NCBI RefSeq assembly: GCF_018619335.1
Contig: NZ_JAHHDX010000034.1
Span: forward strand, 1 to 64,000
Length of the DNA: 64,000 nucleotides
Direction of reading: 5' to 3'
DNA from: Alteromonas sp. ALT199
GTDB lineage: Bacteria > Pseudomonadota > Gammaproteobacteria > Enterobacterales > Alteromonadaceae
This document shows positions 1 to 64,000 of the stretch, one piece after another. The notes beneath the pieces were generated by a model. It was given only the letters and a program-made list of their open reading frames with translations. It was not told where the DNA came from and did not search any database. A program made the translations under genes and the position numbers. Position 1 is the stretch's first letter. Each line of letters opens with the position of its first letter.

Positions 1-121
1 GAAATAGGCTGGAGTTGATTATTCAACTTCTGACTGAAAGTTTCGGTAAGAATAAGATTGTTTATTGCATTCTTGGACTTATAGAAATTTAGTGAAGCAA
101 ATCTTCACTAGCAGATTTTCA

Positions 122-197
122 GTCCCCTTCGTCTAGAGGCCTAGGACACCGCCCTTTCACGGCGGTAACAGGGGTTCGAATCCCCTAGGGGACGCCA
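122..197 (+). tRNA. tRNA-Glu (anticodon TTC)
   Basis: A 76-nt cloverleaf: the 7-bp acceptor stem GTCCCCT/AGGGGAC closes it, the anticodon stem CCGCC/GGCGG encloses a loop with TTC, the T-loop GTTCGAATC is present, and CCA is encoded at the 3' end. It is followed at once by a strong hairpin and T-run, so it is the last or only gene of its transcript. No other RNA gene is visible in bases 1-121. Confidence 0.97.
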
Positions 198-202
198 TAT
201 CG

Positions 203-237
203 AAAAAACCAGTCATCCGGCTGGTTTTTTTGTTTTT
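203..237 (+). terminator. Rho-independent terminator of tRNA-Glu
   Basis: Inverted repeat AAAAAACCAG / CTGGTTTTTT with an 8-nt loop, running into a long T tract only a few bases after the tRNA CCA end. Confidence 0.9.
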
Positions 238-253
238 GTCTCCGGAAACTTTG

Positions 254-316
254 TGGACAGACACTTCTATATTTCCTTAATCACCAACCACTCTTAACTG
301 CCAGTGGACAGACACT
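254..316 (+). repeat. Two direct copies of the GGACAGACACT word
   Basis: TGGACAGACACT occurs at 254-265 and again at 305-316, both preceded by G, in the roughly 310-base gap between the tRNA terminator and the M14 peptidase gene. Both copies read in the same direction as the downstream gene. I saw nothing else convincing in 241-549: no coding frame and no clear promoter. Confidence 0.9.
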
Positions 317-549
317 CACATTTTCTTCCGCAACAAATAACTATCTAAGTATTACTAAGTAAACCTTTCATTCTTATTCTAGCGTGAACTAATCTTTTGC
401 AAAGGTAAGCCAACATGCCATTGAACAAGTAACTTTTTAGGATACGAAGCGTAAAGATCCTATGTCACAGCTGTCGATTAATCTCTTGTAAAGTAGATAC
501 GTAAGCTTACTGAGCTGTTATGATTTCTTAAATACATAAGAGGTGTTAT

Positions 550-1455
550 ATGCAGAATTATCCAATTGGGACTCCGGGTGAGCCATGGAGCGAGAAAGAG
601 AAATCGCAGTGGAAATCTCAACAGACTGTGAAAAGAAGTTACCAAGAAGAAGTACTCGATAAACTTTTCAATATTATTCCTGAAGGCTTTGAACTAAAGC
701 AGTATGGTTCTCTTCCATACGATTCTGAGCGCTATCCGTTATATGCAGTAGTTCCAAATAACTTTGATACTAAAAAGACTACAGCGCTTGTTACGGGTGG
801 AGTTCACGGTTATGAAACGAGTGGCGTGCAAGGCGCGCTTCAGTTCATTGACACAAAGTTGTCACAGTATGCAGGGCAAGTAAACGTTGTAGTTGTCCCA
901 TGTGTAAGCCCTTGGGGATACGAGACGATAAATCGATGGAATCCAATGGCACTAGATCCAAATCGTTCGTTTTATAGCGACTCTCCGGCACCAGAGTCCG
1001 CTCAGCTTATGAAGCTAGTGTCTGTCCTAGGGTTGTCGTTAACGCTTCATATCGATTTACACGAAACTACCGATACAGATAACACTGAATTCAGACCAGC
1101 GCTGGCAGCACGGGATGGCGTTACCCATGATAATTGGAATATACCCGACGGTTTCTATACGGTCGCAAACACGCCAAATCCACAAATAGAGTTTCAAAAG
1201 GCTGTGATCAACGCTGTGAAAAAAGTAACGCATATCGCTCCTGCAGATGAGAACGGCAAGATTATTGGAGCGGATGTGGTAAGTGAAGGTGTTATCTGCT
1301 ATGACAAAAAGGCTTTGTACCTATGTGGCGGTATGACAGAAGCCAAATACGTTACAACAACGGAAGTTTATCCCGATAGTGATAACGCGACACCTGAAAA
1401 TTGTAACGATGCTCAAGTAACTGCAATTTGCGCAGCACTCGATTATTTAAAATAG
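550..1455 (+). CDS. M14-family zinc carboxypeptidase-like protein
   Basis: 301 aa with no signal peptide, so probably cytoplasmic. The zinc site of the M14/succinylglutamate desuccinylase fold is visible: HGYE (H86, E89) supplies the HxxE ligands and LHIDLHET (H167/H171) the later histidine. NRWNPMALDPNRSF near 128-141 matches the substrate-binding Asn-Arg region of the family. It should hydrolyse a C-terminal amino acid or an N-acyl amide; the substrate cannot be read from sequence. The ATG follows AGAGGTG at good spacing. It is a single gene followed by a terminator. Confidence 0.8.
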   Translation: MQNYPIGTPGEPWSEKEKSQWKSQQTVKRSYQEEVLDKLFNIIPEGFELKQYGSLPYDSERYPLYAVVPNNFDTKKTTALVTGGVHGYETSGVQGALQFIDTKLSQYAGQVNVVVVPCVSPWGYETINRWNPMALDPNRSFYSDSPAPESAQLMKLVSVLGLSLTLHIDLHETTDTDNTEFRPALAARDGVTHDNWNIPDGFYTVANTPNPQIEFQKAVINAVKKVTHIAPADENGKIIGADVVSEGVICYDKKALYLCGGMTEAKYVTTTEVYPDSDNATPENCNDAQVTAICAALDYLK

Positions 1456-1487
1456 ACGCTTGAACGTTTAGACGTCTAGATGTATAT

Positions 1488-1514
1488 TGAAGCCTCTTTC
1501 AAAGGAGGCTTTTT
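1488..1514 (+). terminator. Terminator hairpin overlapping the next gene's ribosome binding site
   Basis: AGCCTC (1491-1496) pairs with GAGGCT (1505-1510) across an 8-nt loop and is followed by a T-run ending at 1514. The 3' arm and preceding bases form AAAGGAGG (1501-1508), the Shine-Dalgarno of the gene that starts at 1515. The same bases could therefore end the upstream transcript and hide the next gene's ribosome site. Confidence 0.75.
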
Positions 1515-1736
1515 GTGTTTACTTATTCTGCGGTTATTTACGACGGTAAAAAACAAAATTTAGTGCGATATGAATGCGGGACAGACACTGAGTTTGCTTC
1601 ATATCTTGAATCGCGTTTTGGTTGCCACGTTTGTTTATGGTCAAATAAAGAACTGTCGGAAAACACAATGGCGGCTATTGCTGCTTCGCATGCACAAAGT
1701 AAAAATGAAGGTTTAGATAAAACAGAAGCTTTATGA
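1515..1736 (+). CDS. Small hypothetical protein, GTG start
   Basis: 73 aa, family not recognised. The GTG start has a very strong Shine-Dalgarno (AAAGGAGG) 6 bases upstream, which supports a real gene. The protein has an N-terminal beta-like stretch (YSAVIYDGKK) and two cysteines (CHVC). A GGACAGACACT word lies inside at 1579-1589 and encodes Gly-Thr-Asp-Thr. Its TGA stop overlaps the ATG of the following DUF1289 gene (ATGA), so the two are probably translationally coupled. Confidence 0.6.
   Translation: MFTYSAVIYDGKKQNLVRYECGTDTEFASYLESRFGCHVCLWSNKELSENTMAAIAASHAQSKNEGLDKTEAL
1579..1589 (+). repeat. GGACAGACACT word inside the small gene
   Basis: Exact 11-base copy on the coding strand, read in frame as (G)TDT. 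Confidence 0.9.
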
Positions 1737-1906
1737 ACTCAACATCTCCGTGTATCGCCTTGTGTAAATTAAATGAAGATGAAATTTGCGTTGGATGCAA
1801 ACGTACTATTGATGAAATCGTAAAATGGCGGACATACACTGATAATCAAAAGCTGGCCGTTCTCGCCCGCCTAGAGAGTATAGAGAAGAATACTACTTCC
1901 CAATAA
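1733..1906 (+). CDS. DUF1289 family small Cys-rich protein
   Basis: 57 aa, read by hand because it is short. It begins MNSTSPCIALCKLNEDEICV and continues GCKRTIDEIVKW, giving the SPC-x3-C-x8-C-x2-C-x-R-T pattern and the later E-I-x-x-W of the DUF1289 family, small proteins with four cysteines expected to bind metal or an Fe-S cluster. Its ATG overlaps the stop of the preceding gene by ATGA. The codons for W-R-T-Y-T contain a near copy of the dispersed word (GGACATACACT, 1830-1840). Confidence 0.85.
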   Translation: MNSTSPCIALCKLNEDEICVGCKRTIDEIVKWRTYTDNQKLAVLARLESIEKNTTSQ

Positions 1907-1979
1907 TGTGATAATGATGAGCTAAAATTTGACGTTGTAACCCAAGTAAGAAACCGTTTTACAACAACCTCCTTTTTAG

Positions 1980-2130
1980 TGGACAGACACTCAAGCTTTA
2001 ACTCATCGCTTTAGCCGAAAATCCACATACTCACAGATAGGCTCACAGATAGGCTCATGGACAGACACTTACTCATCATTAGTACAATTCCCTTCAGCAG
2101 TGCCGTTAGTCGATTAAAGCGGACAGTCAC
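1980..2130 (+). repeat. Three same-direction copies of the dispersed word before dusC
   Basis: TGGACAGACACT at 1980-1991 and 2058-2069, and the T-form GGACAGTCAC at 2121-2130. A 13-base direct duplication (GGCTCACAGATAG-like) lies between them at about 2030-2055. The gap 1907-2227 holds no gene that I can see. Confidence 0.85.
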
Positions 2131-2227
2131 AAAGTTTATAAACTAAGCAGCAAAACCTGGCTGATATAAACGCTTTTTGCTAAACTCCCGCGCCAATTTT
2201 GTGTTCTATTAATCTGAGACGTTTGTA

Positions 2228-3166
2228 ATGAAAGTAATGCTTGCCCCTATGGAGGGCGTTGTTGATCACTTAATGAGAGATATGCTTACTCGCGTGGGTG
2301 GTTTCGATCAGTGCGTTACTGAATTTGTTAGGGTAGTTGATCAAAAGTTACCGAAGAAAACGTTTTATAGACTTTGTCCTGAACTCCACAACGGCGGCAA
2401 AACTCCATCAGGCGTACCAGTTCGAGTTCAACTATTAGGGCAACATCCACAATGGCTTGCGGAGAATGCACAAACAGCTATAGAACTGGGCTCTCCAGGT
2501 GTTGATCTGAACTTTGGTTGCCCTGCCAAAACAGTTAATAAGAGTAAGGGCGGGGCGGTATTGTTGAAAGAGACCCAAACCCTTTACAACATTGTGAAAG
2601 CCGTAAGGGATGCTGTTCCTGAGGAAATCCCAGTTTCAGCCAAAATCAGGTTAGGTTTCGAGGATAAGTCTTTAGCTATCGACAATGCGATTGCTATTAC
2701 CGAAGCTGGTGCCTCTGAGCTTGTTGTTCATGCGCGAACTAAAACAGAAGGCTACAAACCACCGGCTTATTGGGATTGGATAGCGAAGATTAAACAGCAC
2801 ACTACTATCCCCATTGTAGCAAATGGCGAAATTTGGAATGCCGAAGACGCCCAGCGCTGTCAGAACCAATCAGACTGCACTAATCTAATGATAGGGAGAG
2901 GAGCTTTAGCAATGCCTAATTTGGCATTGAGTATCAAAGAAGGTATAGAGCCTATGCCATGGTCTGAATTGGCAGCATTGCTGATACAGTATTCTGGCTA
3001 CGAGATTTTTGGTGATAAAGGCAAATATTACCCTAATCGAATTAAACAGTGGTGCGGCTATTTAAAAAGACAATACCCTGAAGCTGAAACACTATTTAAC
3101 GACATCAGACGTCTCACGAACTCTCATGACATCGTTGACGTACTGGCTCGCCAAGCTGATATTTAG
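2228..3166 (+). CDS. dusC: tRNA-dihydrouridine(16) synthase DusC
   Basis: 312 aa, the usual length for DusC. An FMN-dependent TIM barrel reduces uridine 16 in tRNA with NADPH. The start MLAPMEGVVD carries the FMN-phosphate region, NFGCPAKTVNKSKGGA contains the catalytic cysteine (C98), and VHARTKTEGYKPPAYWDWI plus the C-terminal Lys/Arg-rich helical segment match DusC rather than DusA or DusB. The start codon has only a weak Shine-Dalgarno. It stands alone and converges with the transposase gene. Confidence 0.92.
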   Translation: MKVMLAPMEGVVDHLMRDMLTRVGGFDQCVTEFVRVVDQKLPKKTFYRLCPELHNGGKTPSGVPVRVQLLGQHPQWLAENAQTAIELGSPGVDLNFGCPAKTVNKSKGGAVLLKETQTLYNIVKAVRDAVPEEIPVSAKIRLGFEDKSLAIDNAIAITEAGASELVVHARTKTEGYKPPAYWDWIAKIKQHTTIPIVANGEIWNAEDAQRCQNQSDCTNLMIGRGALAMPNLALSIKEGIEPMPWSELAALLIQYSGYEIFGDKGKYYPNRIKQWCGYLKRQYPEAETLFNDIRRLTNSHDIVDVLARQADI

Positions 3167-3192
3167 CTAAATAATGTCGTTGCTTTACCGAA

Positions 3193-4167
3193 TCAAGATA
3201 AATATTTCTGAGCATTAGAAACGTTAGGGCGACATGCCCTTTGGCAACACCTAGCAAAATTTTCCATCATTTCTGGGCAGCCAACAGGACCGGTGAAGAG
3301 GGTTTCAAAGTTACTGGTCACTAATTGCCAGTTTTCTTTTGTCATCCCAAGTTTATTGAGCAAACGGTTAGGTAGTTTTGGCATTTTATAGCTACTAACA
3401 TTCCGCTCTGAATTCAACGTATCAGTAACAAGTTGCAAGTAATCTGTAAATGCGAAGGGCAGGCTCACAGCTTGCTTTTTCTTACTATCATTAAACGGCA
3501 TCAGAAACTTAGGTTCTTTATTCGAACGTTTGGCATTCAGGCGATATTGGATACTTGTATGGTAAGAGTTGCGTAGCGTCGTTGCTATTTTTGCTCGAAT
3601 AGGATTCAAATCGACGTAAGCCATTACAGTGGCTAGTGCTTTCTCATCAAGTATGGCTTGAGACCTAAACCTTCTTTCCCAGAAGTAGCCTTTACATTCA
3701 TCTTCTTTGTTAGCTCTTCGAGCAATATATTCATTGAGCATGCGCATAAACCAGCTGATGCTTTGAAGTCGCTCTCGATATATAACAGATAGTGATTTTA
3801 ATTCTACAAGTTCATCAGATGTTACTGAATCAAAGTTTTCTAAATATCGCTGCACTACAGGGGGACATTTATAAAACATTCTCCATCGAAGCAAGACCTC
3901 GTCCATCGTCCAGCCTTCAGCTCTGCCCTTTGCTATATGCAATACCACATGAATGTGGTTGTGCATAACAGCGTAAGCGCATAAGTCGATGGAGAAAGCT
4001 TGCGATAGTTTATGGAGCCTGTCTTGAATCCATTTTCTTCTATGCTCATAGTCTATACCAGTGCGGGCGTCGCGACCACAAAGGTAAGATTGCCTCACGC
4101 AGCGAGAAATGCAGTGGTAATAAGGCGTAACATCAGAATTTATTTGTTTGTAACGAGGTAAAGGCAT
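3193..4167 (-). CDS. RAYT / IS200-like HUH transposase (REP-associated tyrosine transposase)
   Basis: 324 aa. It opens with the PRYKQI...TPYYHCISRCVR stretch typical of Y1-transposase (RAYT) proteins of marine gammaproteobacteria. The HUH metal motif is HNHIHVV (H71, H73), and AYVDLNPIRA (Y184) contains the probable catalytic tyrosine. The C-terminal part ending in a Cys/Arg-rich stretch is typical of these single-copy chromosomal RAYTs. Such enzymes nick single-stranded DNA and, in other genomes, go with REP repeats. No IS ends or target duplications flank it; copies of the GGACAGACACT word lie 170-270 bases upstream of its start. It appears intact. Confidence 0.85.
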   Translation of the reverse strand: MPLPRYKQINSDVTPYYHCISRCVRQSYLCGRDARTGIDYEHRRKWIQDRLHKLSQAFSIDLCAYAVMHNHIHVVLHIAKGRAEGWTMDEVLLRWRMFYKCPPVVQRYLENFDSVTSDELVELKSLSVIYRERLQSISWFMRMLNEYIARRANKEDECKGYFWERRFRSQAILDEKALATVMAYVDLNPIRAKIATTLRNSYHTSIQYRLNAKRSNKEPKFLMPFNDSKKKQAVSLPFAFTDYLQLVTDTLNSERNVSSYKMPKLPNRLLNKLGMTKENWQLVTSNFETLFTGPVGCPEMMENFARCCQRACRPNVSNAQKYLS

Positions 4168-4339
4168 GTCCGTATCCCAAATTTGTTTAAAAGTATTATG
4201 GGATTTACGGCGTTAATTTTAAGTGGTCTTTGGGACAGTTTTGATGTTGGTAGAGAATGATTGCTTTTAATAAGTGCTATTTGAACCGAACTTCTACGAT
4301 GATGGCTAGCAAAAATCAAAGAAATAGAATAGAAAATTA

Positions 4340-4439
4340 TGGACAGACACTCGAAGCCGGTAGTGGACAGCTATCAAACATTGCGAAAAACAATTAGATA
4401 ATAAAAAGGACGGTCACCCATTTTTCTAAGTGTCTGTCC
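4340..4439. repeat. Inverted doublet of the dispersed word upstream of the RAYT gene
   Basis: TGGACAGACACT at 4340-4351 (+) faces AGTGTCTGTCC at 4429-4439 (-). Between them are degraded copies: GTGGACAGCTATC from 4363 and GGACGGTCACC at 4409-4419. The group sits between the 5' end of the transposase gene and the 3' end of the next minus-strand gene. Confidence 0.85.
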
Positions 4440-4464
4440 CTAATATTCAACTTATAAAAAGAAC

Positions 4465-4647
4465 TTACACGTACACATCAATGCTAGAACCCACACGTCC
4501 ATAATTAGTATTTGATGTCTGCTGCGTACTTTGGGGCTGAGTCTCACGATTTTCTTGCACGCTACGCTGCTCAGCCTGCTGAGCAGGTCGCTGAGGCGAT
4601 TCTAGAACAGTGGAAACTGGCGCAGAGTTAACAGAAGAAACGTCCAT
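4465..4647 (-). CDS. Small Gln-rich hypothetical protein
   Basis: 60 aa from the ATG at 4647, which has ACGAGG 8 bases upstream; an in-frame TTG two codons earlier is less likely. The sequence starts MDVSSVNSAPVST and has a low-complexity Gln/Ser/Thr/Glu-rich middle and the end GRVGSSIDVYV. No signal peptide or membrane segment. I do not recognise a family with certainty; it is likely disordered. Confidence 0.5.
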   Translation of the reverse strand: MDVSSVNSAPVSTVLESPQRPAQQAEQRSVQENRETQPQSTQQTSNTNYGRVGSSIDVYV

Positions 4648-4693
4648 AAACAAACCTCGTATTTAAGCGAATTGCCAACTAAGCGTAGCACAT

Positions 4694-5350
4694 TTATTGA
4701 GCTTTAAGAATTAAACTTCTTAAGTGTCTGTCCATAAACTCGGCGATTAGTGGTTGAGCGTCCGCATTTGGATGAATACCATCGTTTTGCATTAAGTTCT
4801 TATTCAGCGCTATGTCTTCAAGAAAAAAGGGGATTTTTTGAACGTCCTGAGCTTCCGCTACTTTTGTGAAGTTTTGCGTAAACATCTGTGTGTATCGCTT
4901 GCCGTAATTAGAAGGAATTTGCATTTCTTGCAGAAATACCACCGCATCATTATCTTTTGCAACGCTTACCAACGAATCCAAGTTACCTTTGATCTTGCCG
5001 ATATTATGGCCCTGAAGGCCATCATTACCTCCTAGTTCAATTAAAACATGAGTAGGGGTGTGTTGCTCTAATAAACGAGGAAAGCGCGCTAAACCACCGT
5101 CAGTGGTTTCTCCGCTTACCGCAGCATTTACAATATCAATCGGAATGTTGTCGTCTTGCCACATTTTTTGTAACAAACTGACCCATCCCTGATGTTGCTG
5201 CAATCCATAAGCCGCGGATAAACTGTCTCCTAAGATAAGTAAAACCGCATTTTCGCTTGTGTCGCCCTGCTCGGCTTGATCTGATAGCGCTTGAAAGGGT
5301 ATTAAAAGAATGAGTAAAAAAGCGAACAAATAACGAAATTTAACAAACAC
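4694..5350 (-). CDS. tesA: Multifunctional acyl-CoA thioesterase I / lysophospholipase TesA
   Basis: 218 aa from a GTG at 5350 preceded by AAGAGG (10-base spacing); a longer reading frame exists but runs into the divergent ybbA gene. The N-terminus (FVKFRYLFAFLLILLIPFQALSD) is a signal peptide, so the enzyme is periplasmic. SGNH-hydrolase blocks are visible: GDSLSAAYG (nucleophile Ser), GGNDGLQG, and DGIHPNADAQ (Asp/His). It hydrolyses acyl thioesters and lysophospholipids. The last codons (DRHLRS) contain an exact copy of the dispersed word. Divergent from ybbA, as in E. coli. Confidence 0.9.
   Translation of the reverse strand: MFVKFRYLFAFLLILLIPFQALSDQAEQGDTSENAVLLILGDSLSAAYGLQQHQGWVSLLQKMWQDDNIPIDIVNAAVSGETTDGGLARFPRLLEQHTPTHVLIELGGNDGLQGHNIGKIKGNLDSLVSVAKDNDAVVFLQEMQIPSNYGKRYTQMFTQNFTKVAEAQDVQKIPFFLEDIALNKNLMQNDGIHPNADAQPLIAEFMDRHLRSLILKAQ
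4723..4734 (-). repeat. Dispersed word inside the tesA 3' end
   Basis: AGTGTCTGTCCA on the plus strand, so the tesA coding strand reads TGGACAGACACT, translated as DRH. Confidence 0.9.
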
Positions 5351-5366
5351 GAATTGATGACCTCTT

Positions 5367-6065
5367 ATGATAAAAGCAAATGCTGTAACCAAAGTAGTGG
5401 ATACGAGCGAAGGTTCACTGCAGATCCTTCGTCCTATTTCTTTTGAAGTCAAGTCTGGTGAGTCCGTTGCCATTATTGGCGCGTCAGGTTCTGGTAAGTC
5501 AACCCTTTTAGGGCTATTGGCAGGGCTCGATCAAGTTACAGAAGGAGAAATATTTCTAGATAACGAAGCACTTCACAGTATGAATGAAGAAGAGCGTGCT
5601 ATTTTAAGAGGAAATAAAGTGGGCTTTATTTTCCAAAGCTTTATGTTAGTTCAAAGCTTAACAGCGCTTGAAAACGTTATGTTGCCAGCAGAAATCGCAG
5701 GCCTTGATAATCCTAAAGCGCTTGCTCTAGATATTCTTGAGCAGGTTGGTTTAAAGCATCGCGCGCATCACTTCCCTAATCAGTTATCGGGAGGCGAGCA
5801 ACAGCGTGTTGCCATAGCGCGTGCCTTTATTACTTTACCTAAAATACTTTTCGCCGATGAGCCTACCGGCAACCTAGACGCTAAAAACAGTGAAAAAATA
5901 GAAGCTCTTCTATTTGAAATGAATAGAGAAAAAGGCACAACGCTTATCCTCGTTACTCACGATAACGAGCTTGCAGAACATTGTGATAGGCAACTCACCA
6001 TGAATGCGGGAGAGCTTGTTGAAACGACCGGCGCGAACACAATAAACAGAAAAGAGGCAGTGTAG
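5367..6065 (+). CDS. ybbA: ABC transporter ATP-binding protein YbbA (LolD/MacB-like)
   Basis: 232 aa. Walker A is GASGSGKST (38-46), the signature LSGGEQQRVAIARA begins at 140, and Walker B plus the Glu is ILFADEPTGNLD near 160-171. It pairs with the large FtsX-like permease that begins directly after its stop. Its start is only 16 bases from the tesA start on the other strand, so the two promoters must lie within each other's genes. No clear Shine-Dalgarno is seen. Confidence 0.92.
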   Translation: MIKANAVTKVVDTSEGSLQILRPISFEVKSGESVAIIGASGSGKSTLLGLLAGLDQVTEGEIFLDNEALHSMNEEERAILRGNKVGFIFQSFMLVQSLTALENVMLPAEIAGLDNPKALALDILEQVGLKHRAHHFPNQLSGGEQQRVAIARAFITLPKILFADEPTGNLDAKNSEKIEALLFEMNREKGTTLILVTHDNELAEHCDRQLTMNAGELVETTGANTINRKEAV

Positions 6066-8588
6066 ATGTCGACGTCTTTCAATTTAGGTTGGCGGCTTTT
6101 CAAGCATGAGGCTCGGCGCGGCGAACTCACCATTATATTGCTAGCTATTGTGTTATCTGTAGCGGCCGTGTTGTCGCTGTCGCTGTTTAGTGAGCGCTTG
6201 CAAGGAGCACTTAAGTCTCGCTCTGCAGCATTTATTGCAGCAGATGCTCAGCTTCGCTCAGACGACCCCATAAACGAAGAATGGTTAACTAGAGCGCAAG
6301 AACAAGGGCTTGCGACTGCAAAGCAAGTGGCGACACGCTCAATGGTATTTAAAGGCGACGAGATGTCGCTTGTCGATTTGCGAGCGGTAAATAGCGCGTA
6401 CCCCCTTAAAGGGACGGTCAATATTACCGATCAGCCTTTTGGAGAAAAACGTGCTACTGCAGAACTGCCACAGCCAGGTGAAGCCTGGGTTCAGTCTCGG
6501 CTTTTTCAGAGTTTAGGGCTCACTATTGGCGATGACATAGAAATTGGCGATGGCAATTTTACTGTCACGCATGTGTTGGTAGACATTCCTGATGCAGGTT
6601 TTAGTGTATTTAACACCGACCCAATCGCTCTTATTAATTTAGATGATTTGGATAAAACCGCGATTACCGGGCCAGGAAGCCGCGCCCGTTATGTTGGCTT
6701 TTTTGCTGGCGATTCAGGCGATATAGAAAGTTTCAACACCTGGTTATTGCCCCAGCTGAATGACGATTTACATTCGTGGCGGACAGTCGAAGATGATGAG
6801 TCAGCAATAGGACGCTCTGTAGCAAGTGCCGAGCGCTATTTTTTGCTGGCAAGTTTGTTAGCAATAGTATTAGCAGCGGTTTCAATTGCGGTTGCTGCTC
6901 AGCGTTATGCCCAGCGTCACTTTGACCCAGTAGCAATAATGAAAACCTTAGGGGCAACAAGCAACACAATCCGAAAAGTGTATTTGTTCCAAATTTTATT
7001 CATCACTGGGCTCGGTATTTTTATCGGCCTCGTTGTTGGTTTTATCGGTCAGCAAGTGGTGGTTTCGCTTGTAGCGGATAGAGTGGATGTATCTCTTGAC
7101 GTTTGGCACTGGCGACCACTTTTGATTGCCGTTGCTACAGGTGCTACCTGCGCTTTGCTTTTTTCTTTGTACCCTCTATTACAGTTATTTTCCGTGCCCC
7201 CACTTCGCGTATTGAGAAAAGACATCTCGGCGAATCTTCGCTCCAGAACCATTCAGTTTGTGGCTTCTGGCGGCGCGATATTTTTATTGATGTGGATGTA
7301 CAGTCGCGATCTAAAAATTAGTGCTATTTTATTCGTGTCTGGTGCCGCGCTCGTTCTGGGGCTGCTTGGAGCAACCTATATCTTGATTGCTATTGGCCGC
7401 AAGCTGGGCAGTGGCAGAATGGGCCCATGGCAATTAGCTTGGGCTCGTATAAAGCGCCGAGCTATGGACAACAGTGTGCAGCTTATTAGCTTCTCAGTCA
7501 CGATAATGCTGCTTCTAGTAGTGCTAGTAATGCGAAATGACATGGTTTCACAATGGCGTTCGCAATTACCCGAAGGTACACCAAACTACTTTTTGATAAA
7601 TATCACCCCGGACATACGGCCAGAGTTGGACAGACACTTCTCTGACAATGGCGTAAGTATCGAAGAGTTTTATCCTGTCATCCGTGGGCGATTTGTTTCG
7701 GTAAATGGGGAAGGGGTAAATACTGAAGTTTCTAAAGAAGACGAGCCAAATCGAGATGGTCGAAGAGGCCTAGGTAGAGAAGCGAACTTAACGTGGGGTA
7801 ACTCGTTACAAAAAGAAAACGAGATTATCGACGGGAGTTGGCATGGCTACGAGGATAAGCAATACAACGAAGGGTGGTTCCCTGTTTCTGTTGAAGAAGG
7901 TGTTGCTGAAAGATTAAATATTGAAATGGGCGATAGGCTTACTTTTAACGTGGGAAGCGAAATTGTTGAAACGAAAGTAACGAGTATTCGTACCGTTAAC
8001 TGGCAGACCATGCAGCCTAATTTCTTTTTCGTTATTCATCCGGATGCGATGGCAGCGTTTAGCCCGACATACATTACTAGTTTTTATCTGCCCACCGATA
8101 GAAAGGCTGAGTTAACGAACCTCCTAAAGCCGTTTTCGTCAATCACAATGTTTGATGTAGACGCTCGAATAAACCAACTTCGAGAGATTGTGGACCAGGT
8201 TTCTGTCGCCGTTGAGTTTATTTTGGTACTGGTTTTGATGGCGGGAAGTCTAGTACTGATCGCTCAGGTACAGGCGAGTATGGATGAGCGCAAGCAGGAA
8301 ATAGCCATACTTCGCACACTTGGTGCTAAGGGCGGTCTAATAAGGAAAAGCGTGATTTTTGAGTTTGTTATCATCGGTGTAGTCGCAGGTTTTATGGCTG
8401 CAATGGCCAACGAATTAAGTCTATACTTACTGCAAACCACAGTATTTCAAATGGAAGCGAGTTTGCATCCAGAGTACTGGGCTATAGCACCGAGCGTCGG
8501 CGCCATTGTTGTAGGCATATTAGGAGCGTTTGGTTGTTATCGACTGCTCACGCTTAATACTGGTCAGATGCTAAGGAATATGGTTTAA
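6066..8588 (+). CDS. ybbP: FtsX/MacB-like ABC permease YbbP
   Basis: 840 aa, about the length of E. coli YbbP. There is an N-terminal membrane segment near 25-45, a large periplasmic domain, a central set of helices at about 255-440, a second soluble domain and a last FtsX core near 700-835 with the characteristic ERKQEIAILRTLGA. It forms the membrane half of the YbbA-YbbP exporter; the substrate is not established. ATG immediately follows the ybbA stop, with AGAGGCAG as ribosome site. The word TGGACAGACACT encodes LDRHF in its second soluble domain. Confidence 0.9.
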   Translation: MSTSFNLGWRLFKHEARRGELTIILLAIVLSVAAVLSLSLFSERLQGALKSRSAAFIAADAQLRSDDPINEEWLTRAQEQGLATAKQVATRSMVFKGDEMSLVDLRAVNSAYPLKGTVNITDQPFGEKRATAELPQPGEAWVQSRLFQSLGLTIGDDIEIGDGNFTVTHVLVDIPDAGFSVFNTDPIALINLDDLDKTAITGPGSRARYVGFFAGDSGDIESFNTWLLPQLNDDLHSWRTVEDDESAIGRSVASAERYFLLASLLAIVLAAVSIAVAAQRYAQRHFDPVAIMKTLGATSNTIRKVYLFQILFITGLGIFIGLVVGFIGQQVVVSLVADRVDVSLDVWHWRPLLIAVATGATCALLFSLYPLLQLFSVPPLRVLRKDISANLRSRTIQFVASGGAIFLLMWMYSRDLKISAILFVSGAALVLGLLGATYILIAIGRKLGSGRMGPWQLAWARIKRRAMDNSVQLISFSVTIMLLLVVLVMRNDMVSQWRSQLPEGTPNYFLINITPDIRPELDRHFSDNGVSIEEFYPVIRGRFVSVNGEGVNTEVSKEDEPNRDGRRGLGREANLTWGNSLQKENEIIDGSWHGYEDKQYNEGWFPVSVEEGVAERLNIEMGDRLTFNVGSEIVETKVTSIRTVNWQTMQPNFFFVIHPDAMAAFSPTYITSFYLPTDRKAELTNLLKPFSSITMFDVDARINQLREIVDQVSVAVEFILVLVLMAGSLVLIAQVQASMDERKQEIAILRTLGAKGGLIRKSVIFEFVIIGVVAGFMAAMANELSLYLLQTTVFQMEASLHPEYWAIAPSVGAIVVGILGAFGCYRLLTLNTGQMLRNMV
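7627..7638 (+). repeat. Dispersed word inside ybbP
   Basis: Exact TGGACAGACACT on the coding strand, read as DRH, in a soluble-domain loop. Confidence 0.9.
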
Positions 8589-8604
8589 GTCTGCATTTAA
8601 AGAT

Positions 8605-8703
8605 TGGACAGTCACTTTATTAAGTAAAGACGAAAGTAAGGCGAGTGGACAGACACTCGATAATGTAGAAGGCAGTCACTCAACTACATAGAGTGACTGT
8701 CCA
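8605..8703. repeat. REPIN-like cluster between ybbP and yfcH
   Basis: T-form TGGACAGTCACT at 8605-8616 (+), A-form TGGACAGACACT at 8646-8657 (+), a shortened GGCAGTCACT at 8671-8680 and T-form AGTGACTGTCCA at 8692-8703 (-). The 8646 and 8692 copies form an inverted pair whose arms (GTGGACAG.CACTC) match except at one central base. Each outer copy is in sense with the gene that ends next to it, so the cluster may serve as a convergent 3' end. Confidence 0.9.
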
Positions 8704-8725
8704 CAATCCTTGAAGACTATAGGTA

Positions 8726-9622
8726 TTAGTCGCTGTATATCTCGTTCAACGCCTCTTCAACAGAAGGGAGCTCAAATTTAAAACCAGCAGCGGTAAGCTT
8801 TTGAGGAATGACCCGTTGTCCTTCTAGTATCATCTTTGATGACTCGCCCATTGCTATTTTCATAACGAAGCTAGGTACGTTAAAGAAGCAAGGGCGACCC
8901 AGCGCTTTCGCAAGAGTTATAGAAAACACCTTGTTCGTAACAGGCTCCGGAGCAGTTAAGTTAAACGCACCGGTACAAGCGCTATGTTCTAACAAAAACG
9001 AGATAGCACGGACTATGTCCTGTAAGTGAATCCAAGCTAAGTACTGATTTCCACTCCCCAGTGTACCTCCGGCACCTAGCTTAAACGGTAGTGCCATTTT
9101 ACCAAGCGCTCCGCCTTTCTCTGTGAGCACCACGCCAGTACGAAGCGTTACTACACGAGTTTTCGTTTGATCTACACCTTGAGCAATAGCTTCCCATTTT
9201 GCACACAAATCATGGGTAAATTCATCGTGAGGGGAAGTTTCTTCGGTAACAAGCCTATCACCTTGGCTACCATAGTAACCAATTGCAGAACCCGAAAGGA
9301 AAACTGACGGTGGTGTTTCACAGCTGTTTATTTTTGATACTAACTCAGCGGTTATATCCCACCGACTATCGCAAATCCTTTTCTTTTGAGTGTCTGTCCA
9401 ACGTTTGTCGGCGATAGGTTCACCGGCTAAATTTATAACAGCATCGAAACTCTCGAAATTTTTTATCGATGCAACGTTTTCTACAATATTAACGCTGTTA
9501 CCTAATTTATCCTTTGCCTTAGCAATGTCACGAGAAATCACGGTAACTGAATGTTTATCTGAACATCGCCGAATAAATTCGCTGCCAATCAGCCCTGTCC
9601 CACCGGTCAAAAGAATGTCCAC
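8726..9622 (-). CDS. yfcH: TIGR01777-type NAD(P)-binding epimerase-like protein YfcH
   Basis: 298 aa, atypical short-chain dehydrogenase. The Rossmann motif ILLTGGTGLIG is at the N-terminus, and SGSAIGYYGSQGD and the DUF1731 C-terminal domain (PSFVMKIAMGE..ILEGQRVIPQKL) identify the YfcH/TIGR01777 family; substrate unknown. Start is GTG at 9622 with AAGGAG ideally placed. It lies 22 bases after folX on the same strand, the same neighbour as in E. coli. The dispersed word at 9389-9400 encodes WTDTQ, where relatives carry a similar W-T-x-x-Q. Confidence 0.88.
   Translation of the reverse strand: MDILLTGGTGLIGSEFIRRCSDKHSVTVISRDIAKAKDKLGNSVNIVENVASIKNFESFDAVINLAGEPIADKRWTDTQKKRICDSRWDITAELVSKINSCETPPSVFLSGSAIGYYGSQGDRLVTEETSPHDEFTHDLCAKWEAIAQGVDQTKTRVVTLRTGVVLTEKGGALGKMALPFKLGAGGTLGSGNQYLAWIHLQDIVRAISFLLEHSACTGAFNLTAPEPVTNKVFSITLAKALGRPCFFNVPSFVMKIAMGESSKMILEGQRVIPQKLTAAGFKFELPSVEEALNEIYSD
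9389..9400 (-). repeat. Dispersed word inside yfcH
   Basis: AGTGTCTGTCCA; the coding strand reads TGGACAGACACT in the TDT frame. Confidence 0.9.
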
Positions 9623-9644
9623 AATAAGCTCCTTGAAGTATGAC

Positions 9645-10013
9645 CTATCCTGATTTATTGCAAGACAGTGTCAGAGACACTGAATCAGAAAATCTAAGGG
9701 CGTGTGGTTTATCCACTTCAACCTCAGCGTATCGTACTGATGAGTGCTCGGCAGCGATACTTAGCACATCTGCGGTAAGCTTTTCTAAAAGGGAGAAACG
9801 GTTGTCTTCTACGAGCTTGATAATTGCCTTTGTAATCGTTTTATAGTTTAACGCGTCACTCATATCGTCAGTGTTTGTCGCCTTTTCAGCGTCATAATCA
9901 ATTTTCACGTTAACGACAACGTCCTGCTTGTTTTGTATTTCATCTTCATTGATGCCAATGTATGTGCGTAGTCTTAGGTTTTTAATTTTAATAGTGGCAA
10001 GATTAAAGTTCAT
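9645..10013 (-). CDS. folX: Dihydroneopterin triphosphate 2'-epimerase FolX
   Basis: 122 aa, the length of E. coli FolX and very similar in blocks: [45 protein letters not shown] and [21 protein letters not shown]. It epimerises 7,8-dihydroneopterin triphosphate; the family also includes dihydroneopterin aldolase FolB, but the [10 protein letters not shown] end favours FolX. It leads a two-gene unit with yfcH. Confidence 0.93.
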
Positions 10014-10086
10014 TGAAGTCTCTTGTTTGTAGTTGTTTATAAGTCGTTGTAAAGTGTTGTCGTTTCAGTCAGGAATGTAGCACAAA

Positions 10087-11127
10087 ATGTCAATGGAACT
10101 ACGCTCGCCAACAGCAAAAATTCTTATCGTTTTAGCATGTTTAGTGGTGGTGATGGCCGGAATTAAAGCCGCCAGCACAATAATGGTACCGTTTTTTCTC
10201 TCTATTTTTATAGCGATCGCGTGTAGTCCAATAATACGCTGGACTTCTAAATTCGGCGTGCCTAAATGGCTCTCTATCACCTTTGTTATACTACTTATTG
10301 TTGTTTTTGGTTTTCTTTTAGCTGGCTTGGTTGGTCAATCAATGACCGAATTCAGAGAAAATTTGCCAGAGTATAGAAGTAAGCTTGATACAGAGTTCGC
10401 TTGGGTTGTGTCCAAATTGGCTGAATTTAATATTCACATTAATAGAGAGTTAATTGCTTCTCACCTTGACCCAGCAACGGCCATGTCTGTAGCAACGAAT
10501 TTTATTAGCGGAATGGGGGGCGTGCTTTCAAACCTATTTCTAATACTTTTAACCGTTATTTTTATGCTTTTTGAAGCAGATAGCATACCTCGCCGGTTTC
10601 ATATCGCACTTGCAGACCCTGGAATGAAGCTTAAGCATATCGACAAGTTTATACGTTCTGTAAACAGTTACTTAGCGATAAAAACTGTGGTTAGTTTAGG
10701 TACAGGTCTGATAATTGGACTTTGGCTTTACGTGCTGGGGGTAGATCATTTCATGTTATGGGCCGTCTTGGCTTTCATGCTCAATTTTATTCCAAACATC
10801 GGTTCTATCATCGCGGCAGTGCCAGCAGTTTTAATAGCCTTTGTTCAACTTGGCCCAGCCTCAGCTGGCTTCGCTGCACTCGGTTTTGTACTTGTAAATA
10901 CCATCATGGGTAATATGGTAGAGCCAAGATTGATGGGTAAGGGGATGGGACTATCGACGCTTGTGGTATTTCTTTCGTTGATATTTTGGGGGTGGTTACT
11001 GGGAACCGTTGGAATGCTGCTATCGGTACCTCTAACCATGGTAGTAAAAATAGCACTTGAATCTCGTGAAGAAAGTAAGTGGCTTGCGGTGTTGTTATCA
11101 AGTGAAGGTGAAAAATCGACGTCGTAA
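10087..11127 (+). CDS. AI-2E family transporter (PerM/YdiK type)
   Basis: 346 aa with about eight membrane helices: two near 13-50, one near 65-90, one at about 145-165, and four close together in the second half (205-330). The C-terminal GxxxxPxLMGKxxGLSxLVVxxSLIFWGWLLGxVGMLLSVPLT pattern is the hallmark of the family. Substrates are uncertain; members export autoinducer-2 or act as ion antiporters. GGAATG precedes the ATG. It converges with the sensor-kinase operon. Confidence 0.87.
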   Translation: MSMELRSPTAKILIVLACLVVVMAGIKAASTIMVPFFLSIFIAIACSPIIRWTSKFGVPKWLSITFVILLIVVFGFLLAGLVGQSMTEFRENLPEYRSKLDTEFAWVVSKLAEFNIHINRELIASHLDPATAMSVATNFISGMGGVLSNLFLILLTVIFMLFEADSIPRRFHIALADPGMKLKHIDKFIRSVNSYLAIKTVVSLGTGLIIGLWLYVLGVDHFMLWAVLAFMLNFIPNIGSIIAAVPAVLIAFVQLGPASAGFAALGFVLVNTIMGNMVEPRLMGKGMGLSTLVVFLSLIFWGWLLGTVGMLLSVPLTMVVKIALESREESKWLAVLLSSEGEKSTS

Positions 11128-11158
11128 ACCAGAATTAATAAAGCGCATCAAAAAATAG

Positions 11159-11401
11159 TGGACAGACACTTGCTCGGATTTGTGCAAAGTACTTTAGAGG
11201 ACAGGCATTTTTTGAAGGAAGTGACTGTCCATTACAAGCTGACTGTCCATTTTAAGCTGCTGGTTCATAGAGCCTTAACGAGAAAGTAGTAAAAAGGACA
11301 GACACTCACATGTTTTGAGCAACCGTAATGTCGCATAGCTAAACAGTAAATTTAAAATGTGTCTGTCCGGTACTTTTTGCGAAAAATTAAGTGTGTGTCC
11401 A
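11159..11401. repeat. Two inverted doublets of the dispersed word between convergent genes
   Basis: TGGACAGACACT 11159-11170 (+), a decayed GGACAGGCA 11199-11207, AGTGACTGTCCA 11220-11231 (-), GACTGTCCA 11241-11249 (-), GGACAGACACT 11296-11306 (+), GTGTCTGTCC 11359-11368 (-) and a variant AGTGTGTGTCCA 11390-11401 (-). Outer-to-outer length is 73 bases in both doublets (11159-11231 and 11296-11368). No gene is visible in 11128-11468. Confidence 0.9.
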
Positions 11402-11468
11402 CTTTTAAGCCCGCGTTTAATCAGTAAAGGCTCACTGATTTATGAGTTAGCCTGTGAGCTCTTCACAA

Positions 11469-12800
11469 CTAAACGTGATTCGGAAATTGAATAACGATCC
11501 GAGCGCCGCCAAGTACGCTGTCTTTGATAAGCATTCTACCTTCGTAGATTGAAACTAGGTCTGTGGCCAAGGCCATTCCAATTCCGTGGCCTTCGGTGTA
11601 GGTATCAAGACGAGTTCCTCGCTCTAGTAAAAGTACTTTTTTGTCGTCAGGAATACCTGGCCCGTCGTCTTCAACGTTGATTGTGAGCCAACCCTCGTTC
11701 GTTTTTGCAGATATAACAATTCTATCCTGAGCCGCTTTACATGCGTTGTCTAAAAGATTACCGCAAAGCTCCATAAAATCTGTTTCGTCCCCTTTGAACT
11801 GGATATTGTCATCCATTTCGAATTCAATGGTTAGGGCTTTGTCTTGATAAACTTTGTCCATAGCATCAGCAAGTTTGTGCAATACTGGCAAAACATCAAT
11901 AGCTTGTTGCCAACCAGATTTTCCTGCACTCGCTCTTTTCAGCTGCCGTTTAATAATTCTGTCAATTTGCTGAAGCGACTCCTTTACTTCAGTTGGTAAA
12001 TTACTATTCCCCGAAGCTACTGCAAGTGGTGTTTTCAAGCTATGTGCTAGGTCACCTAAGCTATTCTTATATCTTGCTCTTTGAGCTGCTTCAGTTTGAA
12101 GCAATCCGTTAATAGACTCTTTCAAAGAATCGAATTCGACTGGGTATCGCGATTCTAACTCGCGTTTATTGCCGCTAGAAGTTTGTGAAATCTCGTCAAT
12201 TAGCTTTCTAACAGGTTGAAGCACTAAGCTTATGCCTATGATAATAAAAACTAAAAGTGCAATGCAGAGCGTGACTATCCATTGCCACGTTGTACTCAAA
12301 AAAGTATTCCGCTCAGCTTCAAAAAGTGCTTTGTTGTTAAATATATAAAACCTTACAGGCTCGAAATCTCTGCTTGATGCAAACTCAGCAGTAAAGGCAT
12401 ATACAAAAAATTGAGACTCGTCCTCAAATGTGGGTGTATAGGAATCCAAGAACAACTCGTTACCTACAGCGACGTCTATTGCGGGAGGGGAAAAGGTATA
12501 CTCAAGAGCGGAAGCTGATTGCCAAATCACTTCATCTCGAAATACGATAACGCCAAGATAGCCTGAGCCAGGTAGATTGAGCTGTTCTTCGTATAAAATT
12601 TCAGGCATATAAGGCAGGTCGCCATCTAACTCGAAAGCAGATAACAGCCCTAAGTTCATCAACCTAAGTTCACTCATCTTGGCTTGTGTAAGGCTATCGG
12701 TATAAGCCTCGTCCAAAATGACAACAGTGAAAGGTGCAAAAAGTGCAAGTAAAACTATCGCTAGAAAAATACTTCGTAAACGAAGCGACAATTGCCTCAT
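11469..12800 (-). CDS. PhoQ-like sensor histidine kinase
   Basis: 443 aa inner-membrane kinase. First membrane helix at 8-30, an acidic periplasmic domain of about 135 residues, second helix at about 167-190, a HAMP-like segment, the phospho-acceptor LGDLAHSLKTPLAV near 247, N-box NLLDNACKAA, and G-boxes DDGPGIP and GHGIGMALA. The acidic periplasmic domain is as expected for a PhoQ-type Mg/peptide sensor, though the true signal is unknown. Its ATG overlaps the stop of the response-regulator gene by four bases. Confidence 0.87.
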   Translation of the reverse strand: MRQLSLRLRSIFLAIVLLALFAPFTVVILDEAYTDSLTQAKMSELRLMNLGLLSAFELDGDLPYMPEILYEEQLNLPGSGYLGVIVFRDEVIWQSASALEYTFSPPAIDVAVGNELFLDSYTPTFEDESQFFVYAFTAEFASSRDFEPVRFYIFNNKALFEAERNTFLSTTWQWIVTLCIALLVFIIIGISLVLQPVRKLIDEISQTSSGNKRELESRYPVEFDSLKESINGLLQTEAAQRARYKNSLGDLAHSLKTPLAVASGNSNLPTEVKESLQQIDRIIKRQLKRASAGKSGWQQAIDVLPVLHKLADAMDKVYQDKALTIEFEMDDNIQFKGDETDFMELCGNLLDNACKAAQDRIVISAKTNEGWLTINVEDDGPGIPDDKKVLLLERGTRLDTYTEGHGIGMALATDLVSIYEGRMLIKDSVLGGARIVIQFPNHV

Positions 12801-13471
12801 AAACTTCTATTTATCCTGTAGCCTCTACCTCGAAGCGTTTCGATAGGCTTCAATTCACCTGATGGGTCTAATTTTTTGCGCAGTCTTCCTACAAAAACTT
12901 CAATGACGTTGCTGTCTAAATCGAAATCTTGATCGTAAATATGTTCGGTTAGCTCTGTTTTAGAGATGACCTTCTGCGGATTAAGCATAAGGTACTCCAT
13001 AACTTTGTATTCATACGCGGTTAAATCAAGGGTCTCACTGTTTAGCGATAGCTCCTCGCTTACTGTATCCAGCGAAATAGGACCGAACTGAATGGTAGGG
13101 TTTGCTTGACCTGAAGCTCGTCGAATTAGGGCTTTTGTCCGAGCAAGTAGTTCTTCGTTGTGAAAAGGCTTAGTAAGGTAGTCATCAGCACCTGCATCAA
13201 GTCCTTCAACCTTTTCTTGCCAACGATCTCTCGCTGTTAGAATAAGTATGGGGCATGCAATGTCAGCTTGGCGAGCTTTTCTTATAACCTCAAAGCCGTC
13301 AAGTTTTGGCATGCCAATGTCGACGATAGCCAAGTCATAGCTATATTCTTTAATAAGAAAAAGCGCGTGTTCTCCGTTATCAGCTAAATCTACGCTGTAA
13401 CCGTTTTGTTGAAGCAGTGTATCAAGTTGAGTTAATAATCTGCTGTCGTCTTCCGCTACCAGAATGCGCAT
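12797..13471 (-). CDS. PhoP-like OmpR-family response regulator
   Basis: 224 aa. Receiver domain with acidic DD near 8-9, phospho-Asp in LAIVDIGMPKLDGFE near 51, and Lys in YLTKPFHNEEL near 101; C-terminal winged helix with LTAYEYKVMEYLM and RLRKKLDP...TLRGRGYR. It controls transcription together with the adjoining kinase. It begins one base after the PepSY gene ends. Confidence 0.92.
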   Translation of the reverse strand: MRILVAEDDSRLLTQLDTLLQQNGYSVDLADNGEHALFLIKEYSYDLAIVDIGMPKLDGFEVIRKARQADIACPILILTARDRWQEKVEGLDAGADDYLTKPFHNEELLARTKALIRRASGQANPTIQFGPISLDTVSEELSLNSETLDLTAYEYKVMEYLMLNPQKVISKTELTEHIYDQDFDLDSNVIEVFVGRLRKKLDPSGELKPIETLRGRGYRINRSL

Positions 13472-13472
13472 G

Positions 13473-13742
13473 TTAGTCCTTATCTTTGCTTACTTTTACC
13501 TTGCCGGAACGTTTGTCTACATCTACCGATACTACTCGTCCCGACTTTTTGAGGACTTTAACACGGTAATTTTTCGAGGTTTTTTCCACTTTTAAAACGC
13601 GTCCATTTGCGGCAGCGCGAGCTCGCTCTGCAGCTTCGCTTTTTGAGATATCGCTCCCAGAGCCTTGCAACGCCATAGCGGGCGCTATGTTAGACGTGGC
13701 TAACACTAAACAAACTACTGCAACACGAAGCGATAATGTCAT
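13473..13742 (-). CDS. PepSY-domain periplasmic protein
   Basis: 89 aa: signal peptide (SLRVAVVCLVLATSNIAPAMA) followed by a single small PepSY-like domain, SKSEAAERARAAANGRVLKVEK...YRVKVLKKSGRVVSVDVDKRSGKV, very rich in lysine. First gene of the operon with the PhoP/PhoQ-like pair. In other bacteria such proteins are made under control of the adjoining pair and may feed back on it; that role is inferred here. Confidence 0.82.
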   Translation of the reverse strand: MTLSLRVAVVCLVLATSNIAPAMALQGSGSDISKSEAAERARAAANGRVLKVEKTSKNYRVKVLKKSGRVVSVDVDKRSGKVKVSKDKD

Positions 13743-13813
13743 ACAACCTCACAATTATTATCCCACTTAGGCCAAACTAAAGATAAGTATAAACTTGGTT
13801 AACTGAACCCATT

Positions 13814-13828
13814 CTGAACTAAGTTCAG
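13814..13828. promoter_or_regulatory. Palindrome upstream of the PepSY-phoPQ-like operon
   Basis: CTGAACT-A-AGTTCAG is a perfect 7-bp inverted repeat about 72 bases upstream of the PepSY start, with AACTGAACCC nearby. It may be an operator or the operon's own control site. I could not find a convincing PhoP-type direct repeat. Confidence 0.35.
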
Positions 13829-13906
13829 TCTACCTCGCGGATTGAAAACTGTATATAAGCCTTAAGTAAATTGCATTTACAAAATAGGGGAGAGTCGGAT
13901 TTATAG

Positions 13907-14038
13907 TGGACAGACACAGAGAAAATTAATTAGCAGCGTCAACAGCAGAAAAAACGAGGAAGTAAAGTACAGGTATGGACAGACACTCTAATTAAGAATG
14001 CGCATAAGTAGCAGGTTTGAAATTAATGTGTCCGTCCA
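13907..14038. repeat. Dispersed word cluster in divergent intergenic region, part 1
   Basis: TGGACAGACAC at 13907-13917 (+), TGGACAGACACT at 13976-13987 (+) and a one-mismatch GTGTCCGTCCA at 14028-14038 (-), the last two forming an inverted doublet 63 bases long overall. The gap 13743-14481 contains no open frame that I accept. Confidence 0.88.
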
Positions 14039-14150
14039 CAGTTTGCATGGTTTGGTTAAAAAAATCCTTCGTAAGGGACCACTAGTGCAAAAAGTTAGGA
14101 TGTCATTTGCGTTTAAGGTTATTGAGTAATCTTTACTTTGGCTTTGAAAA

Positions 14151-14459
14151 AGTGTCTGTCCACTGTATTTATTTTCTGATACAGCAAAGGGAGGAATTGA
14201 GCTTTTGAGTGACTGTCCATCATTTTCATTAAAACTTTTTAGAGATGAAATTGATAAGAGAGTGTCTGTCCGAACCTGTACTTATCTGGCGGCAGGTGGG
14301 AGTGACGATATCTCTTAATATTGTTTTTGGTAAGAAAATAGGTTGGTTTCTATTTCTTTGGCATGCCATGTGCGAGAGACAGGCTTCAGATAAACCAAAA
14401 GCTTGAAAGTAATGTGTTTGTTCACCTGCTCAAGATAGTAGAGACGTTGGACAGACACT
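14151..14459. repeat. Dispersed word cluster in divergent intergenic region, part 2
   Basis: AGTGTCTGTCCA 14151-14162 (-), AGTGACTGTCCA 14208-14219 (-), AGTGTCTGTCC 14261-14271 (-) and TGGACAGACACT 14448-14459 (+). The copy at 14261 continues as CGAACCTGTACT, the same extension found in the tandem array at 57806-57909. The last copy ends 22 bases before the start codon of the next gene, inside its probable 5' leader. Confidence 0.9.
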
Positions 14460-14481
14460 TTACGTTCAACAAGGAGGAACA

Positions 14482-14946
14482 ATGTCTAGCGATATTATGA
14501 AAACAATGTGGAAAGCAATGTCAGATAGCCCAAAGGTGATGGTAGGCCTGGTTGGTGAGGATATGCATGCAGAGCCCATGTATGCTCAACTAGATAAAGA
14601 CGCTGACGGCGAGTTTTGGTTCTACACGAGTCGCGACAACCGTATTGCTAAAGGTGGGAAAGCAATGGTTCACTTTGCATCTAAGGGGCACGATGTGTTT
14701 GCGTGTATCCGAGGAAACCTTACCGTTGAATCACGCAAAGAGGTGATTGATAAATATTGGTCTAACCCTGTAGAAGCATGGTTTGAGAAAGGTAAAGATG
14801 ATCCTTCATTATTAATGCTTCGCTTTGAGCTTATAGATGCGGAGGTGTGGGATGCTGACCCTTCACTAAAAGGCATGTTTAAGATGATGACCGGTAAAAC
14901 GGTGAAGCCAAAAGAGATGGGTGATCATGAGAAGGTAGACCTTTAA
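14482..14946 (+). CDS. Pyridoxamine 5'-phosphate oxidase-like / general stress protein 26 family
   Basis: 154 aa split-barrel flavin-binding protein. The N-terminus (MWKAMSDSPKVMVGLVGEDMHAEPMYAQLD), the core FWFYTSRDNRIAKGGKAMVHFASKGHDVFACIRG and WSNPVEAWFEKGKDDPSLLMLRFELIDAEVWD match the GsP26-type Pyridox_ox_2 group, which binds FMN/FAD and is linked to stress rather than to PLP synthesis. Excellent ribosome site AAGGAGG. Single gene. Confidence 0.85.
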   Translation: MSSDIMKTMWKAMSDSPKVMVGLVGEDMHAEPMYAQLDKDADGEFWFYTSRDNRIAKGGKAMVHFASKGHDVFACIRGNLTVESRKEVIDKYWSNPVEAWFEKGKDDPSLLMLRFELIDAEVWDADPSLKGMFKMMTGKTVKPKEMGDHEKVDL

Positions 14947-15011
14947 ATACCATATTTAGGGCCAACGGCATGACGCAGTTTTGAAAAGCTAAGGAAATCG
15001 CTCAGTCAAAC

Positions 15012-15051
15012 AAGTGTCTGTCCACTATTGTCAGTGTCTGTCCACTATTGG
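15012..15051 (-). repeat. Two tandem 20-base units carrying the dispersed word
   Basis: AGTGTCTGTCCACTATTG occurs at 15013-15030 and 15033-15050, exactly 20 bases apart. Copies point in the same direction as the trp operon, but lie beyond its terminator. Confidence 0.88.
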
Positions 15052-15084
15052 CTTTCAAAGTCACTTGGATTAGTGTTATAGCAA

Positions 15085-15132
15085 CAAAAAAGCCCCTGAA
15101 AATTCGGAGTAAACCGATTTTTAGGGGCTTCT
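15085..15132 (-). terminator. trp operon terminator
   Basis: Long hairpin AAGCCCCTGAAAATTCGG / CCGATTTTTAGGGGCTT (one or two bulges). Read on the minus strand it ends GGGGCTTTTTTG, a good T-run 35 bases after the yciI stop. The plus-strand side lacks a T-run, so it mainly serves the trp operon. Confidence 0.85.
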
Positions 15133-15167
15133 GCTATTTGTTGTTTACAATATAGCGTTAGCTAAAA

Positions 15168-15467
15168 CTAAGGTAAAACCTTCTTGTAAGGTTTAACTAC
15201 AACGCTTTCATAAACGCCTGCATCGATATACGGGTCGGCCTCTGTCCATGCTTGAGCTGCTTCTAGCGAATCAAATTCTGCTACCACTAGCGAACCAGTG
15301 AAACCGGCCGGGCCTGGATCTGGGCTATCTACAGCAGGGAAGGGGCCAGCCATGACTAAACGGCCCGCATCTTTTAACGCATTCAAACGTTCAAGATGAG
15401 CAGGGCGTGTCGCAAGGCGTTTTTCAAGACTATCCGCTACATCGGTAGCACAAATCATGTATAGCAT
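15168..15467 (-). CDS. yciI: YciI-like protein
   Basis: 99 aa, the size of E. coli YciI and similar along its length ([28 protein letters not shown]...[37 protein letters not shown]). The family has a ferredoxin-like dimer with a conserved His/Asp pair; its physiological role is not settled. It is the last gene of the trp transcript, four bases after trpA. Confidence 0.88.
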
Positions 15468-15471
15468 ACGT

Positions 15472-16281
15472 TTATCCTTTTTCCGTAGCGGCTTTCATGC
15501 TCTCAACAAAGCTGCCTAGCTCGCTTAGCATTTTGTGACTGTCCGATAAATTGCCAGCGATGATGTTTACCGTCGCTGAACCGGAAATCGCGCCAGCGGC
15601 TCCTGCATCAATAGCAGATTTAACCTGTTCAGGCGTAGAGATACCAAAACCTAGCAATGCTGGAGCAGCTTGGTGTTTATTCAATCGCTCAATGAGCTCT
15701 GAAGCTGGGACGTTTGCGGCAGTTTCTGCACCGGTAACGCCCGCACGGCCTAATAGGTAAGTATAACCTTTTGAGTATTCGCCGATTTTTTCCATTGTTT
15801 CATCGGTAGCATTCGGTGGCGCAATCAAAATTTGTGAAATGCCCGTTGCTTCCGCCGCTTTCTGGAAAGGTGCCGCTTCGCGAATTGGCACATCAGCAAC
15901 CAAAATAGAATCAACGCCGGCCTCTTGCGCTTTACTGTAAAAATTCTCTACGCCCTGGGCCATTACCAAGTTGCTATAGAGTAGCAAGCCGATAGGCACA
16001 TCTGGATATTTTGCGCGAACGCGTGAAATTACACCCAAACAATCCGCTACTGTTACCTTGTTGCTCAATGCGCGAATGGCTGATGCTTGAATAGTAGGAC
16101 CATCAGCGATAGGGTCAGAGTAAGGGATTCCTAGCTCGAGTGCGTCAGCGCCGCTTTCTACCAACTGGCAAATAATGGCTTCAGATTGCGCTAAATCAGG
16201 GTCACCAACCATAACGAAAGGTACGAATGCGCCCTGGTTCTTTTCATCAAGGCCTGCAAACATTTGTGCATATCTGTCCAT
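15472..16281 (-). CDS. trpA: Tryptophan synthase alpha subunit
   Basis: 269 aa. It splits indole-3-glycerol phosphate to indole, which is channelled to TrpB. Catalytic E49 and D60 lie in [16 protein letters not shown], at the same numbers as in E. coli; the phosphate-binding GFGIS is near 212. Its start overlaps the trpB stop by one base (TAATG), typical of coupled expression. A T-form word at 15535-15544 encodes DSH near the C-terminus. Confidence 0.97.
15535..15544 (-). repeat. T-form word inside trpA
   Basis: GTGACTGTCC on the plus strand; the trpA coding strand reads GGACAGTCAC, translated as D-S-H. Confidence 0.8.
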
Positions 16282-17462
16282 TATAAATCGTCCCCTAAAA
16301 TGTTGATAACGTGCGCTAAGTCTTTGTCACCACGACCTGATAAGTTAACTACGATGATGGTTTCTTCTTCCGCTTCATCTGCCATGTTAAGTGCATGCGC
16401 TAGAGCGTGGGATGATTCAAGCGCAGGAATAATACCTTCCTTTCTCGCCAGTAATTGGAATGCGTTTAGCGCTTCTTCATCGGTCGCCGCTACGTATTCG
16501 GCGCGGCCAATGTCGTGAAGGTATGCATGCTGAGGGCCTACCGCTGGGTAGTCGAGCCCCGCCGATACAGAGTAACTCTCTTCAATCTGGCCTTCTTTGT
16601 CTTGCATAATGAAAGTGTAAGCACCGTGAAGAATACCTTTTGTTCCCGTCACGATAGTTGCACCGTGCTCTTTGGTGTGTACACCTTTACCCGCAGGCTC
16701 AACGCCCACTAAGCGTACAGAAGGCTCATCAATGAAGTCTGCAAACATACCAATAGCATTTGAACCACCACCTACACATGCCACTACAGCGTCAGGTAAG
16801 CGGCCCTCTTTTTCCATAATTTGTGCGCGAGTTTCTTCGCCAATCATGCGGTGATACTCACGAACAATAGTTGGGAACGGGTGAGGACCCGCGGCAGTGC
16901 CTAGTAAATAATGCGCTTTATCATAGTTTGCTGACCAGTCGCGCATGGCTTCGTTTACGGCATCTTTAAGGGTACCAGAACCTGCGTTTACAGGAATAAC
17001 CTCTGCGCCCATTAGCTTCATACGGAACACGTTTGGCGCTTGACGTTCAACGTCTTTTGCACCCATGTAAATACGTGCTTTTAGCCCAAGCAACGCACAT
17101 GCTAAGGCGGTTGCAACACCGTGCTGGCCCGCGCCAGTTTCGGCAATAACTTCTTTTTTACCCATGCGCTTGGTAAGTAGCGCTTGGCCTAATACCTGGT
17201 TAGTTTTGTGTGCGCCACCGTGAAGTAGGTCTTCACGCTTTAGGTATAATTTTACCTTTGGGTTGCTCACTAAATTGCGTGTTAACGTCATTGATGTGGG
17301 GCGACCGGCATAGTCTTTTAACAAAGATAAAAACTCTTCGTTAAACGCTGGGTCATCTTTAGCATCCAAAAATGCTTTTTCCAGTTGGTCTAGCGCCGGA
17401 ATAAGTAATTCGGGCACGTACATGCCACCAAATTCGCCAAATTTTGTATCTAACTGGTTCAT
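16281..17462 (-). CDS. trpB: Tryptophan synthase beta subunit
   Basis: 393 aa. PLP-dependent condensation of indole with serine. K86 in HGGAHKTNQ is the Schiff-base lysine, and GGGSNAIG binds the PLP phosphate. N-terminus [13 protein letters not shown] as in enteric TrpB. Lies 20 bases downstream of the trpCF stop. Confidence 0.97.
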
Positions 17463-17482
17463 TACGTTGTCCTGTATTTAAA

Positions 17483-18892
17483 TTAGTAACGGCGGCAAAT
17501 GGCAAAAAGCGCGTCGAGTTTTTCTTCGCTTTTCTCGCCGGGTGCGGTTTCCACACCTGAATTTACATCAATAGCACCGCTTCCGGTTGCAATAGCATCT
17601 GCAACGTTCTGGGCGTTGATACCGCCAGCAAGCACTAACTTATGCTTCGCTTCGATATCATTTAATAACTGCCAGTCGAACGCTTCGCCTGTACCGCCTT
17701 TCGCATCGCCTACCTGGCAATCTAAAAGCACGCGGCTTATAAGGCTGTTATTTAAGTGTCTGTCCACTGTTTCTGGAAGAGTGTCAGACGACGTTGCTTT
17801 AACGCCTTCAACTTTCCAAATTTCACAACCTTCTGGGAGCTTGTCTGCAAGCGCGGAAATGTAAGTTTCGTCTTCGCTACCATGTAGCTGAACGGCAAAC
17901 AAATTGAGTGAAGCAGCAAGGGAAGCAACAACATCAATCTCATGATTGACAAATACGCCCACAAAAGCACCATCAACGCTTTGCGTTATGGTCGAAGCCT
18001 GGGCTTCACTCACACAGCGTGACGATTTTTCTGCGAAGATAAGCCCGCCAAAGCTAGCGCCTCTATCAAACGCCATTTGTGCTTGTTCTGGGCTGGTTAG
18101 CCCGCACACTTTAACTGCGCCATTTACCAGTGTTTTCACTGCTCGTGGTAGGTCTGCCTCTGCCATTAGCGCGCTGCCCACTAAAAAGCCTTGGGATACA
18201 GGCGCTAAGCGCAGCACGTCTTGGTGCGTGTATATGCCCGACTCTGAAATAACCACATACTCGTGCTTAGCTTTTTCTAGCATGGGCACAAGGCGTTCGG
18301 TTGTAGCTAAATCGGTAGAAAGGTCGCGCAAATTGCGATTGTTAATACCAATGATACTAGCTTCAAGCGCTATTGCGCGCCCCATTTCTTCTTCATTGCT
18401 TACTTCCGTAAGAATGTCTAATGACAGAGCGTTAGCAACGCTTTCAAGCTCTCGATATTCGTCGTCATCAAGTACGCTTAGCATTAGTAAAACAGCATCA
18501 GCGTTGTAGTGACGAGCTAAATACACTTGATAGGTATCAACAAAAAAATCTTTGTTTAACACAGGCTGAGCAACGCGCTCAGTAACGTATGCTAAGTATT
18601 CAAATTTACCTTGGAAGTACTTCTCGTCTGTCAGCACAGAAATACCGGCAGCGTATGGCTTATATGCTGCTAAGATTTCGTCTAGATCGAAGTGCTCTCG
18701 AATAAGGCCTTTTGAAGGCGATGCTTTTTTGCATTCAAAGATAAAGCCTGCGTTTGGCTCACTTAGCGCTGCAAATAAACTCTTTTTAGAAGGAACTAGA
18801 TCAGCTTTGAAACTTTCTAGCGGAAGCGCCTCTTTGCGCGCAGCCACTTCTTCGCGTTTGTCTGCAACAATTTTCTCAAGCACATTAGCCAT
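17483..18892 (-). CDS. trpCF: Bifunctional indole-3-glycerol phosphate synthase / phosphoribosylanthranilate isomerase
   Basis: 469 aa fusion as in enterics. The first half (1-255) is the TrpC barrel: FECKKASPSKG, VLTDEKYFQG, NKDFFVD and IGINNRNLRDL. The second half is TrpF: VKVCGLTSPEQAQ, AVQLHGSEDE and LAGGINAQN..AI..GAIDVNSGVE. Overlaps trpD by eight bases. The dispersed word at 17755-17766 encodes DRH in a loop of the TrpF half. Confidence 0.96.
   Translation of the reverse strand: MANVLEKIVADKREEVAARKEALPLESFKADLVPSKKSLFAALSEPNAGFIFECKKASPSKGLIREHFDLDEILAAYKPYAAGISVLTDEKYFQGKFEYLAYVTERVAQPVLNKDFFVDTYQVYLARHYNADAVLLMLSVLDDDEYRELESVANALSLDILTEVSNEEEMGRAIALEASIIGINNRNLRDLSTDLATTERLVPMLEKAKHEYVVISESGIYTHQDVLRLAPVSQGFLVGSALMAEADLPRAVKTLVNGAVKVCGLTSPEQAQMAFDRGASFGGLIFAEKSSRCVSEAQASTITQSVDGAFVGVFVNHEIDVVASLAASLNLFAVQLHGSEDETYISALADKLPEGCEIWKVEGVKATSSDTLPETVDRHLNNSLISRVLLDCQVGDAKGGTGEAFDWQLLNDIEAKHKLVLAGGINAQNVADAIATGSGAIDVNSGVETAPGEKSEEKLDALFAICRRY
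17755..17766 (-). repeat. Dispersed word inside trpCF
   Basis: AGTGTCTGTCCA; coding strand TGGACAGACACT, read as V-D-R-H in a variable loop of the TrpF domain. Confidence 0.9.
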
Positions 18893-19916
18893 TCGTGCTT
18901 ACCTCCTGAGTAATTTTGGCAACTTTCGTTAATAATTGCATGGGCAACCCTTCGGTCATCGCATTCATCGCCATTTCAGCCCCTTCTTTAAAGGTTGAGG
19001 CTTTGCCGGTTACTTTCAACAGTGCTCCGCAGTTCATCGCGATAGCAGCACGGTGCGCCTCTTTGCCTTCACCGTTCAATGCAGCTTCAACAAACTGTCT
19101 GTTTTCTTCAGGTTCACCGCCTTCAATCGCCGAAAGCGGATAATGAGGTAAACCGAAGTCTTCCGCGGTAACGGTAAGCTTGCGTATATCGCCATGCTCA
19201 AGGTCGTAAATTGTTGATTCGCCGTGAAGTGCTAGCTCATCTAAGCCGTCGCCGTGCACAATCATTGCGCGATGTTGGCCAAGCAGCATAAGGGTTTTTG
19301 CGTAAGGTTCAAGCAGTTCGGGAGAGTATACGCCGAAAACGCCATGAGTTGGACCCGCTGGGTTCGCCAGTGGCCCTAGTATATTAAATAGGGTTCTGGT
19401 CTTCATCGCAGCACGTACGGGGGCTGCGTGACGCATACCAGCGTGATAAACCGGCGCAAAAAGAAATGTGAAATTTGCTTCATCTAAGCACTTGCGGGAT
19501 GTTTCTGGGCTTATTTCCAAATTAAGGCCAAACTGGCGAAACAAATCGGCTGAGCCAGACTTACTCGATACACTTCGATTACCATGTTTTGCCACCTTTA
19601 CACCACACGATGCGGCGACTACCCCAGCTGCGCTGGAAATATTAATGGTGTTGTGGCCGTCTCCTCCTGTACCAACGATGTCGGCAAACTCGTAAGATGG
19701 CGTTGGGAAAGGAAGGGCATTAGCCACCATTGCGCTCGCTGCACCCGCAATTTCACCGGGTGACTCTTTTTTCATTTTAAGCGCGGTGAGTACAGAGGCA
19801 ATCATTACTTCGCTTTGTTCACCGTGCATAATGCTGTTAAATAAGCTGTACGCTTCGGTTTGCGACAGTGATTCTCGCAACATAATTTGTTCTAGTAGAG
19901 GGCCTGCGTTAAGCAT
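18885..19916 (-). CDS. trpD: Anthranilate phosphoribosyltransferase
   Basis: 343 aa, stand-alone form not fused to TrpG. PRPP-binding GTGGDGHNTINISS near 83-96, KHGNRSVSSKSGSAD and the anthranilate-site NxxGPLxNPA (FNILGPLANPAG). It transfers phosphoribose to anthranilate. Overlaps both neighbours by eight bases. Confidence 0.96.
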   Translation of the reverse strand: MLNAGPLLEQIMLRESLSQTEAYSLFNSIMHGEQSEVMIASVLTALKMKKESPGEIAGAASAMVANALPFPTPSYEFADIVGTGGDGHNTINISSAAGVVAASCGVKVAKHGNRSVSSKSGSADLFRQFGLNLEISPETSRKCLDEANFTFLFAPVYHAGMRHAAPVRAAMKTRTLFNILGPLANPAGPTHGVFGVYSPELLEPYAKTLMLLGQHRAMIVHGDGLDELALHGESTIYDLEHGDIRKLTVTAEDFGLPHYPLSAIEGGEPEENRQFVEAALNGEGKEAHRAAIAMNCGALLKVTGKASTFKEGAEMAMNAMTEGLPMQLLTKVAKITQEVSTNG

Positions 19917-20541
19917 GGTTCGCTCCCTGTAACGTTAAATAATCAATACTTTGTTTTAACAGCAAACTGCCGTTGGCTGTTAAAATAGATTCTGGGTGAA
20001 ACTGAAAGCCCAACATGCGATCTTCGCTATTGTAAATTGCCATAACGGCTTCACTGCCGTCATCGTTTATTGTAGATGCGCAGACAGTAAGGCTTTCAGG
20101 TAAAGTATGTGCCACTAAAGAGTGGTAACGTGCTACATGTAAGGGCTGCTGCAAGTCTTTAAACATAGCATCTTCAGAGTGGGTAATGGCAGAAGACTTG
20201 CCGTGCATAACCTGAGTTGCACGACCTACACTACCGCCGTAATGCTCAACAATGGCTTGGTGGCCTAAGCAAATACCAATAACGGGGAATACGCCGTGAA
20301 CTTTTTTAAGCAGTTCAGGCATACAGCCGGCTTCGCTTGGTGCCCCTGGACCTGGCGACAGCATAAGAAGCACAGGGCCTTTCGTTGCTTGTTCCTGCAT
20401 TCTTTCAAACAATGCGTCTGCAGATACCGTGTTGCGATATACTTTTATATCTAGGTTTAAGGTACGCAATTCATCAACAAGGTTGTAGGTAAAAGAATCT
20501 ACATTGTCTAGTAGAAATAGGGTGGTCACTTGCTGGTTCAT
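19909..20541 (-). CDS. trpG: Anthranilate synthase component II (glutamine amidotransferase)
   Basis: 210 aa class I amidotransferase. Oxyanion loop SPGPGAPSEAG, nucleophile C91 in GICLGHQAI, and His/Glu of FQFHPESIL near the C-terminus. It supplies ammonia to TrpE. Four-base overlap with trpE. Confidence 0.96.
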   Translation of the reverse strand: MNQQVTTLFLLDNVDSFTYNLVDELRTLNLDIKVYRNTVSADALFERMQEQATKGPVLLMLSPGPGAPSEAGCMPELLKKVHGVFPVIGICLGHQAIVEHYGGSVGRATQVMHGKSSAITHSEDAMFKDLQQPLHVARYHSLVAHTLPESLTVCASTINDDGSEAVMAIYNSEDRMLGFQFHPESILTANGSLLLKQSIDYLTLQGANHA

Positions 20542-22250
20542 ACGTTGCCTCCTTCATTTAACGCAACGTCATTATTTTCAGCTTCTTCTTGAAGCGCGGC
20601 TTTGACTGCACCAATCACCGCTTGTGCTTTTGCACGTGTTTCGTCTGCTTCGGCTTGTGGTATTGAGTCATATACTACGCCAGCACCTGCTTGAATATAA
20701 GCTGTGCCGTTCTTCACAAAGGCGGAGCGGATAACAATACAGGTGTCCATATCGCCTTGGCCATTTAGGTAGCCTACTGCACCGCCGTAGCTGCCGCGGC
20801 GCTTTTCTTCTACTTCACGAATTAATGTGGCCGCACTTACTTTTGGTGCGCCAACTAGGGTGCCCATATTCATGCAGGCTTGATAAGCGTGCAGTGGATC
20901 TAAGTCGTCACGTAGCTGGCCAACCACACGCGACACCAGGTGCATAACGTGAGAATAGCGATCTACTTTAAGCAAGTCTTTAACATAGCGCGTGCCTGGG
21001 CCACTTACCTTTGCAACATCGTTTCGCGCAAGGTCAACAAGCATAATGTGCTCTGACTTCTCTTTGGTGTCTTCGCGAAGGTTTAGTTCTATGCGACTGT
21101 CCAAGTCTCTATCAATACTGCCATCAGGGCGCTTGCCGCGAGGACGTGTACCTGCAATCGGGTAAATCTCTACCTGATTACTTTCTCTTTCGTATTTAAG
21201 CGCTGACTCGGGAGAGGCGCCAAAAATGCTAAAAGCAGCATCTTGCATGTAAAACATGTAAGGGCTTGGGTTTGATTCTTTAAGTTTGGCGTAAGCAAGT
21301 AGTGGCGACGGGCAGGGGAGAGAGAATGTGCGCGAGGGCACAACCTGAAAAATGTCGCCGGCTAAAATGTGCTGTTTTAGGTCGAGCACGTGATTGCAAA
21401 ACTGTTCATCACTTAAATCAACGCTAACTTCAATATTTGGGTCAAAAGAAGAGTGTGACTGTCCGTTTTGGTTGTCTGAGTCGGGAACGAGTGACTGTCC
21501 ACTTTCTACTTTAGTAACCTTTACCGCATTTTTATTTACTAGCACGGGCTTGGCAGGCATATCGTGTAGCTGCTGATGAATTGCTTCTAATCGCTGGGCT
21601 ATAGAAAAGTATTGCTGAGCGACATCTTGTCCGCTAAACACACTGCCAATTAGATGCGTCTCGCGGGTTTGATGGTCAACGGTAATTAAGGTCTCTGCCA
21701 GGTAAAACACAAAGTCTGGACAGTCATTTTCACCTTCAGCTACGTCAGGTAACTTTTCAAAGCCTGCCAGCATGTCGTAGGCAAATACGCCGCCTAAAAA
21801 TATAGCGTGGGGATGTTGGCGAATAGGCGTTATTTTATTGATAACAATGCGAAGTGCGTCCATTACGCTTGCGGCCTTTAAGCGGCTGTCTTCGTCAAGC
21901 TCGCCGTCAGCTTCATCACACACCATCGTAATTGAAGTGTCTGTCCTTTCTTTAACATGCAAGCCGTCAGGGGCATGGGTAGCAAACAAAGGCAGTACCG
22001 AAGCGCCGTTGCCCGTCAGTGCTTTAACTTCTACACGGTTGCCTTGGCATTCCATGCGTAGAGCTGCATCAACCATTAATAGGCTTTGTAAGTCGTCTTT
22101 AGAGTCGATTTCTGCAGATTCCAAAAGCAGCGCGTTGCTTTTGCTTCTGCACAGATGGGCAAACGCGGCAAGTGGGTCGTCTACATAGTGTCCCACTTGC
22201 TCAATTGTCTCTACCTTGCCTGGGGACGTCCCCAGTTCCGCTAAACTCAT
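20538..22250 (-). CDS. trpE: Anthranilate synthase component I
   Basis: 570 aa from the ATG at 22250, which has GGAGAG nine bases upstream; the frame stays open further upstream through the attenuator, but that is leader. LLLESAEIDSKDD near the start is the tryptophan feedback-binding element. The chorismate-binding domain covers the second half (EIYPIAGTRPRGK, NLREDTKEKSEHIMLVDLARND, AGAGVVYDS). The linker between the two domains (about 235-285) is longer than I expect and carries two same-direction T-form words 35 bases apart, encoding GQSL and GQSH. Confidence 0.95.
   Translation of the reverse strand: MSLAELGTSPGKVETIEQVGHYVDDPLAAFAHLCRSKSNALLLESAEIDSKDDLQSLLMVDAALRMECQGNRVEVKALTGNGASVLPLFATHAPDGLHVKERTDTSITMVCDEADGELDEDSRLKAASVMDALRIVINKITPIRQHPHAIFLGGVFAYDMLAGFEKLPDVAEGENDCPDFVFYLAETLITVDHQTRETHLIGSVFSGQDVAQQYFSIAQRLEAIHQQLHDMPAKPVLVNKNAVKVTKVESGQSLVPDSDNQNGQSHSSFDPNIEVSVDLSDEQFCNHVLDLKQHILAGDIFQVVPSRTFSLPCPSPLLAYAKLKESNPSPYMFYMQDAAFSIFGASPESALKYERESNQVEIYPIAGTRPRGKRPDGSIDRDLDSRIELNLREDTKEKSEHIMLVDLARNDVAKVSGPGTRYVKDLLKVDRYSHVMHLVSRVVGQLRDDLDPLHAYQACMNMGTLVGAPKVSAATLIREVEEKRRGSYGGAVGYLNGQGDMDTCIVIRSAFVKNGTAYIQAGAGVVYDSIPQAEADETRAKAQAVIGAVKAALQEEAENNDVALNEGGNV
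21455..21501 (-). repeat. Pair of T-form words in the trpE interdomain linker
   Basis: GTGACTGTCC at 21455-21464 and AGTGACTGTCCA at 21490-21501. On the coding strand both read GGACAGTCAC, in the same frame (Gly-Gln-Ser), giving two degenerate repeats in a region of the protein that is free to vary. Confidence 0.88.
21936..21946 (-). repeat. A-form word inside trpE
   Basis: AGTGTCTGTCC; coding strand GGACAGACACT in the TDT frame (RTDTS). A weaker opposite-direction match, TGGACAGTCAT, lies at 21717-21727. Confidence 0.88.
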
Positions 22251-22277
22251 TTTTGCTACTCTCCAACTGCAAAAAGA

Positions 22278-22307
22278 TAAAAAAAAGGCCCGTATAAACG
22301 GGCCTTT
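22278..22307 (-). terminator. trp attenuator
   Basis: On the minus strand AAAGGCCCG / CGGGCCTTT encloses TTTATA and runs into eight Ts, 30 bases before trpE's start codon. The upstream leader bases AACGGGC (22343-22349), which overlap the leader peptide stop codon, can pair with GCCCGTT of the terminator's 5' arm, which is the expected antiterminator. Confidence 0.92.
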
Positions 22308-22345
22308 ATGTGTTTTCATTCACGCACTACAGTGCACACCGCCCG

Positions 22346-22411
22346 TTAAGTTAGGGAGTGCCACCACCAAGTTGCAACTGTCATTGCTGTCGAAATGTCG
22401 TATGAATGCAT
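22346..22411 (-). CDS. trpL: trp leader peptide
   Basis: 21 aa, found by reading the leader by hand: MHSYDISTAMTVAT followed by WWW and HSLT, then TAA. Three consecutive Trp codons (TGG TGG TGG) close to the stop are diagnostic. When charged tRNA-Trp is scarce the ribosome stalls there and lets the antiterminator form. It sits 40 bases upstream of the attenuator hairpin. A modest ribosome site (ACGAG) precedes the ATG. Confidence 0.93.
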   Translation of the reverse strand: MHSYDISTAMTVATWWWHSLT

Positions 22412-22452
22412 GAATTACTCGTTGTTTTTCCAAACTTCAATAGGATTTGAAG

Positions 22453-22491
22453 CAGTTAGTACGTATACTTTGTGTGTATAGAAGAAAACAA
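22453..22491 (-). promoter_or_regulatory. Candidate trp promoter with TrpR-like half site
   Basis: On the minus strand TTGTTT (22486-22491) and TATACG (22462-22467) are 18 bases apart and 51 bases before trpL. GTACTAACT, overlapping the -10, resembles one half of the TrpR operator (GTACTAGTT). The second half is not clear, so TrpR control is only suggested. Confidence 0.4.
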
Positions 22492-22516
22492 ATTGCCCTT
22501 TGTGTCAACCTAAAAT

Positions 22517-23386
22517 TTGCATAAGACATTGAAAATAGATCTACATAGCCACACAAAATTCTCTGATGGCCACTTAACGCCAGAAGAGTTAATCCTTCGC
22601 GCGCACACCATGCAGGTGGATGCGCTTGCCGTAACTGACCACGATACCGTTGCCGGTTTAGAAGAAGCGCACGCTACTCAAGCCAAGCAAAAACGAGCAC
22701 TAACCATTATTGATGGTGTTGAAATTTCCACCACTTGGCACAGTTTCGATATCCATGTAGTTGGATTAAATGTGGACAGACACTGCCCAACTTTTCTAGA
22801 ACGCTTGCAGGGTCAGTCACAAACCCGTGAAGCTCGGGCTGAAAAAATTGCTAATAAACTTGAAAAGTGTGGGTTTGAAGGTGTTTTAGCGCGGGCGAAA
22901 GCATTAGCAGGGGTTGGTCAGGTAACCCGAGCTCACTTTGCGAGAGTACTGGTTAATAATTACGGTGTACCGAGCATGGACGCCGCATTTAAAAAGTATC
23001 TGGGCAAAGGCAAACGTGCGGCGGTAAAAGCCGAATGGCCAAGCATTGAAACAGCTATTGAGTGGATTCAGGATGCAGGTGGTCAAGCGGTACTGGCTCA
23101 CCCAGCCCATTACGACATGACAGCAAAATGGCTTAGGCGCTTAGTTGCTTTGTTTGAACAAGCGGGTGGTGATGCCATTGAAACCGCGTTTCCTGGCATA
23201 AATAAAACCAAGCAAGATCTTATTAATGAACTTGCACAAACCCATCAGTTGTTAGCATCAGCGGGCTCTGATTTTCACTTTCCGTCTCGTTGGACAGAGC
23301 TGGGTAAGAACTTAGGCATTAGCAGTAAGCTCACTCCTGTATGGCATGATTGGAAACAATTTGAAGGGCAGATGGCTGAAGGTTAA
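22517..23386 (+). CDS. rnm: PHP-domain 5'-3' exoribonuclease / nucleotide phosphatase (Rnm, YciV)
   Basis: 289 aa. DLHSHTKFSDG, VTDHDTVAG, the long helical insert, AHFARVL and VLAHPAHY, and AGSDFHF supply the metal-binding His/Asp set of the PHP fold. E. coli Rnm (RNase AM) has the same architecture and the same place next to trpL. A stop codon lies just upstream, so translation must start at the TTG at 22517 or at another TTG four codons later. The dispersed word at 22773 encodes VDRH after the HVVGLN strand. Confidence 0.9.
   Translation: MHKTLKIDLHSHTKFSDGHLTPEELILRAHTMQVDALAVTDHDTVAGLEEAHATQAKQKRALTIIDGVEISTTWHSFDIHVVGLNVDRHCPTFLERLQGQSQTREARAEKIANKLEKCGFEGVLARAKALAGVGQVTRAHFARVLVNNYGVPSMDAAFKKYLGKGKRAAVKAEWPSIETAIEWIQDAGGQAVLAHPAHYDMTAKWLRRLVALFEQAGGDAIETAFPGINKTKQDLINELAQTHQLLASAGSDFHFPSRWTELGKNLGISSKLTPVWHDWKQFEGQMAEG
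22773..22784 (+). repeat. Dispersed word inside rnm
   Basis: TGGACAGACACT on the coding strand, translated DRH. Confidence 0.9.
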
Positions 23387-23535
23387 GAAAATCTAATTTG
23401 CTAAGTTCGTGGTATAAACCAGTGATTAAAGTGAAATGGTTATGCACAGTTAATAAGCGCTTTCGCCAACACATGTAATAACCGTGAAGTGCACTCACAG
23501 AAAGTGTAGCAGCGAGCCGAGTAAGTGCCTGTAAG

Positions 23536-23547
23536 TGGACAGTCACT
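23536..23547 (+). repeat. T-form word upstream of yciO
   Basis: TGGACAGTCACT in the gap between rnm and yciO, 58 bases before the yciO start, same direction. Confidence 0.85.
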
Positions 23548-23604
23548 CACCTTTGTAGCGTTACGGCAATATCGGTCTGCACTTTTTTAGAAAAGGAAGT
23601 ATTT

Positions 23605-24225
23605 ATGAGTCAATTTTTCTATGTACACCCAGATAATCCGCAAAAACGCTTAATTAGCCAGGCCTGCGATTTAATTCGAGAGGGTGCTGTAGTTGTATAT
23701 CCGACCGACTCAGGCTATGCCATAGGCTGTCAAATTGAGGATAAAAAGGCGCTTGAGCAACTTTGTCGTATTCGCCAAATCGATAAAGACCACAACTTTA
23801 CCTTAATGTGCCGAGATATGTCTGAGCTATCGATTTACGCCAAGGTAGACAATACGGCGTTCAGGCAAATTAAAAACAATACGCCAGGGCGCTACACATT
23901 TGTGTTGAAAGCAACGCGCGAAGTACCCAAGCGTTTGCAAAACCCTAAACGTAAAACCATTGGTATTCGAGTACCCGACAACGCGATTGCGCTTGCATTA
24001 TTGGAAGAGCTGGGTGAGCCATTGATGTCAACGTCGTTAATTCTGCCGGGCAATACCATGGCCGAGTCAGACCCGGATGTCATCCGTGATAACTTAGAAA
24101 AGCAAGTTGGGCTTATCATTCACGGTGGTTACATTGGTGAGCAACCTACTACCGTGGTGGATTTGTCGGAAGATACACCAGTTATTGTGCGCCATGGTAC
24201 GGGTGATCCGTCTCCCTTTGAGTAA
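23605..24225 (+). CDS. yciO: YciO, Sua5/YrdC-family protein
   Basis: 206 aa. The YrdC fold is shown by GAVVVYPTDSGYAIGC near 27-42, KDHNFTLMCRDMSELS, the arginine-containing PGRYTFVLKAT, and RVPDN...LGEPLMSTSLILPG. Family members make threonylcarbamoyl-AMP for tRNA t6A, but YciO is the paralogue whose own role is less clear. AAAGGAAG ribosome site. Confidence 0.92.
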   Translation: MSQFFYVHPDNPQKRLISQACDLIREGAVVVYPTDSGYAIGCQIEDKKALEQLCRIRQIDKDHNFTLMCRDMSELSIYAKVDNTAFRQIKNNTPGRYTFVLKATREVPKRLQNPKRKTIGIRVPDNAIALALLEELGEPLMSTSLILPGNTMAESDPDVIRDNLEKQVGLIIHGGYIGEQPTTVVDLSEDTPVIVRHGTGDPSPFE

Positions 24226-24412
24226 CTTTCGTTTGGCTGTTTTTTTGAAGTAGCTTCTTTTGCCAGTTGCAGGTGAAAGTTATAGTAGGAAACCGTAAGC
24301 TAAGTATCTTGGGCCTGTCGTTCACTAATGTTCTCTGTTGTTTTCTAATGTTCAACAAGGTTCAACGGGTCCTAGCATGAACGCGTAAATAATAATTTTA
24401 ATAATTGTCGCT

Positions 24413-25306
24413 TTGATAGCGCGTGAAAACGGTTGTGAAATAGTGTCAGAGCTTGTTGAAGAAAATAGTAAAGATCACAAAGCCTCTATTGAGAAGAAGC
24501 TTGCGACACCTGTTCAGCAGCCGTTGCCACTTGCGTTTATTAATGGCGAAGCGCTAATTGAAAAACCTGAAGATCTTTTCATTCCCCCGGATGCGCTAGA
24601 AGTTATATTAGAAACCTTTGAAGGTCCTCTCGACTTATTGCTTTACCTTATCAGAAAGCAAAAGTTTGATATCACCACACTGCCTATTGCCGATGTTACC
24701 AAGCAATATATGGAATATGTGGATGCCATGATGTCGCTGAAATTAGAATTGGCGGCAGAGTACTTGTTGATGGCAGCCATATTGGCAGAAATTAAGTCCA
24801 GGCTTCTATTGCCCAAGCGCAGTGATGATGCTGACGAGGAAGAAGACCCTCGTGCAGAGCTTATTCGCCGATTAAAAGAATACGAGCTGGTAAAGCAAGC
24901 GGCAGAAGATTTAGATATTCAGCCAAGGCTTGAACGGGATATTTTCACCACTCACGTTGAATTAAGTGAGAGTGTGGCGCCAATTCGCATTGAGCCTGAT
25001 GTCTCTCTCGCCGAAATTGTATTAGCGTTTAGCGCGGCCATGAAGCGCGCCGAAGCATTTGAACATCATACTATTGCGCGGGAAGCGTTAAGCACACGAG
25101 AGCGCATGTCGCTTATTCTGTCGTTACTTACATCGACGGAATATACGCCGCTTGAACGACTGTTTACAGTTGAAGAAGGTAAAGCTGGCGTTGTGGTTTG
25201 CTTCTTAGCAATTTTAGAATTAGTAAAAGAACAGCTAATTTTATGCATTCAGGCAGGTCCTTATGCAAAAATTCATGTAAAATTAGGTGCCCATGAAGAA
25301 AATTAA
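24413..25306 (+). CDS. scpA: Segregation and condensation protein A
   Basis: 297 aa. FEGPLDLLLYLIRKQKFDI and the helical PIADVTKQYMEYV define the N-terminal kleisin part, LAAEYLLMAAILAEIKSRLLLP is the coiled middle and the C-terminal winged helix binds SMC. The start is unresolved: TTG at 24413 or GTG at 24443, with the conserved region beginning only near residue 58, so the first 50 residues are a non-conserved extension. It overlaps scpB. Confidence 0.92.
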   Translation: MIARENGCEIVSELVEENSKDHKASIEKKLATPVQQPLPLAFINGEALIEKPEDLFIPPDALEVILETFEGPLDLLLYLIRKQKFDITTLPIADVTKQYMEYVDAMMSLKLELAAEYLLMAAILAEIKSRLLLPKRSDDADEEEDPRAELIRRLKEYELVKQAAEDLDIQPRLERDIFTTHVELSESVAPIRIEPDVSLAEIVLAFSAAMKRAEAFEHHTIAREALSTRERMSLILSLLTSTEYTPLERLFTVEEGKAGVVVCFLAILELVKEQLILCIQAGPYAKIHVKLGAHEEN

Positions 25307-25886
25307 CACGGCGCAGCTTAAACAATTGGTCGAGGCAGCAATATTCGTCGCTGATAAACCTATTTCAAAGCAGCATTTGAAAGATACGGTGCTTAATGAG
25401 TTTACCGTTGCTGATAGAACCTTGAGTAAGGTGCTAAACGAGCTAAAGTTAGACTATCAGCCAAGAGGCATTCAACTGGTGGAAGTAGCAAGTGGCTATC
25501 GCTTTCAATCGTTAGATGCGTTAAGTCCGTGGTTAAGTAAATTGTGGCAGGAAAATGCGCCAAAGTATTCTAGAGCAATGCTCGAAACCTTGGCACTTAT
25601 AGCCTATCGTCAACCTATTACGCGCGGAGAAATAGAGCAGGTAAGGGGCGTGGCGGTAAGCAGTAATATTATAAAGACACTCACAGAACGAGACTGGGTA
25701 AAGGTAGTAGGTCACAAAGAAGTGCCTGGGCGACCAGCGCTTTACGCAACTACCAAAGGCTTCTTGGACTATTTTTCGATGACGTCGTTGAGCGATTTGC
25801 CCAATGCTGATGCTTTCGAAAACATGGCAAAAAGCGTTGCATCAGACTCGCCGCTTAAGGTGTTAAATGAGGCACCGTCAAAATAG
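25293..25886 (+). CDS. scpB: Segregation and condensation protein B
   Basis: 197 aa from the ATG at 25293, which has TAGGTG as ribosome site; a GTG two codons earlier is possible. Two winged-helix domains: LKQLVEAAIFVADKPISKQHL and ETLALIAYRQPITRGEIEQVRGV..SSNIIKTLTERDWVKVVGHKEVPGRPALYATT. It partners ScpA and SMC in chromosome organisation. Starts inside the end of scpA. Confidence 0.94.
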   Translation: MKKINTAQLKQLVEAAIFVADKPISKQHLKDTVLNEFTVADRTLSKVLNELKLDYQPRGIQLVEVASGYRFQSLDALSPWLSKLWQENAPKYSRAMLETLALIAYRQPITRGEIEQVRGVAVSSNIIKTLTERDWVKVVGHKEVPGRPALYATTKGFLDYFSMTSLSDLPNADAFENMAKSVASDSPLKVLNEAPSK

Positions 25887-25926
25887 ACCGTGCGACCGTA
25901 AACAAGCAATTAAAGAGTGAAAAACC

Positions 25927-26823
25927 ATGACTGAAAAGTTGCAAAAAGTACTAGCAAACCAAGGGCTAGGCTCGCGACGAGAAATGGAACGTTGGATTGA
26001 AGAAGGCCGAGTATCGGTTGATGGCACCAAAGCTACATTAGGCGATAGAGTCGATCATACTGCACAAATTCGTGTAGATGGTCACTTGCTCTCTCGTCAG
26101 ACAGAACAGCCGGTCTGCCGCGTGTTGATGTACAATAAACCTGAAGGCGAATTATGCAGCCGTCACGATCCTGAAGGTCGCGATACGGTATTTGACCGTC
26201 TTCCCGCTATACGACAAGGGCGTTGGATAACCGTTGGCCGTCTAGATATGAATACCAGTGGCCTACTGTTATTCACTAATGACGGTGAGTTAGCGAACCG
26301 TCTCATGCACCCTAAGTGCGAAGTGGAACGTGAATACGCGGTTCGCGTGTTTGGTGAAGTTACCGGCAAAACGCTTCACACGCTGCAAAAAGGTGTAGAG
26401 CTAGAAGATGGAGAAGCTAAGTTTCTTACTATCTCAGGTGCGCCCACGCCTCAGCACGCTGAAGATGAGAGCATGAATCGTTGGTATAACGTTACGTTGA
26501 AAGAAGGACGCAATCGAGAAGTTCGTCGTCTTTGGGAGTCTCAAGGCGTTCAAGTTAGTCGCTTGATCCGTGTTAAGTACGGCCCAATCGAACTGCAAAA
26601 GCGTCTACCGCAAGGTGCATGGGTTGAATTAGGATTGGAAGACGTGAACGCGCTTCGTAGCCATGTTCAACTTCCTGATGAAACGCAAACCATGGTTAAC
26701 GTACGCCAAGGTAAGCTTGATCACGTCCGCTTAAGCCGTATGCGCCGTTCTGTTAAAAAGCACAAAGTGCGCAAGCAACAAGGCTTGAACAAACGTGCTG
26801 GGCGCCCAGGCAAACGTAAATAG
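25927..26823 (+). CDS. rluB: 23S rRNA pseudouridine(2605) synthase RluB
   Basis: 298 aa. N-terminal S4 domain ([22 protein letters not shown]), catalytic [26 protein letters not shown] with the invariant Asp, [13 protein letters not shown] near 200, and a basic Lys/Arg-rich tail ([20 protein letters not shown]) for RNA binding. Follows scpB by 40 bases, as in many gammaproteobacteria. Confidence 0.93.
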
Positions 26824-26852
26824 TATCTAACTATATCTATGTGAATACTTAA

Positions 26853-26887
26853 GGCCGCGAGCAAATGCTAGCGGCTTTTTTTATGCC
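26853..26887 (+). terminator. Terminator after rluB
   Basis: GCCGC..AGC / GCT..GCGGC hairpin followed by seven Ts, about 30 bases past the rluB stop. Confidence 0.85.
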
Positions 26888-27039
26888 AGCAACAAACACA
26901 CGCTTAATAATAATCAGAGTTGGTAAGTTAACTCTACTAATCAATAAGTGCGTTTCGATCTTCTTTTCAAACGATGGCGTAGGAAATTATGAATGTGCTA
27001 CATCAAGTAGTTAAAGGCCACACGGAATAGGAGATTGTT

Positions 27040-27843
27040 ATGAAAGACATGCCTCAACTAGGAATGGGAACGTTTCGTTTAAAAGGTGACGAGGCCCGTG
27101 AATCAGTAAGTAAAGCGCTAAAAGTAGGTTTTAGGCACATTGATACCGCACAATTTTACGGCAACGAAGCTGAAGTTGGCGATGCCATAAAAACCAGTGC
27201 GTTAGATAGAAGTAAACTATTCGTCACCACCAAAGTGTGGCACGAATCCTTGGGCGACGACCATTTTATACCAAGCGTTCACGAAAGCTTAGAAAAGCTA
27301 AAGCTAGAGTATGTGGATTTACTTCTCGTTCACTGGCCATATCCAGGTAATGACATTTCACTAGAAAGTTATTTAGGCAATCTTGCAAAGGCGAAAGAGC
27401 TAGGGCTTACGCGTCATATAGGCGTATCTAATTTCACTATTGATTTGCTAAACAAAGCTGAAGAAATTTTGGGTGAAGGCGAAATTTACACGAACCAAAT
27501 TGAAATTCATCCTTTCATGCAAAATAAAAAAGTTGTAGAAGCTGGCAAGGAAAAAGGCGTCAGAGCCACTGCGTACATGCCGTTTGCTGTTGGGAAAGTA
27601 ATGAAGGATGAAACTCTGTTGAGTATCGCTCAAAACCACGACGCAACGCCGGCGCAAGTGGTATTGGCATGGATGGAGAAACGCCACATTTACGCAATTC
27701 CTTCATCAACCAGCGAAGTACACTTAGCGGAGAACTTGGCTTACGGTGGCGTACAGCTTAGCGAAGAAGAGCTTGTTCTTATTGATCGCCTTGATAATGG
27801 CGAGCGTATTGTAAGCCCTGATTTCGCGCCTAACTGGGATTAG
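27040..27843 (+). CDS. Aldo/keto reductase (DkgB-like)
   Basis: 267 aa. NADPH-dependent TIM-barrel reductase. The catalytic tetrad is visible: D in RHIDTAQFYGNE, Y in the same block, K in FVTTKVWHESL and H in LLLVHWPYPG. GVSNFTIDLL and the cofactor loop AIPSSTSEVHLAENL are typical. Length and N-terminus resemble 2,5-diketo-D-gluconate reductase B, but the true substrate is unknown. Ribosome site AGGAGATTG. Confidence 0.87.
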   Translation: MKDMPQLGMGTFRLKGDEARESVSKALKVGFRHIDTAQFYGNEAEVGDAIKTSALDRSKLFVTTKVWHESLGDDHFIPSVHESLEKLKLEYVDLLLVHWPYPGNDISLESYLGNLAKAKELGLTRHIGVSNFTIDLLNKAEEILGEGEIYTNQIEIHPFMQNKKVVEAGKEKGVRATAYMPFAVGKVMKDETLLSIAQNHDATPAQVVLAWMEKRHIYAIPSSTSEVHLAENLAYGGVQLSEEELVLIDRLDNGERIVSPDFAPNWD

Positions 27844-27891
27844 GGCTTTGCAGAGTTGATATTTTGTTAGGGTATATATAATAAGGTGAAT

Positions 27892-27984
27892 AAGGCTAGC
27901 GTTGAGTTTACTAGCCTTGTCTCGTTTCGTTGTATTCGACATCAATTTAAGGCCGCGTTATTGGTTACATCCGCGGCCTTATAA
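27892..27984 (+). terminator. Two hairpins after the aldo/keto reductase
   Basis: AAGGCTAG / CTAGCCTT (27892-27918) and AAGGCCGCG / CGCGGCCTT (27949-27980). The first lies about 50 bases past the stop with a T-rich tail; the second is perfect but has a weak T tract, and could also serve the opposite strand. Confidence 0.6.
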
Positions 27985-28020
27985 TACTTCTGATTTCAGC
28001 AAATAAAATCGAATTAACGA

Positions 28021-28143
28021 ATGAGGTTAATGGAGAGCTCGTTGAAAAAGGCACTGTTCAGAAAAGCCCCGTTTAAAAAAAAGGCCTCCTACAAAAGCTT
28101 CATTTATAAAAAACTTTCATTCATAAAAGCATCGGCTAACTTG
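28021..28143. other. A-rich low-complexity stretch
   Basis: Degenerate short repeats such as AAAAGCTTCATTTATAAAA and AAACTTTCATTCATAAAAGC lie just past the 3' end of the acetyltransferase gene. A plus-strand frame crosses it, but most of that frame is the antisense of the acetyltransferase gene, so I do not call a gene here. Confidence 0.4.
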
Positions 28144-28716
28144 TTAAACACTTTGTTCAATTGGCTCAATCTTTTTGATTACTTTGGCTGGGTTTCCGCC
28201 TATGACCACATTGTCTCCAAAAGGTTTAGTCACCACCGAGCCAGAAGCCACAACCACATTATTACCCAATGTCACACCAGGGTTTATAACTGCCATTCCA
28301 CCAATCCAGCAGTTATCGCCGATAGTAATGGGCTTGGCGAACTCTATACCTGTTGCTCTCTGCGCTGGGTCTATGGGGTGTGTGGCTGTGTAAAGCCCTA
28401 CCTGGGGCGCTATCATACAGTTGTCACCAATGGTCACCTTTGCTGCATCTAAAATGACACAATTAAAATTGGCATAAAAGTTTTCGCCAACGTGGATATT
28501 TTCGCCATAATCGCATTTAAACGAAGATTCGATGTACAGTCTTTTCCCTGTGTTGCCAAACAACTGTTTTAGCAATCTAATACGCTTTTTGTGGTCACTT
28601 TGGCAAGTTGAATTAAGCTCGTCTAATTGAATACGGCATTGCTTACGCAATGCCGTTAATACTTTATCTGAAGGATAGTATAGATCGCCAGCAAGCATCT
28701 TTTCTTGTTCAGTCAT
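28144..28716 (-). CDS. Maltose/galactoside O-acetyltransferase family protein
   Basis: 190 aa. Helical N-terminus MTEQEKMLAGDLYYPSD and a left-handed beta-helix of hexapeptide repeats, with FYANFNCVILDAAKVTIGDNCMIAP, TATHPIDPAQRATGIEFAKPI containing the catalytic His, and WIGGMAVINPGVTLGNNVVVASGSVV, ending GNPAKVIKKI. It moves an acetyl group from acetyl-CoA to a sugar; specificity (Maa, LacA or NodL-like) is not resolved. Confidence 0.9.
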   Translation of the reverse strand: MTEQEKMLAGDLYYPSDKVLTALRKQCRIQLDELNSTCQSDHKKRIRLLKQLFGNTGKRLYIESSFKCDYGENIHVGENFYANFNCVILDAAKVTIGDNCMIAPQVGLYTATHPIDPAQRATGIEFAKPITIGDNCWIGGMAVINPGVTLGNNVVVASGSVVTKPFGDNVVIGGNPAKVIKKIEPIEQSV

Positions 28717-28757
28717 GTAATTCCGAAACGTTAGGCTTTAATATTTGAGCCGATAAG

Positions 28758-29429
28758 TTACTGCGCACCACTGTAGCTTACAACGACTTTTTGCTTTAAC
28801 TCGTCGTTTTCGATATCTAAATTAACGGGGCGATGCAAAATGATGTTTCCATCTACAGTAACAGAGGCACTGATCGATAGAGTGGGTCTGCTATCTGATT
28901 TTTTGCCCCACGAGCTTTCACTTTCTTTATATACGATATCGCCTAAAACGTGAGATGAACCAGACAAAGTAATATCGCCGTTTAGTGTTTCGATGTGTTT
29001 TTCTATGTTCGTATCAACTGCCGTGATATCACCGTTCACGGTTTCAACGCTAGCGCCAATTGTACTTTGTTTAGGAAGCGTAACATCTCCATTTACCGTC
29101 TCTATGCCCTTAACCACGGTCAGGTTCGAAGCCGCGCTTACATCGCCATTTACAATGTCAATATTTCGGACAGTCACATAGCTTCCCATTTCAAGGTTAC
29201 CATTAACGATGCTCACTTCATCAGCTCCAGCATGATCGCTAATTTCCACATTGCCGTTTACAGAAGATATGTCGCCGGCGTGCTTTCCTTCGGCAATATC
29301 GATATTACCCAAAATTGAGCTGAAATCACTGCCTTCCAAAGCGCTTGCGTTGCCGACATGGATAACGCATCCGCTTAGTAAAGAAGCAGAGAGTAAAATA
29401 GCAGCGCTGGCAATTATCGACTTTTTCAT
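28758..29429 (-). CDS. Repeat-containing lipoprotein (beta-solenoid, VNGD repeats)
   Basis: 223 aa from the ATG at 29429, which has AAGGA upstream. Lipoprotein signal MKKSIIASAAILLSASLLSGC with lipobox L-S-G-C. The body has about six repeats of 18-20 residues centred on (I/V/L)NG(D/N)(I/V/L): SSVNGNVEI, SIVNGNLEM, DIVNGDVSA, ETVNGDVTL, ETVNGDITA, ETLNGDITL. This suggests a small beta-solenoid like DUF4097/bactofilin-type proteins. Function unknown. A reverse-direction T-form word occurs at 29168-29177. Confidence 0.75.
   Translation of the reverse strand: MKKSIIASAAILLSASLLSGCVIHVGNASALEGSDFSSILGNIDIAEGKHAGDISSVNGNVEISDHAGADEVSIVNGNLEMGSYVTVRNIDIVNGDVSAASNLTVVKGIETVNGDVTLPKQSTIGASVETVNGDITAVDTNIEKHIETLNGDITLSGSSHVLGDIVYKESESSWGKKSDSRPTLSISASVTVDGNIILHRPVNLDIENDELKQKVVVSYSGAQ
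29168..29177 (+). repeat. T-form word inside the repeat lipoprotein gene
   Basis: GGACAGTCAC on the plus strand, antisense to the gene. This is the only clean intragenic match that runs against the coding strand, and it lacks the final T. Confidence 0.6.
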
Positions 29430-29668
29430 TTTTTTATATCCTTGATTGTTTCTATATATTTTAGATAGCACGCTTTGATGATGTTGGTGCCAAACACAAT
29501 TTTTGATGTGTCGTGTAATGTGTTTATCACGTATCGTGCCATTCTATAAAAATTAATTAAATCATAAGGTTAGTGGGTTTTACTGATGAGGAAGAACAAG
29601 CGTATTGGCGAGATGATTAGTTTTATAGCTTTTACTGCCAATAGATAGCGAATTTGACCATGCGATTT

Positions 29669-30030
29669 AACATGCACTTAAGGATAGAAGTGGATAGAAG
29701 TGGACAGACACCCGCTTATTTTAAGGAAATGAGCTGAATGCGTTAACTTAACAGCAATGTCGTCAAACAAGGTTGGTAATCCGAACGTCTTTTTGCGAAG
29801 CATTTAGCTTAAGGAAGAATGAGTGTGTGTCCACGAAGTGCAGGTTCACGGAGAGTATCTAACATGCACTTAAGGATAGAAGTGGACAGACACCCGTTTA
29901 TTTTAAGGAAATGAGCTGAATGCGTTAACTTAACAGTAATGTCGTCAAACAAGGCTGATAATCCGAACATCTTTTTGCAAAGCATGTAGCTTAAGGAAAA
30001 ATGAGTGTGTGTCCACGGAGTGCAGGTTCA
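29669..30030. repeat. Direct repeat of about 170 bases, each unit bounded by inverted dispersed words
   Basis: Copy 1 is 29669-29848 and copy 2 is 29861-30030, nearly identical with scattered substitutions. Copy 1 has an extra 10-base ATAGAAGTGG duplication. Each begins near GTGGACAGACACC (29700, 29882) and closes with GAGTGTGTGTCCAC (ends 29834 and 30016), giving a 133-base inverted-ended module. The gap 29430-30173 has no coding frame that I accept. Confidence 0.88.
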
Positions 30031-30049
30031 GGTTCAGGTCTTTAGTTGG

Positions 30050-30114
30050 TAGAAAAGTAAGTGTGTGTCCACGAAGTGCAGGTTGTGTAATCGGTCTATT
30101 TGAGTGTCTGTCTT
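30050..30114 (-). repeat. Further partial copies of the dispersed word and repeat end
   Basis: AAGTGTGTGTCCACGAAG from 30059 repeats the closing end of the 170-base unit without its body, and AGTGTCTGTCTT at 30103-30114 is a decayed word, 60 bases before the arsC remnant. Confidence 0.75.
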
Positions 30115-30173
30115 CAAATCTAAATAGTATGTTGGTATTTGTAGTTTTTATTTTTATGTGGAGGTAAGTAACG

Positions 30174-30619
30174 ATGATAAAGATTTATCACAACCCGGAG
30201 TGCGGTACGTCTAGAAATGTGCTAGCGGTTATTAGGGCGGCGGGATATGAGGTGCAGGTCGTTGAATATTTACTTGTTGGGTGGGAACGTGATCAACTAA
30301 CTTATTTATTGAACGCAGCTAACCTAACCCCTCGACAAGCACTTCGAACAACGAAGCCATTTTTGAATTGATGTTGAAACACCCAATTTTGGTGAATAGG
30401 CCTATTGTTTGCATTCCTAGAATTGAATATGAAAAAACCGCCTCTTAGTCTACGGAGCTAGGTGACGATAGCGGCGATACTGAAAACGCTCAAGAAATAG
30501 TGAAACTATGTCGCCCCAGTGAAGCCATATTGGATATTTTACCTGTATGGCCAAAAGGCTCTTTTTCTAAAGAAGATGGCACACCATTAACTGACCAAGA
30601 TGGTAAACGAGTAATTTAA
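30174..30619 (+). pseudogene. arsC: Decayed arsenate reductase gene (arsC)
   Basis: The first 65 codons encode a good ArsC start with the catalytic Cys in YHNPECGTSRN and continue to ..ALRTTKPF, then stop. A second frame carries ELMLKHPILVNRPIV (from about 30369), missing roughly 20 residues of the usual protein, and stops after IEYEKTAS. A further segment from about 30499 carries VKLCRPSEAILDILP and SKEDGTPLTDQDGKRVI to the TAA at 30617-30619. So there is an internal deletion, a frameshift and a disrupted loop. The glutaredoxin-coupled arsenate reductase is very probably not made. Confidence 0.88.
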
Positions 30620-30631
30620 ACGGAGCAGTTT

Positions 30632-31918
30632 ATGCAGGACAAATACGCGCAGTTGAATAAAGCTAAAAGGCTTGCATTGGCCTGTTTGATTTTTGCCGCA
30701 GGTGTATTTGTCTTAACTGTGTTGCTTCCCAAGTTTTATCCAAGCTTACAAGGAGCATGGTGGTTGGGGCTTATTAAAATGGCCAGTGAGGCGGCACTTA
30801 TTGGTGGTCTCGCTGACTGGTTTGCTGTAACTGCACTGTTCAAGCCAATACCAGCACAGTACCCCATTCCCCATACCAATATCGTGGCAAGTAATAAGTC
30901 GGTTATTGCTAATAACTTGTCGTTATTCGTTAAAGAAAAATTCTTTCACCCCGAAGCGATAGAAAAGCTCATTCGAGACAGCGACCCTGCGAAAGGCGCA
31001 GGGAGGTGGTTGTCACAAGAAAGAAACGCTACTCGCTTGAGCCGTTTTCTATGTGACGCCTTTGCCGGTGTATTACGCGTGCTTGATGACAAACCCGTAA
31101 AAGCTTTTATCACCAAAACCGCACAGAGGGGAATTAACCAACTTGATCTTAGGCAGCTAATGGCAACCTCGTTAAATGCTGTGACGAAAGAACGCCAGCA
31201 CCAAGTTGTGCTCGATAGGGTATTAGGCAAACTAGCTAAACTGCTTGCAGAACAAGAAACTCAAATTTATATAGCAGATACGTTAGTGGTCTGGTTAAAA
31301 ACTGAGTACAGCCGTATCGAAAAGCTATTGCCGTCAAGCTGGCTAAGCGAGCAGGGTGCGCTCATTGCTGTTAAAGCCGTTTCAAGTATTTTAGAAGATA
31401 TATACGAGGATGAGCACCATCCTATTCGCCATGCCTTCGACGAGCAGGTGCATGAGTTTTTATACGAGCTACAACACAGCCCGTTAATGGAGAAAAAGGT
31501 TAACAGCTATCGCGAAAAAATCATCAATGACCCAGCATTAAATACCTATGTTCAGCAATCATGGGCTAAATTCCATCAATGGCTTTTGACGTCGCTTGAA
31601 GAGCAAAATGGTAAAGCAGAAACGAAAGTGTCGGGTCTTTTAAATGATTTAGGCACTACCTTGACGCAAGACAGTGAGTTAGCAAAAGCGTTTAATAAGC
31701 ATATTGGTGAAGCTGCAAAATATATGGCGCCAGAGTTGGCTGAGTTTCTGACGCGTCATATTCGCGACACCATCAATAGTTGGGATGAACGTGAGATGGC
31801 GGAGCAGGTAGAGCTAAATATTGGTCGCGACCTTCAAAAAGTGCGCATTAATGGCACCATCGTCGGTGGTTTAATAGGTGCAATATTGTTTGGGGTTGAG
31901 GTGTTGCTAGGACTGTAG
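30632..31918 (+). CDS. DUF445 family membrane protein
   Basis: 428 aa. Membrane helix at about 13-33, the family signature LGLIKMASEAALIGGLADWFAVTALFKPI at 44-74, a long helical soluble region, and a C-terminal helix GTIVGGLIGAILFGVEVLLGL. Function unknown; members are inner-membrane proteins with a large coiled region. It starts 12 bases after the arsC remnant, with CGGAG as ribosome site. Confidence 0.88.
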   Translation: MQDKYAQLNKAKRLALACLIFAAGVFVLTVLLPKFYPSLQGAWWLGLIKMASEAALIGGLADWFAVTALFKPIPAQYPIPHTNIVASNKSVIANNLSLFVKEKFFHPEAIEKLIRDSDPAKGAGRWLSQERNATRLSRFLCDAFAGVLRVLDDKPVKAFITKTAQRGINQLDLRQLMATSLNAVTKERQHQVVLDRVLGKLAKLLAEQETQIYIADTLVVWLKTEYSRIEKLLPSSWLSEQGALIAVKAVSSILEDIYEDEHHPIRHAFDEQVHEFLYELQHSPLMEKKVNSYREKIINDPALNTYVQQSWAKFHQWLLTSLEEQNGKAETKVSGLLNDLGTTLTQDSELAKAFNKHIGEAAKYMAPELAEFLTRHIRDTINSWDEREMAEQVELNIGRDLQKVRINGTIVGGLIGAILFGVEVLLGL

Positions 31919-32043
31919 ACGCTGCCCTTAGCAACATTATTGGCAATGAAAGCAGTAGGGCGCAGCAGTAGTAGCCCTTTAAATTTGAAGTAATTGCATT
32001 GGTTTAAACACTATATACCTGCAACAAAAAACAACAATAAAAC

Positions 32044-32697
32044 TTACTTTGCTGTTAGTGCAAATACCAAATTATCAGCGTCTACTTTTCCTTTTAAGCC
32101 ACCTTCAAGTACTGAGCGCTCTAACCTTTTAATGTCATAGTCGCCAGAGTAAAGCGAATCAACGGTTTTTTCATTTACGCTAAATGGAGGGCCGGGCATT
32201 TCATTCTGGTCATACTCGAATGAAATAATTAGCTGAGGGGCGCATTGAGTAATAGCCATTAAATGCGCAGCATATTGCTCGCGAAGCGGACTGGGTAGTG
32301 CAACTAATGCCGCTCTATCGTAAACCCCCGAAACATTACCAAGGTCGCTTGAAGTGAGTTTAAAAATATCGCCCACGTAAATGGTTAAACCTTCTTTTGT
32401 GTAAACTTTACCGTTTGCAGTAGAAGTAACAGTAGGCTCAGCACCCAGTTCTTCAAATAGCTGTATAATAGCCATTTCACTAAGTTCAGCACCTATAACC
32501 TCGCAACCTTGAGAAAGTAGCCAACCGATATCTCGGCTTTTTCCACAGAGAGGGACAAATATACGTGGTAAAGATGAGCTTAGTTTTTCGTCGCCAATCA
32601 GAAAAGATGCATACTTTACGAGAAGCGCATTGCCCTCAGGTTCGTGAAATCCAATTTCGTTTTTATGCCATTTACTGTGCCAAAAACTGTGTTCCAT
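32044..32697 (-). CDS. tpm: Thiopurine S-methyltransferase
   Basis: 217 aa. SAM-dependent methyltransferase of the bacterial Tpm family: FWHSKWHKNEIGFHE, PRIFVPLCGKSRDIGWLLSQGCEVIGAELSEMAI, GVYDRAALVALP and FEYDQNEMPGPPFSV. In bacteria it methylates thiopurines and tellurite or selenite; the natural substrate is uncertain. Confidence 0.93.
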   Translation of the reverse strand: MEHSFWHSKWHKNEIGFHEPEGNALLVKYASFLIGDEKLSSSLPRIFVPLCGKSRDIGWLLSQGCEVIGAELSEMAIIQLFEELGAEPTVTSTANGKVYTKEGLTIYVGDIFKLTSSDLGNVSGVYDRAALVALPSPLREQYAAHLMAITQCAPQLIISFEYDQNEMPGPPFSVNEKTVDSLYSGDYDIKRLERSVLEGGLKGKVDADNLVFALTAK

Positions 32698-32764
32698 ATA
32701 GACCTCAAACAGGTAAGCGATTTAACTCAAAAAACAGGCGTAGTTACTATGGGTATCAAAATTA

Positions 32765-32795
32765 AAAAGGTAGCGTGAAAAATGCTACCTCTTTA
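32765..32795 (-). terminator. bamE terminator
   Basis: AGGTAGC / GCTACCT with a 9-base loop; on the minus strand it is followed by a T-run, 10 bases after the bamE stop. Confidence 0.75.
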
Positions 32796-32802
32796 AATAT
32801 GA

Positions 32803-33159
32803 TTAGTTATCAAGCGGAGTGTTGAAGTCTTCAGATAACTCGAAGTCACCTTCAACTGTTGTAACCTTGCCATCGGCAAAGTTAATTACCATCTGCTTTT
32901 GAAAATCTTCGCCGCGCTTTTTCATACCGCGCTTCATATCGTATACGTAGTACCAAGTGTCATCGTCGAACGAGTCTTGAACAACAGGGTTACCTAATAC
33001 ATAAATAACTTGTTCTTTTGTCATCCCAACGCGCAGCTTTTCTACGTCTCTTTGATCAAGGAAGTTACCTTGAGGAACGTCGATTCGATAAATCCAGTTC
33101 GAGCAAGCGGTTGATGTAAATGTGATACCAAGAATTACTAATAGGTGTTGCAACTTCAT
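32803..33159 (-). CDS. bamE: Outer membrane assembly lipoprotein BamE (SmpA)
   Basis: 118 aa lipoprotein with lipobox S-T-A-C at about 19. YRIDVPQGNFLDQRDVEKLRVGMTKEQVIYVLGNPVVQDSFDDDTWYYVYDMKRG carries the BamE consensus. Part of the Bam complex that inserts beta-barrels. It lies just downstream of recN, a common gammaproteobacterial arrangement. Confidence 0.95.
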   Translation of the reverse strand: MKLQHLLVILGITFTSTACSNWIYRIDVPQGNFLDQRDVEKLRVGMTKEQVIYVLGNPVVQDSFDDDTWYYVYDMKRGMKKRGEDFQKQMVINFADGKVTTVEGDFELSEDFNTPLDN

Positions 33160-33283
33160 GCGTTAATTTGTCCAGTATTGCCTTTGTTAGTGCCAACGAA
33201 CTTCGCGAAGGCGAATTTCGAGACTGTTTTATTGCAAGCGCGAAGGCATGCTACATTGACAACTATGACCAATCAACTGCATT

Positions 33284-34969
33284 TTAGTTCGATGCTGCGC
33301 TTTTAAGCAGTTCTTTTGCGTTAGCTAAGGCCGATTTGGTTACTTTGTCACCGGCTAGCAATCTTGCCAACTCATCAATACGGTCTTGCTTAGTAAGCGG
33401 TAGCATTTGCGTTTCTGTGCTTTCCCCATCAGTAAGCTTGGTAACAAACAACTGGTTGTGCGCCTGCGCAGCTACTTGTGGTAAATGCGTTACACACATT
33501 ACTTGTGATTGCTTGCCCAGTTTGCGTAGAAGGCCGCCAACAATTGATGCCGTTGGCCCGCTAATACCTGTATCCACTTCATCGAAAATCATGGTGGGCG
33601 TGGCGTGGTTGTCACTTGCAATTACCTGGATAGCTAGCCCTATACGCGACAGTTCACCACCAGACACCACTTTTTCTAACTTGTCTGCATCCTGACCAGG
33701 GTTGGTAGATACTTTGAACTCGACAGTATCAAGACCTGTACTAACTGGCTTCTTAAGCTCAACGTACTGAATTTGAATGTCTACTTTTGCATGAGGCATA
33801 TTCATTTGACGTATCTGAGCTTCAATATCTCTACTTAACTTACCTGCAGCACGTTGCCTACTTTCAGACAACCCTTTGGTCGCAGTCAGGTACGTTGCTC
33901 TCGCTTCTTCTACTTCACCTTCAAGTGTCCCTAACAGCGTTTCTTGTTCAGATAATGAATTGAATTCGGCAGCTAATTCTTGATGGTATTGATATAGCCC
34001 TTCTGGCATCACATTGTGTTTGCGCGCAAGTTCCATCGCCTTAGCATAGCGCGCCTCAACTTGCTGAAGGCGAAGTGGATCGATCTCTAACTGATCGCAG
34101 TAGCTACGCAGCTCCCCCGCAGCTTCTTCTACTTGAATTGCTGCGTCGTTTAATAACGCTATCATAGGCGTTAAGCTTGCATCGTGGGCTTCTAATTCAC
34201 CTAAGCGCTCAATACTGCTTTGAATCACTGATAATGCGTTGCCTTCGTCGCTCTCATATAGGTTGTACACACTAGTCTGCGCTTGTTCTAAAAGACTTTG
34301 ACCATTGCTCAATCGCTTGTGTTCTATTTCTAACTCTTCGAACTCGCCCTCTTCAATAGCAAACTCATCAAGTTCTTGAACCTGATAGGTTAACAGCTGA
34401 ATTCTATCTTCACGCTGTTGAGCTTGCTCTTGAAGTGCCTTTAGTGTGCGTTGCTTATCACGCCAGAGTGAGTAGGTTTCTGTTACTTGCGCCAACAATT
34501 CGTCATGCTTAGCGTAACCGTCAACCAGCTCTCTTTGATGATCTTCTTTCAACAGTTGAAGGTGTGTGTTTTGACCGTGAATGGCCAACAAATACTGGCC
34601 TAAGCCTTTTAGCTGCTGAAGTGAAGCGGGAATACCATTGATGAACGCTTTTGAACGACCTTCTTTAGAAATAACTCTGCGAATAAAGCAGCTGTTTTCA
34701 TCCTCGTCTGAGGTTAACTCATGCTCGTCGAGAAATGCTCTTGCTAATGCGTTACCGCTTAAAGAAAAATGTGCGATGATCTCAGCTTTCGCACTGCCCT
34801 TACGTACAGCATTCGCGTCGGCACGTTCACCTAAGCACAAGCTTAACGCATCAATAGCAATTGATTTACCTGCGCCGGTTTCACCGGTTATTGCAGTCAA
34901 CCCGTTTTCCAGTTGAACCGATAATTGTTTTACAACAGCAAAATTAGAAATAGAAAGATGCGCTAACAT
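33284..34969 (-). CDS. recN: DNA repair protein RecN
   Basis: 561 aa from the ATG at 34969, giving MLAHLSISNFAVV; a longer frame upstream contains the SOS boxes and is not coding. Walker A GETGAGKS near 30-37, central coiled coils with the CRERADANAVRKG-type region, the signature VVSGGELSRIGLA, and Walker B MIFDEVDTGISG. SMC-like ATPase for double-strand-break repair, part of the SOS response here as shown by its promoter. Confidence 0.96.
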   Translation of the reverse strand: MLAHLSISNFAVVKQLSVQLENGLTAITGETGAGKSIAIDALSLCLGERADANAVRKGSAKAEIIAHFSLSGNALARAFLDEHELTSDEDENSCFIRRVISKEGRSKAFINGIPASLQQLKGLGQYLLAIHGQNTHLQLLKEDHQRELVDGYAKHDELLAQVTETYSLWRDKQRTLKALQEQAQQREDRIQLLTYQVQELDEFAIEEGEFEELEIEHKRLSNGQSLLEQAQTSVYNLYESDEGNALSVIQSSIERLGELEAHDASLTPMIALLNDAAIQVEEAAGELRSYCDQLEIDPLRLQQVEARYAKAMELARKHNVMPEGLYQYHQELAAEFNSLSEQETLLGTLEGEVEEARATYLTATKGLSESRQRAAGKLSRDIEAQIRQMNMPHAKVDIQIQYVELKKPVSTGLDTVEFKVSTNPGQDADKLEKVVSGGELSRIGLAIQVIASDNHATPTMIFDEVDTGISGPTASIVGGLLRKLGKQSQVMCVTHLPQVAAQAHNQLFVTKLTDGESTETQMLPLTKQDRIDELARLLAGDKVTKSALANAKELLKSAASN

Positions 34970-34992
34970 AACCACACTCGAAAAAGTTGAAC

Positions 34993-35027
34993 ATGATGAT
35001 ATATACAGTAGCTGATAATATATACAG
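34993..35027 (-). promoter_or_regulatory. Two LexA (SOS) boxes before recN
   Basis: On the minus strand CTGTATATATTATCAG (35012-35027) and CTGTATATATCATCAT (34993-35008) match CTGT-N8-ACAG at all but one and two of the fixed positions. They are side by side, 24 and 43 bases before the start codon. Multiple LexA sites are also found at E. coli recN. Confidence 0.8.
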
Positions 35028-35296
35028 TATTTTGTCTGTGTAAAGTTAAGTCGATAAAAAATTACGCTAAAATGAATGTGTATATTAATAAACTTAATAA
35101 AATCAATATCATAAATTTGGTGTGTTATGTGTGGGTTATGAGTAACTCGAAAAGTGAAGCTAAACACGAAGGTGTGCTTTAAAGAAACTTATACAGTACT
35201 AAATCAATTCAAATTTCAATAGCGAAAATCATATCTGCAAATAGGTTTGTAACCCGATACGTTAACCTACCTTAAGCTCTATTGAAGACAAACCAG

Positions 35297-35325
35297 CAAA
35301 AAGGAGAGCCTAAGCTCTCCTTTGG
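35297..35325 (-). terminator. dps terminator
   Basis: AAAGGAGAGC / GCTCTCCTTT hairpin with a 4-base loop and a T-run on the minus strand, about 65 bases after the dps stop. Confidence 0.8.
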
Positions 35326-35387
35326 AATTTTAACTTTAATTAAGTCATAAAACGTCTGATGACTACCTAAAAGTCAATGGTAGAAGG

Positions 35388-35897
35388 TTATTGCTGCAAT
35401 TCACCACTACCAGACTCAATATGAGCGCGCACAAACCACTGGAACTGTTCCAAATCTGCCAGCTGGCCAGTGATCATATCTTCCGATACAGGGTCTATCT
35501 CACCAAGTAGCTCTAGCGCTTTCCTATGGTCGCCATTTACGCCATCATACACAGCATCAAGTGCTTTAAGATGGTCAAGAACTAAGCCCTTGCCTAATTC
35601 ATAGTCTTTCCAGCTACGACCTTCTACAATAGCTTTTGGTGTACCTTTTGGTACGCCACCTAATGTTGCGATACGTTCTGCAATGGTGTCGGTCATTTCG
35701 CGTACGGCGTCTACCTGAGGGTCTAACATCTCATGTACGCCAATAAAATTAGGACCTACCACATTCCAATGAATATGTTTTAGCGTTAACTGTAAATCTA
35801 ATAGTGCAACCAATCGCTGATCCAATACCTTAATTGTTTTGGCAGCTGCATCGTTATCCATTCCTGGGGCTGTAAATTTGATATTGGTGTTACTCAT
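35388..35897 (-). CDS. dps: Dps ferritin-like DNA-protection protein
   Basis: 169 aa from the ATG at 35897, which has AGGAGA just upstream; the frame's upstream extension is hydrophobic leader sequence and is not used. Ferroxidase-site residues are in LKHIHWNVVGPNFIGVHEMLDPQVDAVREMTDTIAERI. It oxidises and stores iron with hydrogen peroxide and shields DNA. Confidence 0.95.
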   Translation of the reverse strand: MSNTNIKFTAPGMDNDAAAKTIKVLDQRLVALLDLQLTLKHIHWNVVGPNFIGVHEMLDPQVDAVREMTDTIAERIATLGGVPKGTPKAIVEGRSWKDYELGKGLVLDHLKALDAVYDGVNGDHRKALELLGEIDPVSEDMITGQLADLEQFQWFVRAHIESGSGELQQ

Positions 35898-36081
35898 GAT
35901 ATCTCCTATTGAATACAAAAAAATTAGCACGATGTAAAACATCAAGAGGGTTTAAATCTCATTAACCCTGCGCCAACAACTTACTTCAACAGTTGCAACG
36001 GGTGTGCCGAAATCTGAGATATTTATAAGTATAAGTTTTTAATGGAGAAATCTATCAAGATTAAAAAATCTTTATTTTTCA

Positions 36082-36113
36082 AGCCTGTAGCGATTAAGAA
36101 AAAGCTACAGGCT
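36082..36113 (-). terminator. nadK terminator
   Basis: AGCCTGTAGC / GCTACAGGCT perfect 10-bp inverted repeat 45 bases after the nadK stop, with a T-containing tail on the minus strand. Confidence 0.7.
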
Positions 36114-36157
36114 AATGTAATAAATGCACATAGGAACAAACGGATGGGGCAGTGAGG

Positions 36158-37033
36158 CTAGTAAAGTTTACTGCCCCAACCTAACTTTTTGCGAAGTACG
36201 TTGAAGTAACTGTAGCCTTTGGGGTGAACAAGGTGAAGCTTATCTATGCTCTTGCTGATGCGTATTTCATCGCCCGGTAGTACGGGTAGAACAATGTGGC
36301 TGTCGCAACTCACTTGCAACGAGTCACTGTTTACCTTTGATACTTTCATCGATACCTGACTGTCTGCATCAACAACAATGGGACGACTGCTCAATGTGTG
36401 AGGAAACATAGGTACCAAGGTAAGTGCATCTAGCGTTGGCATGATGATGGGACCGCCTGCGGATAAAGAGTAAGCTGTAGAGCCTGTAGGTGTGGCGACA
36501 ATTAATCCGTCGCTACGCTGACTAAATACAAATTGCTCATCGATATAAATTTCAAATTCCATCATGTGGGCAACTTTACCGTGGTGCAGCACCACTTCGT
36601 TTACGGCAGAGTTGTTACTTTTGAGCTTTTCGTGCCGATAAACTTCGACTTCAAGTAAGAAGCGCTCTTCAACCACGCATTCACCATTAAAGATAAGGTC
36701 AAGCTGTTGAACAATATCATCAGGGTGAATGTCTGTTAAAAAGCCGAGGTTACCTCGGTTTACGCCCACAACATGAATGTCAAAGCGAGCGAGTACGCGC
36801 GCAGCACCTAGCATGCTGCCGTCACCACCTACTACAACGGCAAGGTCAGCCTCTTTACCAATAGTAACAAGGTTACAGCTTTTGAGGTTTTCAGTTTCAA
36901 GCTCTTCAGCAATATTTTCCTCAACCAATAGTTTGCAGCCTTTTGCCAAAAGAAATTCGGCAAGAATATTCAAACTGTCATGAGTTGCAGCGTGCTGAGG
37001 TTTTCCAATTAAAGCAACGGTTTGATAGGGCAT
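36158..37033 (-). CDS. nadK: NAD kinase
   Basis: 291 aa. [15 protein letters not shown] holds the catalytic GGDG, followed by [13 protein letters not shown] and the NAD-site [16 protein letters not shown]. It phosphorylates NAD to NADP. The grpE-nadK-recN grouping of E. coli is partly kept (nadK, recN and bamE nearby), but grpE is 16 kb away. Confidence 0.96.
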
Positions 37034-37350
37034 GGAATGCTAATGTCCTTTCATTTCCAATGGTCGGACATTAGCACAGGTATTTTGCAAAAGAAAAGCG
37101 TAAAACGTTGCAGAGCGCCAGGTTTAGCGATCTTCTAACCGATTATAGTCGAGAAGGCCGCCTTCAATAGAGTAGTGCTCGCTAGACCACTGAATCAATT
37201 TGTCGCTTTTTATTTGGCTGAAAAGTACTTTGCTCTTAGCTACATAACAAGAAAAATCTAAGTAAAGAGGAGTAACAATATTTTTACATTATCATTGCTT
37301 TAGGAGTTGCGGTAGGTATGCTTAAGAAAAGAAATCATAGCGAGGGAAGC

Positions 37351-38511
37351 ATGTCTCATCAAATTATTCTGCCAAGAGTGATGCACATAGGGAAAAGGTC
37401 GAGCCAGCGGGTTGTTGAAACGCTTAAAGGGCTTAATTGCCATAGACCACTATTGGTTACCGACAAGGTGATGGTTGAATTGGGATATAGCGGGGCCATA
37501 GTGCAGGTACTAAACGAAGCAGGAATAAGCGCAGAAGTGTTCGCTGATACCGTCCCAGAGCCCACGGTAACATCAATTAATCGAGGTGTAGATGCGTTTA
37601 AAACCCAAGCTTATGACAGCATTATTGCCTTAGGTGGTGGAAGCCCTATCGATAGCGCAAAAGCCATAGCCATTTTGGGTAAATACGGCGGCGAAATGCG
37701 AGACTACAAATTCCCTCGAGTTGTCGATGAACCGGGGGTGCCTATTATTGCCATTCCCACAACAGCGGGAACGGGCTCAGAAGCAACGCGATTTACCATT
37801 ATTACCGACGAAGATACCACGGAAAAAATGTTATGCGTTGGTTTAGGGTTTATGCCAACGGCGGCGTTGGTCGATTATTCGTTAACGCAAAGTTTGCCTG
37901 CCCGCGTTACCGCCGATACAGGCATTGATGCGCTCACTCACGCTATTGAGGCGTTCGTAAGCCGCAAAGCCAATCTTTATAGCGATGCACAGGCACTGTC
38001 AGCCATGGCATTAATCGCCCCCAATCTGCGTACCGTATTTGCAGATCCAACAAATGAGACAGCAAGGGAATCAATGATGCTGGGCTCAACGCTTGCGGGT
38101 ATTGCGTTTTCAAACGCATCTGTGGCTCTTGTTCATGGAATGAGTCGACCTATTGGTGCCGCGTTCCATGTGCCCCATGGTTTGTCTAACGCCATGTTAC
38201 TACCTGCGGTAACCGCCTTTTCTATTCCAAGTGCACCAGTGCGTTATGCACAATGTGCTCGTGCTATGGGTGTTGCAACGCAGGGCGACTCAGATGATGT
38301 CGCTACCCAAAAGTTTATCAACGAGCTAAAAGTACTTAATGCTGATTTGCAAGTGCCAACACCAGCCGAGTTCGGAATTGATAAAGAGACGTTTTTCGCG
38401 TCGACCTCAACAATGGCAGAGCAAGCTTTGGCATCGGGATCTCCGGGCAATAATCCACGTGTACCAACTATTGAAGAGATGGTAGCTATTTATATCTCGC
38501 TTTGGGAATAG
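37351..38511 (+). CDS. Iron-containing alcohol dehydrogenase
   Basis: 386 aa from the ATG at 37351 (MSHQIILPRVM), preceded by GAGGGAAGC; an upstream in-frame ATG at 37318 has no ribosome site. Group III ADH: GGGSPIDSAKAIA binds NAD, TTAGTGSEATRFTII is typical, and the metal ligands are the Asp/His of DALTHAIEAF, HGMSRPIGAAFHVPHGLSNAML. Its physiological alcohol is unknown. It lies beside the 3-hydroxybutyrate genes but on the other strand. Confidence 0.9.
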   Translation: MSHQIILPRVMHIGKRSSQRVVETLKGLNCHRPLLVTDKVMVELGYSGAIVQVLNEAGISAEVFADTVPEPTVTSINRGVDAFKTQAYDSIIALGGGSPIDSAKAIAILGKYGGEMRDYKFPRVVDEPGVPIIAIPTTAGTGSEATRFTIITDEDTTEKMLCVGLGFMPTAALVDYSLTQSLPARVTADTGIDALTHAIEAFVSRKANLYSDAQALSAMALIAPNLRTVFADPTNETARESMMLGSTLAGIAFSNASVALVHGMSRPIGAAFHVPHGLSNAMLLPAVTAFSIPSAPVRYAQCARAMGVATQGDSDDVATQKFINELKVLNADLQVPTPAEFGIDKETFFASTSTMAEQALASGSPGNNPRVPTIEEMVAIYISLWE

Positions 38512-38533
38512 TGTTTTTGCGAGAACATAAAAC

Positions 38534-38562
38534 AAAAAAAGACTGCTCTTTGCAGTCTTTTT
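38534..38562. terminator. Bidirectional terminator
   Basis: AAAAAAAGACTGC / GCAGTCTTTTT with a 5-base loop between two convergent genes; T-runs on both strands. Confidence 0.88.
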
Positions 38563-38619
38563 GGTACGAAGTGAAATTTTTTACAACAATAAATAGTAAA
38601 GCGTTAAGACGACTGTCAA

Positions 38620-39387
38620 CTACCGAGCCGTCCACCCACCATCAAGCACCATGGTTTGACCGGTAATATTCCGAGCGCTGGGCGACATTAGGAAGCTCGC
38701 GGTATCTGCAAGCTCTTCCACGCTAACAAATTGCTTTTTAGGCATGGGCTCTAACATTATTTTTGTTACTACCTCTTCCTCGGTGAGGTTATTCTCTTTC
38801 GCTTGCGCGGCAATTTGTTGTTCTACCAAGGGGGTTTTAACATACGCGGGGCAAAGGGTATTAATGGTTACATCACAGTCACCTGTTTCAAGGGCGATGG
38901 TTTTTGCAAAACCTAAAAGACCGTGCTTCGCCGCAACATAAGCAGACTTATAGGGCGAGGCCACCAGTGAGTGGATAGAGCCTACATTAATAATGCGTCC
39001 GTAGTTTTGCTCGCGCATTGCTGGTAAAAAGGCTTGGGTTAACAGAGCTGGGCCAACAAGCATTATATTGATAAGTTGCTGCCACTTATCTGAAGGGAAG
39101 TCCTCTATACGAGAAACGTGTTGTATTCCTGCATTGTTAATAAGTACATCAACCGTGTGTTTCCCTAATACGTCGGGTAGCGCAGCAACTTGCTCTGCAT
39201 TGCACACATCTACAGCAACGGCACTCGCCGAACCGTCTAAATGTGCAAGCTTGGTCACAGCGTCTTTCGCCGCCTGTTCGTTTATGTCGGCTACGATCAC
39301 GTGATGACCTTGTCTCATCATTGACTCGGCAATGCCATAGCCAATGCCGCTTGCACCGCCTGTGATAAATACTGTGCGCTTACTCAT
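38620..39387 (-). CDS. 3-hydroxybutyrate dehydrogenase (short-chain dehydrogenase)
   Basis: 255 aa from the ATG at 39387, with GGGAG upstream. Rossmann GGASGIGYGIA at 9-19, NNAG in the core, catalytic Ser in VGSIHSLVASPYKSAYVAAKHG with the Tyr/Lys pair, and the C-terminal Gln/Trp positions (MPKKQFVS, VLDGGWTAR) of 3HBDH. It oxidises 3-hydroxybutyrate to acetoacetate. The start overlaps the depolymerase stop by eight bases. Confidence 0.88.
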   Translation of the reverse strand: MSKRTVFITGGASGIGYGIAESMMRQGHHVIVADINEQAAKDAVTKLAHLDGSASAVAVDVCNAEQVAALPDVLGKHTVDVLINNAGIQHVSRIEDFPSDKWQQLINIMLVGPALLTQAFLPAMREQNYGRIINVGSIHSLVASPYKSAYVAAKHGLLGFAKTIALETGDCDVTINTLCPAYVKTPLVEQQIAAQAKENNLTEEEVVTKIMLEPMPKKQFVSVEELADTASFLMSPSARNITGQTMVLDGGWTAR

Positions 39388-40456
39388 TGGTGCTCCCTGC
39401 GACTTTATTCGATGAAGGTGCACTATTTAATGAAAACAGCAGCTTTTTTACAGCCCTTATTTGTGCGCCGTCTCTGTTTGCATAATCGCTAGACGCATAG
39501 CCCCACCAATCCCAGCACCCCTGCGGGTTTAACGGCATAAATAGCGACTTTTTCGTTTGTGGGTACAGCACAACAATATTGTTGTCATCAGCCCATTCAT
39601 TTAGCCCAGTTTGAGTGGTGTAGGCATCGCCTACAGCGTCTGCATACTGGTTACATCCATGAAAGCTGATATGGGCTCTGCAATGCTCGCCTTGTGCACA
39701 ACTTTCTGGAACGTACACAAAGCCCTCGCTCGCAAGTGTTTTGGCGTCGCTTCCGGCTATTTTTTGCTGGTCTATCGAATGTATTTGTCCCGACAGTTTC
39801 TCATTGGGAACTGAAAGCTCTTCAACAAGGTGGGAAAGCATAGCGCCAGCTGCATCATAGTCGCAGTTTCCAATGAAGGGGCTTTCTGATTTCATGCAGT
39901 TCACGCCGTTATTTTCGGTGGGAAACAGGTGTGCCATGGGTTTATCGTTGATGTAGCTAATACTTTGTGTGTCTGTCCACAATTTGTATTGCTCAAATAA
40001 CAAATCGCTGACTTGCGAAATTACTCTTGTGTCTTGCGTGCCGTGAAAAAGCCAGACTTTTGTATCTTTCATATTAGAAAGCGAAGCTATTTTTCCCTCA
40101 GCTTCATACTGCGCGGCTTTTTTGTTTAACGCTTCAAGGTCTATCTCTCCTTCTACCTTGTTCACGCATTGTGCGAGGGCGGTGGTTATATCACCTTGTG
40201 CACAAAAGTAAGGGCCGCCTGCAATGACACCAACGCCTTTCACCCAGTCACTGTGTGCTAGTTGAAATTGTGTTGCCATGTAACCGCCTGAGGATAAGCC
40301 AGAAACGGTGACTTTCTCTAAATCGAGGGTAAGAGGAGGGACAGCTTTCTGCGTCGACGACTCAGCGCTGAAAGCTGGCGCACTGAGGCTCAATGCGCCA
40401 GCGCTTAACATAGAAAAACACATCGCGTGGCGTAAAAAAGGTTTAGATTTCATCAT
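39380..40456 (-). CDS. Exported polyhydroxybutyrate depolymerase
   Basis: 358 aa. Signal peptide to about ..SLSAPAFSAES. Lipase box GLSSGGYMATQF near 53-64, then GGPYFCAQGD, the Asp of WLFHGTQDTRV and the His of ISFHGCNQY, ending in WDWWGY..YANRDGAQI, as in intracellular-type/PhaZ7-like PHB depolymerases. It releases 3-hydroxybutyrate from polymer in the periplasm or outside. Overlaps both neighbours, so the three genes form one operon. A 10-base A-form word at 39969-39979 encodes WTDTQ. Confidence 0.85.
   Translation of the reverse strand: MMKSKPFLRHAMCFSMLSAGALSLSAPAFSAESSTQKAVPPLTLDLEKVTVSGLSSGGYMATQFQLAHSDWVKGVGVIAGGPYFCAQGDITTALAQCVNKVEGEIDLEALNKKAAQYEAEGKIASLSNMKDTKVWLFHGTQDTRVISQVSDLLFEQYKLWTDTQSISYINDKPMAHLFPTENNGVNCMKSESPFIGNCDYDAAGAMLSHLVEELSVPNEKLSGQIHSIDQQKIAGSDAKTLASEGFVYVPESCAQGEHCRAHISFHGCNQYADAVGDAYTTQTGLNEWADDNNIVVLYPQTKKSLFMPLNPQGCWDWWGYASSDYANRDGAQIRAVKKLLFSLNSAPSSNKVAGSTNE
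39969..39979 (-). repeat. Dispersed word inside the PHB depolymerase gene
   Basis: GTGTCTGTCCA; coding strand TGGACAGACAC, TDT frame (WTDTQ, as in yfcH). Confidence 0.7.
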
Positions 40457-41844
40457 TGCATTGCTGCCTTATCATTTTCTAAAAATTGGCGAATGGCCTT
40501 GGCTTGAGCCGATATGTTAGTTACCCCTTCTAGATGCCCTAATTTGCCATCCAGCGTAACTAATGTGCTGTCATTATCAGTTGAAACTAATGCTTGGTGC
40601 GCACCTTGCGATAAGTAAGGCATAAGCAGCAAATCAGTTTGAGCCGGAATAAACAGTGTTTTAGCCTTTATCGACGCAAGCCCTTGCTCTAGATTATCTT
40701 GATGCCCAGTCACGAAGAGCTGGCAAGCCCGAACCAAATATAAAAGATGGTTAGCATCCATGGTTTTTGCCCGACTCTTTGCTCGCTCGCGCAGCCAGTT
40801 CACAATACTGTGCGTCCGACGTATATCATTAAGCGGCGCCGACTCAACATTATTAAACCCTAGCGTACTGCCCTGTTCATTAAAAAACGAAGGGGTAAGA
40901 GCATTTTGCGTAATTAACATAAGCGAGGCCGCTAAGCCATCGAGGGGCGCTTGCTCTTTAGTGTAAGCACCATTGTTCCAGTTTTTATCAAGAGTAATTG
41001 GCGTAGACCAGTGTTCCAGTGCTGCGGTAGTCCACGCATCGCTTTGACCAGCACCGATAACGGAAATCATACGCTCAACCCAGTCAGGGTAGGCGCTCGC
41101 CCAATCGATAGCCTGCATAGACCCCATAGAAGGCCCGATAACCGCGTAGAGCTTGCTAACACCCAGGCTTTCAAGTAACGCTTTTTGTACATTTACAAAA
41201 TCTCGTATTGTTACTACAGGAAAGTCTAATCCATAGGGTTTTCCCGTGTCTGGATTTATCGACGCAGGACCGGTTGTAATAACGTGCGGGTCATAAGCAT
41301 TTAAATTTGCCAGCGTATCTACGCTAACTACGTAAAAGCGGTCTGTATCAATGGCTTTCCCCGAGCCGATAATGCTATCCCAGTACCCAGGCGCTGCGTC
41401 GTCTGCGTTGTACTTTCCTGCTGCATGAGAAGAGCCAGAAAAATAGTGGGTAATAAGTATAACGTTGCTTTTTGTGTCGTTTAATGTTCCGTACGCCTCC
41501 CAGCCTACTTTTACATTTTTGATTGTTTTGCCGTTAAAGGTCGTGAAGTGAGTCATTTCAAAAACGCGTTTTTCTACCTTCAGCGAAGCTTTTGAGTGAG
41601 CGGCAGACGACAGCGAATTTTTTGGCTCAGTCTCGCTCGCGATAACCTGGTAATGTAAGGTCATCATTAATGCTGCGAGTAACCCCAACAGAGGGCGCAA
41701 CCTTCTAACTAAGCGCACCATTACCAACTTTGGGGATGTCATACCATTATGCGTAGATAAGACCCGACGCTTTTTCAACAGGTTGCTGTTGTGCTTTTTT
41801 TTATTCCACATTAGCGTTTGACCACACAAAACTTTCCAGTTCAT
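40453..41844 (-). CDS. Exported homoserine O-acetyltransferase-like alpha/beta hydrolase
   Basis: 463 aa. The ATG at 41844 has AAAGGA eight bases upstream and is preferred, although it leaves a basic 45-residue stretch before the hydrophobic segment at about 47-68; an ATG at 41742 would give a normal signal peptide but lacks a ribosome site. The domain is MetX-like: GSSHAAG, nucleophile in IGPSMGSMQAIDWASAYPDWV, Asp in PAQTDLLLMP and His in LGHLEG. Being exported and in an operon with PHB depolymerase and 3HB dehydrogenase, it is unlikely to make methionine; a role on hydroxyacid oligomers is my inference. Confidence 0.75.
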   Translation of the reverse strand: MNWKVLCGQTLMWNKKKHNSNLLKKRRVLSTHNGMTSPKLVMVRLVRRLRPLLGLLAALMMTLHYQVIASETEPKNSLSSAAHSKASLKVEKRVFEMTHFTTFNGKTIKNVKVGWEAYGTLNDTKSNVILITHYFSGSSHAAGKYNADDAAPGYWDSIIGSGKAIDTDRFYVVSVDTLANLNAYDPHVITTGPASINPDTGKPYGLDFPVVTIRDFVNVQKALLESLGVSKLYAVIGPSMGSMQAIDWASAYPDWVERMISVIGAGQSDAWTTAALEHWSTPITLDKNWNNGAYTKEQAPLDGLAASLMLITQNALTPSFFNEQGSTLGFNNVESAPLNDIRRTHSIVNWLRERAKSRAKTMDANHLLYLVRACQLFVTGHQDNLEQGLASIKAKTLFIPAQTDLLLMPYLSQGAHQALVSTDNDSTLVTLDGKLGHLEGVTNISAQAKAIRQFLENDKAAMQ

Positions 41845-42074
41845 ACTCTTTAGTCCTTTTCCATAGCACAGTCTTTCTTCGAAGAGCTGTTACTTTTAAA
41901 CGCGATCCGAGCAAAGGCTTTTCTGCGCCTGTGCTTTCGATATTTAGGCGAAGCCCATTGGTATTTTTGAGCTGATCTCGTAGTGCAGGGTTTTGCCGAT
42001 AGCTATCACCATCGCTTTAACTATTATCAAAACTTCCTACATCGCGTACTTTTGTTCTAACCAGATTGGGCACA

Positions 42075-43370
42075 TTACATTACGCTGAACAAACCAACGG
42101 CCATGGCAAGGCCAATAACTGGCACTACGACGGTTAGTGCGCCAACAGCCCAGTACGCAGCCTGATGGGTTTCGTTGCAAATAGCGCGTATGGTTGTCAC
42201 TACATAGCCATTATGAGGTAACGAATCTAATGCACCTGAAGATATAGATACAATTCTATGCAGCTGGTCTGGCTCAACGCCTTGGTCAAGGTAGTGGGGG
42301 GCCACCAAAGGTAAAGCAATGGCTTGTCCGCCTGATGCACTTCCTGTTAACCCGGCTATAACGCTTACTGCAATAGCGGCACCAATAAGCTCGTTACCAG
42401 GAATTTGGGTCATAAGCGCAACCGTTGTTTGAAATGCTTCGGTGTTTTTCGCAATTGAACCGAACCCTACAACAGCGGCCGTGTTACCTATGGCAATTAA
42501 TGCTCCCGTCGTGCCCGCATTAATGGCTATCGGTAAACTGTGAAAATGTTTGTAATTAATAGTCAACAAGCAGAGTACGCCGCCACCTAATGCAAGAATA
42601 AGCGCCAGTTGAGCAAGCTCTTCGTGGAATAAAAATGAGATGACGAGCACCACTACCAAGGGCACAATACCGGTGAGCGGGTGGGGTAACGCTCTTTCTC
42701 GTACTTCAGGGTCGCTTGCTCTGGCTTCAAACACTTCGCCGTTATTTATGGCTTTTCTGATCATTTTAGCAAGCCACCAGTAGCCAAAACATGCCATGAA
42801 TATGGCTACGACAAGACTGACTTCCCATGCAGCAAAAGGGGATGTACCCAAATATTTAATGGGGATCCAATTTTGAATTTCGGGTGAGCCCGCCGAGGTC
42901 ATAGTAAATGTTACCGACCCAAACGCCATCGCTGCTGGTATAAAGCGACGGGGTAAGTTGGCATCCTTAAACAAACTAACCGCCATAGGGTAAACAGAAA
43001 ACGCGACGACAAATACGCTCACACCGCCGTAGGTCAAAATAGCGCAAGCTAGCACAACAGCTAATACAGCGCGTTTGTAACCAATTTTGGTGATGATCCA
43101 GCGGGAAACAGCATCCGCAGCTCCTGTATCTTCCATGAATTTACCGAATAACGCACCAAGTAAAAACATGAAAAACCAAGAGGCGATGAAGCCCGAGAAG
43201 CCACTCATATAGGTTTGAACAAAATTTACGTCGCCAGTGAATACGCCAATATTATTGGTGATGGCAACGACAAGCGCACACAAAGGTGCAGCGATAAAGA
43301 GGTTCATTCCGCGTATTGTCAAAACAATAAGCAATAACAGACCGCCTACTAAGCCAATCATACTTAACAT
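42075..43370 (-). CDS. GntP-family permease, probably for 3-hydroxybutyrate or a related acid
   Basis: 431 aa with about 12 membrane helices. The GntP family is shown by the TYGGVSVFVVAFSVYPMAVSLF block, SAGSPEIQNWIPIKYLGTSPFAAWEVS and GLTGSASGGQAIALPLVAPHYL...SSGALDSLPHNGYVVTTI. Some members carry D-beta-hydroxybutyrate; the position beside the PHB genes favours that over gluconate. Separated by 230 bases from the MetX-like gene, so it has its own promoter or is the first of a longer unit. Confidence 0.85.
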   Translation of the reverse strand: MLSMIGLVGGLLLLIVLTIRGMNLFIAAPLCALVVAITNNIGVFTGDVNFVQTYMSGFSGFIASWFFMFLLGALFGKFMEDTGAADAVSRWIITKIGYKRAVLAVVLACAILTYGGVSVFVVAFSVYPMAVSLFKDANLPRRFIPAAMAFGSVTFTMTSAGSPEIQNWIPIKYLGTSPFAAWEVSLVVAIFMACFGYWWLAKMIRKAINNGEVFEARASDPEVRERALPHPLTGIVPLVVVLVISFLFHEELAQLALILALGGGVLCLLTINYKHFHSLPIAINAGTTGALIAIGNTAAVVGFGSIAKNTEAFQTTVALMTQIPGNELIGAAIAVSVIAGLTGSASGGQAIALPLVAPHYLDQGVEPDQLHRIVSISSGALDSLPHNGYVVTTIRAICNETHQAAYWAVGALTVVVPVIGLAMAVGLFSVM

Positions 43371-43685
43371 AGTTATAATTCCTTAAAAAATCTGTGACCG
43401 CAGATGATCCGAAACAGTTAAGTCGATTAAAAATTCGTCCGCACTGAAAAACACAAAGTGCATAAAAATCAAATGAAAAGCCTTCATAACAGACATTAAG
43501 TTTGACGTTACTTTTTCCAAAATCCCATAGTACGATGGTACTACATACTATTAACAATTAATTAACTAAAGTGTTTTTGACCGTAGGCAATACATCCGAC
43601 AGTGACGTGAGCCTATTGCTCTTCGAAGTTTTGAAGTACAGCAAAGAGCAACAGGCCCTAGAACTTAGAACAACAAGGACTCACT
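43371..43685. promoter_or_regulatory. Divergent control region between permease and TonB receptor
   Basis: 315 bases between two divergent starts, with no open frame. It must hold both promoters. I see no strong inverted repeat or copy of the dispersed word. Confidence 0.5.
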
Positions 43686-46052
43686 ATGTCTAAATCAACA
43701 CACATTAATGACTTGGTTTCACCCTCAGCCGCAGTTAAAACGAAAGGGCTTGAAAGAGTCTCTTCTAAACACCCAGTACGCAGTTTATGTGCCCTTGCGG
43801 TGGCAAGCGTACTAAGCTCAGCACCAGTATTCGCTCAGGATAATCAAGCCAGTGCGGATGCTGAAGAGCAAAAAGGAAAGCTAGAGCGTATTGAAGTGAC
43901 GGCACGAAAAACCGTAGAGTCACTACAGGAAACGCCGGTTGCTATTACATCTATTGGCGCCACTGAACTTGGCGAGAAAGGCATAAGCGTACTGACCGAA
44001 GTACAGCAGTTTTCACCCAACACTACGTTACAAACCAGTCGAGGTACCAACTCAACCTTAACGGCTTTTATTCGCGGTCTTGGTCAGCAAGATCCGCTAT
44101 GGGGCTATGAGCCAGGCGTAGGTATTTACGTTGACGATGTCTATATTGCTCGCCCACAAGGGGCAGTGCTAGATTTGTTGGACGTACAGCGCATTGAAGT
44201 TTTACGCGGCCCACAGGGAACACTCTACGGTAAGAACACCATTGGCGGCGCGGTTAAATACGTCACAAAGGAGATGACGGGCGACACGCAAATGAATGTT
44301 GAAGCTACAGTAGGTAGCTATAGCCAGCGTGATATCAAAGTGACCGGCCAAATTCCACTAATTGAAGACACCGTATACCTTGGCGTTGGCTATGCCAATT
44401 TAAACCGCGACGGTTTTGGCGAGTACTTGGTAAGCGCGTTGCCAAATCAAGATAAAGAGAACTATAACAAAGATCTTTGGGCGGCCCGTGTAACTCTTGA
44501 GGTTCACCCGAGTGAAGATTTGTTTTTCCGTATCGGCTGGGATAAAACTGAAGACACATCAAATGCGAAGGGTGGTTACCGCTTACTTCCCAGCATTTTA
44601 ACAGATGCACCGGTACCAGATTCAGTGTACGACTCCTATACCAGCTTACCAACGTGGAACAAAGTCGAGTTAGAAGGCTACAACTGGCTTGCCCGCTACA
44701 ACGTTAATGATGATTTGGAGCTTAAATATATTGGTTCGCATCGAGAGAGCTATTCACCTACCAATATTGATTTTGACAATACGCCGCTGCCTATCTTTGA
44801 TGTGCCCGCAGAGTACGACGACAGTAACGATACTCACGAGATTCAAGCGAATTATACAGGTAGCGCATTTAGCCTTGTATCAGGCCTTTATTTTTACGAT
44901 GGCGAAAGCTGCGGTAATTTTGATGCAATTTTAGGTGTGTTAGGACAAGCTCTTGGCGCTACAGGCCTGACTCGCGAAGTTACGGGGTGCAATAACTCAG
45001 AGAGCTGGGCCGCTTACGCGCAAATGAACTACGACGTTACCGAAAAACTATCTCTTTCGCTTGGTGCCCGTTACACCGATGAAGAAAAGACCGCGTTCGT
45101 GAATAATGGGTTGGTCTTCGCCAATGTTTATCCTTATACCGATTGGATAGATGGCTATGTGCGCCCTGATGGACAATTAGTGCCGCAAGTACTTGGGACA
45201 GACACCGATGGCGATGACCTGTTAGATGCCCCAGCGGTAGAAAGTTGGTCTCGCTTTACTCCTCGAGTGGGCGTGGAGTATCAAATGGACCGCGATACCA
45301 TGTTCTTCGCAAGTTATTCACAAGGCTTCAAATCGGGCACGTTTAACCCTCGAGCTCAAACTAACGAGCCTGGTGTTGAACCTGAAGTCGTAGACAGCTT
45401 CGAAGTTGGTGTGAAGAGCGACTTAACCGATGCACTTCGCATGAATGTCACTTTATTTTCATATGATCACAAAGATCGTCAGTATATTGGTGTAGAGGGT
45501 GATTTATCTGACCCTACCGCACTTGACCAGCGACTACGCAATGCAGCAGAAACTGCTGCAAAAGGTGCTGAGTTGGAGATGACGTGGGTAGCCACGGATA
45601 ACCTTCAGTTTGACGTTGCTTATGGTTATATCGACTTTGAAATTAAAGAAAACAACGCCACGCCGCCGTTAATTGGTTTGGCTAGTACGCCAGAAAATAC
45701 CTTTAACTTTAATGCCAACTACTTACTAGAAACGAGTTTTGGGGATGTTACTTTCAACGCCAACTATTACTATCGCGATGATTACCTTATCTTTGAAACT
45801 AGCGACCTTATCCAACAAGATGCCTATGGTCTGGTGAACTTAAGCGCCCGTTGGGAAAGTGTTGAAGGCGACTGGTATGCTGGATTGCACGTCAAAAACC
45901 TGACCGATGAAGAGTATCTGGTTGGCGGTTATGACTTTGTCACTCAAGACGGTGAAGGTAACTTTGGCCCGGGCCTTGGTGGCGATACCACACTTATCGG
46001 TTATTACGGTGACCCGCGTACTGTTCATCTTACGGTAGGTTATCGCTTCTAA
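43686..46052 (+). CDS. TonB-dependent outer-membrane receptor
   Basis: 788 aa. A long N-region, then a signal peptide ending near VFAQD (about 55), a TonB box-like IEVTAR near 73-78, the plug (TPVAITSIGATEL..GISVLTEVQQFSPNT...RGPQGTLYGKNTIGGAVKYVTKEM) and a beta-barrel ending VHLTVGYRF with terminal Phe. ASYSQGFKSGTFNPR is typical of the FecA-like nutrient receptors of Alteromonadales. Placed next to the 3HB genes, so the cargo may be PHB oligomers rather than iron. A word variant at 45195-45206 encodes GTDTDGDD. Confidence 0.9.
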   Translation: MSKSTHINDLVSPSAAVKTKGLERVSSKHPVRSLCALAVASVLSSAPVFAQDNQASADAEEQKGKLERIEVTARKTVESLQETPVAITSIGATELGEKGISVLTEVQQFSPNTTLQTSRGTNSTLTAFIRGLGQQDPLWGYEPGVGIYVDDVYIARPQGAVLDLLDVQRIEVLRGPQGTLYGKNTIGGAVKYVTKEMTGDTQMNVEATVGSYSQRDIKVTGQIPLIEDTVYLGVGYANLNRDGFGEYLVSALPNQDKENYNKDLWAARVTLEVHPSEDLFFRIGWDKTEDTSNAKGGYRLLPSILTDAPVPDSVYDSYTSLPTWNKVELEGYNWLARYNVNDDLELKYIGSHRESYSPTNIDFDNTPLPIFDVPAEYDDSNDTHEIQANYTGSAFSLVSGLYFYDGESCGNFDAILGVLGQALGATGLTREVTGCNNSESWAAYAQMNYDVTEKLSLSLGARYTDEEKTAFVNNGLVFANVYPYTDWIDGYVRPDGQLVPQVLGTDTDGDDLLDAPAVESWSRFTPRVGVEYQMDRDTMFFASYSQGFKSGTFNPRAQTNEPGVEPEVVDSFEVGVKSDLTDALRMNVTLFSYDHKDRQYIGVEGDLSDPTALDQRLRNAAETAAKGAELEMTWVATDNLQFDVAYGYIDFEIKENNATPPLIGLASTPENTFNFNANYLLETSFGDVTFNANYYYRDDYLIFETSDLIQQDAYGLVNLSARWESVEGDWYAGLHVKNLTDEEYLVGGYDFVTQDGEGNFGPGLGGDTTLIGYYGDPRTVHLTVGYRF
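45195..45206 (+). repeat. Near copy of the dispersed word in the TonB receptor gene
   Basis: GGGACAGACACC on the coding strand, TDT frame, in an extracellular-loop region; one base short of the consensus at the end. Confidence 0.5.
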
Positions 46053-46085
46053 ACGATATACTTGATAAAAATTAATGCCACTTTT

Positions 46086-46120
46086 CACGCCTAGGCAGTT
46101 GCGCTTAGGCGTGCTCACTT
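46086..46120 (+). terminator. Hairpin after the TonB receptor gene
   Basis: CACGCCTA / TAGGCGTG inverted repeat with a short T tract nearby, about 35 bases past the stop. Confidence 0.6.
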
Positions 46121-46268
46121 TTACTAGACTCGCTTCTGTGAAAATGTTGACTAGCGGATGTGTAGATCAGTGAAGAGTGTCATGTAGATTATTGCACCAA
46201 TAACATTACCTTTTTTAACCGGCGTGTTAGTATGTTAATTAACAAAGTGGTTACAAGTTGATAGCATT

Positions 46269-46937
46269 ATGTCCGTGAAAATTTTGATTGCTGACGATCA
46301 TCCTCTGTTCAGGGCCGCGATGTGCCACGCGTTAACTAGTGTGGGACATATTGAGCTTGTAGAGACGTCCACATTCCCCGATACGCTTACTTACCTTGAG
46401 TCAAATGACGACATCGATCTACTTTTCTTAGATCTCACCATGCCCGGCAATGAAGGGTTGAATGGCCTTGCGGAAGTACATGCGCGCTACCCTGATGTTC
46501 TTGTTGTTGTGGTTACTGCGCAAGAAGAGCCTGATGTGATGGCAAAGTCGTTTGCGTTAGGCGCAAGTGGGTTTGTTCCTAAATCTGCCTCAGTAGACTG
46601 TATCATTGAAGCGGTAGATACGGTGTTAGATGGTGAAACTTGGATCCCGTCTTCAGTCCACATGGCATCGACCAAGATGCATAATTCCTCTGCATCGAAC
46701 ATGAAGGGTCTTTGTGATGAAGATGATTTCACAAACCGATTAAAACAACTTACGCCACACCAACTTAAAGTGCTGCGTATGGTTTCAGATGGCTTGCTCA
46801 ATAAACAGATAGCTTTCGAACTGGCTATTTCAGAATCTACTGTTAAACAGCATGTTTCTGCCGTACTAAGAAAGCTTGGTGTCATCAACAGAACCAAGGC
46901 TGGCATAGCGTTCAAAAATGCTATGCACTTAAGTTAG
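46269..46937 (+). CDS. LuxR/NarL-type response regulator (CrbR-like)
   Basis: 222 aa. Receiver with DD at 9-10, phospho-D55 in LLFLDLTMPG and Lys in GFVPKSAS; C-terminal GerE helix-turn-helix LTPHQLKVLRMVSDGLLNKQIAFELAISESTVKQHVSAVLRKL. Its partner is likely the large SSS-fused hybrid kinase encoded convergently at 47264. In Vibrio and Pseudomonas the CrbS-CrbR pair of this build switches on acetate and short-chain acid use. Confidence 0.88.
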   Translation: MSVKILIADDHPLFRAAMCHALTSVGHIELVETSTFPDTLTYLESNDDIDLLFLDLTMPGNEGLNGLAEVHARYPDVLVVVVTAQEEPDVMAKSFALGASGFVPKSASVDCIIEAVDTVLDGETWIPSSVHMASTKMHNSSASNMKGLCDEDDFTNRLKQLTPHQLKVLRMVSDGLLNKQIAFELAISESTVKQHVSAVLRKLGVINRTKAGIAFKNAMHLS

Positions 46938-46984
46938 AGCTGACCTGCAAAACGTAAAAAACAAAACGCAAAACGCAAAACGGC

Positions 46985-47098
46985 ACCGGTATACCCATCG
47001 CACAAATTACTACTAACGGCGTTTCACTATGGCTTCGAATAGATACGGGAAATGCTGGTACAATTTTAATTGCCGACGTGCTGCTTGAAAAAGTATAG
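46985..47098 (+). pseudogene. Remnant of a retropepsin-like aspartic protease
   Basis: A 37-codon stretch without a start reads ..IAQITTNGVSLWLRIDTGNAGTILIADVLLEKV then TAG. The (L/I)xIDTGxAGT(I/V)L pattern is the active-site block of retropepsin-like proteins. Another frame further on (about 47105-47180) reads SSDVGEFAISDEGKVWSL. No full frame remains in the gap 46938-47263. Also in this gap, CAAAACG is repeated at 46963-46982. Confidence 0.4.
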
Positions 47099-47263
47099 GG
47101 GCAAGCCCCTCGTTTGGTGGCAATAGTTCAGACGTAGGCGAATTCGCCATATCAGATGAAGGTAAAGTTTGGTCGCTTTGAGATTAGTAACGTTAAAATG
47201 AGCTTTCGCGCAGAAGAGCAAACTACTCACCCTCTGCCATAATCATTCTGTGCTAGTCGGGCT

Positions 47264-50200
47264 TCAGTGATGGCGAGCTAACGATTGCTTGAGTAGTCGT
47301 TTTAGTGCCGCTGGTTTTAACGGTTTAGGCAAGTAGCTAAATTGATGTGCTGCCGCTTCTTCTCTCACTTCATTGCTACGATTGGCGGTGACCAGTACTT
47401 TCAACATAAAGCATACGTTTTCATTAGAAAGTTTTTTCGCAACGTCAAAACCGGTTTCTCCATAGTCTAGGTGGTAATCAGCAATGAGTACGTCAAAGCG
47501 CTGGTGCGAGACAGTCGATGCCTCGGCTGCACTTGTTATCAACGTTGTGTCTGCTCCCCAATCTCGAAGAAGGGCACACATTGCATTTGCCACTTGCTCA
47601 TCGTTTTCTACCAGTAGAATGCGCGTTTCTCTCAAAAACATCTTGGCGTTGTTTTGTGCTAAAGTATCTGCGTTATGAGGGTTAGCAGTATGTTCAGCTT
47701 GGGCAACACTTTTAAGCCCAACATTTAAGTCCTTAGCACTACAATTTATGAAGCTTTTACTAAGTTGGGTTATGCGTGTTGCTGTAATGCTAAAACAGCT
47801 TCCTTTTCCCAGTAATGAAGTAAGTTCCACTTTATGGTCGAGCAATCGACAAATCTTATCTACGATGGTGAGACCTAATCCAATCCCTTCACCTTTGTTG
47901 TTGCTTTCAAGCTGGTGAAATTCACTAAAAATTTCATGCTGTTGATGAAGAGCTATTCCTGAACCCGTGTCGTAAACGCACAGTTTTATCGTACGCTCGG
48001 TATTTTGAAGTTTTAATCGTCTTACTCCAACTAATACCCTACCTTTAGTGGTGTAACGAACCGCATTAGACAATAAGTTTTGCAACACACGTCGCAACAA
48101 ATTTTTATCTGAATACACTATTACATCGGTTTTTACATAACTAAGCTCAACGCCCTTATGCTTTGCAATAACACTAAACTCTTGTACTAATGAAGACAAA
48201 ATATCGTCGATTGGAAATGCAGCTTTTTGAGGTGTGAGTACGCCAGCGTCTAACTTCGTCATATCAAGCAACATTGAAAGTAAACTTTGTGCGTTATCTA
48301 ATGAATTAACTACGCCTTCCGACAGCGTTGATAGTTCACTACCTTGCGTTTTTTTGCTCAGCATACTGGCGAACAATGTGGCAGCGTTAAAGGGTTGCAT
48401 GAGGTCGTGTCCCGCTGCTGCTAAGAACTTGGTTTTACTTTCGTTAGCTTTATCCGCTTGGTATTTTGCTTCTTCTAACTCAGCAGTACGCTTAGCAACC
48501 CTTTCCTCCAAATCTTCTTTTGCACTTTCTAGTTCTTTTTGAATGGCTATGTATTCGGTGATGTCACTATAAGTGGTTACATAGCCGCCGCCTGGCAGCG
48601 GCGCCCCGTTTAACTCTATGACTTTTCCATCAGGCTGCTTGCGAATATGTTTATAGCGCGTACCTTCGAGCATGTAGCTCACTCGTTTATCAATAGAGGA
48701 GGGGCTAAAAAGCCCTCGCTGTGCATTATAATTGAGTATGTCAGCTATCGGCATTCCAGCTTTTAAGAATCCTTTCGGGTAGGCGAATAGCTCTACATAT
48801 CTGTCATTCCATGCCAGCAACTGTAGTTTGTCGTCGAGTACGCTAATGCCTTGTTCAATATTTTGTACCGAAGACTGAAGTACCTCGTGGTTGAATTGAA
48901 ATGACTGAGATGCTTCTTCTACCCAGTCAACTAATTCTGGCAAAGTCTCGCTGCCGGTATCTGCTATGGCGCCTAGTAGTATTCGGGCGCTAGGGGCACC
49001 CACTTGTGCACTAAGTAATTTATTTACTCGGTCGATAAGTGCCTGACTGGCGTAACCACTGCTGGATGCGCGATCAACATCAATTGAAAGTTGCTTTACA
49101 AGTTGTGAATGCGTAGCGCTTTCAAGTACTCGTTCTGTTAGGGCCATCAAGTCACGCACTTTAACAAGTAAATGAGGGCCTAGGTTAATTTGAAGTGCTG
49201 CAGCATCTTGTTTCGCGTCGTGTCGCGATGAAATGAACGCGACAATAACAAATGTAAAGCAGTTAGCTAATAATGAATAGGCGAAACCTAGACCTAGCTC
49301 CTCATCAGTGGGAGCCGGATTGAAATAGTAGCTCGACAATAAACTTGGGTAGAGCAGAAATATCGTCCAACAAATAAAGCCTGCTAGTAACGCGGAAATA
49401 GCAGCTGCCTTGCTGCTGCGCTGCCAATAAATACCAAACATAAGTGCAGGCATGCACTGCCCCAACAAAGCAATAGCGATAACCCCACTTTTAACCAAAG
49501 GTGCAGCTTGGCTTATATTTAAGTGGTACCACAGTGCAATGCTAAGTACCACTAACACAGTAAGCCGCCGAATAGAAAGAATTTTACTTGGCTCCATAGA
49601 ACGAGTAGGTGATGTTTTTAAGCGTGCCTTTAACCAAAAGGGCGTAATCACGTTATTTGAGATCATGATCCCTAACGCTAGCGTGGCTACAATTACCATG
49701 CTGGTGGTTGCAGAAAGGCCACCGATAAAGGCAAAAGCCGACAGAGCGATATTGTCAGCATATAAGGGAAGTGCAAGTACATAGGCATCTGAGCTTGTTG
49801 TTGCTGGCAGCAGCATTTTACCGGCAAGCGCAATGGGGATTAGAAAAAGAGTCATACCAAATAGATACAGTGGAAATAACCACCTTGCGGTTTTAAGTTC
49901 ACTTTCACCGTTTTGTTCGACAAAATTCATATGAAACTGTCTTGGTAAAACAAACATAGAGCAAACGCCCAGAGCAACATGTGATACATAAACCCAAGGT
50001 GCGCTATCAGCATAAATGACTTCTCGGGCACTGGAATTTGAAGCGGCGTTTGACACCAAATCCAAGACGCCATCGAATAAAAAGAAGCAAACAAAAACGC
50101 CTACACCGCATAAAGCGACTAACTTTATTATCGATTCAAAAGCTATGGTAAGCAGCAAACCGGGGTGCTTATCAGTTAAATTTAGCGTGCGAGTGCCGAA

Positions 50201-50704
50201 GGTTATAGCAAAGATGGCGAGCAAACTGGCTACGTAAATACTTAGCCAAGGTGTGGTGGTTTGGGGTTCACCAGTGAGTAAATTAATAGATTTTGTAATA
50301 GCGTCTAGCTGAAGTGCTATATAGGGAACAACACCAAAAAAACACAGCAAAGTGATAAGAGCGGCAATTAAATGAGAGTGCTGGTACTTCAGTGATATAA
50401 GGTCCGCCAGCGAGCTAATGTTGTGTTGCTGGCATAGCCTACTTATATGAAGAATTACGGGAAAGGCGAATGCCATGGTCAACATAATACCCAAGTACGT
50501 AGGGATAACTGCCCAGCCGTATTGTGCCGCTTGCGATGTAGTGCCGAAAAACGCCCAAGAGGTACAGTGCACACCTAAACCAAGGCTATAGAGAACAGGG
50601 TGCTGCCGATTATCGCGTAGACGCTTGTCGCCCCAAAATGCTAAAGCGAAAAGCGCGAGAAGGTAGAAACCGACGATAGTTCCCACCGTCCATATACTTA
50701 GCAT
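47264..50704 (-). CDS. Hybrid sensor histidine kinase with sodium/solute symporter domain (CrbS-like)
   Basis: 1146 aa. Residues 1-480 are a 13-helix SSS (PutP/SLC5) transporter domain. Then a soluble linker, a PAS-like sensor (about 635-745, LDDKLQLLAWNDRY..YSDITEYI), a coiled coil, the histidine box FLAAAGHDLMQPFNAATLFA near 775, ATPase boxes NLLSNAVRYT and EGIGLGLTIV, and a C-terminal receiver with phospho-Asp in VLIADYHLD. This is the architecture of CrbS/CbrA-type kinases, which couple sensing to a transporter-like domain. Converges with the LuxR-type regulator gene. Confidence 0.9.
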   Translation of the reverse strand: MLSIWTVGTIVGFYLLALFALAFWGDKRLRDNRQHPVLYSLGLGVHCTSWAFFGTTSQAAQYGWAVIPTYLGIMLTMAFAFPVILHISRLCQQHNISSLADLISLKYQHSHLIAALITLLCFFGVVPYIALQLDAITKSINLLTGEPQTTTPWLSIYVASLLAIFAITFGTRTLNLTDKHPGLLLTIAFESIIKLVALCGVGVFVCFFLFDGVLDLVSNAASNSSAREVIYADSAPWVYVSHVALGVCSMFVLPRQFHMNFVEQNGESELKTARWLFPLYLFGMTLFLIPIALAGKMLLPATTSSDAYVLALPLYADNIALSAFAFIGGLSATTSMVIVATLALGIMISNNVITPFWLKARLKTSPTRSMEPSKILSIRRLTVLVVLSIALWYHLNISQAAPLVKSGVIAIALLGQCMPALMFGIYWQRSSKAAAISALLAGFICWTIFLLYPSLLSSYYFNPAPTDEELGLGFAYSLLANCFTFVIVAFISSRHDAKQDAAALQINLGPHLLVKVRDLMALTERVLESATHSQLVKQLSIDVDRASSSGYASQALIDRVNKLLSAQVGAPSARILLGAIADTGSETLPELVDWVEEASQSFQFNHEVLQSSVQNIEQGISVLDDKLQLLAWNDRYVELFAYPKGFLKAGMPIADILNYNAQRGLFSPSSIDKRVSYMLEGTRYKHIRKQPDGKVIELNGAPLPGGGYVTTYSDITEYIAIQKELESAKEDLEERVAKRTAELEEAKYQADKANESKTKFLAAAGHDLMQPFNAATLFASMLSKKTQGSELSTLSEGVVNSLDNAQSLLSMLLDMTKLDAGVLTPQKAAFPIDDILSSLVQEFSVIAKHKGVELSYVKTDVIVYSDKNLLRRVLQNLLSNAVRYTTKGRVLVGVRRLKLQNTERTIKLCVYDTGSGIALHQQHEIFSEFHQLESNNKGEGIGLGLTIVDKICRLLDHKVELTSLLGKGSCFSITATRITQLSKSFINCSAKDLNVGLKSVAQAEHTANPHNADTLAQNNAKMFLRETRILLVENDEQVANAMCALLRDWGADTTLITSAAEASTVSHQRFDVLIADYHLDYGETGFDVAKKLSNENVCFMLKVLVTANRSNEVREEAAAHQFSYLPKPLKPAALKRLLKQSLARHH

Positions 50705-50971
50705 AGGAAGTCCATATAATAGATAGTCCGTGCAGTTGAACGCATAAAACAGTGCTCGCCAAAGCTATTTTCTTTCTCTATTTACATTAACATGGTTTTC
50801 AAATGCGGCACATCTTCTATGATGGGCATTAGGATTAGCAACCGTTTCAATGTTTGCATGCCCCGTAATATCTGTTACTGTTGCTCATGCAAAAAGGTGT
50901 CTTTATTGAGCGGTAGGACATTAGCTAAAAATGTTTATGGCCAACGCGTCAAACAATAAAAAGGAATTTCT

Positions 50972-51874
50972 ATGAATAAACGTTCAGTAAACACAAGCTT
51001 CTTTCGCATTACACTTCTCATTACCGCTATTTTGTCTGCATCAGCGGGAGCCATACCTAATCAACCCGAGTGCGTAGACGAAGATTGCTCTCTTGCTAAA
51101 TTGAATACGCTTCGCGCGTTAGCATCCAGAGGTCATGAGCAAACTAGCTTTTCTCTTGGCCATATCTTTATGAACCCAGAATCTGGCGTTAAGACAGATT
51201 TAGAGAACGCTTTCTTTTACTTTAGTAAATCTGCTAAACAAGGCTTTCTACCTGCATATCGACAAACTGCCGGTATGTTGGCGCAAGGTATCGGCACAGA
51301 AAAGGATTTAAGCGAAGCTAAGCGGCTAATGAAAAAGGCAGCCGATAAGGGCGTAAACAGAACGGCGGAAGAATACGCTGTATTGGTTTTTTCTGATAAA
51401 GCATCGACGCAAAAAGAGAAAGACAATGCAGTCATATATTTAGAAGCGGAAGTTGAAGAGGGAATGAGTTACCTTGCCAACTATTTGCTGGCGATCCTTC
51501 ACATCACTGGAGAGTTTGTAGAAAAAGACATGGGGAGAGCGAAGTCATTATTAGCATTTCCAGCGTCAGGTAAATACGCCAATTCTGTAGAGCTACTACA
51601 ACAGTTAAATGGGCAACCCGTTGTTGAACACATTAGTGATGATTCTCAGCGCAACGCCGGCCTTAGTAGCGATATTGAAACCATCACCGTTACTGGAATT
51701 AGTACCAATATGGTTGATCTTCATGCTTTGATGTTAAGTGAACTGAGACGAAACCACGGACAAACGGGAAGCCGAATAAAAGGCAACGGTTGCAAAGCAG
51801 ATGAACCTACCTGCGTGATAATGGACAGTGGCTCTATCCGCAGCAAAACGTTTTGGACTACTGGCGCTAGGTAG
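50972..51874 (+). CDS. Exported Sel1-repeat protein
   Basis: 300 aa. Signal peptide (FFRITLLITAILSASAGA), then several Sel1-like TPR units: GHEQTSFSLGHIFMNPESGVKTDLENAFFYFSKSAKQGFLPAYRQTAGMLAQGIGTEKDLSEAKRLMKKAADKG, and a weaker one near 160-200. The C-terminal 90 residues are unlike the repeats. Probably a periplasmic protein-protein adaptor; partner unknown. Ribosome site AAAGGAAT. Confidence 0.8.
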   Translation: MNKRSVNTSFFRITLLITAILSASAGAIPNQPECVDEDCSLAKLNTLRALASRGHEQTSFSLGHIFMNPESGVKTDLENAFFYFSKSAKQGFLPAYRQTAGMLAQGIGTEKDLSEAKRLMKKAADKGVNRTAEEYAVLVFSDKASTQKEKDNAVIYLEAEVEEGMSYLANYLLAILHITGEFVEKDMGRAKSLLAFPASGKYANSVELLQQLNGQPVVEHISDDSQRNAGLSSDIETITVTGISTNMVDLHALMLSELRRNHGQTGSRIKGNGCKADEPTCVIMDSGSIRSKTFWTTGAR

Positions 51875-51884
51875 GTCGCATTGA

Positions 51885-52110
51885 CTATCGAACGTAGTTG
51901 TCTGTTACGTTTATACAATCCTGATGTGCAGGTACGAAAAAGTTTATATTAATCGTGTCTTCTATGGAGTGATATTCGTGAGGTACGTTCGCTGGAAAGA
52001 TAATGCTGTCACCCGATTTCATTAGTGGTTTTTCAAGTACTGAGGTTGCAGAAATAGAGACTAGCAAGCTAAAAAAATAAAAGGCTTGTAAGACCAAGCG
52101 CTTTTTTCAT
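51885..52110 (-). pseudogene. Remnant of a secreted cupin-domain protein
   Basis: From an ATG at 52110 the frame reads MKKALGLTSLLFF and stops; in the next frame the signal peptide continues (SLLVSISATSVLEKP) into the second half of a cupin, MKSGDSIIFPANVPHEYHSI and then FFVPAHQDCI. So the signal peptide is split by a one-base shift at a run of Ts, and the first cupin motif (the His-x-His strand pair) is missing. Probably inactive. Confidence 0.7.
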
Positions 52111-52206
52111 AATTTACTTACGTGAATTTAGCTGTTAGTAGGAGTGAGGAGCTGATTGCTCCTCCCGGGATGAATAGGGTGAATAGGTTTTATTCTCTAT
52201 CCGTAT

Positions 52207-53310
52207 TTACTGTTGAAGGCGGAAGCGATAAAGCACATAGGGTGGTTTAGCACTACCTAGCCCTTGGCTGAAAGCTGGGTGCTGGTGCAGTTGGTCTTGG
52301 GTGACGTAAACATAACCATTGCTTGTTGCGAGGCTATCAGGCCAAGAAAGTCGCTTGTCTTGGATAAGCGTTTCATACTTACCTTTAGACGTTAACCCTA
52401 CCGCGTTGTTTTCTAAATCAGTGGCCAATACACCGCCTCCAGGCGCCAGTGTAATGCCGTCACTAGGGTTTTTCGGGCCGAACACCTGGATAGATTTCTC
52501 TAGTTCAAGGTCTGACAACGACGCGTCGTCGATAACGGATGTTGATATTTGATAGATTTTGGTGCCGGTGAATGCGCCAAAATAAAGTGTGTCAGAATCA
52601 GGATTTAACGCTATTGGGTTCAAACCAAATTTGAGCGGATTGGGTTTGCCCCCTTCGGTTTTAGATGCAAGTAGCGATGCTTCGATCACAAGCTCTCTAT
52701 CTTCAGGCATAAGATAAGCGCTACCTTCTAACACACGCTTAGATTGGCCAGTCGTTGTGTCGACAAAGATGATTGCAGGCTTTGTTGCACCAGCAAAGTT
52801 GCCAAATGTCATGTCTGCGATATAAATTCTGTTGTGCTTTTCATCTATAGCAAAGTCTTGAACAAACGAGTTTGCTTTAAGTGCTTTGCTATCAAGTTCA
52901 ATGATTTTCACCAGCGTATTTTCATTGCTATCCCACGCAACGAGTTTGGCTGGTGAGGTTTCACTTCCCATGTCTAACATCCATACAATGCCTTTACTAT
53001 CGCTGTGTATACCATTAACGGCACTAACACCCACATCGCCTAATTCAGGACCATCTGCCCAATCTAAATTAGGGAAAGGTTGTTTAGTACCATTGGCCAT
53101 TACCTCAACAACCTTTAGCTTTGGGTTATCAAGCGGGTGCATGCTAACAAGCAATCGGCCAGACGGAGTAATTGTAATACCTGCACCTCTCGCGTTTTCA
53201 AATGTGGTGACTGGCTCTAAGAGCCCTACTTCAGTAGAAGCGAAAGCGCCGCTGCTTAACATGCTAAGTCCAACAGTTGTAGCGATAACAAGTTGCTTTA
53301 ATTTGATCAT
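52207..53310 (-). CDS. Exported MRJP/Yellow-family beta-propeller protein
   Basis: 367 aa. Signal peptide (KQLVIATTVGLSMLSSGAFA). The body is a six-bladed propeller of the major-royal-jelly/Yellow type: SMHPLDNPKLKVVEV, VNGIHSDSKGIVWMLDMG, VQDFAIDEKHNRIYIADM, FGLNPIALNPDSDTLYFGAFTG, GPKNPSDGITLAPGGGVLATDLENNAV, and RLSWPDSLATSNGYVYVT. Bacterial members are related to SMP-30-like lactonases, but activity is unknown. GGAGAAAAG ribosome site. Confidence 0.85.
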   Translation of the reverse strand: MIKLKQLVIATTVGLSMLSSGAFASTEVGLLEPVTTFENARGAGITITPSGRLLVSMHPLDNPKLKVVEVMANGTKQPFPNLDWADGPELGDVGVSAVNGIHSDSKGIVWMLDMGSETSPAKLVAWDSNENTLVKIIELDSKALKANSFVQDFAIDEKHNRIYIADMTFGNFAGATKPAIIFVDTTTGQSKRVLEGSAYLMPEDRELVIEASLLASKTEGGKPNPLKFGLNPIALNPDSDTLYFGAFTGTKIYQISTSVIDDASLSDLELEKSIQVFGPKNPSDGITLAPGGGVLATDLENNAVGLTSKGKYETLIQDKRLSWPDSLATSNGYVYVTQDQLHQHPAFSQGLGSAKPPYVLYRFRLQQ

Positions 53311-53549
53311 CTCTTTTCTCCAAATTTCGGTACAAGGTTAAAAGCTGGTACAGCGTTAATGTGACTGATAGGAGAAGTGTAGAGATTTTATTTGCAAACG
53401 GTTACAGGCTTATTTTTGAATCTTTATCAAATGTATTTTGATAATCGGGAATTAAGTAAGAACATTCATGAGGCGTTGGCTTGCTAAGTCGATTCTGAGC
53501 ATAAGAAAATTAAAAACCGAAACCTAGTTTTCTCAGATTTTTAAAAATC

Positions 53550-53570
53550 ATCCACAAATTTATTGTGGAT
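53550..53570. promoter_or_regulatory. Inverted pair of near-consensus DnaA boxes
   Basis: ATCCACAA-ATTTA-TTGTGGAT, a perfect 8-bp inverted repeat; with flanking bases each arm matches the DnaA 9-mer TTATCCACA at 8 of 9 positions. It ends four bases before the sigma-32-type -35 of grpE. Confidence 0.45.
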
Positions 53571-53573
53571 ACC

Positions 53574-53601
53574 CTTGATCACCTTAAAACTAGCCCCATA
53601 A
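53574..53601 (+). promoter_or_regulatory. Heat-shock (sigma-32 type) promoter of grpE-dnaK-dnaJ
   Basis: CTTGAT (53574-53579), a 14-base spacer and CCCCATAA (53594-53601) fit the sigma-32 consensus CTTGAA-N13/14-CCCCATNT. About 78 bases before the grpE start. The gap 53311-53679 holds no other gene. Confidence 0.85.
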
Positions 53602-53679
53602 CTAAGCGCAACGAAGTAATTCCCAGTAATTTGAGTGTTATTGGGCATCGCCTAATTTAGAAAACGTTTGGAGGTAGGC

Positions 53680-54303
53680 ATGAGCGACAATCGCGACGTG
53701 CAGGCAGATCAAGAAAATACAGTGGATGAAACTGTAGTTAACACTGAAGACGCGCAGGTAGAAGCGTCAGAAGTAGAAGGTGTAGAGCTAGACGAAAATG
53801 CGCAGCGCATTTATGAACTAGAAACTGCACTTTCTGAAGCTCAAGCAACCATTAAAGAGCAGCAAGACGGTGTGCTTCGCGCACGTGCAGACGCAGACAA
53901 CGCTCGTCGTCGTGCTGAAGGTGAAGTAGAAAAGGCACGTAAGTTTGCTCTTGAACGTTTTGCTGGCGAGTTGCTTCCGGTTATCGACAACTTAGAACGT
54001 GCCATTGAAATGACCGATGGCGAAAATGAGGCTGTTAAGCCGCTTTTAGAAGGTGTGGAAATGACCCACAAAACTTTCTTAAGCACTATTGAGAAATTCG
54101 GATTAAGCCTTATTGATCCGCAGGGCGAAACCTTTAACCCTGATTTGCATCAAGCAATGTCGATGCAAGAAAGTGCAGACCACGAGCCAAATACGGTAAT
54201 GGCGGTTATGCAGAAAGGTTATCAAATTAACGGCCGTTTGTTACGCCCTGCCATGGTTATGGTATCGCGTGCACCAAGCGGCGGTGTGGATACGCAAGCT
54301 TAA
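53680..54303 (+). CDS. grpE: Nucleotide exchange factor GrpE
   Basis: 207 aa from the ATG at 53680; the GGAGGT ribosome site lies just before it, so the upstream in-frame TTG is not the start. An acidic N-terminus and long coiled coil ([32 protein letters not shown]), then [19 protein letters not shown] and the beta-wing with [40 protein letters not shown]. It drives ADP release from DnaK. Confidence 0.96.
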
Positions 54304-54421
54304 TACGCTTTTTTGCGACAAAAGCACCAAAATGTCAGTTTTTTTACTGGCATCTATTGAAAAGGCGGGGAAATAACCCCACTAAAAGTACAGCATTAAG
54401 AAAATCATTCGGAGACACGAA

Positions 54422-56350
54422 ATGGGTAGAATCATTGGTATCGACTTAGGTACAACGAATTCATGTGTCGCAGTTCTAGACGGCGACAAACCTCGCGTAA
54501 TTGAAAACGCGGAAGGCGATCGTACAACACCTTCAATCATCGCTTACACAAACGATGGTGAAACGCTTGTAGGTCAATCAGCGAAGCGTCAAGCGGTAAC
54601 TAACCCGACCAATACATTATTCGCAATTAAGCGTTTAATCGGTCGTCGCTTTCAAGATAAAGAAGTGCAGCGCGACATCGACATCATGCCTTTCAAAATT
54701 GTAGGTGCTGATAACGGTGATGCGTGGGTAGAAGCGAAAGGCGAAAAAATGGCGCCACCGCAGATTTCTGCTGAAGTACTTAAGAAAATGAAGAAAACCG
54801 CTGAAGATTATCTTGGCGAAGAAGTAACTGGCGCAGTTATCACTGTTCCTGCTTACTTTAACGACTCACAGCGTCAGGCAACGAAAGACGCTGGTCGTAT
54901 CGCAGGTCTTGAAGTTAAGCGTATCATCAACGAGCCTACTGCTGCTGCTCTTGCTTACGGCATGGACAAGAAGCAAGGCGATAACGTTGTTGCAGTATAC
55001 GATTTAGGTGGTGGTACATTCGATATCTCTATCATTGAAATTGATGAAGTAGATGGCGAGCACACGTTTGAAGTACTAGCGACTAACGGTGACACACACC
55101 TTGGTGGTGAAGACTTCGATAACCGTGTTATCAACTATCTTGTTGAAGAATTCAAGAAAGACCAAGGCATTGACCTTCGTAAAGATCCGCTTGCTATGCA
55201 GCGTCTTAAAGAAGCCGGTGAAAAAGCGAAAATTGAGCTTTCTTCTTCTCAACAGACAGAAGTTAATCTGCCTTACATCACGGCTGATGCATCAGGTCCT
55301 AAGCACTTAGCCATTAAGCTTACTCGTGCAAAACTTGAGTCTTTGGTTGAAGACCTAGTAAAAAACTCGCTTAACCCGCTTAAGCAAGCACTAGCTGATT
55401 CAGACCTATCTGTAGGCGACATCAACGACATCATCCTTGTTGGTGGTCAAACGCGTATGCCGCTAGTACAGAAGTATGTAACTGAGTTCTTCGGCAAAGA
55501 GCCACGTAAAGATGTTAACCCTGATGAAGCTGTAGCAGTAGGTGCGGCAATTCAAGGCGGTGTACTTTCTGGTGACGTTAAAGACGTACTACTTCTAGAC
55601 GTTACGCCTCTGTCTCTAGGTATCGAGACAATGGGTGGTGTAATGACTGCGCTTATCGAGAAGAACACGACTATTCCTACTAAGAAGTCGCAAACCTTCT
55701 CGACAGCAGAAGACAACCAGTCTGCTGTAACGGTACACGTACTGCAAGGTGAGCGTAAGCAATCAAGTGGCAACAAGTCTCTTGGTCAGTTCAACCTAGA
55801 AGGTATTCGTCCAGCAGCGCGCGGTGTACCGCAAATCGAAGTAACCTTTGACCTAGATGCTGACGGTATCCTACATGTGTCTGCGAAAGATAAAGACACA
55901 GGTAAAGAGCAGAAGATCACTATCAAAGCTTCTTCGGGTCTAAGCGATGAAGAAGTAGAAAAAATGGTAGCAGACGCAGAAGCGAACAAAGAAGCTGATG
56001 CGAAGTTTGAAGAGCTAATTCAAGCGCGTAACCAAGCAGATGGTATGATCCACGCTACACGTAAGCAGCTTGAAGAAGTTGGCGATGCACTAAGTGCAGA
56101 AGACAAAGCGCCAATTGAAGAAGCCCTTACTGCGCTAGAAACAGCGTCTAAAGGCGAAGACAAAGCAGAAATCGAAGCGAAAACGCAAGAACTTATTCAA
56201 GCGTCTAGCAAGCTGATGGAAGCGGCGCAAGCTCAACAAGCAGCTGCTGGTGGCGCAGAAGGCGCTGAGCAGGAAGCTTCTTCTGGTCAAGCAAACGATG
56301 ATGTTGTTGACGCAGAATTTGAAGAAGTGAAAGAAGACGACAAGAAGTAA
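54422..56350 (+). CDS. dnaK: Chaperone DnaK (Hsp70)
   Basis: 642 aa. ATPase domain with [56 protein letters not shown] and [10 protein letters not shown]; substrate domain from about 390, helical lid and C-terminal [20 protein letters not shown]-driven folding with DnaJ and GrpE. Strong AGGAGA-like ribosome site (CGGAGACACGAA). Confidence 0.98.
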
Positions 56351-56362
56351 ACTGTTGTGTCA

Positions 56363-56389
56363 GGCCCGTTAATTCAAAAGTTACGGGCC
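56363..56389 (+). terminator. Possible terminator or attenuating hairpin between dnaK and dnaJ
   Basis: GGCCCGTAA-type stem (GGCCCGTTAA / TTACGGGCC) a few bases after dnaK. The T tract is weak, so it may only lower dnaJ expression. Confidence 0.5.
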
Positions 56390-56577
56390 GTTTAAGCAGT
56401 TCAGGCGCATCAGGAATTTCTTGTTGCGCCTTTGTTGTGTAAATAACTTGGTGCAAATAGCTTGGTGTAAATAGTCTGGCGCTATTGAGAACCAATCAGG
56501 TTATTTTCACAACAGTCAGATGTAGATTCGACAAGCATTACATGCTTGTCGACAAAAAAGTAGGATATGTAAACGAT

Positions 56578-57711
56578 ATGTCGAAACGAGACTACTACGA
56601 AGTACTCGGGGTAGATAAAAGCGCGGGCGAACGTGAAATTAAAAAAGCGTACAAAAAGCTTGCGATGAAGTATCACCCTGACCGTACGCAAGGCGATAAA
56701 AGCCTGGAAGATAAGTTTAAAGAAATCCAGGAAGCCTACGAAATTCTGTCAGATTCGCAGAAGCGTGCTGCATACGACCAATACGGCCACGCAGGTGTTG
56801 ATCCAAACCGTGGTGGTGGCGGCTTCGGTGGTGGTGCCGACTTCGGCGATATCTTTGGCGATGTTTTTGGTGACATCTTTGGCGGCGGTGGTCGCGGTGG
56901 GCGTCAGTCGCGTGCTCGTCAAGGTTCAGACCTTCGTTACAACTTAGAGCTTAGTCTAGAAGAAGCGGTTCGCGGTAAGAGCGTTGATATTCGTGTCCCT
57001 ACGCTGGTTGAATGTGAAGTGTGCGACGGCTCTGGTGCGAAAAAAGGTTCCTCACCTAAAACCTGTCCAACCTGTCACGGCAACGGTCAAGTTCAGATGC
57101 GCCAAGGTTTCTTTGCCGTACAGCAGACCTGTCCGACATGTTCAGGCAAGGGCAAAATTATTGAAGATCCTTGCAACAGCTGTCATGGCCATGGTCGTAA
57201 AGAGAAGACCAAGACCCTTAACGTTAAGATTCCTGCAGGCGTAGACACAGGAGACCGTATTCGTCTCTCTGGTGAAGGTGAAGCGGGCGAGAACGGTGCA
57301 CCAGCAGGTGACTTGTACGTTCAAGTACACGTTCGTGAACACGACATTTTCCAACGCGATGGCAACAACCTGTACTGCGAAGTACCGCTTAGCTTTACAA
57401 CAGCAGCGCTTGGTGGCGAACTTGAAGTCCCTACCTTGGACGGCAAGGTTAAGCTGAAAATTAGTGCTGAAACGCAGACTGGCCGTATGTTCCGCTTACG
57501 TGGTAAAGGCGTTAAGTCTGTTCGAAGCGGAGCTATGGGCGACTTGATGTGTAAGGTTGTGGTTGAAACACCAGTTAACCTTTCATCACGTCAAAAAGAG
57601 CTTCTGCAAGAGCTTGAAGAGTCGATGGGCAAAGCGTCAAGCAAGCACAGCCCGAAGGCACAAGGCTTCTTCGATGGCGTGAAGAAATTCTTTGACGACT
57701 TAACTAACTAG
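56578..57711 (+). CDS. dnaJ: Co-chaperone DnaJ (Hsp40)
   Basis: 377 aa, chosen to start at the ATG at 56578 ([17 protein letters not shown]), the conserved start of the family; frame continues upstream but is not conserved. J domain with HPD in [11 protein letters not shown], Gly/Phe-rich region near 75-115 ([16 protein letters not shown]), four zinc motifs [32 protein letters not shown], then the two substrate-binding beta domains. Confidence 0.97.
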
Positions 57712-57735
57712 TCTTTTTTAATTCGTTAAATATAC

Positions 57736-57762
57736 AAAAGCCCTCGTTTCGAGGGCTTTTTT
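57736..57762 (+). terminator. dnaJ terminator
   Basis: AAAAGCCCTCG / CGAGGGCTTTTTT, perfect hairpin with T-run, 25 bases after dnaJ. Confidence 0.92.
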
Positions 57763-57805
57763 GTGTGTAAACGAATCGATTGAACGCTGCTTACTTATTA
57801 AAGGT

Positions 57806-57909
57806 GAGTGTCTGTCCGAACCTGTACTTTTTTGTTTGGGTTGAGTGTCTGTCCGAACCTGTACTTTTTTGATTGGGTTGAGTGTCTGTCCCAAACTGTA
57901 CTTCGACCC
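57806..57909 (-). repeat. Three tandem 37-base units carrying the dispersed word
   Basis: Units begin at 57806, 57843 and 57880. Each starts GAGTGTCTGTCC, continues (C/G)(G/C)AA(C/A)CTGTACTT, and the first two end TTTTTTG(T/A)TTGGGTT. The core unit also appears once at 14260-14282. The rest of the gap 57712-58082 shows no gene. Confidence 0.92.
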
Positions 57910-58082
57910 ATGCTAGGCAGATAAGCGCTACCTATAATCGATGCTAATCCCTAGAAAGAGTGCTTTCACCGTTAATTTTCTTGCGCTGAAACGAACTATT
58001 CGTCACGATAGGCTTATAAGTAGACGGTAAAATATCTGCTAATTCAAAAGCAGACGACCAACATTAAAAAAAGGGAACAGGC

Positions 58083-58565
58083 ATGAGAATTTTCAATAAA
58101 ACTATGATTGTGGCAGCAGCTGTTAGCGCAGTAATGTCGGGCTCGGTAATGGCAGATGTAAAAGAAGCATCTTCGGAAAAACATGCAAAAGCGGCAACAC
58201 AATATCGCCAAGCAGTTTTTCAACTTGTACGTAGTAACATGGGGCCGTTAGGTGGCATGGCAAAGGGAGCTTTGCCTTTTGATGAAAGTGTGATGGAAAC
58301 TAACGCGGTTCGTCTAGAGCAACTAGCCGATATGATGGGTGACTATCTAGCAGTCGACACGCGTAAATTTGACGTTGAAACCGGCGCGAAAGACGAAATT
58401 TGGGAAAGCTTTTCAGACGTGGAAAAGAAGGTGATGGCGCTTAAAACTGCCGCTCAAGGCCTTCAAGCTGCGGTAAATGCAGGTGATGAAAGCGCGTATC
58501 GCGGCGCTATCGGCAAGATAGGCGCTAGCTGTAAATCGTGTCACGACGATTATAAAAAAGATTAA
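58083..58565 (+). CDS. Cytochrome c' (class II c-type cytochrome)
   Basis: 160 aa. Signal peptide to ..SGSVMAD near 25, a four-helix-bundle sequence beginning YRQAVFQLVRSNMGPLGGMAKG, and one C-terminal haem site CKSCH (150-154) close to the end, the class II arrangement. Periplasmic haem protein that binds NO and may protect against it. Ribosome site AAAGGGAAC. Confidence 0.92.
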   Translation: MRIFNKTMIVAAAVSAVMSGSVMADVKEASSEKHAKAATQYRQAVFQLVRSNMGPLGGMAKGALPFDESVMETNAVRLEQLADMMGDYLAVDTRKFDVETGAKDEIWESFSDVEKKVMALKTAAQGLQAAVNAGDESAYRGAIGKIGASCKSCHDDYKKD

Positions 58566-58569
58566 TCTT

Positions 58570-58620
58570 TAGGTGCTGTTGATTTTAGCGATTCGATAAT
58601 ATTCAACAGCACCTGACTTT
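58570..58620 (+). terminator. Cytochrome c' terminator
   Basis: AGGTGCTGTTGA / TCAACAGCACCT perfect 12-bp inverted repeat with a 20-base loop and CTTTTC tail, a few bases after the stop. Confidence 0.8.
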
Positions 58621-59001
58621 TCATTCTTCATGCACGGGTTTGATGACATTTCACTTAGCACTTATTAATAACATTACTAAGCAGTAAGTTTGCTTTTCCT
58701 TCCTCAGAATTCAAAACCTTAGGTTTGTTCGCTGCTAAGAGCGGTGACTCTCAATAAATTGCTGGAAATTTGTACTGTTTTTGTCTATGTTTAACACTGA
58801 AAAACGGATGAATACACAAAACACATTCAAATAAATGCAGTGCAGTTCTTTCTTTACTAGCTATCTATTAAGTTAGTACTTTATTTCCGTTAAAAAGTTG
58901 GAAGCGTTAAAGCGCTCAATAAAACACCACTTTATTTTTAAAAGGTATGTGGTGCGGCTTTTTTGTACGCCGATTTTGATTATTTTCGAGGGCTTGCTTA
59001 G
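58621..59001. other. Non-coding gap before the GGDEF-EAL gene
   Basis: About 380 AT-rich bases with several short frames, none convincing. It includes a hairpin-like AAAACACCACTTT...AAAGG(T)ATGTGGTG near 58921-58954. No copy of the dispersed word. Confidence 0.4.
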
Positions 59002-61584
59002 ATGGATTTACGCAGTGAACGCATGTTGTCAACCATGCGCACAACGCAGCATAGTATATCTGCGTTACTTAATGAGAATAAAAATAAAACAGAGTCGCTT
59101 TGTATATTAATGGCTTCAGTAAATCCGAATAGTGGCCGTGCCACTGTTGTCGCAAGCGATGACAAACATTCGACAATTGAATCGCTTAATATAGACTTCC
59201 CACCCCACACGCTACTAATGCTGCCTTTAACCCCATTAAGTGCACCATTACCTGCCAAAGATTTTATCCTGCCTCATGCACTTGCAGATTATGGTGAAAG
59301 CTATGTAGTGATAGCAACCATTAGAGATATGCAAGACGAAGTGATGGGGGTTGTACTTACTTTCGTTCGCCACAGCAGTTTGAATGCACAACAACATGCG
59401 TATATTGATATCCTGCGCGAAAGAGTTGAATTAAGCTATCAATACGAGCTTACGAGGCACCCATACTCGGATAAGTTATCAGAGCAGTTATCACTGCTTG
59501 AAGAAGTCAGTTCTATTTCTAAAGTAGGAGCGTGGCAAATTGATAGGTTGTCAGGCGCGTTTTCTTCAACTGAAATCGTGAAAAACTTGTTGGGCTTGCT
59601 TAATTCGAGAAGCGTTAGCTTGAAAGATGTGCTTAGTGTAATTTCTTCCGATGATCTAGATGACCTCAAGCAACGGGTATTTAAAGCCGTTAAAGAGAGC
59701 AGGCACTTTGTAAAGCACTTCAATATTAGTGATAAGCAAGGGCGAACCAAACACATCAAATTAACGGTGTTTTTGCAGGTTGAGCGGCAAACAAATTTTG
59801 GCTTAAAACTTTCCCGCCTTTATGGCGTTGTTCAGGATGAAACTGAAATTCAGCGACTTTCAGATTCTCAGCACAACTATACGGACTTCCTCTCAACTCT
59901 GCTCAATAGCATTGATAGTGTCGTGCTCAGTATCGACACGAATGGCACAATTTTGTCGGCCAACGAATATGTCACTTCAGTATTAGGCTTTGAACCTGAA
60001 GAGTTGATAGGTCAGGACATTAAACTCATTGCTACAAAGGTTCAAAATATTGATGAGCCTTCTTATCTTTTAAACCTAGATGCAGGAGTAAAACGATGCT
60101 CTGAAACTGGGTTACTAAGTGAGTGTTTGCGTCACAAAAACGGCAAAAGAATAGTGTGCGATATAAACCTAAGAACATGCTCGGTGCACAAACAAAGTCT
60201 TATAGTAGCGACTATTCGTAACGTGTCCAATTTACATTGTGAAGTTGAACGTTTTAAGCAGTTAGCATTGCATGACCCGTTAACCGGTATTCCGAATTTG
60301 TATCATTTTGAGCAGTATTCTATGAAAAAAGCTGCTCACGCATTAAGCGAAAAGACACTTTCTGTATTTATGTGGATTAGCATAATTAACATCAAGGAAT
60401 ATGAAAGTGCGTTTGGGGAACCAACAGTAGATTATATTTTACGTATATTGGCCAGTCGATTTGTTCGCGCTTTTGATGTTAATAAGCAACTAAATGTAAG
60501 TGTATTCAAATATGACCGCGGTGCTTTTATTCTTCATCTACATAGAAGTTTTAGCGATGACAATACGGCTAAAAGCGCAGCCGAAGAGTGTTTGAATTTT
60601 CTTCAAAATGATGTTCTTCTTCCAATTACTCTGCACAATAGTGCGCTTGCTATAGAAACAATGACGGTTAGCTACGCAATACCTTTTAAACACTTTTCAA
60701 TTAAAAAGTTTAAAGAGCTTTTATCTAGAAAACCTGTCGAAAAGTCTATTACTTATTTGGATGATCACAAAGAGCATGTCTATTCACATGTTAGCGCAAA
60801 CGATATAGAGCGTTACAACTATATAAAACACTCTTTAAATAGAGCTATTGCGAGCAATGAACTATTTGTTGAGCTTCAACCTCAGTACAGCGGTAGCGGA
60901 AGCCTCTTAAGCTCAGAAGTACTGTTAAGATGGAACCATCCTCATTTAGGTTTAGTCACGCCCGCAGAGTTCATTCCTATAGCTGAACAAAACGATTTAA
61001 TAGCTGACGTTGGTTTATGGGTATGTAATGAAGCCTGCAAATTATTAAGTGAATGCCAAGCTCGAAATATAAACACTAAGCTTTCGATTAACATAAGTGT
61101 AAAGCACCTAGCCCGCGCTGACTTTGTTAGCAAGTTTGTGGCAATAGTAAAAAGGTGGAGAGTGGCGCACAAAAATTTAACGTTAGAGCTGACTGAAGGA
61201 GCATTGATAAAAGGTGTCAGCGTAATACAGCGCCGAGTCCGCGATTTAGCGAAGCAAGGCTTCAGTTTGTCTATTGATAATTTTGGTCTCAGTGATTCAA
61301 ATCTAAAATACCTTCAAGATCTTCCAATCAATGAGTTGAAAGTAAATAGAGTTTTTATTGAAGCAATAGAAGGGTCGAAGGAAAGAAATTTACTAGTTAC
61401 AAATATTTGCAACATGGCCAAGGCCTTAAAGCTTGATACTGTGGCAGAAGGTATCGAAACTACTGGACAACTAATTGAAGCAAAAGCGTGTGGATGCAGT
61501 GCATTTCAAGGCTATTATTTAGACAAACCAATGCGTGTCGATGATTGGTGGCATAAGATAGCTCAGTCGCAGTCTAGCATGTAA
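59002..61584 (+). CDS. PAS-GGDEF-EAL protein with degenerate catalytic motifs
   Basis: 860 aa, no membrane segment. GAF-like N-terminus (30-145), PAS domains near 160-285 and 290-415, then a GGDEF fold (LALHDPLTGIPNLYHFEQYS, 425 on) in which the GGDEF position reads YDRGAF, so no diguanylate cyclase activity is expected. The EAL domain (610-850) has SSEVLLRWN in place of EAL and LELTEG and AEGIET intact, but DDFG is DNFG and KIDR is KVNR. Phosphodiesterase activity is thus doubtful; it may bind c-di-GMP as a sensor. Confidence 0.88.
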   Translation: MDLRSERMLSTMRTTQHSISALLNENKNKTESLCILMASVNPNSGRATVVASDDKHSTIESLNIDFPPHTLLMLPLTPLSAPLPAKDFILPHALADYGESYVVIATIRDMQDEVMGVVLTFVRHSSLNAQQHAYIDILRERVELSYQYELTRHPYSDKLSEQLSLLEEVSSISKVGAWQIDRLSGAFSSTEIVKNLLGLLNSRSVSLKDVLSVISSDDLDDLKQRVFKAVKESRHFVKHFNISDKQGRTKHIKLTVFLQVERQTNFGLKLSRLYGVVQDETEIQRLSDSQHNYTDFLSTLLNSIDSVVLSIDTNGTILSANEYVTSVLGFEPEELIGQDIKLIATKVQNIDEPSYLLNLDAGVKRCSETGLLSECLRHKNGKRIVCDINLRTCSVHKQSLIVATIRNVSNLHCEVERFKQLALHDPLTGIPNLYHFEQYSMKKAAHALSEKTLSVFMWISIINIKEYESAFGEPTVDYILRILASRFVRAFDVNKQLNVSVFKYDRGAFILHLHRSFSDDNTAKSAAEECLNFLQNDVLLPITLHNSALAIETMTVSYAIPFKHFSIKKFKELLSRKPVEKSITYLDDHKEHVYSHVSANDIERYNYIKHSLNRAIASNELFVELQPQYSGSGSLLSSEVLLRWNHPHLGLVTPAEFIPIAEQNDLIADVGLWVCNEACKLLSECQARNINTKLSINISVKHLARADFVSKFVAIVKRWRVAHKNLTLELTEGALIKGVSVIQRRVRDLAKQGFSLSIDNFGLSDSNLKYLQDLPINELKVNRVFIEAIEGSKERNLLVTNICNMAKALKLDTVAEGIETTGQLIEAKACGCSAFQGYYLDKPMRVDDWWHKIAQSQSSM

Positions 61585-61769
61585 AACGCGACACGCCGTT
61601 TAGAAATAAAATCGACGGTAAGCGATATTATAATAGTTGATATGGATAAGTTATTTAAATTTTAATTTTATGTAAATCAATTTGTTAGTTTATCTACGCC
61701 ATAAGTCTTATAAGTGGGCCAGGTTAAAGTGAAGTAGGGTTGTAGAAAGACCTTATTCAGGACGTGGCT

Positions 61770-63674
61770 ATGACTTATAAAAATGAATACATTAATTCAA
61801 CTCAACATCCCGATGAGTTTTGGTTAGAACAAGCACACAAAATAGCCTGGTTTCAACAGCCTCAAGTGGGATGTCAGAAAACAGATAATGGTTACTATGA
61901 CTGGTTCAGAGGGGGGCAGCTTAATACCTGTTACTTAGCGCTAGACCATCATGTTGAAAATGGTCGCGGCAATAAGACTGCACTTATTTACGACTCTCCT
62001 GTCACTCAAACTATTCGGCGTTTTACATATAACGAACTTCTTACCGAAGTGGCAGAATTTGCCGGAGGCTTATCTCACATAGGCGTGAAGAAAGGCGATC
62101 GCGTAATCATATATATGCCAATGATCCCGCAAGCTGCCATAGCAATGCTTGCATGTGCGCGATTAGGTGCAGTGCATTCAGTTGTATTCGGAGGCTTTGC
62201 AGCGAATGAACTTGCGGTGCGGATAGACGATGCAAAGCCAGTCGCTATTGTTACAGCATCGTGCGGAATTGAAGGAAGCAAAGTTTTACCTTATAAGCCT
62301 CTTGTGGATGAGGCTGTCTCGATAGCTGAGCACAAGCCTCAGGCATGCGTATTGTTTCAACGCGCTCAACTTACTGCAAAGTTAAATGAAAGTACTGACT
62401 ATGATTGGCAGACTTTAGTTAAATCTAGTGAGCCAGCCGCCCCGGTTACCGTCGATGCTACCGATCCTCTGTATATCCTCTATACCTCAGGTACAACAGG
62501 AAAGCCTAAAGGCGTAGTTCGAGACAATGGTGGCCATGCAGTAGCGCTTCACTATTCGATGGGGGCTATTTACGGTATTAGTGAGGACGACATTTTTTGG
62601 GCCGCATCCGATGTCGGCTGGGTGGTCGGTCATTCTTATATTGTTTATGCTCCGCTTCTAAAAGGGGCAACTACGGTATTGTATGAAGGCAAGCCAGTCG
62701 GTACACCTGACGCGGGAGCGTTTTGGCGCATGATAGAGTCGCACAATATTAACGTGCTTTTTGCCGCGCCTACAGCTTTTCGAGCGATAAGGAAAGCCGA
62801 CCCGGACGCAGAATGTTTATTAAAATACGACACGTCTAGTCTGCGCACCCTGTTTATGGCAGGCGAACGACTCGATCCCCCCACTTATTATTGGACTAGT
62901 GAAAAGGTAGGTGTTCCGGTTATTGATCATTGGTGGCAAACCGAAACTGGTTGGCCAATTTGCTCAAACCCAATGGGTCTTGAACCAATGGAGACAAAAC
63001 CAGGTTCGTCAAGCGTACCTACACCAGGCTTTAATGTGAAAGTATTACAAGGTATTGATGCTCAGCATGTTACCTGTGAAAAAGGGGCTATTGCTATTAA
63101 ATTGCCACTACCCCCAGGCTGCTTAACCACAATCTGGCAAGACCATCAACGGTTTGTTGACGGCTATTTACGAGAGTTTGAAGGCTATTACAGTACGGGT
63201 GACAACGGATATGTCGACGAGGAAGGCTTTGTATTTATCATGGGGCGTACCGATGATGTTATAAATGTTGCAGGGCATCGCTTATCTACAGGTGAAATGG
63301 AAGAGGTACTGGCAGATCATCCCTCAATCGCTGAATGTAGCGTAATAGGAATCAATGACGCGCTTAAAGGGCAATTGCCAGTTGGTCTAGTACTGTTAAA
63401 AGATGGTGTTAAGGTTGATGAAAAAGAGCTAGAGCAAGATTTAGTGCAACGAGTACGCGATAAAATTGGGCCCGTAGCATGCTTTAAGCGCGCTATAGTG
63501 GTCAATCGCTTACCAAAGACGCGGTCAGGAAAAATACTTCGTAAATTGCTACGTCAAATTGCTGCAAATGAATCTGTTGCCGTTCCCTCAACAATTGACG
63601 ACCCGTCAAGTGTTAGCGAAATAGAATCGATAATGCGAGAAAAAGGCTTAGTCAATGAGCCTAGTGCAGTCTGA
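61770..63674 (+). CDS. prpE: Propionyl-CoA synthetase PrpE-type acyl-CoA ligase
   Basis: 634 aa from the ATG at 61770, placed about nine bases after AGGA; an in-frame GTG two codons upstream is too close. AMP-forming ligase: ILYTSGTTGKPKGVVRDNGGHAVAL, the DHWWQTETGWP block, STGDNGYVDEEGF and the C-terminal acetylation-site Lys in PKTRSGKILRK. The HHVENGRGNKTALIYDSPVT and RDNGG segments favour PrpE over acetyl-CoA synthetase. In CrbSR-containing bacteria such ligase genes are regulated by that pair; here it lies 11 kb from the kinase gene. Confidence 0.9.
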   Translation: MTYKNEYINSTQHPDEFWLEQAHKIAWFQQPQVGCQKTDNGYYDWFRGGQLNTCYLALDHHVENGRGNKTALIYDSPVTQTIRRFTYNELLTEVAEFAGGLSHIGVKKGDRVIIYMPMIPQAAIAMLACARLGAVHSVVFGGFAANELAVRIDDAKPVAIVTASCGIEGSKVLPYKPLVDEAVSIAEHKPQACVLFQRAQLTAKLNESTDYDWQTLVKSSEPAAPVTVDATDPLYILYTSGTTGKPKGVVRDNGGHAVALHYSMGAIYGISEDDIFWAASDVGWVVGHSYIVYAPLLKGATTVLYEGKPVGTPDAGAFWRMIESHNINVLFAAPTAFRAIRKADPDAECLLKYDTSSLRTLFMAGERLDPPTYYWTSEKVGVPVIDHWWQTETGWPICSNPMGLEPMETKPGSSSVPTPGFNVKVLQGIDAQHVTCEKGAIAIKLPLPPGCLTTIWQDHQRFVDGYLREFEGYYSTGDNGYVDEEGFVFIMGRTDDVINVAGHRLSTGEMEEVLADHPSIAECSVIGINDALKGQLPVGLVLLKDGVKVDEKELEQDLVQRVRDKIGPVACFKRAIVVNRLPKTRSGKILRKLLRQIAANESVAVPSTIDDPSSVSEIESIMREKGLVNEPSAV

Positions 63675-63722
63675 GATTGAAGAATAACAATATTAATTAA
63701 GGCGTTGCTATTTCCACTAATG

Positions 63723-63750
63723 AAAAAGGGGCGTTTGCCCCTTTTTATTT
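63723..63750 (+). terminator. prpE terminator
   Basis: AAAAAGGGGC / GCCCCTTTTT with a 4-base loop and T-run, about 50 bases after the stop; it can work on both strands. Confidence 0.88.
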
Positions 63751-63820
63751 TTAAAGATGTGCTTTAGTCGAAATGAATACCTACGCAGTAACAAGCGAGT
63801 TGAGCACAGTACTTTTTGTC

Positions 63821-64000
63821 TTAATAGTAATATTCATCTACTTGCGGAGCAGGTGGGTAAACTTCAATCGCTACATATACGACTACCGCGGTGATTAACG
63901 CCACAATAAGAGCGCGTAGCAGTCGAGAGTTAGAAATACCCGCTGTCTTTATTTCTTTGTTGCCGTGCACCATGGCAGGGACCAACTTTTGTTTTTTATA
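63821..64000 (-). CDS. Small single-helix membrane protein, N-terminus possibly beyond the window
   Basis: On the minus strand a frame ends at 63821. It contains an ATG at 63973 giving 50 aa, MVHGNKEIKTAGISNSR, then a membrane helix LLRALIVALITAVVVYVAIEVY, then PPAPQVDEYYY. No good ribosome site precedes that ATG and the frame stays open to the window edge, so it may be longer. Family not recognised. Confidence 0.5.
   Translation of the reverse strand, partial: YKKQKLVPAMVHGNKEIKTAGISNSRLLRALIVALITAVVVYVAIEVYPPAPQVDEYYY

Follow-up and report, generated by a model that had tools for sequence, protein, structure and literature searches.

A short word repeated around a RAYT-type transposase gene of Alteromonas, between genes and inside them

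The stretch of DNA that we analysed (hereafter the window, 64 kb in its full length) carries many copies of a short word, GGACAGWCACT, together with a gene for a putative transposase of RAYT type (Table 1). The gapped pattern is matched 33 times in the window, where shuffled sequences give 1.3 matches on average, and the exact 11-mer is present in 32 copies. The transposase gene has dus directly downstream and a gene for a GDSL lipase on its other side. Among RNA families, the only match in the window is a tRNA at 122-194. This tRNA-Glu and its surroundings (1-198) match several neighbouring places left of the locus in the genomes G013, G023, G027 and G035, so that the start of the contig probably lies within a cluster of tRNA repeats.

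Table 1. Copies of the word and the transposase gene in the window (sense and antisense refer to the gene that holds the copy).
Feature	Positions	Strand	Basis or remark
Word copies 255 and 306	255-316	+	Same direction; pattern search
Antisense word copy in ORF 550-1455	1017-1027	-	In G000 only, of 11 species compared
Word copies 1579, 1981, 2059; one-mismatch copies 1830, 2121	1579-2131	+	Pattern search
RAYT/TnpAY1 subclass-2.3-type gene, 324 aa, putative cognate enzyme	3193-4167	-	Pfam, motifs, fold
Inward doublet 4341(+)/4429(-), upstream of the RAYT gene	4341-4439		Pattern search, folding
Sense word copy in GDSL lipase gene, by substitution	4723-4733	-	In 10 of 12 species
Sense word copy in FtsX-type permease gene, by substitution	7628-7638	+	Lineage-specific word versions here
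Cluster 8606(+), 8647(+), 8692(-)	8606-8702		Encloses inner hairpin 8670-8702
Sense word copy in epimerase-family gene, by substitution	9389-9399	-	Species alignment
11160(+), 11220(-), 11296(+), degenerate 11358(-)	11160-11368		Two inward doublets, outward pair between
13977(+), 14151(-), 14208(-), 14261(-); degenerate 13908(+), 14027(-)	13908-14271		Pattern search
Word copy ending 22 bp before ATG of ORF at 14482	14449-14459	+	Pattern search
Tandem copies 15013, 15033; 20-bp period	15013-15043	-	Pattern search
Sense 10-mer copy (last base different) in trpA, by substitution	15534-15544	-	8 of 12 species
Sense word copy in trpCF, by substitution	17755-17765	-	Species alignment
Copies 21454 (one mismatch) and 21490 (exact) in species-variable TrpE loop, by insertion	21454-21500	-	Species alignment
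Sense word copy in trpE beside one-codon difference	21936-21946	-	Species alignment
Sense word copy in PHP-domain (trpH-like) gene, by substitution	22774-22784	+	Species alignment
Word copy between PHP-domain gene and Sua5/YciO/YrdC-family gene	23537-23547	+	Pattern search
182-bp tandem duplication, about 1.9 copies, 94% match, intergenic	29692-30030		Inward doublet of one-mismatch copies per unit
Tandem array of three copies, 37-bp period	57807-57891	-	Outlying part of halo

The protein encoded at 3193-4167 has a weak match to the Pfam family Y1_Tnp (28.8 bits, for a cut-off of 23), and its match to the NCBIfam family REP_Tyr_transpos (44.4 bits) is under the cut-off of 80. The Y1_Tnp search of the whole genome listed another gene only, the Y1 transposase gene of contig C57 (L001), whose match (E 2.6e-13) is stronger than that of the gene in the window. 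The translation contains HNHIH and YVDLNP; no helix-turn-helix domain was matched in Pfam at E 0.001. The AlphaFold2 model has a mean pLDDT of 88.9, and its best Foldseek match is 4er8_A, the E. coli TnpAREP bound to REP (probability 1.00, E 1.4e-3, no match reaching E 0.001). The protein is accordingly predicted to be of the RAYT / TnpAY1 class 2 type with the fold of TnpAREP, the subclass, 2.3, being assigned by motif, length and taxon against the entries of Table 1 of Quentin et al. (PMC6006769). An earlier sequence-only reading of the window had invoked a RAYT enzyme, and on this point it was right. Five species pairs give the gene a dN/dS of 0.05-0.14 (with a dS close to saturation for three of the pairs), which indicates that the gene is under purifying selection. 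The same genome carries a paralogous transposase (50% identity) on contig C118 (L086, 4760 bp); on this contig AGACAGGCAY, which is not the word of the window, occurs three times.

That reading had also described seven inward-facing doublets of the word and had likened them to REPINs, that is, to pairs moved as a unit by a RAYT. All seven exist, within one or two bases of the positions it gave, but both arms are exact in three only (4341/4429, 8647/8692 and 11160/11220), the arms at 11358, 14027, 29702, 29822, 29884 and 30004 having one or two mismatches. The cluster at 8606-8702, with its three exact copies, holds an extra copy with two mismatches at 8670. Two outward pairs, 11220(-)/11296(+) and 14261(-)/14449(+), are found in the window as well. 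Counting neighbours at most 200 bp apart among the 10-mer copies of the window, we found 12 pairs in the same direction, 5 inward and 2 outward; in the 13 gene-bearing genomes (455 copies) the numbers are 151, 57 and 11, counts which pool related species and are not independent. Inward and outward pairs are indeed unequal (57:11), a comparison proposed with the doublets as a check on them. When folded as single-stranded DNA, the seven doublets reach z scores of -1.7 to -4.0 (depending on the doublet, 0 to 11 of 200 shuffles fold as well) and the inner hairpin 8670-8702 reaches -4.6, but no hairpin tagged with GTAG is found, and GTAG is absent from the word. The core itself is no clear hairpin, as had been said from the start: two lone copies, taken as 18-mers, have z scores of 0.2 and -0.95. 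We also considered the mini-hairpin AGTG-GACAGA-CACT; we rejected it as a general rule for the recognised shape, since its fold is weak in the two copies tested and the 5' bases that it requires are not common to the other versions of the word. Between species, copies come and go: G027 lacks the trpE copy at 21490, and G023 lacks the copy at 1981.

Pairs in the same direction dominate over inward ones, and hence REPIN doublets are not the unit; their loops, moreover, differ in length and sequence. The word itself is real, and the doublets are a side-effect. A classical REPIN, with the inward doublet as the mobile unit of a RAYT, is scarcely credible here: the presence of a RAYT-type gene, the excess of inward over outward pairs and the folding of the doublets would all suit it, but the 151 same-direction pairs, the variable loops, the missing GTAG-tagged hairpin and, in the window's lineage, the missing dispersal over the genome speak against it.

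The key observation is the distribution of the word along the chromosome. The window's own genome, G000 (4.63 Mb, 178 contigs), has 38 exact copies, 32 of them in the window, while the reversed pattern, taken as a control in the same genome, occurs once. Contig C154, whose sequence aligns left of the locus in G023, holds two further copies near its start. Three genomes of the same genus are available as single contigs: all 45 copies of G023 and all 47 of G013 lie at most 77 kb from the orthologue of the transposase gene, and 34 of the 38 copies of G018 at most 100 kb from it. In these three genomes the density of this halo is highest from -10 to +15 kb of the gene, and the halo is off-centre, with a median offset of +5 to +8 kb. 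This demonstrates the locality of the word in the window's own lineage, where the copies are confined to one region; dispersal of the REPIN type is not supported there. We rejected the idea that the word is avoided in the rest of the genome: G000, G013, G018 and G023 have 0 to 4 copies outside the halo, like the controls (the reversed pattern, and genomes without the gene).

The genome G009 has neither the gene nor any copy of the word at this locus; it has 99 copies genome-wide and nine homologues of the gene elsewhere. In this genome 48 of the 99 copies lie at most 25 kb from a homologue (11 expected by length) and 18 at most 1 kb from one (0.6 expected); the other 51 lie more than 25 kb from any homologue, and some of these form arrays, with 5 to 13 copies each, at a distance of 42-106 kb. 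The family as a whole therefore shows locality as a strong tendency, and only the window's own lineage shows it strictly; the locality counts leave out G025 (95 copies, 20 homologues). Alteromonas sp. IB21 has a different word, AAGACACCCAC, and 13 of its 16 copies fall in a 28-kb stretch which holds its transposase gene. The search for a halo in G061, G062 and G063 gave mixed pictures, G061 and G063 being without a clean single halo with the patterns used.

We then compared the locus in 23 genomes, in 15 of which the gene is present here and in 8 absent. For four of the gene-less ones (G003, G005, G006 and G011) a search at E 0.001 gives no homologue anywhere; the other four (G002, G009, G014 and G026) have diverged homologues elsewhere. 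Between dus and the PHP-domain gene, the number of exact copies is 1 to 27 in 14 gene-bearing species and zero in the 8 gene-less ones (in G002, G003 and G005 the span is shorter and does not reach dus; G034 is left out of this count); the two lowest numbers, 1 and 5, belong to the two lineages whose words are shifted. The halo at this locus depends on the transposase gene. A tree built from five proteins of the neighbourhood joins the species that bear the gene in one clade (14 of 21 rows, SH-aLRT 100), and the best reading is that the gene is a vertically inherited, selectively constrained (domesticated) resident of its place between dus and the GDSL lipase gene. The copies might be supposed to be sites of an unrelated regulator, or an RNA signal acting in the region, a supposition with which their mostly sense orientation inside genes would agree. 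We hold this to be very improbable, as these genes lack the word in species that do not have the transposase at this place, and as related words bound transposase genes throughout the family at unrelated loci.

This last observation comes from a scan of named genomes, restricted to the best 80 of 573 homologue loci, with up to 10 kb on each side. Counts of k-mers, made with no preset word, gave related words in many of these 80 loci. The degenerate pattern RGMCASNCAY occurs 76 times on the plus strand and 4 times on the minus strand within 250 bp upstream, and 67 times on the minus strand and 5 times on the plus strand within 500 bp downstream (the gene ends being those of the matches), while the reversed pattern occurs 5 times in all upstream and downstream bins together. 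Measured from the start and stop codons, the distances are mostly 73-114 bp upstream and 180-240 bp downstream. The same pattern was rejected as a test of total counts, since just 24 of the 80 loci exceed all 30 permuted patterns; the informative test is that of position. With the patterns used, 37 of the 77 usable loci have end words at both ends, 25 at one end and 15 at none. In 9 of 13 pairs the edges of the homology blocks fall within about 20 bp of the word (judged by eye, with one-letter variants allowed), and in the 4 others the alignment is essentially limited to the coding part. The strand bias of the end positions, taken with these edges, means that most of the genes scanned do have terminal inverted words, and the end position is in this way demonstrated for the family. 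Near the gene of the window the word is close on the upstream side only, because dus lies directly downstream.

Around 45 right and 50 left ends we found 91 partial matches of the ends to their own loci, 79 of which include the word. With a query that extended 15 nt beyond the word, 64 of these 79 have their outer edge 6-11 nt beyond it, whereas the inner edge varies, 46 of them reaching only 10-31 nt inward from the outer edge of the word. Truncated copies of the ends are thereby demonstrated; 11 copies span the full query and are parts of further units. Additional copies or fragments of the transposase are present within the same locus in 15 of the 77 loci. In Microbulbifer (L095, 4323-17544), about five transposase units and fragments follow each other, which suggests that whole units hopped locally or were duplicated in tandem. 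Upstream at L117, L121, L122 and L123, short flanks just outside the end word are repeated several times, and are possibly traces of repeated end joining.

The word also changes along with the enzyme. On a protein tree of 50 homologues having a word at most 130 bp upstream, the version of the word changes 29 times, as compared with a mean of 35.8 after shuffling, and none of 200 shuffles gave a number as low; taken singly, several versions cluster on the tree no better than chance. Two deeper lineages at the window's own locus, represented by the orthologues of G010 and G028, have words of their own. For that of G010, GGACACACACT, 17 of the 19 copies in the genome fall within about 70 kb of the gene; for that of G028, TTGGACAGTCA, 30 of the 40 copies fall within about 85 kb of the gene and ten lie elsewhere. 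Set side by side, the versions read GGACAGACACT, GGACACACACT (G010) and TTGGACAGTCA (G028). G023 too has GGACACACACT, in seven copies, every one of them inside its halo. The site in ftsX reads GGACAGACAC in 12 of 13 species of the main clade (that of G027 differs by one change), GGACACACAC in G010 and TTGGACAGTCA in G028, and seven gene-less species have none. In G010 and G028 it is the only coding site with the word of the lineage itself, the epimerase site of G010 having the word of the main clade and not that of G010. At the level of sequence, these comparisons show that the word drifts together with the protein, and the link between word and enzyme is strong.

The copies inside protein genes bear on how the array arose. 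Those in the ftsX, trpCF, trpA, epimerase, PHP-domain and GDSL genes originated by substitution, with no change of length and with altered amino acids, and some species have intermediates with one mismatch at coding sites. TrpE (20538-22319, 593 aa) has a species-variable loop near residue 282, partly made of the word-derived residues SGQS/NGQS, which is shorter or absent in relatives without the transposase here. Over ten coding copies of G000, the diversity at third codon positions is 0.221, against a gene-matched 0.466 (P 5e-5), and this conservation of third positions is demonstrated, whereas first and second positions vary more in the copies (0.123 against 0.080), probably because several copies were gained within the clade. 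With respect to the conservation of the whole window of alignment, 4 of the 10 copies (ftsX, epimerase, trpCF and one of trpE) are in the top 5% of their gene and six are not. Across the 19 genes of the comparison the distinct coding sites number 12, of which 11 are sense and 1 is antisense; counted copy by copy, the numbers are 121 sense and 14 antisense. Near matches in gene-less species have a background of 98:61, so that the bias of 11:1 (P about 0.025, by hand) is only suggestive, and ten other loci have none (10 sense and 8 antisense).

The copies could be neutral, slowly decaying leftovers of local hops of the transposase unit, without function. The extra transposase copies or fragments of 15 of 77 loci, the truncated copies of the ends and the intergenic position of most copies (310 of 455 in the 13 gene-bearing genomes) are as such debris would have them. 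We nevertheless find this explanation improbable, since the resident gene has a low dN/dS, third-position diversity is reduced inside the coding copies, and amino-acid changes were accepted in enzymes such as TrpCF. Taken together, the constraint on the gene, which the dN/dS demonstrates, the conserved third positions and the shifted words argue for an array whose maintenance is due either to selection or to re-writing.

Selection could act without any copying. The enzyme would then be a useful local factor binding DNA or RNA, or nicking, and its sites would arise by point mutation, in the manner of transcription-factor sites. Such an array would account for the substitutions at coding copies with their one-mismatch intermediates, for the conserved third positions, for the sense orientation of 11 of the 12 distinct sites and for the ftsX site, which follows each lineage's own word. 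Copying is however what the truncated copies of the ends, with their nearly fixed outer edge, point to, as do the tandem duplications and the variable insertions of the TrpE loop; the sense bias is modest against its background and absent in the ten other loci. This explanation seems to us unlikely, if less so than that of neutral debris.

We consider it rather probable that GGACAGWCACT is the recognition word of the enzyme, that in the family it bounds a unit of about 1.25 kb, and that it was multiplied locally and its copies maintained. The scheme would be the following. Lineage versions of the family word RGMCASNCAY mark the ends of the gene unit as an inverted pair, and a RAYT-type enzyme (HUH/Y1, subclass 2.3-like) would read the version GGACAGWCACT. 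It would probably nick single-stranded DNA at the word, and the short pieces that start at the word's outer edge would be rejoined or annealed nearby. The outcome would be tandem, inverted, truncated and patch-like copies near the gene, over tens of kilobases, which would then be kept by selection or by continual re-writing, tracking the drifting specificity of the enzyme. The single-strand step follows from what is established for HUH/Y1 enzymes (summary in PMC6006769). Coding copies made of substitutions only are not what one would expect if copies of the ends were simply inserted. More tentatively, and giving it somewhat less than an even chance, we propose that a domesticated HUH/Y1 enzyme writes its own word around its gene, coding sequences included, probably by local patching of single-stranded DNA, and that the array tracks its specificity. 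Recognition of the word and cleavage at it, local copying as the source of the copies and a benefit to the cell are what we infer from this whole.

If real, such a locus-bound, self-maintaining system of sites would be of a kind without description in the literature searched, as far as that was accessible: neither GGACAGWCACT nor a local halo is reported among the matches listed in the open-licence literature on RAYT/REP, IS200 in Alteromonas, TIRYT, local transposition and repeats. Its enzyme/word pairs would be many, natural and usable for specificity tests. Local spread including the amino-acid-changing copies in trp genes and ftsX would show an enzyme derived from a mobile element shaping its chromosomal neighbourhood, and the way in which short bacterial repeats multiply could be put to the test within a small region for which 15 species offer orthologous sites.

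The system resembles REP and REPIN sequences with their RAYTs, as these are described in PMC8266576 and PMC8049555, in having short repeats tied to a Y1/HUH enzyme and a version of the repeat matched to the enzyme. Unlike them, the word here has no GTAG tag and a single copy forms no hairpin, and its copies are concentrated near the gene and stand inside genes by substitution. Three features of REP/REPIN systems fail here, namely the GTAG hairpin as a unit, the genome-wide dispersal (for the window's lineage; the copies of G009 are partly dispersed) and the inverted doublet as a unit. The TIRYTs, or TIRtrons (De Nocera et al. 2013, PMC3733652), are Y1 genes flanked by inverted repeats, as is the case here family-wide. 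Some of their repeats have the consensus GGGGWSAS, of which GGACAG fits the part GGWSAS, the two leading G being absent here, and the repeats occur as dimers and clusters too. According to Quentin et al. (PMC6006769), 20 of 26 TIRYTs belong to subclass 2.1, with helix-turn-helix tails; a local halo and substitution copies in genes, as seen here, were not found described for TIRYTs in the available text of PMC3733652. The closest likeness in protein features is to TnpAY1 of subclass 2.3 (PMC6006769): a length of 324 aa for a median of 325 aa, the tyrosine motif YVDLNP, the NH-hydrophobic-H motif, and an occurrence in Alteromonadales with several diverged copies per genome. The genes of this subclass are described there as having no identifiable REP-like structures (Quentin et al. 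2018), unlike the present one, where a short word without a hairpin bounds the unit and forms a local halo; the word would be a candidate target for a widespread transposase subclass reported to have none.
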